Of a stretch of DNA of 32,647 bases, positions 1 through 32,647 are shown piece after piece. Origin of the DNA: Candidatus Haladaptatiplasma halalkaliphilum. GTDB lineage: Archaea; Thermoplasmatota; Thermoplasmata; Halarchaeoplasmatales; Halarchaeoplasmataceae. The notes beneath the pieces are model-generated. The model was given only the letters and a program-made list of their open reading frames with translations. It was not told the origin of the DNA and did no database searches. Position numbers and translations under genes: made by a program. How positions within the stretch are numbered: position 1 is the first letter of the stretch; each line of letters starts with the position of its first letter. Location of the stretch: the NCBI GenBank assembly GCA_019594055.1, contig JAFDTY010000013.1, forward strand, positions 1-32,647, in the 5' to 3' direction.

Positions 1-25
1 CAAGATAAGGCAGGGAAACGAATTC

Positions 26-2908
26 ATGGAGATCCCATTGGGAAATGTGGGAGAATATATCGATGACAGGTTTCCCATATTGAAAGCTTTAAGGCACCTG
101 GATGAGAATCGAATACTCGATCTGACTAAAATAAAAAGCGAAGAAGATATATTTATGGGACGCCAAAAGGAACTAAAACGGTTAAAGGATATTTTTGAGG
201 AAGTATCCGATGGAAGATCAAAAACCGTTTTGATTGCCGGTGAGGCAGGCATCGGGAAAACACGATTGGTTTCCGAATTTGAACGATATGCACATAAAAA
301 GGGATGTGTTTTTCTTTCGGGGAGGGCATATTATGGTACATCCGAACCGTATCTCCCCCTCAGGGAAGCATTAGAAGGTGATCTTGATGAAGATCCGTTC
401 GTGGAAAAACCACTATTTCTGTTGGGTGTTAGAGATGGACCTGCTGTAACGGAAAAGCACAAGTTGAACGGCCAAAGGAGGTCGCTCTGGTACGACCTGG
501 GCAAGGTCCTGGAAGAAAAGGCTTCGGATAAGCCACTCGTCATCTTCCTGGACGACCTGCAGTGGGCGGACAGGTCAACCATCTTAGTTCTAAATTATCT
601 TGCAAACAAAATATCGGATTCGCCGATATTGTATATCGGAACTTACCGTCCGGAGGACGTGCTAGATGATCATCCATTGAAAGAGTTGATAAGCCACCTT
701 ACTCGAGAAAATCTGTTGGAGAAGATAGAGCTCGAACGTCTCGAAAAAATATACATCGGAAGGATATCGCAACAGATGATAGGGCGGAGGGACATACCAG
801 ATCTTTTTATAGATGTTCTTCACGAGACCACCGACGGCAATCCTCTTTTTGCTCGAGAATACGTGAAATATATGCTTGAGAAAGGTGAAATCGATGTAAG
901 TTCTGATCGTTATCCTACTGATATTGATGAAGTAAACATTCCCGATATGGTGGAACAGATCATCGATCGAAGGATACGTAATCTTAAGGATCGGGATACA
1001 GAGAAATTACTGCAGTTAGGTGCCGTGATAGGTGATACCGTTCCCTTCGAGCTGCTGAATAGCTGTTTAGATACGGATGTATTTGAGCTCCTAGATAAGG
1101 TAGAGAAGTTGATGAAGTACGGCTTGTGGTACGAGCACCCTGAAGAGGAGATCTTTTCTTTTTCACACGGTTTGATACAGAAAAGTGTCTATGAAAGTAT
1201 TCCGAATAATATACGAAAATCTCTTCATCTACATGTTGCAGAGAATATAGAACGAGTTTACCAGGATGACAACCGTAGATACTGGTCGGACCTTGGTTTT
1301 CACTATGAACGGGGAGGAAAGTTCAAGGAGGCGGTTGATTGTTTTGTAAGTGCAGGTGATGAAGCTAAGGGTATGTATGCCCATGAGGATGCTGTAGACA
1401 TGTATGAAAAAGCCCTACGTTTGATGGACAAATTTGGATTTAAAGAAGATGAAAGGGCATCGGTTATCGAACGGGTAGGAGATACCTGTAAAGTTTTAGG
1501 TGAATTTGAGAAAAGTTTAGAATATTATGACTTACTTTTAAAGATCCAGGAACCTGATATATCTCCCTCAGTATACCGAAAGATAGCATATATCATGGAC
1601 GAAATGGGCAATTTTGAAGGATCCCTTTCCTATACGGAGAAAGGATTGGAGATAGTCGAACCCGATAGCGAAGAGATGTGTATGTTACTCTTGAGAAAAG
1701 GTTTGAATCTCATGATGGAAGGCAAAATGGAAGATGCAATTGTATTTTTCAACGAAGAAATCGAAGTAGCAAAAGAGATAAAAAACAACAACGTTTTAGC
1801 AAGTGGATATCATTATCTGGCAATGGTGTATCATTTCCTGAGTAAATATGATATGAGTAAAGAGTACCTGAAAGAAGCCATTGCGTTACGAGAAGAAATA
1901 GGTGACAAGGAAGGCCTCTCTTCATCATATAATAATTTAGGCGTCGCATATGTAATCCAAAGAAAGTTTGATGATGCATTGAACTACTATCAGAAGAGCC
2001 TTGAACTCGCAGAGGAACTAGGGATGGATTACCATCTAGGAAATCCGACCATGAATATCGGGATAATCAAAATGAACATGGGCGAACTAGATGAAGCGGA
2101 GAAATATTTTGAGAGGGCTAAAGAATTATTTGAGTTAGGTGATCAAAAGATGAATATGTGTTTGGTTTGTATTAATCTAGCCAAAATCGTTCGTAAAAGG
2201 GGCGATTTAAGATCTGCGTATGAAATCAGCAAAAAGGCATTTTCTTTGGCAAAAAAGATCGATTACAAACGAGGCCTGTATCTGTCTTTACAAATAACAG
2301 CAGAAATACTGAGCATGAAAGGTAGGTCTTCCGAATCCGTTGATCTACTAAAAAAAGCGATAAAAATTTGCGAAGAAAGCGGTCACAATATCGAGATCGC
2401 GGATACTCTATTAGTTTTAGGAAATGTTTTCGTACGTAAAGGAGAATTCGATTCGGCCATCGAGTATTATGCCGAGGGAAAGGAGATATATGATGAGTTC
2501 GATTATAAGCCTGGTGTGTTGAACGCTTCGATTTATCTAGCAGAGGCCTATGCAAGGTCTGGAGATCTAGATGAAGCAGGAACTCACATGGAGTTAGTTT
2601 CGGACCTTTACGATGAGAGCGTCATCGATGATGAGTTGAAGACCGAATATCATCGAGTGAAGGGGATATTACTCAGAGAGAAAAGCGAATATGGAAGTGC
2701 TTTGGAAGAGCTAGACAAATCGAAAGTATTGTATGAGAGACTGAATGATTCACCGATGCTTACAGAAACCGAATTAGAGATCGGTGTAACGAAGGTGCTG
2801 ACTGGCGAAGAAAAGGATGGTTTAAAGATCATCCGAAAGGTCAAGAAAAAAGCCATAGATATGGGTATGGAACATCTAAAAGAAAGATGTGATAAATACG
2901 TAGGATGA
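26..2908 (+). CDS. STAND/AAA_16-type ATPase with C-terminal TPR repeats (possibly N-terminally incomplete)
   Basis: Predicted signal-transduction ATPase resembling the MalT/adenylate-cyclase-associated group. An orc/AAA_16-like domain starts near residue 43 (FMGRQKELKRL), with Walker A GEAGIGKT at 72-79 and Walker B LVIFLDDLQWAD at about 171-182. From about residue 425 to the end it is helical with TPR-like repeats (for example AYNNLGVAYVIQRKFDDALN-type units), which normally bind partner proteins. The reading frame has no stop between base 2 and the first ATG at base 26, so the true start may lie before the window; a fused N-terminal regulatory domain cannot be excluded. The gene is clearly more AT-rich than the rest of the window (A- and T-ending codons dominate), which may indicate later acquisition. 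The ligand and target are unknown. The domain call is firm; the role is inference. Confidence 0.85.
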   Translation: MEIPLGNVGEYIDDRFPILKALRHLDENRILDLTKIKSEEDIFMGRQKELKRLKDIFEEVSDGRSKTVLIAGEAGIGKTRLVSEFERYAHKKGCVFLSGRAYYGTSEPYLPLREALEGDLDEDPFVEKPLFLLGVRDGPAVTEKHKLNGQRRSLWYDLGKVLEEKASDKPLVIFLDDLQWADRSTILVLNYLANKISDSPILYIGTYRPEDVLDDHPLKELISHLTRENLLEKIELERLEKIYIGRISQQMIGRRDIPDLFIDVLHETTDGNPLFAREYVKYMLEKGEIDVSSDRYPTDIDEVNIPDMVEQIIDRRIRNLKDRDTEKLLQLGAVIGDTVPFELLNSCLDTDVFELLDKVEKLMKYGLWYEHPEEEIFSFSHGLIQKSVYESIPNNIRKSLHLHVAENIERVYQDDNRRYWSDLGFHYERGGKFKEAVDCFVSAGDEAKGMYAHEDAVDMYEKALRLMDKFGFKEDERASVIERVGDTCKVLGEFEKSLEYYDLLLKIQEPDISPSVYRKIAYIMDEMGNFEGSLSYTEKGLEIVEPDSEEMCMLLLRKGLNLMMEGKMEDAIVFFNEEIEVAKEIKNNNVLASGYHYLAMVYHFLSKYDMSKEYLKEAIALREEIGDKEGLSSSYNNLGVAYVIQRKFDDALNYYQKSLELAEELGMDYHLGNPTMNIGIIKMNMGELDEAEKYFERAKELFELGDQKMNMCLVCINLAKIVRKRGDLRSAYEISKKAFSLAKKIDYKRGLYLSLQITAEILSMKGRSSESVDLLKKAIKICEESGHNIEIADTLLVLGNVFVRKGEFDSAIEYYAEGKEIYDEFDYKPGVLNASIYLAEAYARSGDLDEAGTHMELVSDLYDESVIDDELKTEYHRVKGILLREKSEYGSALEELDKSKVLYERLNDSPMLTETELEIGVTKVLTGEEKDGLKIIRKVKKKAIDMGMEHLKERCDKYVG

Positions 2909-3023
2909 TTTTAAGGTGGAATCACAAAATATCGAACAACCTCTCGACACACCGGTTCAATTCTTCATCTCCGCATATACTTTAGAAGCTTTTCAACAAT
3001 TCCAAGAAATGTTTCCTCATCTC

Positions 3024-3452
3024 TCACTTTCCGCACCCCCCACGCAAAGAATAGATTTTTTCGTATTCTTCACCCATTAGAGCAAGAATCTTTTCATGTA
3101 CTGGCTTGAGATTCAACACTTGTTGAGATACTGTACCACCGTCGGTGACGTTGAGTAACGATTTGTTCTCGAACTTCTGGAAGATCCATCTCATCGTAGG
3201 ATTTTTAGTTGGTTTACCCAGTTGGTCGAGAACGGTCTCATCCATCTCTGCCAGAGCATTCCTTAGCTTGCGTTGGGCAATGGCGTATACCAACAGGCTC
3301 AATCCCATGACCATCACGAGGCGGACTATACGTTGAGGTTTCTTCAGAAAAGTTGAGTTTGTGAAGAACATCGGGTCCTTGATGAACCTGAACCCCCGTT
3401 CGACGCTCTGCTGCTGTTTGTATTCTCTCAAGATAACTTCCTGATCCAGATG
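3024..3452 (-). pseudogene. IS1634-family transposase, C-terminal remnant
   Basis: The frame reads DQEVILREYKQQQSVERGF, then FIKDPMFFTNSTFLKKPQRI and VMVMGLSLLVYAIAQRKL. This is the conserved C-terminal block of IS1634-type (IS4 superfamily, DDE) transposases, which are common in archaea. Only about 140 residues remain: an in-frame TGA (complement of 3453-3455) closes the frame just upstream of DQEV, and the N-terminal catalytic part is absent. No start codon suits it, and no terminal inverted repeats were seen. The 115 bases between it and the preceding ATPase gene hold only short, broken minus-strand frames (for example DEELNRCVERLFDIL before a stop), perhaps further decay products. It lies directly beside a palindrome cluster and two tRNA genes. 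Confidence 0.8.
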
Positions 3453-3485
3453 TCAATAAGCGTGCCCGCACCACCAGTCATTTAA

Positions 3486-3751
3486 CCCTCTTCGAGGGAG
3501 AGATGGAGGGAATCTTGATTTCTGCTCACCGTTCATCAGTCAGAACAAGTTCTAACAACTCACAAAACAAGTTTTGTTTGCTCCGCTCACTATAGACTGG
3601 TGGATCGTAGTGATTTCCGAGAAATCGCTACGAGAAGAGGAGCTTTGCTCCTGTGGAATTCTTGCTTTAAAACGGACCCATGGGGATTCCGGTCGCAATC
3701 TACGGATTCCAACCGCTCGCAAAAACAAGTTTTGCTCACGAACCAAGGTTC
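3486..3751 (-). repeat. Cluster of short palindromes (hairpins) 3' of tRNA-Arg
   Basis: At least seven perfect or near-perfect inverted repeats are packed here: 3486-3498 (CCCTC/GAGGG), 3542-3553 (AGAA/TTCT), 3562-3577 (ACAAAA/TTTTGT), 3606-3632 (12-bp stem with one G-U, loop CGA), 3638-3652 (AGGAGC/GCTCCT), 3719-3735 (GCAAAA/TTTTGC) and 3740-3751 (GAAC/GTTC). Read on the minus strand, which is the sense strand of the neighbouring tRNA-Arg, three have exactly CTTG as the loop and the 3719-3735 hairpin has CTTG plus one base. No convincing protein is encoded. Origin and function are unknown. Confidence 0.75.
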
Positions 3752-3783
3752 TCATCACCATGTAAACGGACCCATGGGGATTC
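3670..3783 (-). repeat. Direct repeat of the tRNA-Arg 3' end (3670-3689 and 3764-3783)
   Basis: The 20-base string AAACGGACCCATGGGGATTC (plus strand) occurs at 3764-3783, where it is the 3' end of tRNA-Arg plus three flanking bases, and again identically at 3670-3689. The offset is 94 bases. The interval contains two of the CTTG-loop hairpins. A duplicated tRNA 3' end is what site-specific integration into a tRNA gene leaves behind (attL/attR), but the interval is far too short for an integrative element and encodes no integrase. Confidence 0.85.
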
Positions 3784-3840
3784 GAACCCCAGTTTTCGGC
3801 TCCGAAGGCCGAAAGGATATCCAGACTACCCTATGGGCCC
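3767..3840 (-). tRNA. tRNA-Arg (anticodon TCG)
   Basis: Cloverleaf read on the minus strand. The acceptor GGGCCCA pairs with TGGGTCC (one G-T), with discriminator G. The D arm is GGGT/ATCC. The anticodon stem TCGGC/GCCGA encloses loop CTTCGGA, giving anticodon TCG. The T arm is TGGGG-TTCGAAT-CCCCA. There is no intron and no encoded CCA. It reads CGA and possibly other CGN arginine codons. Its 3' end is duplicated 94 bases further downstream. Confidence 0.93.
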
Positions 3841-3871
3841 AAACGATGCAAATGTGTTCGCAGGGCACAGT

Positions 3872-3889
3872 GTTTAAAAAATATATATG
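3872..3889 (-). promoter_or_regulatory. TATA-like box for tRNA-Arg
   Basis: An AT-only run (TTTAAAAAATATATAT on the plus strand) lies about 32-49 bases upstream of the tRNA-Arg 5' end on the minus strand, consistent with an archaeal box A serving a transcript with a short 5' leader. Confidence 0.5.
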
Positions 3890-3925
3890 GTTTTGGTAAG
3901 TTCCCTGATGCCTTTGATAGGCTAG

Positions 3926-3998
3926 TAGCCCCGGGCGGATTCGAACCGCCGTTACAAGGTCCAGAGCCATGTATGATTGACCACTACACTACGGGGCT
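3926..3998 (-). tRNA. tRNA-Gln (anticodon CTG)
   Basis: Cloverleaf on the minus strand. The acceptor AGCCCCG pairs with CGGGGCT, with discriminator A. The anticodon loop CTCTGGA gives CTG (glutamine, CAG codons). The T arm is GGCGG-TTCGAAT-CCGCC. The anticodon stem CATGG/CCTTG contains a central T-T mismatch, and the D stem is weak (GTG/CAT). There is no encoded CCA. Its first 11 bases are repeated twice more upstream (see the repeat at 3988-4134). Confidence 0.88.
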
Positions 3999-4134
3999 TT
4001 TGTGTAACAAAACCCCCGAGTATTTGGAATTTTTTCCAAATTCCGAAACACTACGGGGCTTGAGCGTATGCGAGAGTTCCGTAGGAACGGGAATGTGTTC
4101 CCGTGGACTACGGGGCTTTTATGTAACAAAACCC
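3988..4134 (-). repeat. Duplicated tRNA-Gln 5' end with intervening palindromes
   Basis: The 28 bases at 3988-4015 (first 11 bases of tRNA-Gln plus 17 bases of 5' flank) recur at 4107-4134 with one mismatch. A shorter middle copy (14 bases identical to 3986-3999) is at 4048-4061. Between them lie palindromes at 4023-4040 (TTTGGAA/TTCCAAA), 4076-4088 (GTTCC/GGAAC) and 4088-4103 (CGGGAA/TTCCCG). The flank itself folds as TTTTGT-GTA-ACAAAA (3998-4012). The likely original promoter lies beyond the outermost copy. Confidence 0.85.
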
Positions 4135-4141
4135 TTTCCAC

Positions 4142-4150
4142 AGATATACT
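4142..4150 (-). promoter_or_regulatory. Probable original TATA box of the tRNA-Gln locus
   Basis: AGTATATCT on the minus strand lies about 30 bases upstream of the outermost copy of the tRNA-Gln 5' end (4117), the usual box A distance. It is about 150 bases from the 5' end of the real tRNA, as expected if the duplicated block was inserted between promoter and gene. Confidence 0.4.
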
Positions 4151-4218
4151 TGGGTTTGCAGAAAGGATATATGGGATATTTAAAAACATTATCCTTCACC
4201 CTACGGGCATCAAACAGA

Positions 4219-4227
4219 TTTATATAC
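4219..4227 (+). promoter_or_regulatory. TATA box of the small membrane protein gene
   Basis: TTTATATAC is centred about 31 bases before the ATG at 4254, the spacing expected for an archaeal leaderless transcript. It supports that ATG over the longer in-frame extension that runs back through the tRNA-flank repeats. Confidence 0.6.
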
Positions 4228-4253
4228 GTGTACGGCATTATTGTATCGGTCCC

Positions 4254-4445
4254 ATGAAGAACATCGAGGTTATCATAATAGGATTGCTAGCAACGGGCTG
4301 CTCCTTGCTCACGTGGCTCATACTGAAAAATATGTCGGGAGGTAATGGTTTCTTCGACAGCTTCGCGACCGCACTGATATTTCCGCCCATATTCGTGATC
4401 TTGTTCCTTCTCATGAGACACATTTTCAAACGTATACCCCGATAA
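4254..4445 (+). CDS. Small two-span membrane protein, function unknown
   Basis: A 63-residue protein with two hydrophobic segments, roughly residues 4-24 (IEVIIIGLLATGCSLLTWLI) and 38-58 (IFPPIFVILFLLM). They are separated by a short Gly/Asn/Ser loop (KNMSGGNGFFDS), and the end is basic (HIFKRIPR). It was chosen from the TATA box and ATG spacing; the frame stays open upstream, but only through tRNA-flank repeats. It is followed 33 bases later by queA, so cotranscription is possible, although queA has its own TATA-like sequence (CTTTTTAAAAAG at 4447-4458). No family is recognised. Confidence 0.6.
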   Translation: MKNIEVIIIGLLATGCSLLTWLILKNMSGGNGFFDSFATALIFPPIFVILFLLMRHIFKRIPR

Positions 4446-4478
4446 CCTTTTTAAAAAGTATCGTGTGATAGGTGGAAG

Positions 4479-5486
4479 ATGAAACTCTCGGATTACGACT
4501 ACAAACTCGACAGTAACATGATAGCCCAGAGACCCATGATACCCAGGGATAATTCTCGTTTATTCTACCTTAAACTGGACGAACACGTACATCTCAGGTT
4601 CCACGAGATTGACGATATCCTTCGTGAGGGTGATGTCCTGGTCAGGAACATCTCCAAGGTTATACCTGCAAGGGTAGAAGGTAGAAAAGTGACCGGTGGT
4701 AATGTGGAGTTACTGTTCTACCGACACGTGGACAGTTACTGGGAATGTCTGGTAAAGGGAGCGAGGGTAAGGGAAGGGTTAAAGGTAATTGTGGGAGATC
4801 AAACCTTGACCGTAAAAGGAAAACTAGGCGGGGGTAGATACCTGATGGACTGTAGAGCACCGGAAGAACTGATGACGAAACATGGGAAAATGCCCACCCC
4901 TCCGTACATCAAGGAGGAACTTTCAGACCCGGATGAATATCAAACCATCTATGCTGTTGAAGACGGATCCATTGCCGCACCCACAGCGGGTTTGCATTTT
5001 ACAGAAACTATCATGGACAGGATCCGAAACAAAGGTGTGGCTGTTCATGATGTTATACTTCATGTGGGCCCAGGTACTTTCATACCAGTAAGAACCGAGA
5101 AGGTGGAAGATCACAGCATGGAAGATGAATTTTTCCATGTGGGCCATGAAACCGCCGAGGCCGTCACCAGGGCGAACGAAGATGGCAGAAGGGTCATCCT
5201 TGTGGGTACTACCACCGTTAGAGCTATCGAATCCGTTTCCTCCAACGGTAAGGTGCGGGCAGGAATGGGACGAACCGAGCTTTTCATTTATCCGGGTTAC
5301 GTTTTCCAGTCAGGTATGGATCTGATGTTGACCAACTTTCACCTGCCAAGATCAACCCTCCTAATGCTGGTCAGCGCCTTTGCCGGTCGTGAGAGGGTAC
5401 TTTCCGCCTATAAAGAGGCAATAAAACAAAAATATCGATTTTACAGCTTTGGAGATGCAATGTTGATAGAGGGAGCAACATGTTAA
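4479..5486 (+). CDS. queA: S-adenosylmethionine:tRNA ribosyltransferase-isomerase QueA
   Basis: Transfers and isomerises the ribosyl part of SAM onto preQ1 at position 34 of tRNA, making epoxyqueuosine. The 335-residue product is close to the usual bacterial length (about 340-360). It carries the family blocks YDYKLDSNMIAQRP at the N-terminus, RNISKVIPARVEG, KMPTPPYIKEELSDPDEYQT, GSIAAPTAGLHFTE, LHVGPGTFIPVRTE with the following EDHSMEDE, GTTTVRAIES, and LTNFHLPRSTLLMLVSAFAG near the C-terminus. The ATG is preceded by AGGTGG three bases upstream. It overlaps tgt by seven bases, so the two are translationally coupled. QueA belongs to the bacterial queuosine pathway, while archaea normally make archaeosine at position 15, so its presence here is notable. 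Confidence 0.95.
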   Translation: MKLSDYDYKLDSNMIAQRPMIPRDNSRLFYLKLDEHVHLRFHEIDDILREGDVLVRNISKVIPARVEGRKVTGGNVELLFYRHVDSYWECLVKGARVREGLKVIVGDQTLTVKGKLGGGRYLMDCRAPEELMTKHGKMPTPPYIKEELSDPDEYQTIYAVEDGSIAAPTAGLHFTETIMDRIRNKGVAVHDVILHVGPGTFIPVRTEKVEDHSMEDEFFHVGHETAEAVTRANEDGRRVILVGTTTVRAIESVSSNGKVRAGMGRTELFIYPGYVFQSGMDLMLTNFHLPRSTLLMLVSAFAGRERVLSAYKEAIKQKYRFYSFGDAMLIEGATC

Positions 5487-6565
5487 AATTCGAACTGCAT
5501 GGTAACGACGGAAGGGCAAGAGCCGGTGAACTTACGGTGAACGGGAATACGGCAAGAACGCCTCTTTTTATGCCCGTGGCCACAAGAGGTGTTGTGAGAA
5601 CCTTGCTGTCCCAGGATCTGAAGAAGCTGGGAGTTAACGCGATCATCACAAACGCATACCATCTGCTCATGAGGCCCGGTGTGGATATCGTCGATGAATT
5701 GGGTGGGCTTCACAAGTTCATGAAATGGGACGGTATCATATTCACAGATAGCGGCGGTTTCCAGATGATCAGAAAGGGGTTCGAGCAGCGCCTTACTGAT
5801 AACATGGTCAGATTCAAGTCCCATATCGATGGCAGCGTCTTCGAGATGAGCCCCAGGCAGAACATAGAGCTGCAGATGAGATTGGGAACTGATGCGGCCA
5901 TGTGCCTTGACTTCTGTCCCCCCCATAACGCCGACAGGGATACACTTGATGCTTCGGTCCAAAAGACCACACTGTGGGCAAAAGAATGCCGGCAGATGGA
6001 AGGAAACATATTCGGCATATCCCAGGGCGGTATCGATCCCTATCTACGGGCAAGAAGTTGCGCGGAGATAGCGGAAATTGATTTCCAGGGTTACGCCCTG
6101 GGCGGACTATCTATCGGAGAGCCCGCTGCAGATATGTACCGCATGCTCGACATCGCCCATGATATCTATCCGTTGAGGGCACCAAGGTATCTCATGGGTC
6201 TGGGTTCCCCCGTGGAGATACTGGAATCCATAGACCGTGGTATGGACATGTTCGACAGTGCCTACCCCACCCGTAACGCAAGGCACGGAACGGTGTTCAC
6301 CGAAATCGGCCCTCTGGACATCAGGAAAGCAAGATACAGGCGTAACGGATCGCCCCTGGATGAGACCTGTTCATGCCCCATCTGCCAGACTTATACCCGT
6401 GCCTATGTAAATCACCTATGTAGAGCCAATGAGCTGTCCTGGATGTACATGGCCACCATCCACAATCTGCATTTTATAATATCTCTTTTCGCAAGGGCAA
6501 GGGAAGAGATACTGAATGGGAACTTTTACGAATTTAAAAGAACTTTTACGGAAAAATACGGGTAA
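5480..6565 (+). CDS. tgt: tRNA-guanine transglycosylase, bacterial (G34) type
   Basis: Exchanges guanine for a 7-deazaguanine at tRNA position 34. At 361 residues it matches bacterial TGT and lacks the C-terminal and PUA domains of archaeal TgtA, which acts on G15. Visible residues, aligned by motif to Zymomonas TGT: D90 in FTDSGGFQ, D144 and C146 in CLDFC, Q182 in SQGG, I212 in GGLSIGEP, nucleophile D259 in FDSAYPTRNARHG, and zinc ligands C297, C299, C302 and H328. The Cys and bulky Ile at the pocket positions resemble preQ1-using bacterial enzymes rather than queuine-using eukaryotic ones (Val/Gly). The start overlaps the end of queA and a purine-rich GAGGGAG precedes it. The tRNA-Tyr in this window has the U33-G34-U35 that such enzymes need. 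Confidence 0.95.
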   Translation: MLKFELHGNDGRARAGELTVNGNTARTPLFMPVATRGVVRTLLSQDLKKLGVNAIITNAYHLLMRPGVDIVDELGGLHKFMKWDGIIFTDSGGFQMIRKGFEQRLTDNMVRFKSHIDGSVFEMSPRQNIELQMRLGTDAAMCLDFCPPHNADRDTLDASVQKTTLWAKECRQMEGNIFGISQGGIDPYLRARSCAEIAEIDFQGYALGGLSIGEPAADMYRMLDIAHDIYPLRAPRYLMGLGSPVEILESIDRGMDMFDSAYPTRNARHGTVFTEIGPLDIRKARYRRNGSPLDETCSCPICQTYTRAYVNHLCRANELSWMYMATIHNLHFIISLFARAREEILNGNFYEFKRTFTEKYG

Positions 6566-6598
6566 ATATTTTATCAACCTACTACTCTAACCCTAGGG

Positions 6599-7849
6599 AT
6601 GACAGCAATCTGCATTCGGTGTGGAAACATTATCTGCGATGTTTACCTAATATGCACCGAATGTGCAGACTTTCTCTTCGGCGACAATATATTTTGGATA
6701 TCATCAAGCCCTGTGATAGGAAAACCGGTTTTGGACAGGTACAGGAAGGATTCCGAACCCGTCCTTACAATCGGAGAACGCCCCGGTAGCGAATTGGTTT
6801 TCATCGCCGGTGCAAGAACACTGGATGAAGTGAAATCAATGTTCAGTAACGGTTCCATGGAAGGGGATGATATACAAAGATCTCTGAACAGGATACTGGC
6901 AGAACTTGGCGTCCCCTTGGACATAGATTTTGAAAAATATGTGTTCTCGTCCGAAGATATAAAAGTGTTCGCCGAAATATTCTATTCGCTGGAAGAATTC
7001 AGAAAGGGTCGAAAGGAATTCCAAGCTCTTACCGAACTCCATATTCGCATCGCCAATCTGTTTTTTTACACGGCGAAGTGTGCAGACACATGTGCTTTTG
7101 AACCTGAATTCAGAAAAAAGGTGGTGAAAGATCTACTGGACGAGGCACACATACACTACGATCATGCCCTTTCGGAAAAGGATGGTAACGTGAATGTTCA
7201 TGCAAATCTAGGATTTCTGTACCTGCAACAAGGGTTGTACGATGAATCCAAGGCACATTTTGAAAAGGCCCTTGAGATGGATGATGGAAGCCTGGTGCCT
7301 CATGTCGGCCTGGCGAGACTGTTGATAGAGTTGGGAGAGTACGACAAAGCGGACAATATATTGGATAAACTGATTTCATTGGATAAAAAAGATCCCAGGG
7401 GATGGTTCCTAAAGGGCGAGATAATCAGGATCAAAGGGCTTTGGGGAGGTGCCATCCAGATGTACGAACATGCCCTTGAGTGTGACAGTGGATTCAAGGA
7501 TGCACTAATGATGAGGGGGAGGGTCTTTTTTGAAAGAAAGATGTATGATAAAGCAAAGGTGGTGTTCAACCAGATGATACATTCGGATGATTATGAACCC
7601 GGAGGATGGTTTTGGAAAGGCAACACGTTACACACCATGGGAAAGTGGGCAGATGCTCTCGATTGCGTGAACGAAGCTTTGTCGACGGACTCTCAAATGG
7701 TGGATGCATGGATATTGAAGGGGGATATTTTCATGGGTCGTAATGTATTTGAGGAGGCTTTACTTGCCTATAAAAATGCACTGAAGATAGAACCGGATTC
7801 CCCGGTATTACTCGAAAAGATAGAGAAGTGCCAGGAGTGCATGTATTAA
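6599..7849 (+). CDS. Zinc-ribbon plus TPR-repeat protein, function unknown
   Basis: A 416-residue soluble protein. The N-terminus has cysteines C5, C8, C13, C19 and C22 (CIRCGNIIC, then CTEC), which look like a small zinc ribbon. After a less conserved middle part come several TPR units from about residue 178 to the end (for example VHANLGFLYLQQGLYDESKA, ARLLIELGEYDKADNILDKL, LKGDIFMGRNVFEEALLAYK). TPRs suggest scaffolding or partner binding. A TATA-like TAAATATTTTA (6563-6573) sits about 30 bases before the ATG, so it is probably transcribed separately from tgt. It ends 5 bases before the convergent secG stop. No specific role can be assigned. Confidence 0.85.
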   Translation: MTAICIRCGNIICDVYLICTECADFLFGDNIFWISSSPVIGKPVLDRYRKDSEPVLTIGERPGSELVFIAGARTLDEVKSMFSNGSMEGDDIQRSLNRILAELGVPLDIDFEKYVFSSEDIKVFAEIFYSLEEFRKGRKEFQALTELHIRIANLFFYTAKCADTCAFEPEFRKKVVKDLLDEAHIHYDHALSEKDGNVNVHANLGFLYLQQGLYDESKAHFEKALEMDDGSLVPHVGLARLLIELGEYDKADNILDKLISLDKKDPRGWFLKGEIIRIKGLWGGAIQMYEHALECDSGFKDALMMRGRVFFERKMYDKAKVVFNQMIHSDDYEPGGWFWKGNTLHTMGKWADALDCVNEALSTDSQMVDAWILKGDIFMGRNVFEEALLAYKNALKIEPDSPVLLEKIEKCQECMY

Positions 7850-7854
7850 CGTAA

Positions 7855-8022
7855 TCAAACAGGCCATTGCCATTTTGCTATCTCGATTACCACGAGGCAT
7901 GCGATACCGAATATGATAATGAAACGATGGTCGAAGATGGGGCCCTTTGCCTCTTCCTCATCGAAATAGCGTATCAATCCAGCTGCGGACTGGAATCCAC
8001 CGCCTTGTTTCTTGGCAGACAT
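7855..8022 (-). CDS. secG: Preprotein translocase subunit Sec61-beta (archaeal SecG)
   Basis: A 55-residue protein read on the minus strand. It starts MSAKKQGGGFQSAAGLIRYF, continues DEEEAKGP, and then has one hydrophobic segment (about residues 33-48, RFIIIFGIACLVVIEI) and the end AKWQWPV. The pattern of basic N-terminus, GGGFQSAAGLIRYFDEEEAKGP and a single C-terminal membrane span is characteristic of archaeal Sec61-beta, the small non-essential subunit of the SecYE-beta protein channel in the cytoplasmic membrane. Length is typical (50-60 residues). It is convergent with the zinc-ribbon/TPR gene, with 5 bases between the stops. Short size makes it easy to miss. Confidence 0.93.
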   Translation of the reverse strand: MSAKKQGGGFQSAAGLIRYFDEEEAKGPIFDHRFIIIFGIACLVVIEIAKWQWPV

Positions 8023-8141
8023 TTTTACCACGTTTTATGTATGCGGACGATGTCCATCGCCCACTTTCTAGTGAAATACAGAATGTGACGATAATAAAAA
8101 CGTTTCCCTCGGGATTTCGTAAAACATAAGTTCGGTTAATG

Positions 8142-9146
8142 TCATATGATGTATTTGCCTTCTTCCATCACCTTCTTGTCGTCCAGCCATACATTGCACT
8201 TGGTAAGAACTATATCCATATGGGTCGGACAACTCCAGGAAGCCCCGGTCACTTCGGGGAGAGGATTTCCAAAGGCAAGGTGAACCCCCGGAAATTTTTC
8301 GTCCTGCAACATATTATCCACAAATCCCTTCAATAATATATTTGTCCCGAGGGCTATTTCACCGATGTACCCGGAATAGGGATGACGGCCAAGGTATCCC
8401 TTTAACTCCCTGAGCAATTCCTCGTTATCGGTTTGTATGCTGGTGTATCTTGGTATGTCGTCCGTTACCGTATCGATGTTTATGGGTGTTCTCTGCAGAT
8501 CTTTGTGGCGATATTTATGGCCAAGATAGTCGCCTATTACCCCATCGGCAACTATCTTACCTTCCACGAACTTCGGGGCGGTGAATATCTCTCCATCGGG
8601 TAAATTGACCCATTGGCCCGGAAAGTGGCATATACCCGTTGAGGAGACCCATCTGATCTCATCACTAAATTTGACCACTAGATCCGTCCCCTGCTCGTTT
8701 GTTACCCTAACGACCTTGGTATTGCGTAATAGATCGTATACTTTATCCGTGAACTTCCTCACCTGAAAGTAATCTACGGCTATACCGGTTTTGAAAATCT
8801 CTTCCGTGATGTTGACCATGTGGGCGTGACGTCCGGACATTAGCATCGTCTTGATAAACGGTCCTCTTATATGTTCATATTCGTCCTCGTATGCCCTGGC
8901 GGTCCAAAAACCCACGGTCGCTTCCCGAGCGGCCTTCTTGATGGAATCTGGAAAACATAGGATAGGTCTTTTACCGTAAACCTCCAGTTTGTATAAAAGT
9001 ACATGATTCGTCCACTCACTCGCCGCATTTCCGAGGGCCTCACCTATTTTTTCCGTGCCCTCGTCGCAAAGAATCATGACCATGTCATTCTCGGCAACGT
9101 TCATGCATGTTTCCACTGCAATCCGTGCACCTTCTTCTAAACTCAT
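8142..9146 (-). CDS. M29-family metallo-aminopeptidase (AmpS/AmpT-like)
   Basis: Cytoplasmic leucyl-type aminopeptidase of the thermophilic M29 family; it removes N-terminal residues from peptides. At 334 residues it is slightly shorter than Thermus AmpT (about 400). Conserved elements lie in the second half: NLPDGEIFTAP with the first metal-binding Glu, GEIALGTN with a second Glu, then FPGVHLAFGNPLPEVTG and the metal-binding WSCPTHMDIVL (His and Asp). The N-terminal half has the usual VETCMNVAENDMVMILCDE block. A TATA-like element (plus-strand GTTATATAATTTTT at 9175-9188) lies about 34 bases before the ATG, supporting this start. It is monocistronic as far as can be seen. The substrate is inferred from the family. 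Confidence 0.92.
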   Translation of the reverse strand: MSLEEGARIAVETCMNVAENDMVMILCDEGTEKIGEALGNAASEWTNHVLLYKLEVYGKRPILCFPDSIKKAAREATVGFWTARAYEDEYEHIRGPFIKTMLMSGRHAHMVNITEEIFKTGIAVDYFQVRKFTDKVYDLLRNTKVVRVTNEQGTDLVVKFSDEIRWVSSTGICHFPGQWVNLPDGEIFTAPKFVEGKIVADGVIGDYLGHKYRHKDLQRTPINIDTVTDDIPRYTSIQTDNEELLRELKGYLGRHPYSGYIGEIALGTNILLKGFVDNMLQDEKFPGVHLAFGNPLPEVTGASWSCPTHMDIVLTKCNVWLDDKKVMEEGKYII

Positions 9147-9223
9147 GATAAACCGAACCTTGTATCCGGCATCTGTTATATAATTTTTACTACACTATCG
9201 AGGTTAAATCTCATACTGTTCGG

Positions 9224-10768
9224 TCATTTGACAACTATCCGGGAGGTGGAACCGCTCATCTTCAAAAGGTCGCGAAGGGCGTCGGCGTATTCGTCGCCTT
9301 GGGAATCCAGCAACCGGGCCACATGCTTTTCCAGGGATAAACCGGCGTCGATCTCGGATTGGTTGAATTTCCAACGTCTGGAATCGCCACTATCAAGTGC
9401 CACCAGGAAACCGAAAGCAAGGGCCTTCAACCTTGTATCACCTGTATCCAGATTATCTATATGACTGACGGTTTCTCCGGCACCATCGGTTTTGTAAACC
9501 ACCGCTAGGTCGTGGGCTAGCTGTGCCTCGGGAGACAAATTTTCGAACTCGGGGATGGTGTTCAACCTGTCGATCACCTCTTTTGACCTGTAGGCCTCCC
9601 TGAGTATCTCCCTGGGAACTGTATCCATTTCTTCCGGGTCCCGGTACAGCCTTTCCGTGATATCCTCATCCTCCGTTATGGACAGGATAATGTCCTTCCC
9701 CATGGTATCCCATATCCCGCTGAGCAATTCGTTGATACTGGCCTGCTCGAGTATCATGGGCCCCGAGGTCTTGTGGATCGCCTTTTTAATTGGTACTTTT
9801 TCCCAGGGTTCGTAGTCGAAGGCCTCGAAAAATTCATTTATGTCACGTCCGTAACATGAATTGCCTATAACATAGAGTTTTTCCCTTTTGTTCAACTGCT
9901 CTCTTGCGTATTTCTCGTAACGCTTGATCAGTTCCCTATCGGATATTTCACCGCCGTAATAATCGTCACACAGATTATCGGGTAGCGGTTTACCGGTATC
10001 GAGCGTGCAACCGTGGCATTCAACCTTGCATTCAAGTCGATATGCACCACTTAGGGAAAAAGATTCGGTGTTATCCTTTGACAGCATCCCTTCGGTAAGG
10101 TGTGTGAAGAGGTTGACATTCGTTCTCGCACATCGGTAACATAACTCCACCTTGTATCCCGTGCCCTTCCATGAAAGGGATATGTATGTGTGTGGCATAC
10201 CGGAAGATGTGTGTCCGCACGAATATGCGTCATCCGTTTTTTTGAGGTTGTAAGACATGCTAGACATCCTCTTATCCCAGTATCCCTTTGGGGGGCGGTC
10301 CTCTTTTCCGGTGCAGACTATCCTGTCACCCCATGAGTACAGGTAAAAGCCGCGTTTTGATTCATCATGGTAGGCGAAAAGCCTTATGGTAGGATCATGG
10401 AAATGTTGTATACCCAGCAAGTATTTTTCCTTGGCACCGCCCTTAACGTAATTGATGTCTCCCTTTGATGTTTTGGCCGTTGCCAGGACGGGAAGCTTCT
10501 TCTCGTTGGCGAACTGCAATGAAACTGCCACTGCCTTGGAAAGGTCTGTGCCCCTGGTCGAGGCCTTGGCGAGGTATTTCTGGTCATCCTTCCTCGCGGC
10601 TATCTTCTCGATCAGTTTCTTCGACTTGCCGAATTTGCACATCAAGCATTCGCCCTTGCACTCGGGTATAACTTTGAGAGGGTCTTCCTTCAGCCATCTG
10701 GCCGTCTTGATCAGACGGGCTTCTTGGACCTTGCTGGCATGTTTGGGGCCCTTTCTGAACCTGAACAT
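9224..10768 (-). CDS. Unrecognised Cys-rich protein with two ECKxECxxC motifs
   Basis: A 514-residue soluble protein matching no family I know. Numbering from the chosen start: cluster 1 is C37, C41, C44 (ECKGECLMC); cluster 2 is C184, H186, C210, C213 (SCGH then CYRC), zinc-ribbon-like; cluster 3 is C247, C251, C254 (ECKVECHGC). Clusters 1 and 3 are the same Cx3Cx2C motif with the same surrounding residues. The last 150 residues are acidic and helical with no cysteines. A longer frame starts with GTG at 10816, but an AT-rich TATA-like box lies inside that extension (10792-10803), about 29 bases before the ATG at 10768, so the shorter start is preferred. It is divergent from rfcS. Metal or Fe-S binding is an inference. 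Confidence 0.75.
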   Translation of the reverse strand: MFRFRKGPKHASKVQEARLIKTARWLKEDPLKVIPECKGECLMCKFGKSKKLIEKIAARKDDQKYLAKASTRGTDLSKAVAVSLQFANEKKLPVLATAKTSKGDINYVKGGAKEKYLLGIQHFHDPTIRLFAYHDESKRGFYLYSWGDRIVCTGKEDRPPKGYWDKRMSSMSYNLKKTDDAYSCGHTSSGMPHTYISLSWKGTGYKVELCYRCARTNVNLFTHLTEGMLSKDNTESFSLSGAYRLECKVECHGCTLDTGKPLPDNLCDDYYGGEISDRELIKRYEKYAREQLNKREKLYVIGNSCYGRDINEFFEAFDYEPWEKVPIKKAIHKTSGPMILEQASINELLSGIWDTMGKDIILSITEDEDITERLYRDPEEMDTVPREILREAYRSKEVIDRLNTIPEFENLSPEAQLAHDLAVVYKTDGAGETVSHIDNLDTGDTRLKALAFGFLVALDSGDSRRWKFNQSEIDAGLSLEKHVARLLDSQGDEYADALRDLLKMSGSTSRIVVK

Positions 10769-10791
10769 GCTACTCGGATGTGGTCTAAGGA

Positions 10792-10803
10792 CTAATAAAT
10801 TTT
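10792..10803 (-). promoter_or_regulatory. TATA box of the Cys-rich protein gene
   Basis: AAAAATTTATTAG on the minus strand, centred about 29 bases before the ATG at 10768. It decides the start, because the longer GTG-initiated frame would place this box inside the coding sequence. Confidence 0.55.
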
Positions 10804-10843
10804 TGCCTGATTCCACATGTGCCCCACCTCCGGTGAAAGAACG

Positions 10844-10855
10844 AAAATTATATTA
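10844..10855 (+). promoter_or_regulatory. TATA box of rfcS
   Basis: AAAATTATATTA lies about 27-38 bases before the rfcS ATG at 10882. With the opposite-facing box at 10792-10803 it forms a compact divergent promoter. Confidence 0.6.
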
Positions 10856-10881
10856 CGTCAACGGTCTTCATATAACCCGAT

Positions 10882-11835
10882 ATGAACACTATATGGACGG
10901 AGAAGTACAGGCCGGAACGGCTCGACGATGTATACGGACAGGAAAAGATCACCGAACGGTTAAAGGCCTATGTGGAGCAGGGTAACATCCCCCATCTGCT
11001 GTTCGCAGGTCCCGCGGGAACCGGTAAGACGACCTCGGCCATCGCCATGTCAAAGGAGCTGTACGGTGAGCAGTGGAGTGGAAGCTTTTTTGAACTGAAT
11101 GCCAGTGATGAGAGGGGCATTGATGTAATACGTAACAAGATAAAGGAGTATGCAAGGACCAGCACCTTGAGCAAGAGGGGGTTCAAGATAATATTCATGG
11201 ACGAAGCGGACTCCCTGACATCCGAGGCGCAGGCGGCCCTTCGCCGCACCATGGAAAAGTATTCGGGTAACTGCAGATTCATACTATCGTGTAACTATTC
11301 GTCCAAGATAATCGACCCCATACAGTCCCGATGTGCGGTGTTCCGGTTCAGACACATATCCAACGATGGCGTTGAGAATTGGTTGAACCATATCGCAGAG
11401 GGTGAAGGACTAACCATCTCGAAAGATGCCTTGAACCTGCTGGTGCGCATATCCGAAGGGGACCTGAGGAGAGCCACCAACCTCCTCCAGATATCCGCCG
11501 CAACCACCCGGGATATACACGAAGAAAACGTTCGCCATAGCGCGAATATAGCAAAACCGGGTGACATAGAGATAATGATAAAAACTGCCATCGAGGGCGA
11601 TTTCATGCAGGTGAGGAACCAGCTATACGAGCTCCTTATAGATCAGGGACTTTCGGGTAACGACATCGTCCGGCAGATACACAAGGCCATCTACAACATA
11701 CCCATGGACAACGAGCGCAGGATGAGACTCGTGGATATGATAGGTGAGGCTGAATTCCGCATGGTCCAGGGGGCCAATGAACGTATACAGTTGGAGGCGC
11801 TGCTGGCACATTTCGGTAGCGATATGTACAGATGA
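10882..11835 (+). CDS. rfcS: Replication factor C small subunit (clamp loader)
   Basis: AAA+ ATPase subunit of the archaeal clamp loader; with RfcL it loads the PCNA ring onto primed DNA. At 317 residues it has the normal length. Motifs: IWTEKYRPERLDDVYGQ (RFC box II region), Walker A GPAGTGKT at 43-50, FFELNASDERGIDVIR, Walker B FMDEAD ending at 110, sensor 1 LSCNYSSKI, and the SRC arginine-finger motif at 149-151. The sensor 2 region GDLRRATNLLQ follows, then the C-terminal collar domain. The transcript is probably leaderless (TATA at 10844-10855). The stop lies 3 bases from the convergent YjbQ-family stop. No inteins are present. Confidence 0.98.
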   Translation: MNTIWTEKYRPERLDDVYGQEKITERLKAYVEQGNIPHLLFAGPAGTGKTTSAIAMSKELYGEQWSGSFFELNASDERGIDVIRNKIKEYARTSTLSKRGFKIIFMDEADSLTSEAQAALRRTMEKYSGNCRFILSCNYSSKIIDPIQSRCAVFRFRHISNDGVENWLNHIAEGEGLTISKDALNLLVRISEGDLRRATNLLQISAATTRDIHEENVRHSANIAKPGDIEIMIKTAIEGDFMQVRNQLYELLIDQGLSGNDIVRQIHKAIYNIPMDNERRMRLVDMIGEAEFRMVQGANERIQLEALLAHFGSDMYR

Positions 11836-11838
11836 GAT

Positions 11839-12258
11839 TCATTCCCCTATCATCTTCACGGTGATCTCCCTGGCCCTGGCAGGTACGTCCATGTCGCAGA
11901 GTATCACCTGCTGCCATGTACCCAGTTGCAACCTGCCCTGGGTGATGGGTACCGTGAGGCTGGGGCCCAGGAATGACGCCCTGGTGTGGGAATGCCCGTT
12001 TCCGTCTTGCCACCTTTCGTGGTGTTCGTAATAGATATTTTTGGGAAATAGCCTATCCAGAGCGGCCGGGATATCGTGAAGTAGACCGGGCTCGTATTCC
12101 ACCGTTGTAATCGCCGCCGTGGAGCCTGAAACGAAGAACACCGCTACGCCTTCCTTGATACCGCTTTCCTTTACCGCCTTTTGACCCTGGGGGGTGATAT
12201 CCCTTATGTCCAGTTCATCACGGGTATTTACCGTAAATCTTGCGTCTTTAACTACCAT
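11839..12258 (-). CDS. YjbQ/UPF0047 family protein
   Basis: A 139-residue protein of the widespread YjbQ (UPF0047, ThiE-replacing) family. Some members show weak thiamine-phosphate synthase activity, and the true role is uncertain. Family signatures are VFFVSGSTAAITTVEYEPG, ERWQDGNGHSHTRASFLG with the conserved His residues, and LTVPITQGRLQLGTWQQVIL followed by D-x-D (CDMDVPARAREI). Complete length for the family. A TATA-like plus-strand TTATACAATTTATG at 12281-12294 sits about 30 bases before the ATG. It is convergent with rfcS, and no thiamine genes are nearby to support the thiamine role. Confidence 0.93.
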   Translation of the reverse strand: MVVKDARFTVNTRDELDIRDITPQGQKAVKESGIKEGVAVFFVSGSTAAITTVEYEPGLLHDIPAALDRLFPKNIYYEHHERWQDGNGHSHTRASFLGPSLTVPITQGRLQLGTWQQVILCDMDVPARAREITVKMIGE

Positions 12259-12357
12259 GGTTTAGCATCAATGAAGAGGGTTATACAATTTATGTACTAA
12301 GGACGACGAAAGGTGCGCACGACAAAATTAATTACCTGCGTCACTTCCGGGTGAGGG

Positions 12358-13215
12358 ATGATAGATTATCTCATGTCAAAGATGGTTTGGATCGTTGCGG
12401 CGGTGGTTTTGACCGCTTCCATCTTCGGCGTCTACACCTGGCAAAGACGCTCCATGGAAGAGGTAGCCCTGGATGAACAGGCGGAGCGGATGGCCGAGTT
12501 GATCAATCGATTGTGCACTACCGTGGGTGATTTCAAGGGCTTGGTGTCCTTCAACGGGAGCCGGGAAGCCGACTTCCACTTTGATTCCAATGTGAACGGA
12601 AAACACTACGTGCTCAACCTTACACAAAAGAGCCTTTTCTTACATCAGGGAGCCCGGGGCACATGGAAGACATTCGTGGGCAACGTGCACCTCTACGACC
12701 CCTTCTTTCTCACCGGTGACCGGAAACCGAACCTTTGGATGATGGACATGGAGATAAACCATCTTTCCATACGTAGCGACCAGGATTTCTACGTCGAAAC
12801 CAAGGGCTTCGACGGAGATTATCATGTCTTTATCTATCCGGAAACGGACACATGCACCCGTAGTGATCTTGTGTATATGGGAGATGCCTTCAACGATAAT
12901 TTGACCTGGAATTTTCAGGGGAGTTTGAACATGAGTGCCATAAATGCCACATCCGACTTCTTCATCTTCCGTAACACGGTGCTCCTGCGTAACCTTTTCT
13001 ACTTCCCCTGCCGTAAGGTAGTACCCTACCCTATTCTAGCGGTCCATCTGTGGGAGCCGGACTGTTACACGTACACATCAGACGAATTGGACGAACTGGA
13101 TAACGAGCACCGGCGGTTAACACTACATGAGGGGGACACCGTAAGATTCGATAGACGCCTCATGCTGGTGGATGGGAATCATACCGTGGAAGGCTTCGTC
13201 TATCTGGTACCATAG
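12358..13215 (+). CDS. Membrane-anchored extracellular protein, unknown (possibly pilin-like)
   Basis: A 285-residue protein with one N-terminal hydrophobic segment (about residues 8-28, KMVWIVAAVVLTASIFGVYTW), then an amphipathic stretch (DEQAERMAELINRL). A largely beta-strand domain follows, with several N-glycosylation sequons (NLT twice, NMS, NAT, NHT). The short polar N-terminus plus a single helix followed by an extracellular domain resembles archaeal type IV pilin-like accessory proteins, but no class III signal cleavage site is evident. A TATA-like AAAATTAATTA precedes the ATG by about 30 bases. Its stop is 2 bases from the stop of the convergent giant surface protein, which has the same N-anchored layout. 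They may work together; this is inference. Confidence 0.75.
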   Translation: MIDYLMSKMVWIVAAVVLTASIFGVYTWQRRSMEEVALDEQAERMAELINRLCTTVGDFKGLVSFNGSREADFHFDSNVNGKHYVLNLTQKSLFLHQGARGTWKTFVGNVHLYDPFFLTGDRKPNLWMMDMEINHLSIRSDQDFYVETKGFDGDYHVFIYPETDTCTRSDLVYMGDAFNDNLTWNFQGSLNMSAINATSDFFIFRNTVLLRNLFYFPCRKVVPYPILAVHLWEPDCYTYTSDELDELDNEHRRLTLHEGDTVRFDRRLMLVDGNHTVEGFVYLVP

Positions 13216-13217
13216 AG

Positions 13218-16200
13218 CTACCACTGCATGATAACGCCCTTTATCAGTATCATATCGTATATGGGAAGGTCTACCCCGAAATCCATCATCCATGCTCCGT
13301 AATCCTTGCCCACCAGTGCCGCCAAGGCCGGTATATTGGCATTGAAAAATGCCTTAGCACCGCCTGCGGCGTCGCCCATGGTTATACCCAGCCATGTTCC
13401 TTCCAGTACATCCGAAGTAAGACCCTGCATGGGGGCGGACGGTCTCATGCCCGAAATATTCTCTATCATGGTCCTTATGGAAGTTGCTATCCACTGGAAA
13501 AATGAGATTATGGTCTCACCGCCCTTGAAACCGAAAGTTAGGCAAACCTCGACACCGCTTATTATGGCCTTGAAGAATAGCGATAACTCCTGGATGAAGT
13601 TGGTGATCAGGGATATGACCTCGTCCACAAAACGCTGTATAAGGGTTTTGATGAATTGGATTATGTAATCGAAACTGAAACTAATACCGGTCATGGCGGA
13701 TACCGTTTCCCGGAAGGTCTTGAAGATCATGCCCGACAGAAGTGACACCCCGTCCCCTATCTCCGTCATGACCATACTTGCACCCAGATCTATGCCGGTG
13801 ACCACTATGGGACCGATGGGTATCTTTACCTTATCGATGGGTACTATGTGGGATAGTGCAAGGGTGACCTCCTGTGTCGGTTCCTTCATCTCGGGTACCG
13901 TGAGATACATCAGTGCACCGTTTCCCTCGCTACCCGCACGTCCCTGGGCCTGGAACCATGCCGGGTATATGCCGTATCCTCTCATGGCCAGTGGGTCCGA
14001 TTGCCAGCCCATGTCCATTTTGCCCGACCTTATCTGACCGAAAAGTACCACGGTATTTTCAAGAACGTTGAGATTGACGTTATATGAAGTGCCCAGGAGA
14101 GAACCGCCCAGGGAGACGTTGACGTACCTTTTCACTGTCCCCTCGTACATGGGCAAACCTGTTGTGTTTCCACCTTTACTCATCTGCAGATCGAGGTTCA
14201 GACCCAGTATGGATACGCTCCGGTTCATATTATTGAACCACCAGCTATTTTGGATACCCCGCATCTTTTCCACATGGGGTGTTATCATCTCATCGACCAC
14301 GTATTGTATCATGTTTCCTAGGTATTCGAGAAGTTTGGCGGCGTATTCCTTTATGGTTTCTACGATATTGGTCAGAACGTCTATGAGTTTTCGGATGGCG
14401 TCGATTATGAACGACACCCCGTCTCTTATGAAGCCCCATAGATGGTCAAGAACGGTCTTTATGTCCGAAAAGAAAGTGTTCGTCATGGAGTAATCCACGC
14501 CGGCCAGACCCCATCCGGATGATACGAACACCGTCACATCAAATTCCAAGATAAATGTTCTGTTCATCCAGGCCGGAAGGTGTCCGTCTTCCACAAGGAT
14601 CATATCGGAACCGGTGCTCACATTCACATGCAATACGGTCCTGGGTATGGACACTTCCCAGTAGGTCTCGAAGGGTCTCGACGATGTGGTAACGATATTG
14701 GTGTAATGCACGCCCACAGGCTTGCTTATCACCGATGTTTCACCGTCAAGATGCACGTAACCCGGCGAGCATTCCATGGAGAGCTCAAGCTCGTTCATGC
14801 CCTCCCCGGTGCCCGAGGAGTACCTGAAATCCTGGGGTAAAGCCATGGGCAGGCGTACCACAAGGGTGCTCATCTCACTACTGTGAATGATATTGGAAGT
14901 TACTCCCTTGAGCATGTTTTCCGCAAGGTTGAAGAGAGAATCGTCCATGAGTCCACCACCAAGTACGCTCCAAACCATCCGCTGGAGCAGGGAGCCCTGG
15001 ATGTCCCTTCCGTTCCTGCTGGTGTGGAAGGTGATATTCACGGTGCCTTGTAGAGGGTTCCCATTCCTATCCCTAGCGGTTACCAGGGAAAAATCATGCC
15101 ACGTGTCCTTTCTGAAATCGTCATGAAACAGTTTTAGCTCGGTATGATCCCAGTTCCAGACGGGATCCCAACCACCGGGGTCGTGGCTCACTTCGAACTG
15201 TATACTTTCCGGGTCCATGCTCTTGCTGAAGACAATCACCACGGGTGCGCTGGTGAGATAACGTGCCTGTCCGTCCCATGGCGAGGTGGCTATCACGTAG
15301 GGCAGAGTGTCATCCAAGGTGTGGAATATGAAGGGGTTGGTGTAACGGTCGCTTCCGGGTGGTACATTAAGGGCTTTTCCGGCTTCATTACTGGCGTCTA
15401 TGTACACCACGTAACGCATACCCGGGCTCAAACCTTGATAGCCAACAACCACCGATGTATTGTCATGGTTCCATTGGTAGGTCAGCCCCGATACATGGGG
15501 GTAGAGGGTGATAAGGAATGCGGTTGTGTTGATGGGCATGCTGAAGTTAAGGTACATGAAACCCGAGGTGGAGACGTTACGGGTGCCATTGGCCGGAGAC
15601 AGGGACAATAGCATTGGCTGAACGGTTTCCTCCGTAAGGAACGATAACTCGAAGTCCGTATCTCCCTCGCCGTCTGTGGTTACGATGGAACCGTCTGATA
15701 AGGTCTTCAACCTGCTCAGATCCATGGTTAGGGTGATCCATGTACCGGACGGAAACTTGTGGTGATCGAGGACGATACTTCGGTTATCGTTTTCGAAACG
15801 ATATTCCCAACCCCAATCACCGGAGATGAAACGGTCTATCTCGCCCTCCAGTCGGACGGGTTCGCTGAAAGACATCACGACAGAGCGCTGGAGCTTGACC
15901 TCTTCCTCACCTTTTGCCGGATGATGTCCCGTCAATGTTGTGAACTCTCGGACCGTCCACGAGTGGCTCACATGATGTTCCATGGAAGAGCTGGTACCGT
16001 TATCCACATCGTGAACGTCGATGATGGTAAGGGTGTAAGTTTGGCTTCTGCCGTAATGCCCCTGAGGTACAAAAACGGCAACGGTGTTTTCCTCGTGCCA
16101 TGAAACGATGAAACCGATATACGGTGAGATGGAATATACCAGGGATGCAGGCTCCACTTCCTCGGAGAATGTGACGGTTATATCCTGATCGGTGTTCCAG

Positions 16201-19200
16201 TTCGGCCCCTCTTCCGGTCTTATCTCTACCACGTAGGGACGGTTGTCAACCAGTATCTCCGCCGAGGTACTATCGGTACCGCCTTTATCATCGGTAACGG
16301 TCAAGGTGACGGTGTACGTACCGGGGCCCGTGTAAACGTGCTCGGCCATCTGTTCGGTGGAGTTCTGCCCGTCTCCGAACTCCCACAGATACGATATGAT
16401 GTATCCGTCTGTATCGTAGCTTGATTCGTTGAAGGCAACTCGCTGGTTTTGTGAAGCGGGAGAGGGATTTATACTGGCTATGACCGCCACCGGTGGTCTG
16501 TTGATGAATAGGTCTGCGGTGTCGGTGTGAATACCGCCGGTATCGTCCGTCACCCTGAAGGTTATCAGGTGGTCGCCGGCAGTCATGAAGGAAGCGGACA
16601 TGTTGAAGTTCATCCTGTTGGAGAGGTGCCCGTCCTTGTTGGAGGTCCATTCGATATGAGTGTGGTTGCAGCTTATATTTGCGCGAAATCTTACCGTATC
16701 CTGCCCCATGGTGGCCGGGTTGGGGGTTACGGACTCGATACGAACATGACCGTGAGGGTGACTCCCGCTCCTGGTCCTGGTGTCACACGGGTAGCTGTCA
16801 TAGGCGATGGTAGTATTGTACATATAGGAATCGAGGGCCTGTATGATCAGTCCGTCCTCACGGGAGTGTTTATTATCGAAATTCACCTCGGATACCTCTC
16901 TTTCCATTACTACATTCAACGCTTGTTCGACCTCCGGTCTGATCGCGATGGCCAGGGATGATAATTTGCTGGAAGATTGGGTACCCCCGAACATGAAGAT
17001 ATGCCTCAAATCCTCCATTAGTGGGTCACCCGTACCGGAACTGTGGGTATCGCACGGATCGTTGAGACCCCCCTCGATTATCTCCGTATGCACTATATCG
17101 AAGGTTACGTACGGATTTTCCTCCGATATGAGGGCGATGGCGGTCCGGCCAGTCATATCGTTCAAGTAATCTTCTCCGCCATACAATTTTTCGTAATTGT
17201 TTTTTAGCGTTTCTTTGAGATACTCTATCTGGAGGTCGCCATCGTTATTGTAAATGCTGTTCATCACCACTTCCTTGATAACATCGGGATTTTTCCTGAA
17301 GTAGCATATGGTGTCCTCGATGGCACTGTTTACGGCCACCTGTATATCCTGGAACAGGCTCCTTCTGTCGTATACGTCGATCTCAACCCTGTTGTACCTC
17401 TGTATGATCTGCCTCAACGCATCCACCTCCGTTACCGCGTTCACGAACCTTTCTATAACCGCCTTTACTAGGCTTTCGAGGTCACGTATATCGGTATTAT
17501 CCTCATCCGTATAATGCTCATTATAGAACCTCTGCCATATCTCGTCGTTTCTGTTCAGTACATCCACTGGCTGTAATTGTACCGGGGCTCCACCTGAAAA
17601 GCCAACTTCGACAGTGTGCAGAGCGTACTCGTAGCCGTCAAGTGTTCTATTCGCACCGCACAAGACATACACCGGTTCCCCGTCTACCTCGACCTCTTTC
17701 ATCACGGGGCACGCATTCTCGCTGGTATCATCCACTTCATGTTCGCACGAGTAACTGTATCTCCTGTTCTCTTCGGACGTCAATCTGGTCTTTACGGTTA
17801 TCTCGTAGGTTCTGTTGAAATCGTCGGATATTCCAGGATAGCCGTAGATCACATCTCCGTCGATACTGTTGAAGGGCAGGTAAATATCCGTTACTATGTA
17901 GGTGCCTGTCATCCCGGCGGCGGCGAAGACCTCCCGTACCCGATCCCTTACCAACTTCACCTGTTTGGGGTTTATCTCATCATCGTCATCATTGGTCCAA
18001 AATGTTACCCTATCCCATATTGAACAAAATCCATCCCAAACATCACCCAAAAAATTATTTAAGGTGCCAGTAAAACCTAAAAAAATGTTGATAACACCCG
18101 TGAAACCGAAGTAATCGAAGTACTTGAGTATGAACTGGTCGAGGACGGCGTAGATGGCCTGGGCTATTATCAGGTCGATGTTCATGGGGATGGCATCCTC
18201 CCTGAAAAGGGTGTTGTTATCGTAGGCGTAGCCGTAGAAGAGGGCTATTATGTCGCCGGGGCATATACGGCCCCTGTCCACGTAGGTATCCAGTAGTATC
18301 TCAAGATCCCCTATACCTTTCAGTGAACTGCTACCGGTAACATTCACCAGTGCCCCGGCGGCTGCGGGGTCATATGTTCGGAACTGGTAAGCCATCTCCA
18401 GGAGTATCGCCAGGTTGAGGGCCAGTTCCACATCCTCCAGGGTGAGTATGTCCCTGGTAGCACCCAGGGATGAATTGTCCATATTCTCGTAACTCTTCAT
18501 ACCGTACCCCATAAGGGCCCTGTACTGGGCTACAGTGGTGAGTACGTACCTTGTGATCCTGGCCACCTGCCCCTGGGAACCGTGTAGCGAGCCCTCCAGC
18601 TCGTCCATCTGGCCTTTCATAAAAGGATAGGGCACATCAACTGTCATATCGATATTGTCAGTACGGTTCAGGGTTAGTCCCGTGTCCTTCTCCCTGACCA
18701 TTACCGTAATAACACCTTCTATACCGTAATAAAACGAACGGTTATCACGGCCAAGTACCCCCGGGATATCCGTTGCAATAGGCTCGGGGGTGTGTATTCC
18801 CTCGTCCGAAGGGATTACACTATCCACCTCTGCAACCCTGCTGTCCATGGATACGTTGCAGGCCTCCCTGAGGAGTGAAACCTCGTACTTTCCCTGTCTC
18901 CAGCCACCCTTATCAACCGATTCTTGGAAAAAACCTTCGACGCGTTCGTGGAAGATATGGGTGATTTCATGCAAGGTATCCGTCCTGCTGCCCTGAAATG
19001 CGCTGTCGATGGCCATGAGATGCAATTTGGCCTTTATGGACTCCAGGGTCTTATCGGCGGCATCCTCCAGGGCAGATATCCTGTCGGCCTGCAACTTGCT
19101 CTCGTAATTCTTGTTCTCCATGTAGGAAACGTAAGATATGGCAAATATGGATAGTAGTATGAGTAACACACCGAGTAAAGCAAATGAGGTGGTACCGAGG

Positions 19201-19229
19201 TCACCCCTAGAGGATCGTTTTCTGTTCAT
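13218..19229 (-). CDS. Giant surface protein (2003 aa) with PKD and Ig-like (SbsA/Big_5-type) domains
   Basis: Predicted cell-surface protein. The N-terminus MNRKRSSRGDLGTTSFALLG leads into one membrane helix (about residues 13-34); the RGDLGTTSF stretch is loosely like archaeal prepilin signals. Residues 35-800 are mostly helical. Around 374-430 there is an AT-rich aromatic/Gly segment with two adjacent GFTG copies and a DDDDE run. An Ig/PKD-like unit is near 820-913, and a clear PKD domain is at about 915-1000 (WEFGDGQNSTEQ, YTVTLTVTDDKGG). Four units like SbsA Ig-like domains follow, about 1003-1400 (ITVTFSEEVEPASL, VVMSFSEPV, YLNFSMPINTTAF, VVIVFSKSMDPES). The C-terminal 600 residues alternate long amphipathic helices with beta regions. 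There is no C-terminal anchor or sorting motif. Adhesive, S-layer or pilus-associated roles are possible but unproven. Confidence 0.9.
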   Translation of the reverse strand: MNRKRSSRGDLGTTSFALLGVLLILLSIFAISYVSYMENKNYESKLQADRISALEDAADKTLESIKAKLHLMAIDSAFQGSRTDTLHEITHIFHERVEGFFQESVDKGGWRQGKYEVSLLREACNVSMDSRVAEVDSVIPSDEGIHTPEPIATDIPGVLGRDNRSFYYGIEGVITVMVREKDTGLTLNRTDNIDMTVDVPYPFMKGQMDELEGSLHGSQGQVARITRYVLTTVAQYRALMGYGMKSYENMDNSSLGATRDILTLEDVELALNLAILLEMAYQFRTYDPAAAGALVNVTGSSSLKGIGDLEILLDTYVDRGRICPGDIIALFYGYAYDNNTLFREDAIPMNIDLIIAQAIYAVLDQFILKYFDYFGFTGVINIFLGFTGTLNNFLGDVWDGFCSIWDRVTFWTNDDDDEINPKQVKLVRDRVREVFAAAGMTGTYIVTDIYLPFNSIDGDVIYGYPGISDDFNRTYEITVKTRLTSEENRRYSYSCEHEVDDTSENACPVMKEVEVDGEPVYVLCGANRTLDGYEYALHTVEVGFSGGAPVQLQPVDVLNRNDEIWQRFYNEHYTDEDNTDIRDLESLVKAVIERFVNAVTEVDALRQIIQRYNRVEIDVYDRRSLFQDIQVAVNSAIEDTICYFRKNPDVIKEVVMNSIYNNDGDLQIEYLKETLKNNYEKLYGGEDYLNDMTGRTAIALISEENPYVTFDIVHTEIIEGGLNDPCDTHSSGTGDPLMEDLRHIFMFGGTQSSSKLSSLAIAIRPEVEQALNVVMEREVSEVNFDNKHSREDGLIIQALDSYMYNTTIAYDSYPCDTRTRSGSHPHGHVRIESVTPNPATMGQDTVRFRANISCNHTHIEWTSNKDGHLSNRMNFNMSASFMTAGDHLITFRVTDDTGGIHTDTADLFINRPPVAVIASINPSPASQNQRVAFNESSYDTDGYIISYLWEFGDGQNSTEQMAEHVYTGPGTYTVTLTVTDDKGGTDSTSAEILVDNRPYVVEIRPEEGPNWNTDQDITVTFSEEVEPASLVYSISPYIGFIVSWHEENTVAVFVPQGHYGRSQTYTLTIIDVHDVDNGTSSSMEHHVSHSWTVREFTTLTGHHPAKGEEEVKLQRSVVMSFSEPVRLEGEIDRFISGDWGWEYRFENDNRSIVLDHHKFPSGTWITLTMDLSRLKTLSDGSIVTTDGEGDTDFELSFLTEETVQPMLLSLSPANGTRNVSTSGFMYLNFSMPINTTAFLITLYPHVSGLTYQWNHDNTSVVVGYQGLSPGMRYVVYIDASNEAGKALNVPPGSDRYTNPFIFHTLDDTLPYVIATSPWDGQARYLTSAPVVIVFSKSMDPESIQFEVSHDPGGWDPVWNWDHTELKLFHDDFRKDTWHDFSLVTARDRNGNPLQGTVNITFHTSRNGRDIQGSLLQRMVWSVLGGGLMDDSLFNLAENMLKGVTSNIIHSSEMSTLVVRLPMALPQDFRYSSGTGEGMNELELSMECSPGYVHLDGETSVISKPVGVHYTNIVTTSSRPFETYWEVSIPRTVLHVNVSTGSDMILVEDGHLPAWMNRTFILEFDVTVFVSSGWGLAGVDYSMTNTFFSDIKTVLDHLWGFIRDGVSFIIDAIRKLIDVLTNIVETIKEYAAKLLEYLGNMIQYVVDEMITPHVEKMRGIQNSWWFNNMNRSVSILGLNLDLQMSKGGNTTGLPMYEGTVKRYVNVSLGGSLLGTSYNVNLNVLENTVVLFGQIRSGKMDMGWQSDPLAMRGYGIYPAWFQAQGRAGSEGNGALMYLTVPEMKEPTQEVTLALSHIVPIDKVKIPIGPIVVTGIDLGASMVMTEIGDGVSLLSGMIFKTFRETVSAMTGISFSFDYIIQFIKTLIQRFVDEVISLITNFIQELSLFFKAIISGVEVCLTFGFKGGETIISFFQWIATSIRTMIENISGMRPSAPMQGLTSDVLEGTWLGITMGDAAGGAKAFFNANIPALAALVGKDYGAWMMDFGVDLPIYDMILIKGVIMQW

Positions 19230-19235
19230 TCCTGT

Positions 19236-19255
19236 AACCCCAGAAACGAGGGGTT
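19236..19255 (-). promoter_or_regulatory. AACCCC/GGGGTT palindrome upstream of the giant surface protein gene
   Basis: AACCCC and GGGGTT arms separated by eight bases, ending 7 bases before the start codon at 19229. It overlaps the downstream edge of the TATA-like run (19254-19272). It could be an operator or a leader hairpin. A similar palindrome precedes the other surface-protein gene at 20305-20321. Confidence 0.45.
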
Positions 19256-19341
19256 AAAAAAGTTTATTGTGTGCGATTATTATTTAACTGCCATAATAGC
19301 AAAAATTCTTTAATCATGGAACGTTATGACCAAGGGATATC

Positions 19342-20196
19342 ATGTTGGTGAAGGGACCCGGATCACCCGCGTTGTGCGATAGACTCGCCGAACGACTCGA
19401 TGTTCATATGGTTGGTGTAGAACAAAAAATATTCCCCGATGGCGAGCATTACGTACGCCTGACGGGTGACGTGAAGGGAGAAGATTGTGTGCTCGTCCAA
19501 TCCACATATCCCAATGAGAACCTGCTGGAATTATTCCTGATACAGGATGCCATATTTGAAAACGGTGCAAGCAGCCTCACTGTCATGGCCCCCTATTTTT
19601 CCTACGCCAGGCAGGACAAACTTTTCCGGGAGGGAGAGGCGGTAAGTGCCAGGGTCTTTGCCCGGCTCATAGAGACACATGCCCGTTCCTTCCTTAGTAT
19701 AGACCTGCACACGGAGAGGGTACTGGATTTTTTTTCCATACCGACGGTCAACTTGAGCGCCATGCCCCTCCTTGCGGATCATTCCTGCATGTACGAACCG
19801 GATATACTGTTGTCACCCGACGAGGGGGGTAAGGATAGGGTAAGGCTAGCCGCCGGTGAAGCCGGGATAGGCTGGGATTACCTGGTGAAGAAACGGATCG
19901 ACGGAGAGACGGTAAGGATGGAACCCAAGGGGATGAAGGTGGAGGGGAAGACGGTGGTTATACTGGATGATATCATCTCCACGGGTGGAACCATGATCCA
20001 GGCGGCGCGGCAGTTGTTCGAGCAGGGGGCGGAAGAGGTTCATGCCGGCTGTACCCACGGTCTTTTCGTGGGTGATACCCTCCAACGGTTAAGTAGAGAA
20101 TGCGACACGGTATTTTGCACCGATACGGTGGAATGTGAAATCAGCAAGGTAACTGTAGCCCCTCTAATATCTCGGGAACTCTTTATGACGAAATAA
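19342..20196 (+). CDS. prs: Ribose-phosphate pyrophosphokinase (PRPP synthase)
   Basis: Makes PRPP from ribose 5-phosphate and ATP for nucleotide, histidine and cofactor synthesis. The 284-residue length is typical of archaeal enzymes, shorter than bacterial Prs (about 315). Motifs: GPGSPALCDRLAERL, FPDGEHYVRL at 31-40, the ATP-binding PYFSYARQDKLFREGEAVSA around 84-103, the metal-binding SIDLHTE at 119-125, and the PRPP-binding loop VVILDDIISTGGTM at 205-218. The THGLF block follows near residue 248. A TATA-like AAAAATTCTTTAATC lies about 30 bases before the ATG. It is divergent from the giant surface-protein gene. Confidence 0.97.
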   Translation: MLVKGPGSPALCDRLAERLDVHMVGVEQKIFPDGEHYVRLTGDVKGEDCVLVQSTYPNENLLELFLIQDAIFENGASSLTVMAPYFSYARQDKLFREGEAVSARVFARLIETHARSFLSIDLHTERVLDFFSIPTVNLSAMPLLADHSCMYEPDILLSPDEGGKDRVRLAAGEAGIGWDYLVKKRIDGETVRMEPKGMKVEGKTVVILDDIISTGGTMIQAARQLFEQGAEEVHAGCTHGLFVGDTLQRLSRECDTVFCTDTVECEISKVTVAPLISRELFMTK

Positions 20197-20304
20197 ACAG
20201 TTTTATTCGAAGACTGTGCGTAATTCCTTATATACTATACCATGGTTATTTATGTTATCAAAAGTAAAGATAATCCTCTTTCACCTACTCGATATAACCT
20301 CCTC

Positions 20305-20321
20305 AACCCTTTTTAGGGGTT
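20305..20321 (+). promoter_or_regulatory. AACCC/GGGTT palindrome upstream of the surface protein gene at 20337
   Basis: AACCC (20305-20309) and GGGTT (20317-20321) arms, followed by AAGGTGA, a good Shine-Dalgarno match, 4 bases before the ATG at 20337. It matches in sequence and placement the palindrome before the giant surface-protein gene. Confidence 0.4.
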
Positions 20322-20336
20322 CAACAAGGTGAGCAA

Positions 20337-21254
20337 ATGACAAGAAAGGTGTTGTTCGGCACCCGTGTCGGGGCGTTGCTCGTTACCCTATTCGTGATTC
20401 TGTCGTTCACTTTACCCATGGCCAATGCCGAGAGTGATATACTTGGCAACATCCGGGGGATAGAAGTGATCATGTGCACCGATGATCACCCCTCCGTTGG
20501 CGTGCAGAAGGACGGTATCATCCTTTACAGGATCAGTTACACCCATCTGGAATTCCAGTATGACGGCGGTGCTTACACCGCAGACCTGGCCCAGGGCGAT
20601 TGGAACACACGTCACGAGTTGATCGAACACGAAAAATTCCCCCATATACAGGTTAGTATGGATAAGCGTATAGAGGCGGACGGAGTTCCCATGGGACACC
20701 TTCACCTTAACATAATAGTGTTTTCAACCGCCAAAACCTCCGAGATAACCTTCTCCTTCGCCCTGGAGGAGATCAGGGGACTTCCCGAGGGTAGAGTGTT
20801 CATCAACCAGCAGTTGGAAGTCGCCGGAGACATATTGCGGAGACCCGGGGACGTATTGCCGGGCAGGGAGCCCATCGAATATTACCAATTCAATATCCAT
20901 GAATCACACACCGGTTACTACAGCTGGAGTACCGATGCCCGGGTGGACGGCACGGGGTCCGATACCCTTTTCATTTCCCTGGGTAATAATTTCCTTATCG
21001 GCGCTAGCTACAGGCCGGATGCGGACAGGGTATCGATAGATTCACTGGAACTGGAAAAGACCATGACCGGTAGTTCCATAGTCACGGTACCGGAGCCCTT
21101 CTCTCACTTCCCGTCCATCCTGATCGGCGTCTTCATAGGCGGTGCCATCATGGGAGGGGTGATAATGGAAAAGCGCCGCGAGTTCTACCGTGATCGTGAT
21201 ACCACATCCGTTCTGAGGTTGGAGGATTCGCCCTATTACAAAGGTAAAATCTAA
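20337..21254 (+). CDS. Secreted, C-terminally membrane-anchored protein, unknown
   Basis: A 305-residue protein with a signal peptide (MTRKVLFGTRVGALLVTLFV, hydrophobic to about residue 27) and a likely cleavage after ANA (about residue 31). A beta-rich extracellular domain follows, then a C-terminal membrane segment (about 258-276, FPSILIGVFIGGAIMGGVI) and a basic, charged cytoplasmic tail (MEKRREFYRDRD). This is a type I membrane topology. No catalytic motif or known domain was recognised. Translation is probably led by the Shine-Dalgarno AAGGTGA at 20326-20332 rather than leaderless. It may share regulation with the giant surface protein through the similar upstream palindrome. Its stop codon overlaps that of convergent hypB. 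Confidence 0.8.
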   Translation: MTRKVLFGTRVGALLVTLFVILSFTLPMANAESDILGNIRGIEVIMCTDDHPSVGVQKDGIILYRISYTHLEFQYDGGAYTADLAQGDWNTRHELIEHEKFPHIQVSMDKRIEADGVPMGHLHLNIIVFSTAKTSEITFSFALEEIRGLPEGRVFINQQLEVAGDILRRPGDVLPGREPIEYYQFNIHESHTGYYSWSTDARVDGTGSDTLFISLGNNFLIGASYRPDADRVSIDSLELEKTMTGSSIVTVPEPFSHFPSILIGVFIGGAIMGGVIMEKRREFYRDRDTTSVLRLEDSPYYKGKI

Positions 21255-21898
21255 CCTAATCCCAGAGCATCCGATAGCTCTTCCAGACCGTCTCCTCTTC
21301 TGGCATCAGTTTTGATCAACTTACCGTGAGGGTTTATCTTCCGGAAATCTGATTCGATTATACCTATGTCAACCTCCATTATACCGGCCAGGTCCACCTT
21401 GTTAATAACCGATATATCCGACTGGGCGAATATGAGAGGATGTTTCCTGATCATATCGTCACCCTCGGTAACCGACACTATCACAACACTCGCAGCGGTA
21501 CCCAGGGGAAAGTCTACCGGGCAGATGAGGTTACCCACGTTCTCGATGAATAGGATATCCAAGTCGTCCAGGGGCAGTTCTTCCAGGGCGTGACTGACGT
21601 AGTGCGCGTCAAGGTGGCAATCCTTTCCCGTGTTCACCGCCACCGCCGGTATGCCCCTTGCCTTGAATCGCACGTAATCGTCCTTGCCCGCAAGGTCCCC
21701 TGCGATGGCACCCACACGGGCGTCAGACAGTCTTTCAGACAGCTTTTCTATGACGGTTGTCTTGCCCGAACCTATGGCACCCAGGATGTTAAAAGCCAGT
21801 ATACCATGCTCTTCAAATAGATCCCTATTCTTGCGGGCCAGCTTACTGTTCTCTTCCAGTATGTTCTTCTCCATCATAACATCGCAGGTTTTATGCAT
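21251..21898 (-). CDS. hypB: Hydrogenase/urease nickel incorporation GTPase HypB
   Basis: SIMIBI-class GTPase that delivers Ni to [NiFe]-hydrogenase with HypA. A 215-residue protein from the chosen ATG: G1 motif GAIGSGKT at about 40-47, the conserved metal-binding Cys-His pair in GKDCHLDAHYV, IENVGNLICPVDF (switch/G3 region) and G4 NKVDL. A longer frame extends 19 codons upstream, but a TATA box (21921-21932) lies inside it at the right distance, and HypB proteins usually begin close to the MEKNILEENSKLAxKNR helix. The N-terminus lacks a His-rich nickel-storage stretch. No hypA, hydrogenase or urease gene is in the window. Its promoter lies at the very end of the XPD gene. Confidence 0.96.
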   Translation of the reverse strand: MHKTCDVMMEKNILEENSKLARKNRDLFEEHGILAFNILGAIGSGKTTVIEKLSERLSDARVGAIAGDLAGKDDYVRFKARGIPAVAVNTGKDCHLDAHYVSHALEELPLDDLDILFIENVGNLICPVDFPLGTAASVVIVSVTEGDDMIRKHPLIFAQSDISVINKVDLAGIMEVDIGIIESDFRKINPHGKLIKTDARRGDGLEELSDALGLG

Positions 21899-21920
21899 GA
21901 GAAGGGACCGGACAAGGTAC

Positions 21921-21932
21921 GTAATAAACTTT
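21921..21932 (-). promoter_or_regulatory. TATA box of hypB
   Basis: AAAGTTTATTAC on the minus strand, centred about 28 bases before the ATG at 21898. It shows hypB has its own promoter, just downstream of the stop of the XPD gene. Confidence 0.55.
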
Positions 21933-21951
21933 GTTTTACCCGTTCGATATA

Positions 21952-23868
21952 TCAAACATCCGACGTACCGCGGATATCGAAAAACTCGTTCACCACTCTA
22001 CCGGGGTCCTCCACGAGCCGAAGGTCACCGAGATACGACTTGAAGTGTACCGCTCGTTCGTCGACTATGACCGCCGCGCCCAGATCGACTTCGCTCCTCA
22101 CCAGCCTTCCGGTGGCCTGCAATATCTTCCTTACCGCCGGGGCCTTGACAGTGTAATCCCATCCCTTTCCGAACTTCAGGTCGTAGTAGTGCTGGAGCCC
22201 ACGCTGCTTTGCAGTGGGTTTGGGGTAGGGTATGCCCACCACCACCGCCACCTCGAGCTCCTTGCCGGGAAAATCCATGCCCTCGCTTATCCTGCCACCT
22301 ATCACCGAGAGCAAGACACCGCCCCTTTCCTTGAACTCCTCCACCATACCCATGAGGTCGGGCTGGCTCATCCCCTGGGCCTCCACGTAAACGTTACCGG
22401 TGCCGTTGACCGCGGGTATGCCTATGTCGTCCAGCAGTTTGTAGCTGGGGAAGAACACTATGGTGTTCCGGTCTACGTTGGCAACCATGTCCCTCAGGCA
22501 GGATCTCAGTTTCCCCGTCATGGTCCTGTCCCTGTTTATGGCCTCGTACTGGGTTGCCACGCCACGGATGTACAAGGTTGTCTTGTTCTCCCCTGGAAAG
22601 GGAGACGGGAATTTCTTTAGCTCGGTATCGAAGGGTAGCCCTATGGAATCCCTGTACTCGTCCAGGGGTTCGAGGGTACCCGATTGATGTATCGACGCGT
22701 AACAGTAGTTCAGGGACTCCGTTACCCTGGCGGGGTCCAGACAGTAACCCTCGAGACCCGGGTTGGCCCCACCGTTAACGAGTTTAATGTATTCCGCACG
22801 GTCCATGGATATCCAGAAGGACAGGAACTCCGCAACGGCGTGAATGTAGGAGCGTGGAAGCTTTTTTTCGTCCCTCCTGCGCTGCTGAACTATCTCCCCC
22901 TGCAGCTTCAGGTCCTTTATGACACCGCGAAGCTGGTTACTGTTCATACCCAGGGCGTGCAAAAGCTCGGAGCGAACCTGGTTCGGCGGTATGAGGCCGT
23001 CCTCATCGACCACGAACTCATCTACCGTATCCAGAAGTATCGCCTTCAACAGGCCGATCAGTCCCTTTATCGATAGAGTTTCGTCGATGTGGGGGTCACC
23101 GAACTCGTCACTCTCTCCAGCAGCCCTTTCGAGGGTCACCGTTCTTAGCTCCGCGGATGCAAGTTCCCTTGCATAATCGGGCAGATTGTGTGCCTCGTCG
23201 ACTATTACGATGAGGTCGCCCATCTCCACCTCCATCCATTCCAGTAATCTCCGACGGATGAAGGGCACGAAGAAATATACGTAGGGTGCGGTGACAAGCA
23301 TAGCATCACGGGCGAGTATCTTGGATAGTTCGTAGGCGCAAAGCCCCCTTTCACCGCAGGTGGCAAGGAACTCGTCTACTGTGGGCACATCCCTTCTCAC
23401 CTGTTCTCTCATCTCGTCCAGATCACAACGAAGCAGGCCTGCGTAGTACGGGCATGAATAATTTTTCCTTCCCTCGCCTATCTGCCCTATCACCTCCTTC
23501 TTCCTGTCACAGCAGTATTTGGACAATTCATCCGCATCGCCCTTGGCCAGCTCCTGATCGTTGAGTGCCAGCAGACAGGTATTATTTCGCCCCTGCATCC
23601 CCATACCGTAGAACCCGCCCATGTTCCTCAGCTCACGGATAACCTGCTTCTGCTGACTGTTGGTCCTGGTCAGGTAAACAACACGTTTTTCTTCCCTTGA
23701 TGCAAATTCCAGAACCGGTGCCAGCGTACATATGGTCTTACCGGAACCCGTGGATGCCTGATAAACCACATGTTTTCCCCTATCAAGGCATTTTTTTACC
23801 GGAGCCATTATCTCAGGCTGTGTCTTGCGGGGTGTGTAAGGGAATAGATGGGGGATATATCCTGTCAT
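21952..23868 (-). CDS. xpd: XPD/Rad3-family Fe-S DNA helicase
   Basis: Superfamily 2, 5'-3' DNA helicase related to XPD/DinG, acting in repair or chromosome maintenance. 638 residues from the chosen start. Walker A ASTGSGKT is near the N-terminus. The Fe-S domain cysteines appear in GRNNTCLL, SKYCC, NYSCPYYAG and CGERGLCAYELSK. DEAH (VIVDEAHNLPDYA) gives motif II. The C-terminal motor has VFFPSYKLLDDIG, GGRISEGMDFPGK and the arginine motif QATGRLVRSEVD (motif VI). Two in-frame ATGs exist: 23883, and 23868, which is about 30 bases from the TATA box centre. The latter fits leaderless initiation better. It is divergent from cysK. Confidence 0.94.
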   Translation of the reverse strand: MTGYIPHLFPYTPRKTQPEIMAPVKKCLDRGKHVVYQASTGSGKTICTLAPVLEFASREEKRVVYLTRTNSQQKQVIRELRNMGGFYGMGMQGRNNTCLLALNDQELAKGDADELSKYCCDRKKEVIGQIGEGRKNYSCPYYAGLLRCDLDEMREQVRRDVPTVDEFLATCGERGLCAYELSKILARDAMLVTAPYVYFFVPFIRRRLLEWMEVEMGDLIVIVDEAHNLPDYARELASAELRTVTLERAAGESDEFGDPHIDETLSIKGLIGLLKAILLDTVDEFVVDEDGLIPPNQVRSELLHALGMNSNQLRGVIKDLKLQGEIVQQRRRDEKKLPRSYIHAVAEFLSFWISMDRAEYIKLVNGGANPGLEGYCLDPARVTESLNYCYASIHQSGTLEPLDEYRDSIGLPFDTELKKFPSPFPGENKTTLYIRGVATQYEAINRDRTMTGKLRSCLRDMVANVDRNTIVFFPSYKLLDDIGIPAVNGTGNVYVEAQGMSQPDLMGMVEEFKERGGVLLSVIGGRISEGMDFPGKELEVAVVVGIPYPKPTAKQRGLQHYYDLKFGKGWDYTVKAPAVRKILQATGRLVRSEVDLGAAVIVDERAVHFKSYLGDLRLVEDPGRVVNEFFDIRGTSDV

Positions 23869-23892
23869 GGTATGTCGGTCCATGCACTGCCC

Positions 23893-23902
23893 GTTTATTT
23901 AA
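23893..23902 (-). promoter_or_regulatory. TATA box of the XPD helicase gene
   Basis: TTAAATAAAC on the minus strand, centred about 30 bases from the ATG at 23868 but only about 15 from the upstream ATG at 23883, so it favours the downstream start. Confidence 0.55.
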
Positions 23903-23943
23903 GGAATCACGGCGGGGTAAAGTGAAAGTGCGAGCGGTAACGA

Positions 23944-23950
23944 TTATATA
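23944..23950 (+). promoter_or_regulatory. TATA box of the cysK operon
   Basis: TTATATA centred about 24 bases before the ATG at 23971. It serves cysK and the closely spaced osmC and udg genes. Confidence 0.6.
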
Positions 23951-23970
23951 CTTTAGGTTAAATCGGCCCT

Positions 23971-24987
23971 ATGTTAAGCATGAAAAAAGTTGACAGTGTG
24001 CTAGAGCTCATAGGTGATACGCCCCTCGTTCGAATAAACAGGTTAAATCCTAACCAGAAGGTTGAGATATACGCAAAGCTGGAGAAGGTAAATCCCATGG
24101 GCTCTGTCAAGGACAGGATAGCATATCACATGATCAAAGAAGCAGAGGAAAAGGGAGAGATAGATAAGAACACCGTGATAGTGGAGGCCACGAGCGGGAA
24201 TACCGGCCTAGGGCTAGCCATGGTATGCGCCATCAAGGGCTATCACCTGCATCTGACCATGTCACGTTCGGTTAGCATAGAGCGGGTGAGGATGCTCACC
24301 GCCCTGGGTGCAGAGATAGAGTTCACGCCCGGAGAGGAGGGGACGGACGGTGCCATCAGGCGGGCCCAGGAACTTGCGTGTGAAAAGGGTTACTGGAGAC
24401 CCAATCAGTTCGACAATCCTGTCAACTCACTTGCCCATTACTGGACCACGGGAAAGGAGATCCTGGATGCCACAGAAGGAAAACTGACCCACTTTGTCGC
24501 GGGTATGGGCACCACGGGAACCTTGATGGGCGTTTCCAGACGTCTAAAGGAGTTTTCTCCTTCCATCAGGGTCATAGGAGTGGAGCCAACGGTGGAATAC
24601 TCCATCCAAGGTCTGAAGAACATGTCAGAGAATATCGTACCCGGGATATACGAACGTGAATGGATAGACGAGATACGGACCATACGGGACGAGGATGCCT
24701 TCGAAACGGCCAGAAAACTGGCCATCAAGGAAGGGCTTTTCGTGGGGATGAGTTCCGGGGCAGCCATGTACGTATGCATGGAGGTGGCCCGGGAGATGGA
24801 CGAGGGGATGATAGTCACCCTGTTCCCCGATGGGGGCGAGAAATATTTCAGTACTAAGCTGTTCGATGTGACGGAGTGTATCAGGTGCATACGTGAGCAC
24901 AGCCCGGACATAGATCACCCACCGGAAAACCTCACCAACTACATCAAAGAGCTGAACAAACTTCTGCGTGATAACGGAGGTATATGA
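23971..24987 (+). CDS. cysK: Cysteine synthase / PLP-dependent beta-substituting enzyme (CysK/CysM family)
   Basis: Fold-type II PLP enzyme that makes cysteine from O-acetyl- or O-phosphoserine and sulfide. The PLP lysine is K47 in NPMGSVKDR, the phosphate/substrate loop is TSGNTG at 74-79, and GMGTTGTLMGVSRRL is the glycine-rich PLP phosphate-binding loop. GLFVGMSSGAAM and FPDGGEKYFST complete the family pattern. At 338 residues it is about 30 longer than CysK; the extra C-terminus contains CIRC and a His-rich stretch (EHSPDIDHPP). First gene of a tight operon with osmC (3-base gap) and udg. The choice between O-acetylserine and O-phosphoserine substrate, or a cystathionine-type reaction, cannot be made from sequence alone. 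Confidence 0.93.
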   Translation: MLSMKKVDSVLELIGDTPLVRINRLNPNQKVEIYAKLEKVNPMGSVKDRIAYHMIKEAEEKGEIDKNTVIVEATSGNTGLGLAMVCAIKGYHLHLTMSRSVSIERVRMLTALGAEIEFTPGEEGTDGAIRRAQELACEKGYWRPNQFDNPVNSLAHYWTTGKEILDATEGKLTHFVAGMGTTGTLMGVSRRLKEFSPSIRVIGVEPTVEYSIQGLKNMSENIVPGIYEREWIDEIRTIRDEDAFETARKLAIKEGLFVGMSSGAAMYVCMEVAREMDEGMIVTLFPDGGEKYFSTKLFDVTECIRCIREHSPDIDHPPENLTNYIKELNKLLRDNGGI

Positions 24988-24990
24988 GCC

Positions 24991-25416
24991 ATGGGATTCA
25001 GGGTAGACATAGAGCATATGGAAGACTACCGATTTACCGTCAGGTTCGACAAGGAGGGGATGGGAGAGTTACTTACGGATGAAACCGGTGATGTGGGCGG
25101 AGATGAAAAGGGGCCGAACCCGGGCAGGTTGCTCGGTGCTGCCGCGTTGAACTGCCTCATGGCGAGCATGATATACTGCCTGAAAAAGAAACGGGTGGAG
25201 TTGAGGTCCCTAAAGGGCAGTGTCACCGGGACCGTGGAGAGGGTGGAGGGGCGACTCAGGGTCACCGGTCTGGAGGTGAGGATCCATCCCGGGATAAACA
25301 CGGAAGATATGAAGAAACTCCAGGGTTGCATCAAAATATTCGAGGACTATTGTGTGGTTACCCAGAGCATCAGGGATGGTATAGATGTGAAGGTGGTCGT
25401 GGAGCCGGAGGTATGA
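24991..25416 (+). CDS. OsmC-like family protein
   Basis: A 141-residue member of the OsmC/Ohr family (thiol-dependent peroxide reductases and relatives). It shows GPNPGRLLGAAALNCLMASM with the first conserved Cys at the start of the central helix, and IFEDYCVVTQSIRDG with the second redox Cys, followed by the C-terminal strand. Shine-Dalgarno GGAGGT lies 9 bases before the ATG, inside the end of cysK, so it is cotranscribed. Pairing with a cysteine synthase hints at sulfur or peroxide metabolism. Substrate unknown. Confidence 0.9.
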   Translation: MGFRVDIEHMEDYRFTVRFDKEGMGELLTDETGDVGGDEKGPNPGRLLGAAALNCLMASMIYCLKKKRVELRSLKGSVTGTVERVEGRLRVTGLEVRIHPGINTEDMKKLQGCIKIFEDYCVVTQSIRDGIDVKVVVEPEV

Positions 25417-25419
25417 GAT

Positions 25420-25977
25420 ATGGTGCAGATGACCTTATCCGACGATCTGGAACAGGTAGCCCGGGAGATACGGAGCTGCACCAGATGTCCTCTGCACAGG
25501 GAACGTACCAAGGGGGTTCCCGGTGAAGGTGACCCCGAGGCCAGGATAATGCTGATAGGGGAGGCTCCAGGGGACAGGGAGGACCGGGAAGGCAGGCCCT
25601 TCGTGGGTCGGGCGGGTACGCTGTTGGACACGTTACTGGAGAACGTGGGACTCTCCCGGGAGGAAGTATATGTGACGAACGTCGTCAAGTGCAGACCACC
25701 GGACAACCGCGACCCCAGGAACAAAGAGGCGGATACGTGCCGAGCCTACCTTACACGACAGATAAACCTTATAAAACCCAAGATAATAGGCACCCTTGGG
25801 AATCACGCTACCAAGGCCGTGATCGGCCGTTCGGGCATATCCGAACTTCACGGCAGGGAGTTCGTCATGGAGGGGTACACGGTTATCCCCCTGTATCATC
25901 CCGCTGCGGGTCTCTATAACCCCAACCTTGTAGATGATATGAAAAAGGATATGGAAGCCCTTGTTTCCCATAAGTAA
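25420..25977 (+). CDS. udg: Type 4 uracil-DNA glycosylase (Fe-S)
   Basis: Removes uracil from DNA arising by cytosine deamination; family 4 is typical of archaea and thermophiles. 185 residues with the four Fe-S cysteines C20, C23 (CTRC), C91 (VKCRPPDNRDP) and C107 (ADTC). The active-site motif is GEAPGDREDREGRPFVGRAG at 48-66 and beyond, and the minor-groove motif is YHPAAGLYNP near the C-terminus. GGAGGT 25408-25413, inside the end of osmC, is the ribosome-binding site. Third gene of the operon; tRNA-Ile follows 38 bases later on the same strand, with its own TATA-like run at 25976-25988. Confidence 0.96.
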   Translation: MVQMTLSDDLEQVAREIRSCTRCPLHRERTKGVPGEGDPEARIMLIGEAPGDREDREGRPFVGRAGTLLDTLLENVGLSREEVYVTNVVKCRPPDNRDPRNKEADTCRAYLTRQINLIKPKIIGTLGNHATKAVIGRSGISELHGREFVMEGYTVIPLYHPAAGLYNPNLVDDMKKDMEALVSHK

Positions 25978-26015
25978 ATTTTATTTAGAGCCATACTGTA
26001 ACCGGTAACTCACAC

Positions 26016-26090
26016 GGGCCCATGGCTTAGGTCGGTTATAGCGTCCGGCTGATAACCGGGAGGTCGAGAGTTCAAATCTCTCTGGGCCCA
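26016..26090 (+). tRNA. tRNA-Ile (anticodon GAT)
   Basis: Acceptor GGGCCCA pairs perfectly with TGGGCCC; discriminator A. The anticodon stem TCCGG/CCGGG encloses CTGATAA, giving GAT. The T arm is GAGAG-TTCAAAT-CTCTC. There is no intron and no encoded CCA. A TATA-like AAATTTTATTTAG lies about 34 bases upstream. Unlike the other three tRNA genes here, its flanks show no palindrome cluster or end duplication. Confidence 0.96.
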
Positions 26091-26099
26091 CTTACCCGC

Positions 26100-26273
26100 C
26101 TACTCGGGAGACGTTGATTCCATCTCTTCCTGTAGGTCCTCGTAAAGTTGGGTCAGGAGCAACTCGAAATCCTCGTTCTTGTACTCCTTGTATGTTCCGG
26201 ATGCATTCTGGATCTTCGCTATGAAGGATGGCAGGTCCCTTATTATCTCGATACTGCAGATGAACTCTTCCAT
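26100..26273 (-). CDS. Small acidic protein, unknown
   Basis: A 57-residue frame starting MEEFICSIEIIRDLPSFIAK and ending in an acidic helix (QLYEDLQEEMESTSPE). The frame is open to 26342, but a TATA-like TTAATAAAC (minus strand, about 26310-26319) lies inside the extension. A GGTG sits about 8 bases before the ATG at 26273, so the short start is preferred. Its stop is 9 bases from the 3' end of convergent tRNA-Ile. No family recognised; the acidic, strand-then-helix composition looks like a real protein rather than chance. Confidence 0.5.
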   Translation of the reverse strand: MEEFICSIEIIRDLPSFIAKIQNASGTYKEYKNEDFELLLTQLYEDLQEEMESTSPE

Positions 26274-26375
26274 TGCTAACACCAATTTGATAACTCTGCA
26301 CCTTACATGTTTATTAACTTTTCCCGGTTTTTCGATTTCCACTGGAATGGGTACTTAGTGTATGGTTTCTGTCCA

Positions 26376-27617
26376 TCAGAAGTCCCAGTCGATATGGGGT
26401 TGAGGAAGCCTTAACAGTCGGTCAAGCTCTTTGAGCAAACTTACGGGTCCCCTTAGATCGTCCGTGGCAGCAAGGGTGGACGCAGGTCTAACCCCCAACC
26501 ACAATCTGGAGAAGGCACCCACGGAGGCCTTCAAGATAGGCAGGGAACCTTTGGTACCCTTTTCCACGGATGATTCGGCCCCGAATCTGACCACGTAATC
26601 GCCGTTTATTCCTTTCCAGTGGGTATCGCCTTCCAGCAGTCCCTCTATGGGGTCATGTAATTGCAGGTTGAAATCCACTGTACCGGGGCCGACTCGGGTC
26701 CTTTCAACGCATCTCTCAAGGTCCAGTATGCGTAACTGCCAGTACGCGTCCGTGGATGTCTTGTTCTCGAATTTTGACCTCGCCGTGATCTGCCTGTACC
26801 TAAAGGGGCGTTGTAAAAGGTCCTGCAGCTGCACACCGGGGGGCTCCCTCATATGTACGAGCTTTACCTGGTCCTCCAGGGATTTGATCAAAGCCATGAG
26901 CTCGAGGAACTGCTCCATGGTGCGGTAAGCCATCCATCCTATGGAATAGGGGCCGTCATCGACGTTACGCACCCTGACGAACATATGATGGGTTATACTG
27001 TCCCCACTCGAGTAGCCCAGTACGAAGGATTTTTTGGCAAATTCCATATCCGACCTGGTCACCTCGGGTGTGTCAAAGTTACAGCCCCCATGACCCCGCA
27101 TACGTTGCTTTCTGGACTCGTGTATCTCTTTCCAGTGTTCCAGGGTGAATCTTTCAGGTATGTCGGGTTCAAGGGGTATCTTCAGGGTGCGGGGGTCGAA
27201 GGAATGCCATACCTCGTAACTACCCGTGCCGAATCCCAACCGGTTATAGAATCCCTGGTCAAAGATACCCAGGGCAGACACCTCCGCTCCGTTGTCGGCA
27301 TCCCTTGCCACGCCCAGGGCGGTGAGTTTACCGGCCAGCCCCCGTTTCCTTGCCAGGCGACTGGTTGCCACGCTGGTTATGCCTGATAATTTCAACTCGT
27401 CCTCCTGGTATCTCATGTTACCCGAAGCCGTGAGTACGATACATTCCGCCTCTCCCTTAATATCACCCACGAGCGAATTGGTACTGGACTTAATGAAGGC
27501 ATCCATGGCATCCTTCTTATCGTCGTCTATCCATCCGGTTTCTTGCCATATTCGGTGGGTGGTTTCCCTGTCACGAACCGGGTCGTAATCCCGCAGGTCA
27601 TACCTTTGATCGCTCAT
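26376..27617 (-). CDS. Eis-like GNAT N-acetyltransferase with SCP2-type C-terminal domain
   Basis: A 413-residue protein. The N-terminal GNAT domain contains the acetyl-CoA loop region SRLARKRGLAGKLT and GIFDQGFYNRLGFGTGSYE. A second GNAT-like half follows, then a C-terminal sterol-carrier-like domain ending AFSRLWLGVRPASTLAATDD and LLRLPQPHIDWDF. This order matches the Eis family (lysine or aminoglycoside acetyltransferases in bacteria). A TATA box ATATAAAAAG (plus 27641-27650) lies about 28 bases upstream of the ATG, so it has its own promoter downstream of purM. The substrate is unknown; family placement is solid. Confidence 0.9.
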   Translation of the reverse strand: MSDQRYDLRDYDPVRDRETTHRIWQETGWIDDDKKDAMDAFIKSSTNSLVGDIKGEAECIVLTASGNMRYQEDELKLSGITSVATSRLARKRGLAGKLTALGVARDADNGAEVSALGIFDQGFYNRLGFGTGSYEVWHSFDPRTLKIPLEPDIPERFTLEHWKEIHESRKQRMRGHGGCNFDTPEVTRSDMEFAKKSFVLGYSSGDSITHHMFVRVRNVDDGPYSIGWMAYRTMEQFLELMALIKSLEDQVKLVHMREPPGVQLQDLLQRPFRYRQITARSKFENKTSTDAYWQLRILDLERCVERTRVGPGTVDFNLQLHDPIEGLLEGDTHWKGINGDYVVRFGAESSVEKGTKGSLPILKASVGAFSRLWLGVRPASTLAATDDLRGPVSLLKELDRLLRLPQPHIDWDF

Positions 27618-27662
27618 GTAAGGAGTTTAACACACGGGACATATAAAAAGTTATCAATGGGG

Positions 27663-28655
27663 TTAATACACCAACCCCTTGGAAGGCAAGTGAACTCCCT
27701 TTTCACCAACGACCTTTCCGATGACCTTGCCGCCCAGGGTTTGAGCGACATCTTCACCTTCATCCCGGGAAACCACCACGCAGAACCCCATGCCCATGTT
27801 GAAGGTTTGGTACATCTCGCGATCGCTTATGTCACCATGATGCTGCAGGAATCCGAATATGGGCTGGGGCTCCACAGGTTCATCTATCAGGTACCCCAGG
27901 TCCCGGTTGATACGCTTGATGTTCCTGAGGCCGCCCCCGGTGATGTGTGCCATGCCTTTGATATCGTGTTTCCTTATGGATCTCAGTATATCCCTGGTGT
28001 ATATCCTTGTGGGTTCCAGCAGCACCTCACCGAGCACACCGAAATCCAGTTCGTCATGGTAATGGTATCCCGAACTTTCAACTAGCTTCCTCACCAGTGT
28101 GTAACCATTGGAGTGCACTCCCGAACTGGGCAATCCGATGATGCTATCCCCCTTCTCCAGTTTGGAACCGTCAATTATGTCCTCCTTCCTCACGTATCCG
28201 AGTACGGTGCCCGCAAGGTCGAATCCCTTTATCAGGTCACCGAGGGTGGCAGTCTCGCCACCGATTATGGTTATATCGGAAAGTTCCGCACCCCTTTGCA
28301 ATCCTTTACCTATCTCGGCGGTCAACCCGGGGTCGGGTCGCTCCAGGGCCAGGTAATCCACGAATGCCACTGGTTCGGCACCCTGACAGATGGTGTCATT
28401 GACGTTCATGGCGATGCAATCTATACCGATGGTGTCAAAGCGAGCCATCTCCTGTGCCACCAGCAACTTGGTACCCACACCGTCGGTGCAAAGTGTGAGG
28501 GCATACTCGCCGAAATCGACCAGTCCGGTAAATTCGCTGCTCAAAGGCGAGCCGATACCCTTTCTGGCATATGTTATGTTCTTTTTCAAGGCCGATATTG
28601 CGGTCTCCTCACCATCTATGTCCACCCCCGAATCCTTGTATGTCATTCCTGGCAT
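27663..28655 (-). CDS. purM: Phosphoribosylformylglycinamidine cyclo-ligase (AIR synthetase)
   Basis: Fifth step of purine synthesis: ATP-dependent closure of FGAM to AIR. About 330 residues from the chosen start. Family motifs: TYKDSGVDID at the N-terminus, CTDGVGTKLLVA, DCIAMNVNDTICQGAEPVAFVDYLA, IIGGETATLGD, GLPSSGVHSNGYTLVR, AHITGGGLRNIKRI and MGMGFCVVV. The frame is open further upstream (to a TTG at 28697), but a TATA-like run (28678-28690) lies about 28 bases before the ATG at 28655, and PurM proteins normally start a few residues before TYKDSG. No other pur genes are adjacent, although prs is in the window. Confidence 0.97.
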   Translation of the reverse strand: MPGMTYKDSGVDIDGEETAISALKKNITYARKGIGSPLSSEFTGLVDFGEYALTLCTDGVGTKLLVAQEMARFDTIGIDCIAMNVNDTICQGAEPVAFVDYLALERPDPGLTAEIGKGLQRGAELSDITIIGGETATLGDLIKGFDLAGTVLGYVRKEDIIDGSKLEKGDSIIGLPSSGVHSNGYTLVRKLVESSGYHYHDELDFGVLGEVLLEPTRIYTRDILRSIRKHDIKGMAHITGGGLRNIKRINRDLGYLIDEPVEPQPIFGFLQHHGDISDREMYQTFNMGMGFCVVVSRDEGEDVAQTLGGKVIGKVVGEKGVHLPSKGLVY

Positions 28656-28677
28656 GATGTGAGATAGTTCTCGGCTA

Positions 28678-28690
28678 CTTATTTTTTTCC
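28678..28690 (-). promoter_or_regulatory. TATA box of purM
   Basis: GGAAAAAAATAAG on the minus strand, centred about 28 bases before the ATG at 28655; it rules against the longer TTG-initiated frame. Confidence 0.5.
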
Positions 28691-28711
28691 GTAACAATTG
28701 CGCACACTTAC

Positions 28712-28725
28712 AAAATATTATAATA
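28712..28725 (+). promoter_or_regulatory. TATA box of the metallophosphoesterase-like/ubiD/M48 operon
   Basis: AAATATTATAATAC centred about 31 bases before the ATG at 28749. It lies inside an upstream in-frame extension beginning at 28698, so it supports the ATG at 28749. Confidence 0.55.
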
Positions 28726-28748
28726 CGATACGCACTTTGCGGGTCAAG

Positions 28749-29507
28749 ATGAGGATAATCGCAACAACGGACTTTCTGGGAAAGAGCGAGTTCCTGGAAC
28801 CCCTTCGACAGACGGTAGGGAAGATGGAACCAGATGTGTTCCTCTTCTTGGGCGGGATGAGCAGGGGCGAGTTACATATTAAGGTATTCGAAGAATCCCT
28901 AAGAACCGGCCAAAAACCCAGCAAAACGGAGGATGCCTTGAGGGAGGAGAGGAAGATGAAGAGCGAAGACATAGTTCTGTTCCTGGAGTTCTTGAAATCA
29001 CTGAACACCCCTTGTCTGATTATACCCGGGAGAACGGATTCGCCCGTCCCCATGTACGAGAAACTCATAGCCGATAATGTCGGTTATCCCGACCTACACT
29101 TCGTCCACCTTAAATATCTCCAGATCGGCCGTTTCCTATTCAGCGGGTGCGGAGGTCTTGTGGCGGATGAGAGTGAGGAGTATTTTGAACACCGTATCAA
29201 TAGTGACGTAGTGGTTGACAGCATGAAAAACCTGAGGTCATTCGGACAGGATAAGATATTGTTGTTCCACACCCCTTTCGAGACTACGGGGGAAAACGGA
29301 ACCCTTTCCGGCACCAGTTGTGTGAAGGAGATAATAGAATACCTAAAACCCAAACTGTTTTTTTACGGGATGACCTCGCCGGAAAAGAAGATGACGGTCA
29401 TCGGGGAGTCCGTAACCGTCAATCCCGGTCTCCTGGCCAGGGGAGAATATGCGGTGGTTAACACGAAGACCATGAACGTTGAGTTTAAAACCCTGGAGGT
29501 CGATTGA
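28749..29507 (+). CDS. Metallophosphoesterase-fold protein with degenerate metal site
   Basis: A 252-residue protein resembling calcineurin-like phosphoesterases in order of elements, but with altered ligands. IIATTDFLG stands where D-x-H is expected (His replaced), LFLGGMSRG where GD is expected, IIPGRTDSP where GNHD/E is expected, LLFHTPFE keeps a His, and FYGMTSPEKK stands at the usual GHTH. VNPGLLARGEYAVV corresponds to the common NPGS element. The fold is probably kept, but two-metal catalysis is doubtful. It begins a tight operon: ubiD starts two bases after its stop, and an M48 protease follows. A non-catalytic or regulatory role is possible; this is inference from motif comparison only. 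Confidence 0.75.
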   Translation: MRIIATTDFLGKSEFLEPLRQTVGKMEPDVFLFLGGMSRGELHIKVFEESLRTGQKPSKTEDALREERKMKSEDIVLFLEFLKSLNTPCLIIPGRTDSPVPMYEKLIADNVGYPDLHFVHLKYLQIGRFLFSGCGGLVADESEEYFEHRINSDVVVDSMKNLRSFGQDKILLFHTPFETTGENGTLSGTSCVKEIIEYLKPKLFFYGMTSPEKKMTVIGESVTVNPGLLARGEYAVVNTKTMNVEFKTLEVD

Positions 29508-29509
29508 AC

Positions 29510-30784
29510 ATGTCCTTGAAATACTACATAAACAATATGCAGAAAAAAATATTCTCGGGAGAGGTTCCAGTTGAGCTCGGGGTTACGAAAGAGGCCCTTG
29601 CACACCCGGAGACACCCGTATACTTCCCCGGATTCCCGGGAGGCCCTTTGATAGTTAACCTGTTCTCCAGCAGAGAGAGCATCGCCAGGGTATTCGGTGT
29701 CCGTAAGAGTGAGGTCGTCGATGTCCTTGCCAGTGCCATCGATTCCCCCGTGGATGCCAGAGTGATCGAATCCGCGCCCGTCTTAAAAAACCGTATCGAC
29801 AGTCCGGACCTGAGGAAGCTGCCCATACCCAAATATTACCCGGGTGATGGCGGCCGTTATATAACCTCGGGTGTGGTCTTCGCCGAACTGGACGGCAAGC
29901 GTAATCTTTCCTTTCATCGTATGATGCTTACTGGTAAGAACACATTTACCATAAGGTTGGTGGAGAGGGACCTTTTCAGGATGTACCGTACCGCCATGGA
30001 GCGGGGGGACGAGCTGGAATTCACCATGGCCATCGGTTTGTGCCCGTCCCTGCTACTTCCTGCGGCGACCTCGGTGGAATACCAGATCGACGAACTGATG
30101 GTAGCGAGTGCCTTGAGAGAGAGCACCATGGGCAAAAAAGTGGAGGTGGCCGAACTTGACAACGGTGCTCTTATCCCGGCCCATGCGGAATACCTTTTGC
30201 AAGGGCGTATAACCCACGAAACCGGACCCGAAGGACCCTTCGTGGATATAACGGGAACATATGACCATGTGAGGGCACAACCCGTGGTAGAGATAGACCG
30301 GGTGTGGCACAGCGACGAGCCGGTATTCCACGCCCTACTTCCAGGGGGTAGCGAACATTTTCTTCTCATGGGATTACCACGGGAATCCGCCATGAAGCGC
30401 CGACTGCAACAGGTGGTAAAGGTGAAGGACGTACGATTGACGGAGGGCGGATGCTCGTGGCTTCACGGGGTGGTTTCCATCATAAAGGAGGGCGAGGAGG
30501 ATGTGATGAAGGCAATGGAAACCGCCTTCGACGCTCACAGGTCCATGAAGAATTTGATAGTGGTAGATGACGATATAGACATACACGACGACAGGCAGGT
30601 GGAATGGGCCGTTGCAACGAGATTCCAGGCCAACAGGGACCTGGTGGTTTTGAAGGACCAGAAAGGCAGCACCCTCGACCCGAGTTCGCCCATACCGGGT
30701 ATCACCGCCAAATGTGGCTTAGACGCTACACGACCTAACGATGGCACCCACCGAAATAAGTTCAAAAAGGCAGAACTCGAGTGA
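29510..30784 (+). CDS. ubiD: UbiD-family prenylated-FMN decarboxylase
   Basis: A 424-residue decarboxylase of the UbiD family, using prenylated FMN made by a UbiX partner (not in the window). Recognisable blocks: FPGGPLIVNLFSSRESIARV, ITSGVVFAELDGKRNLSFHR, the substrate/cofactor region IPAHAEYLLQGRI followed by GPEGPFVDITGTYD (conserved Glu and acidic residues), and VVDDDIDIHDDRQVEWAVAT near the C-terminus. Archaeal UbiD proteins of this length include anhydromevalonate-phosphate decarboxylase of the archaeal mevalonate pathway, a likely role here but not provable from sequence alone. Shine-Dalgarno GGAGGT lies 9 bases before the ATG, and a TTG six bases earlier is less likely as the start. 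Cotranscribed with both neighbours. Confidence 0.94.
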   Translation: MSLKYYINNMQKKIFSGEVPVELGVTKEALAHPETPVYFPGFPGGPLIVNLFSSRESIARVFGVRKSEVVDVLASAIDSPVDARVIESAPVLKNRIDSPDLRKLPIPKYYPGDGGRYITSGVVFAELDGKRNLSFHRMMLTGKNTFTIRLVERDLFRMYRTAMERGDELEFTMAIGLCPSLLLPAATSVEYQIDELMVASALRESTMGKKVEVAELDNGALIPAHAEYLLQGRITHETGPEGPFVDITGTYDHVRAQPVVEIDRVWHSDEPVFHALLPGGSEHFLLMGLPRESAMKRRLQQVVKVKDVRLTEGGCSWLHGVVSIIKEGEEDVMKAMETAFDAHRSMKNLIVVDDDIDIHDDRQVEWAVATRFQANRDLVVLKDQKGSTLDPSSPIPGITAKCGLDATRPNDGTHRNKFKKAELE

Positions 30785-30790
30785 TGGATC

Positions 30791-31942
30791 ATGGAAGAGC
30801 GAGATTTTCCTTACGAATTCGACCCTGAAAGGAGAAAGATCGCCAGGGTGTATTCCAAACAACAGCTATATCTGGGTGTGTTCCAGGGTATATTCTTATC
30901 TGTGGTTTTTTTGGCGGTGGTGTATGCATCATCCTTCTCACACTGGCTGGAGTTATATATATCCGATATTTTGTCGAACACATCGCTACAAGGATACTGG
31001 CTGATCGCCGTTATATATGTAATAGTCCTGATGACGTTGTTGTTCTTACTGGGCATGCCACTATCATTCTACGGGGGATACAAACTGGAGCACGATTACA
31101 AACTCAGCAACCAGGGGTTGGGTGATTGGATAAAAGACCAATTTAAGTCCCTGTTTATTTCACTCATTTTTACCACACCGCTCATATTAGGTGTTTTTTA
31201 CCTCGGAAGGACCTATCCCGATAGGTGGTGGCTGTTTGCCGGGCTGGCGTTGTTTGTGGTAATGGGCGTGCTCTCAAATGTATCTCACCTGCTGCTACTG
31301 CCCCTGTTCTTCAAAACCGAAGTGATGAATGATGAAGAACTGGCGGATAGATTGAAGACGCTGGCCAAGGAGAACGGTGTGACTGGTGTAGATAAAGTCA
31401 TCAAGGTTCACGCAAGCAAAAAAACGGAAAAAGCGAACGCCGGATTCGCCGGCATGGGAAAAACCAAGAGGATATACCTTTTCGATACCCTGCTGGAAAA
31501 ATTCCACGAGAGGGAGATCGAGGGTGTTGTCGCCCACGAGATGGGACACTACATTCATCGTGACGTACCCCGCTACATACTCCTTGAAGGTGCGATTATA
31601 TTCCCCGTATTCCTGCTTGTGGACAGGCTCTTCACCACATGGGCAAGTTTCGATAACATACATCATCTTCCCCTGTTCCTTCTCATCCTTTACGGCTTGT
31701 ACAGCTTTATAGACCCTTTAACCCTCGCTTACAGCCGGTATAGAGAGAGAAAGGCGGATGAATTCGCCCTCGACACCATGGGAGATCCCATACCCATTAT
31801 ATCCGCCTTTAAAAGACTGGCCGACATCGATCTAGCGGAAACGGAACCCGGAAAAATCGTAGAGATTCTTTACTATTCTCACCCCGCAATATCCAGGCGA
31901 ATAGAGATGGCTCGTAGTTGGCTCAAAGGACCATCACATTGA
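30791..31942 (+). CDS. M48 membrane metalloprotease, Ste24/CAAX-protease-like
   Basis: A 383-residue integral membrane zinc protease. There are about six hydrophobic segments (around residues 30-46, 69-90, 120-137, 146-172, 264-281 and 293-312). The catalytic HEMGH is at 249-253, the third zinc ligand E324 lies in SRYRERKADEFAL, and GGYKLEHDYKLSNQGLGDW around 95-113 is typical of Ste24 (M48A). SHPAISRRI lies near the C-terminus, as in Ste24 and HtpX-like enzymes. Ste24 cleaves prenylated CAAX proteins in eukaryotes; archaea lack clear prenylation, so the substrate is unknown and general membrane quality control is likely. It starts 6 bases after ubiD, so it is the last gene of that operon. 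Confidence 0.94.
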   Translation: MEERDFPYEFDPERRKIARVYSKQQLYLGVFQGIFLSVVFLAVVYASSFSHWLELYISDILSNTSLQGYWLIAVIYVIVLMTLLFLLGMPLSFYGGYKLEHDYKLSNQGLGDWIKDQFKSLFISLIFTTPLILGVFYLGRTYPDRWWLFAGLALFVVMGVLSNVSHLLLLPLFFKTEVMNDEELADRLKTLAKENGVTGVDKVIKVHASKKTEKANAGFAGMGKTKRIYLFDTLLEKFHEREIEGVVAHEMGHYIHRDVPRYILLEGAIIFPVFLLVDRLFTTWASFDNIHHLPLFLLILYGLYSFIDPLTLAYSRYRERKADEFALDTMGDPIPIISAFKRLADIDLAETEPGKIVEILYYSHPAISRRIEMARSWLKGPSH

Positions 31943-32088
31943 GATGATGTTTTCTTTGATGGATAGATGCCATGTTTCCAAGTCGCTGTTGAATTTTTTT
32001 CTTGAATTGTATGGAGTTGAATCCACTTTGATATCCTGAGTAAACGAAAATGATATATATGGAATAGGAATAACTTCTTACCAACTGG

Positions 32089-32097
32089 CATATATAC
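32089..32097 (+). promoter_or_regulatory. TATA box of tRNA-Tyr
   Basis: CATATATAC centred about 31 bases upstream of the tRNA-Tyr 5' end at 32124. The 181-base gap between the M48 gene and the tRNA holds nothing else that I can support. Confidence 0.6.
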
Positions 32098-32123
32098 TCC
32101 GGTGGATAGACAAACGCAAACTT

Positions 32124-32245
32124 CCCGACTTAGCTCAGACTGGCTAGAGCGGGTGACTGTAGTTGAAACCTACTGGGTAGGAACCCACACCCGCCCCACA
32201 GCAGAAATCATCAGGTCCCCGGTTCAAATCCGGGAGTCGGGACCA
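32124..32245 (+). tRNA. tRNA-Tyr (anticodon GTA) with intron
   Basis: Acceptor CCCGACT pairs with AGTCGGG; discriminator A, and CCA is encoded (32243-32245), unlike the other tRNAs here. The C1:G72 pair is the archaeal/eukaryotic tyrosine identity. The anticodon stem GGTGA/TCATC and loop with GTA at 32159-32161 are interrupted by a 44-base intron after position 37. The T arm is CCCGG-TTCAAAT-CCGGG. U33-G34-U35 fits the recognition sequence of the bacterial-type TGT encoded in this window. The 3' end is duplicated 157 bases downstream. Confidence 0.96.
32163..32206 (+). other. tRNA-Tyr intron (44 nt, position 37/38) with bulge-helix-bulge
   Basis: The exon boundaries form the archaeal splicing-endonuclease motif. 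CTGT (32157-32160) pairs with GCAG (32201-32204). The three-base bulges AG/T (32161-32163) and AA/A (32205-32207) are each cut after the second base. The intron has an internal hairpin CCTAC/GTAGG (32169-32181), but the inner BHB helix is weak (two pairs). No protein is encoded. Confidence 0.88.
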
Positions 32246-32438
32246 TCCTTATTCCATCAGCTTGAGCTTTATCTCCGGTTCATGAGTAAAATTTGATAAA
32301 ATTTTACGAGTTGTTAGAATCTCTTGATTCTGGTTCATGAACCAATCTATGATTGGTGAGCGTAGGGAACTTGTTCCCTACAGAATCCGGGAGTCGGGAC
32401 CATCCTTATTCTTTCAGCTTGAGCTACTTAACCGGTTC
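32227..32438 (+). repeat. Duplicated tRNA-Tyr 3' end with palindrome cluster
   Basis: The block 32227-32268 (last 16 bases of tRNA-Tyr, CCA and 23 bases of flank) recurs at 32384-32425 with two mismatches; weaker similarity continues to 32281/32438. The offset is 157 bases. Between the copies are five inverted repeats: 32286-32307 (GTAAAATTT/AAATTTTAC), 32316-32331 (AGAATC/GATTCT), 32332-32343 (GGTTCATGAACC), 32342-32356 (CCAATC/GATTGG) and 32362-32381 (GTAGGGAA-CTTG-TTCCCTAC). No protein is encoded. It is reminiscent of the tRNA-3'-end repeats known after E. coli tyrT, but the sequence is unrelated as far as I can see. Confidence 0.88.
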
Positions 32439-32473
32439 CTACATGGGCTTACCTTTCATTGACCACCCGTGTT

Positions 32474-32647
32474 CTATCGCTTCTTTTTTCTATCCCACAA
32501 TAGAGAAAATATCACCACGGAGGGGGCGATGATGGCTATACCCACAGACGGCATGTCAAAACCTCCGTCGCCTATGTACACCTGCCCTTCCGTATCCATC
32601 CTGAGGTTAACGTACTGATCTGATACATCCACACGAGGCTGAGGTCC
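32474..32647 (-). CDS. C-terminal end of a membrane-anchored extracellular protein (partial)
   Basis: The last 57 residues of a minus-strand protein whose start lies beyond the right edge. A polar, probably extracellular part (PRVDVSDQYVNLRMDTEGQV) is followed by one hydrophobic segment (about MPSVGIAIIAPSVVIFSLLW) and a basic end DRKKKR, then TAG. Topology is that of a C-terminally anchored surface protein, similar in plan to the protein at 20337-21254. Identity unknown. Confidence 0.65.
   Translation of the reverse strand, partial: GPQPRVDVSDQYVNLRMDTEGQVYIGDGGFDMPSVGIAIIAPSVVIFSLLWDRKKKR

Follow-up and report, generated by a model that had tools for sequence, protein, structure and literature searches.

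The window analysed here, 32,647 nucleotides long, spans an entire contig (G000:C23) from a draft genome of 1.8 Mb. It carries an intron-bearing tRNA-Tyr gene, not detected by ARAGORN in bacterial mode, with a genomic CCA directly after it at 32243-32245 (Table 1). We found that 42 bases of the tRNA-Tyr 3' end and its trailer recur 157 bases downstream with two mismatches (32227-32268 against 32384-32425), which a sequence-only reading had reported; extended, the direct repeat spans 55 nt with an 87% match. The spacer had also been described as nearly all inverted repeats, and it does fold beyond shuffled sequences (z -4.6 as DNA and -4.1 as RNA, with 0 of 200 shuffles equal in each case). Five palindromes had been counted in it. 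The hairpins are real, but they resolve into two double-hairpin (DH) modules, A and B, plus the palindrome GGTTCATGAACC at the point where the modules meet. Nor are they a free-form set of hairpins: the spacer is a conserved DH module that interrupts a partial tRNA copy between T-loop nucleotides 57 and 58, exactly where the copied tRNA-Tyr T-arm is split.

Table 1. Features of the tRNA-Tyr locus and of the other units in the window.
Feature	Position	Strand	Basis
tRNA-Tyr, intron-bearing, functional copy	32124..32242	+	Rfam RF00005 49.3 bits; sequence
Proximal direct-repeat copy: tRNA-Tyr 3' end from T-loop A58, CCA, trailer of ~20 bases	32227..32268	+	Sequence comparison
T-arm 5' half copy, CTCCGGTTCA, last base R57	32273..32282	+	Sequence comparison
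DH module A: TGA, hp1 32286-32307, GAG, hp2 ~32313-32333; degenerate	32283..32333	+	Covariance model R1 E=0.007; inverted repeats
DH module B: TGA, hp1 32341-32357, GAGC, hp2 32362-32381, AG	32338..32383	+	Covariance model R1 59.6 bits, E=3.4e-11
Distal copy: T-arm 3' half from A58, acceptor 3' strand, CCA, trailer	32384..32425	+	Sequence comparison
tRNA-Arg, second tRNA of the window with a 3' unit	3767..3840	-	tRNA gene search; Rfam search
DH module downstream of tRNA-Arg, between GGTTCG and AATCC	3689..3740	-	Covariance model R1; junction alignment
Exact 16-nt tRNA-Arg 3'-end copy, AATCCCCATGGGTCCG	3673..3688	-	Sequence comparison
Two 5' units upstream of tRNA-Gln (3926-3998): its 5'-end copies (-62, -119), each with a simple hairpin	4010..4120	-	tRNA-end copy search
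DH module within the CCACCAGTC...GACTGGTGG repeat	3536..3582	-	Covariance model R1

Within the window, only two 250-bp bins (32250 and 4000) hold at least two stems of at least 7 bp, and both are at tRNA genes. An IS1634-family transposase fragment at 3024-3431 (minus strand) adjoins the DH module of the CCACCAGTC...GACTGGTGG repeat. IS1634, with its long variable direct repeats (PMC2266710), was considered as a candidate and rejected, as no link to DH modules elsewhere was found.

A tRNA-end direct repeat also follows the insertion of tRNA-integrating archaeal elements of the SSV and pNOB8 type, and it flanks the tRNA-Tyr spacer as it does for SSV1 (PMC3293823). However, DH units measure about 100-160 bp and have neither integrase nor genes. 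At tRNA-Tyr just ~115 bp of non-coding DNA lie between the repeats, and no integrase-bearing element is present there. The copied end is in every unit that of its own tRNA and not a single shared att, units also stand at 5' ends, the same module occurs at many tRNAs, and the viral contigs searched gave no match and no viral carrier. It is thus very improbable that the units are att-site scars or mini-integrative elements of tyrosine integrases targeting tRNA 3' ends.

The double-hairpin module and its place in tRNA-end copies

Comparison of units showed that the DH module is YGA-hp1-GAGC-hp2-NRG, about 47 bp in length, with stems that vary with compensation and joints that are conserved. In an unbiased tally of 117 hairpins in tRNA-unit loci, GA...GA flanks were the most frequent (20 versus 5 for the runner-up). 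The covariance model R1 yielded 90 distinct modules in the loci examined. In these modules, 97% of cells are paired and both-side changes occur in 298 cells versus 85 in shuffles, where pairing itself is partly circular since the sequences were found via their hairpins; the signal was lost when partners were slid. The GAGC joint and a T.G wobble in hp2 were no selection criterion when the modules were first picked, and the wobble is present in 56 of the 90 modules and reversed in only 4. The module has no terminal inverted repeats. An Rfam search of the units gave no known RNA family above the curated cut-off. On our reading of the alignments, we rejected a K-turn at GA-hp1-GA, where outer stem pairing is inconsistent, and a box C/D sRNA, whose boxes are not conserved.

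The position of the module is precise. The arrangement GGTTC-R-[YGA...NRG]-AATCC, or one near it, was found in 20 of 21 sense-oriented 3' units, which places the DH module exactly between T-loop nucleotides 57 and 58. The unit's R57 equals position 57 of its own tRNA in 20/20 cases (11 G, 9 A). A reverse-complemented T-arm stands ahead of many units and thereby places the module inside a T-arm palindrome. Units are also located at tRNA 5' ends and outside tRNAs, with the module in either orientation; at the 3' ends of tRNA-Ser, -Val and -Ala it runs opposite to the tRNA, and the copies at tRNA-Val 5' ends are divided beside position 7/8 (CTAGACTA-DH-TGAGCCC). At one locus (L083, G000:C43), three 5'-end copies at -214, -141 and -68 upstream of the tRNA form a 73-bp tandem array.

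In E. coli tyrT, a single locus known for rtT RNA, tandem units downstream of the tRNA each contain a copy of the tRNA 3' end. Tandem downstream units restarting with the tRNA 3' end are likewise seen at DH loci, so the likeness drawn in the sequence-only reading is apt; by contrast, DH elements occur at many tRNAs, at both 5' and 3' ends, and in a T-loop split by the module. The units might work as RNAs that are produced together with the tRNA, in the manner of rtT RNA: a read-through transcript would fold in a cloverleaf-like manner (P1 GGGAT/ATCCC, hp0 GAACC/GGTTC, hp1, hp2) and be released by tRNA 3' processing. The strong covariation, the conserved G.U wobble, a closed multi-branch fold in several units and the conservation of units across genera are consistent with such RNAs. 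But units are absent from some species of the same genus, and the module is found both ways round relative to the tRNA, also at 5' ends and in non-tRNA repeats, which makes this explanation unlikely. Since the DH strand is marked by the T.G wobble and yet lies in both orientations to the tRNA, mobility at the DNA level is a better fit than a segment of the tRNA transcript.

Recurrence across tRNAs and genomes

The sequence-only reading had taken the block for an element rather than a one-off, and this was borne out: further spacers and tRNA-end copies were both found at other tRNAs, in this genome as well as in relatives, and some orthologous sites are empty. Units are present at tRNA-Gly, -Ser, -Val, -Ala, -Arg, -Glu, -Asp and others, each with its own tRNA's end. 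Tandem amplification is visible at tRNA-Tyr of the relatives, which have three near-identical 104-bp tandem units (G014), two (G005), one (G012) or one with two DH modules (G007).

Copies of tRNA ends were found at 11 of 25 tRNAs in G000 (one of these cases being a neighbouring tRNA) and at 7 of 22 in G005. The combined 18/47, with that neighbouring tRNA among the 18, compares with 0/23 for three other genomes of the class taken as controls (Fisher P 3e-4). An early survey of the best-scoring tRNAs only gave a weak contrast (6/30 versus 3/30 in controls), with all three control cases in G036. This fourth control, from a third family, has copies of its own tRNA ends with hairpins unrelated to DH (L222, L228, L236). 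Given G036, the copying of tRNA ends may be wider than the DH module.

Among 300 genomes searched, R1 matched all 16 of the host family and 1 of the 284 other class genomes (G024, from another family). The DH family is thus widespread in this family of salt-lake archaea in the Thermoplasmatota, whose named members include Ca. Halarchaeoplasma. This recurrence in 16/16 family genomes and at many tRNAs refutes a local one-off duplication, for which nothing speaks beyond the single tRNA-Tyr locus; we give it practically no chance. The named records with the motif include Ca. Halarchaeoplasma halalkaliphilum and Thermoplasmata MAGs, with soda-lake sediments and the Great Salt Lake as presumed sources. 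A short-pattern search also matched four records of unrelated bacteria, probably by chance. In G024, massive hairpin arrays are located at tRNA-Gln and tRNA-Thr (L188, L189), and one 3' unit has a different hairpin in its T-arm copy.

DH modules show a clear preference for tRNAs: of 81 modules in six genomes, 51 have a listed tRNA no more than 400 bp away, where 1.0 would be expected, and many of those away from listed tRNAs are at contig ends bearing tRNA-end copies. All genomes are draft MAGs whose contigs are broken by these repeats, and unit arrays probably break assemblies and are undercounted. The contig ends of G000, G002 and G005 hold many tRNAs and units.

Occupied sites and the proposed mobility

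Within one genus, the tRNA-Tyr locus is empty in two species (G008 and G013), while a further two (G003 and G011) have different units there. A second target is the TATAGT...ACTATA hairpin repeat, of which copies with and without a DH insert coexist in G005, and likewise in G000. The coexistence of both forms in one genome indicates that DH is a discrete insertion. In copies of the G005/G014 type, the insert measures 47 bp, with the 6-bp direct repeat TTGCGT on either side. No other observation speaks as cleanly for a discrete insertion, although deletion between repeats would give the same picture. The target-site duplication is not constant, being 6 bp in this target and not visible in T-loops. 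Excision from occupied sites may account for the pattern of occupied and empty sites. At tRNA-Ser, among others, orthologous units are shared between genera, a persistence that hints at age or function. The TATAGT...ACTATA repeat, itself a double hairpin of ~97 bp, is scattered through the family and carries inserts of DH as well as of other hairpins (L251-L255, L144, L150, L152-L154).

Replication fold-back or template switching at hairpin-rich tRNA ends may explain the tRNA-end copies. As a full account, repeatedly making quasi-palindromes and partial tRNA copies with no dedicated element, it would fit the T-arm reverse-complement copies ahead of many units, the 5'-end units with simple hairpins and no DH, and the unrelated hairpins at tRNA-end copies of other families. 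However, the same conserved module is found in unrelated places, it forms a clean 47-bp insertion in the repeat, and its T.G wobble is conserved where arm-copying would erase it. We therefore regard this account as distinctly improbable.

REP and REPIN sequences with RAYT transposases are very short, palindromic, strand-polar paired hairpins with non-autonomous spread (PMC3733652, PMC3116915), and REP dimers are also found inside palindromes (PMC3733652). DH elements are likewise short, palindromic and strand-polar, and lie inside palindromic targets (T-arm palindromes, the hairpin repeat). In contrast, they lack the GTAG/CGTC tag, their foot being YGA before hp1 and GAGC before hp2; they have no consistent RAYT, tRNA ends are their main site, and the host tRNA end is copied. 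Mitochondrial double-hairpin, or repetitive hairpin-forming, elements are mobile too and consist of one hairpin or two, with stems that vary (PMC2800124). They are organellar and are not known to copy tRNA ends, whereas DH elements are archaeal and have tRNA-end copies. Unlike the MITE of a DDE insertion sequence, DH has neither terminal inverted repeats nor a constant target-site duplication. A search of the open-access literature gave no report of DH elements at tRNA ends, and the family is apparently undescribed so far.

Taken together, we favour, with a probability of roughly 0.6, miniature non-coding DH elements that insert into hairpin-forming DNA, chiefly at tRNA ends, are moved as folded single-stranded DNA by a putative enzyme, and are accompanied by a tRNA-end copy made by fold-back or duplication. 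The element is probably mobile. It would insert its ~47 bp into hairpin-forming DNA, with tRNA gene ends as the main home. There the module divides a partial 3'-end copy of the same tRNA between T-loop positions 57 and 58, or a partial 5'-end copy near the 7/8 boundary. Since DH lies in a partial copy, the real tRNA is left intact. Units are afterwards amplified in tandem. REP-type elements are thought to move as folded single-stranded DNA, and a putative enzyme may move DH in this form. The tRNA-end copy would arise at the T-arm before or during insertion, with fold-back copying there as our preferred guess over duplication.

Few sites receive mobile DNA as often as tRNA genes do, and in the cases known an integrase acts at one fixed site. 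In contrast, the sub-50-bp module is found in the T-loop of copies from a wide range of tRNAs, and each time the end is that of the tRNA in question. This would allow hairpin-targeted insertion, the origin of tRNA-end repeats and the disruption of archaeal tRNA genes to be studied in a compact natural system. On a bolder and less likely reading, DH could represent a mobile element of a new class, one that would recognise the T-arm as folded (hairpin) DNA and would in every case bear a copy of the end of the tRNA gene it occupies, so that any tRNA could be colonised without being killed.

No mobilising enzyme and no consistent transposase were found among the family genomes. A reverse-transcriptase origin, with a stop at m1A58, was rejected because 15 of the 16 family genomes have no reverse transcriptase, the one present is degenerate, and 5' units do not fit. 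IS200-type transposases are patchy in the family. IS200/Y1 was rejected as a universal mobiliser, since a DH-adjacent Y1 is full-length only in G002 and other Y1 loci have no DH. A single IS200-type transposase gene (G002:C6:642-1417, L157) is located between DH modules, and the two modules that flank it have the same orientation.
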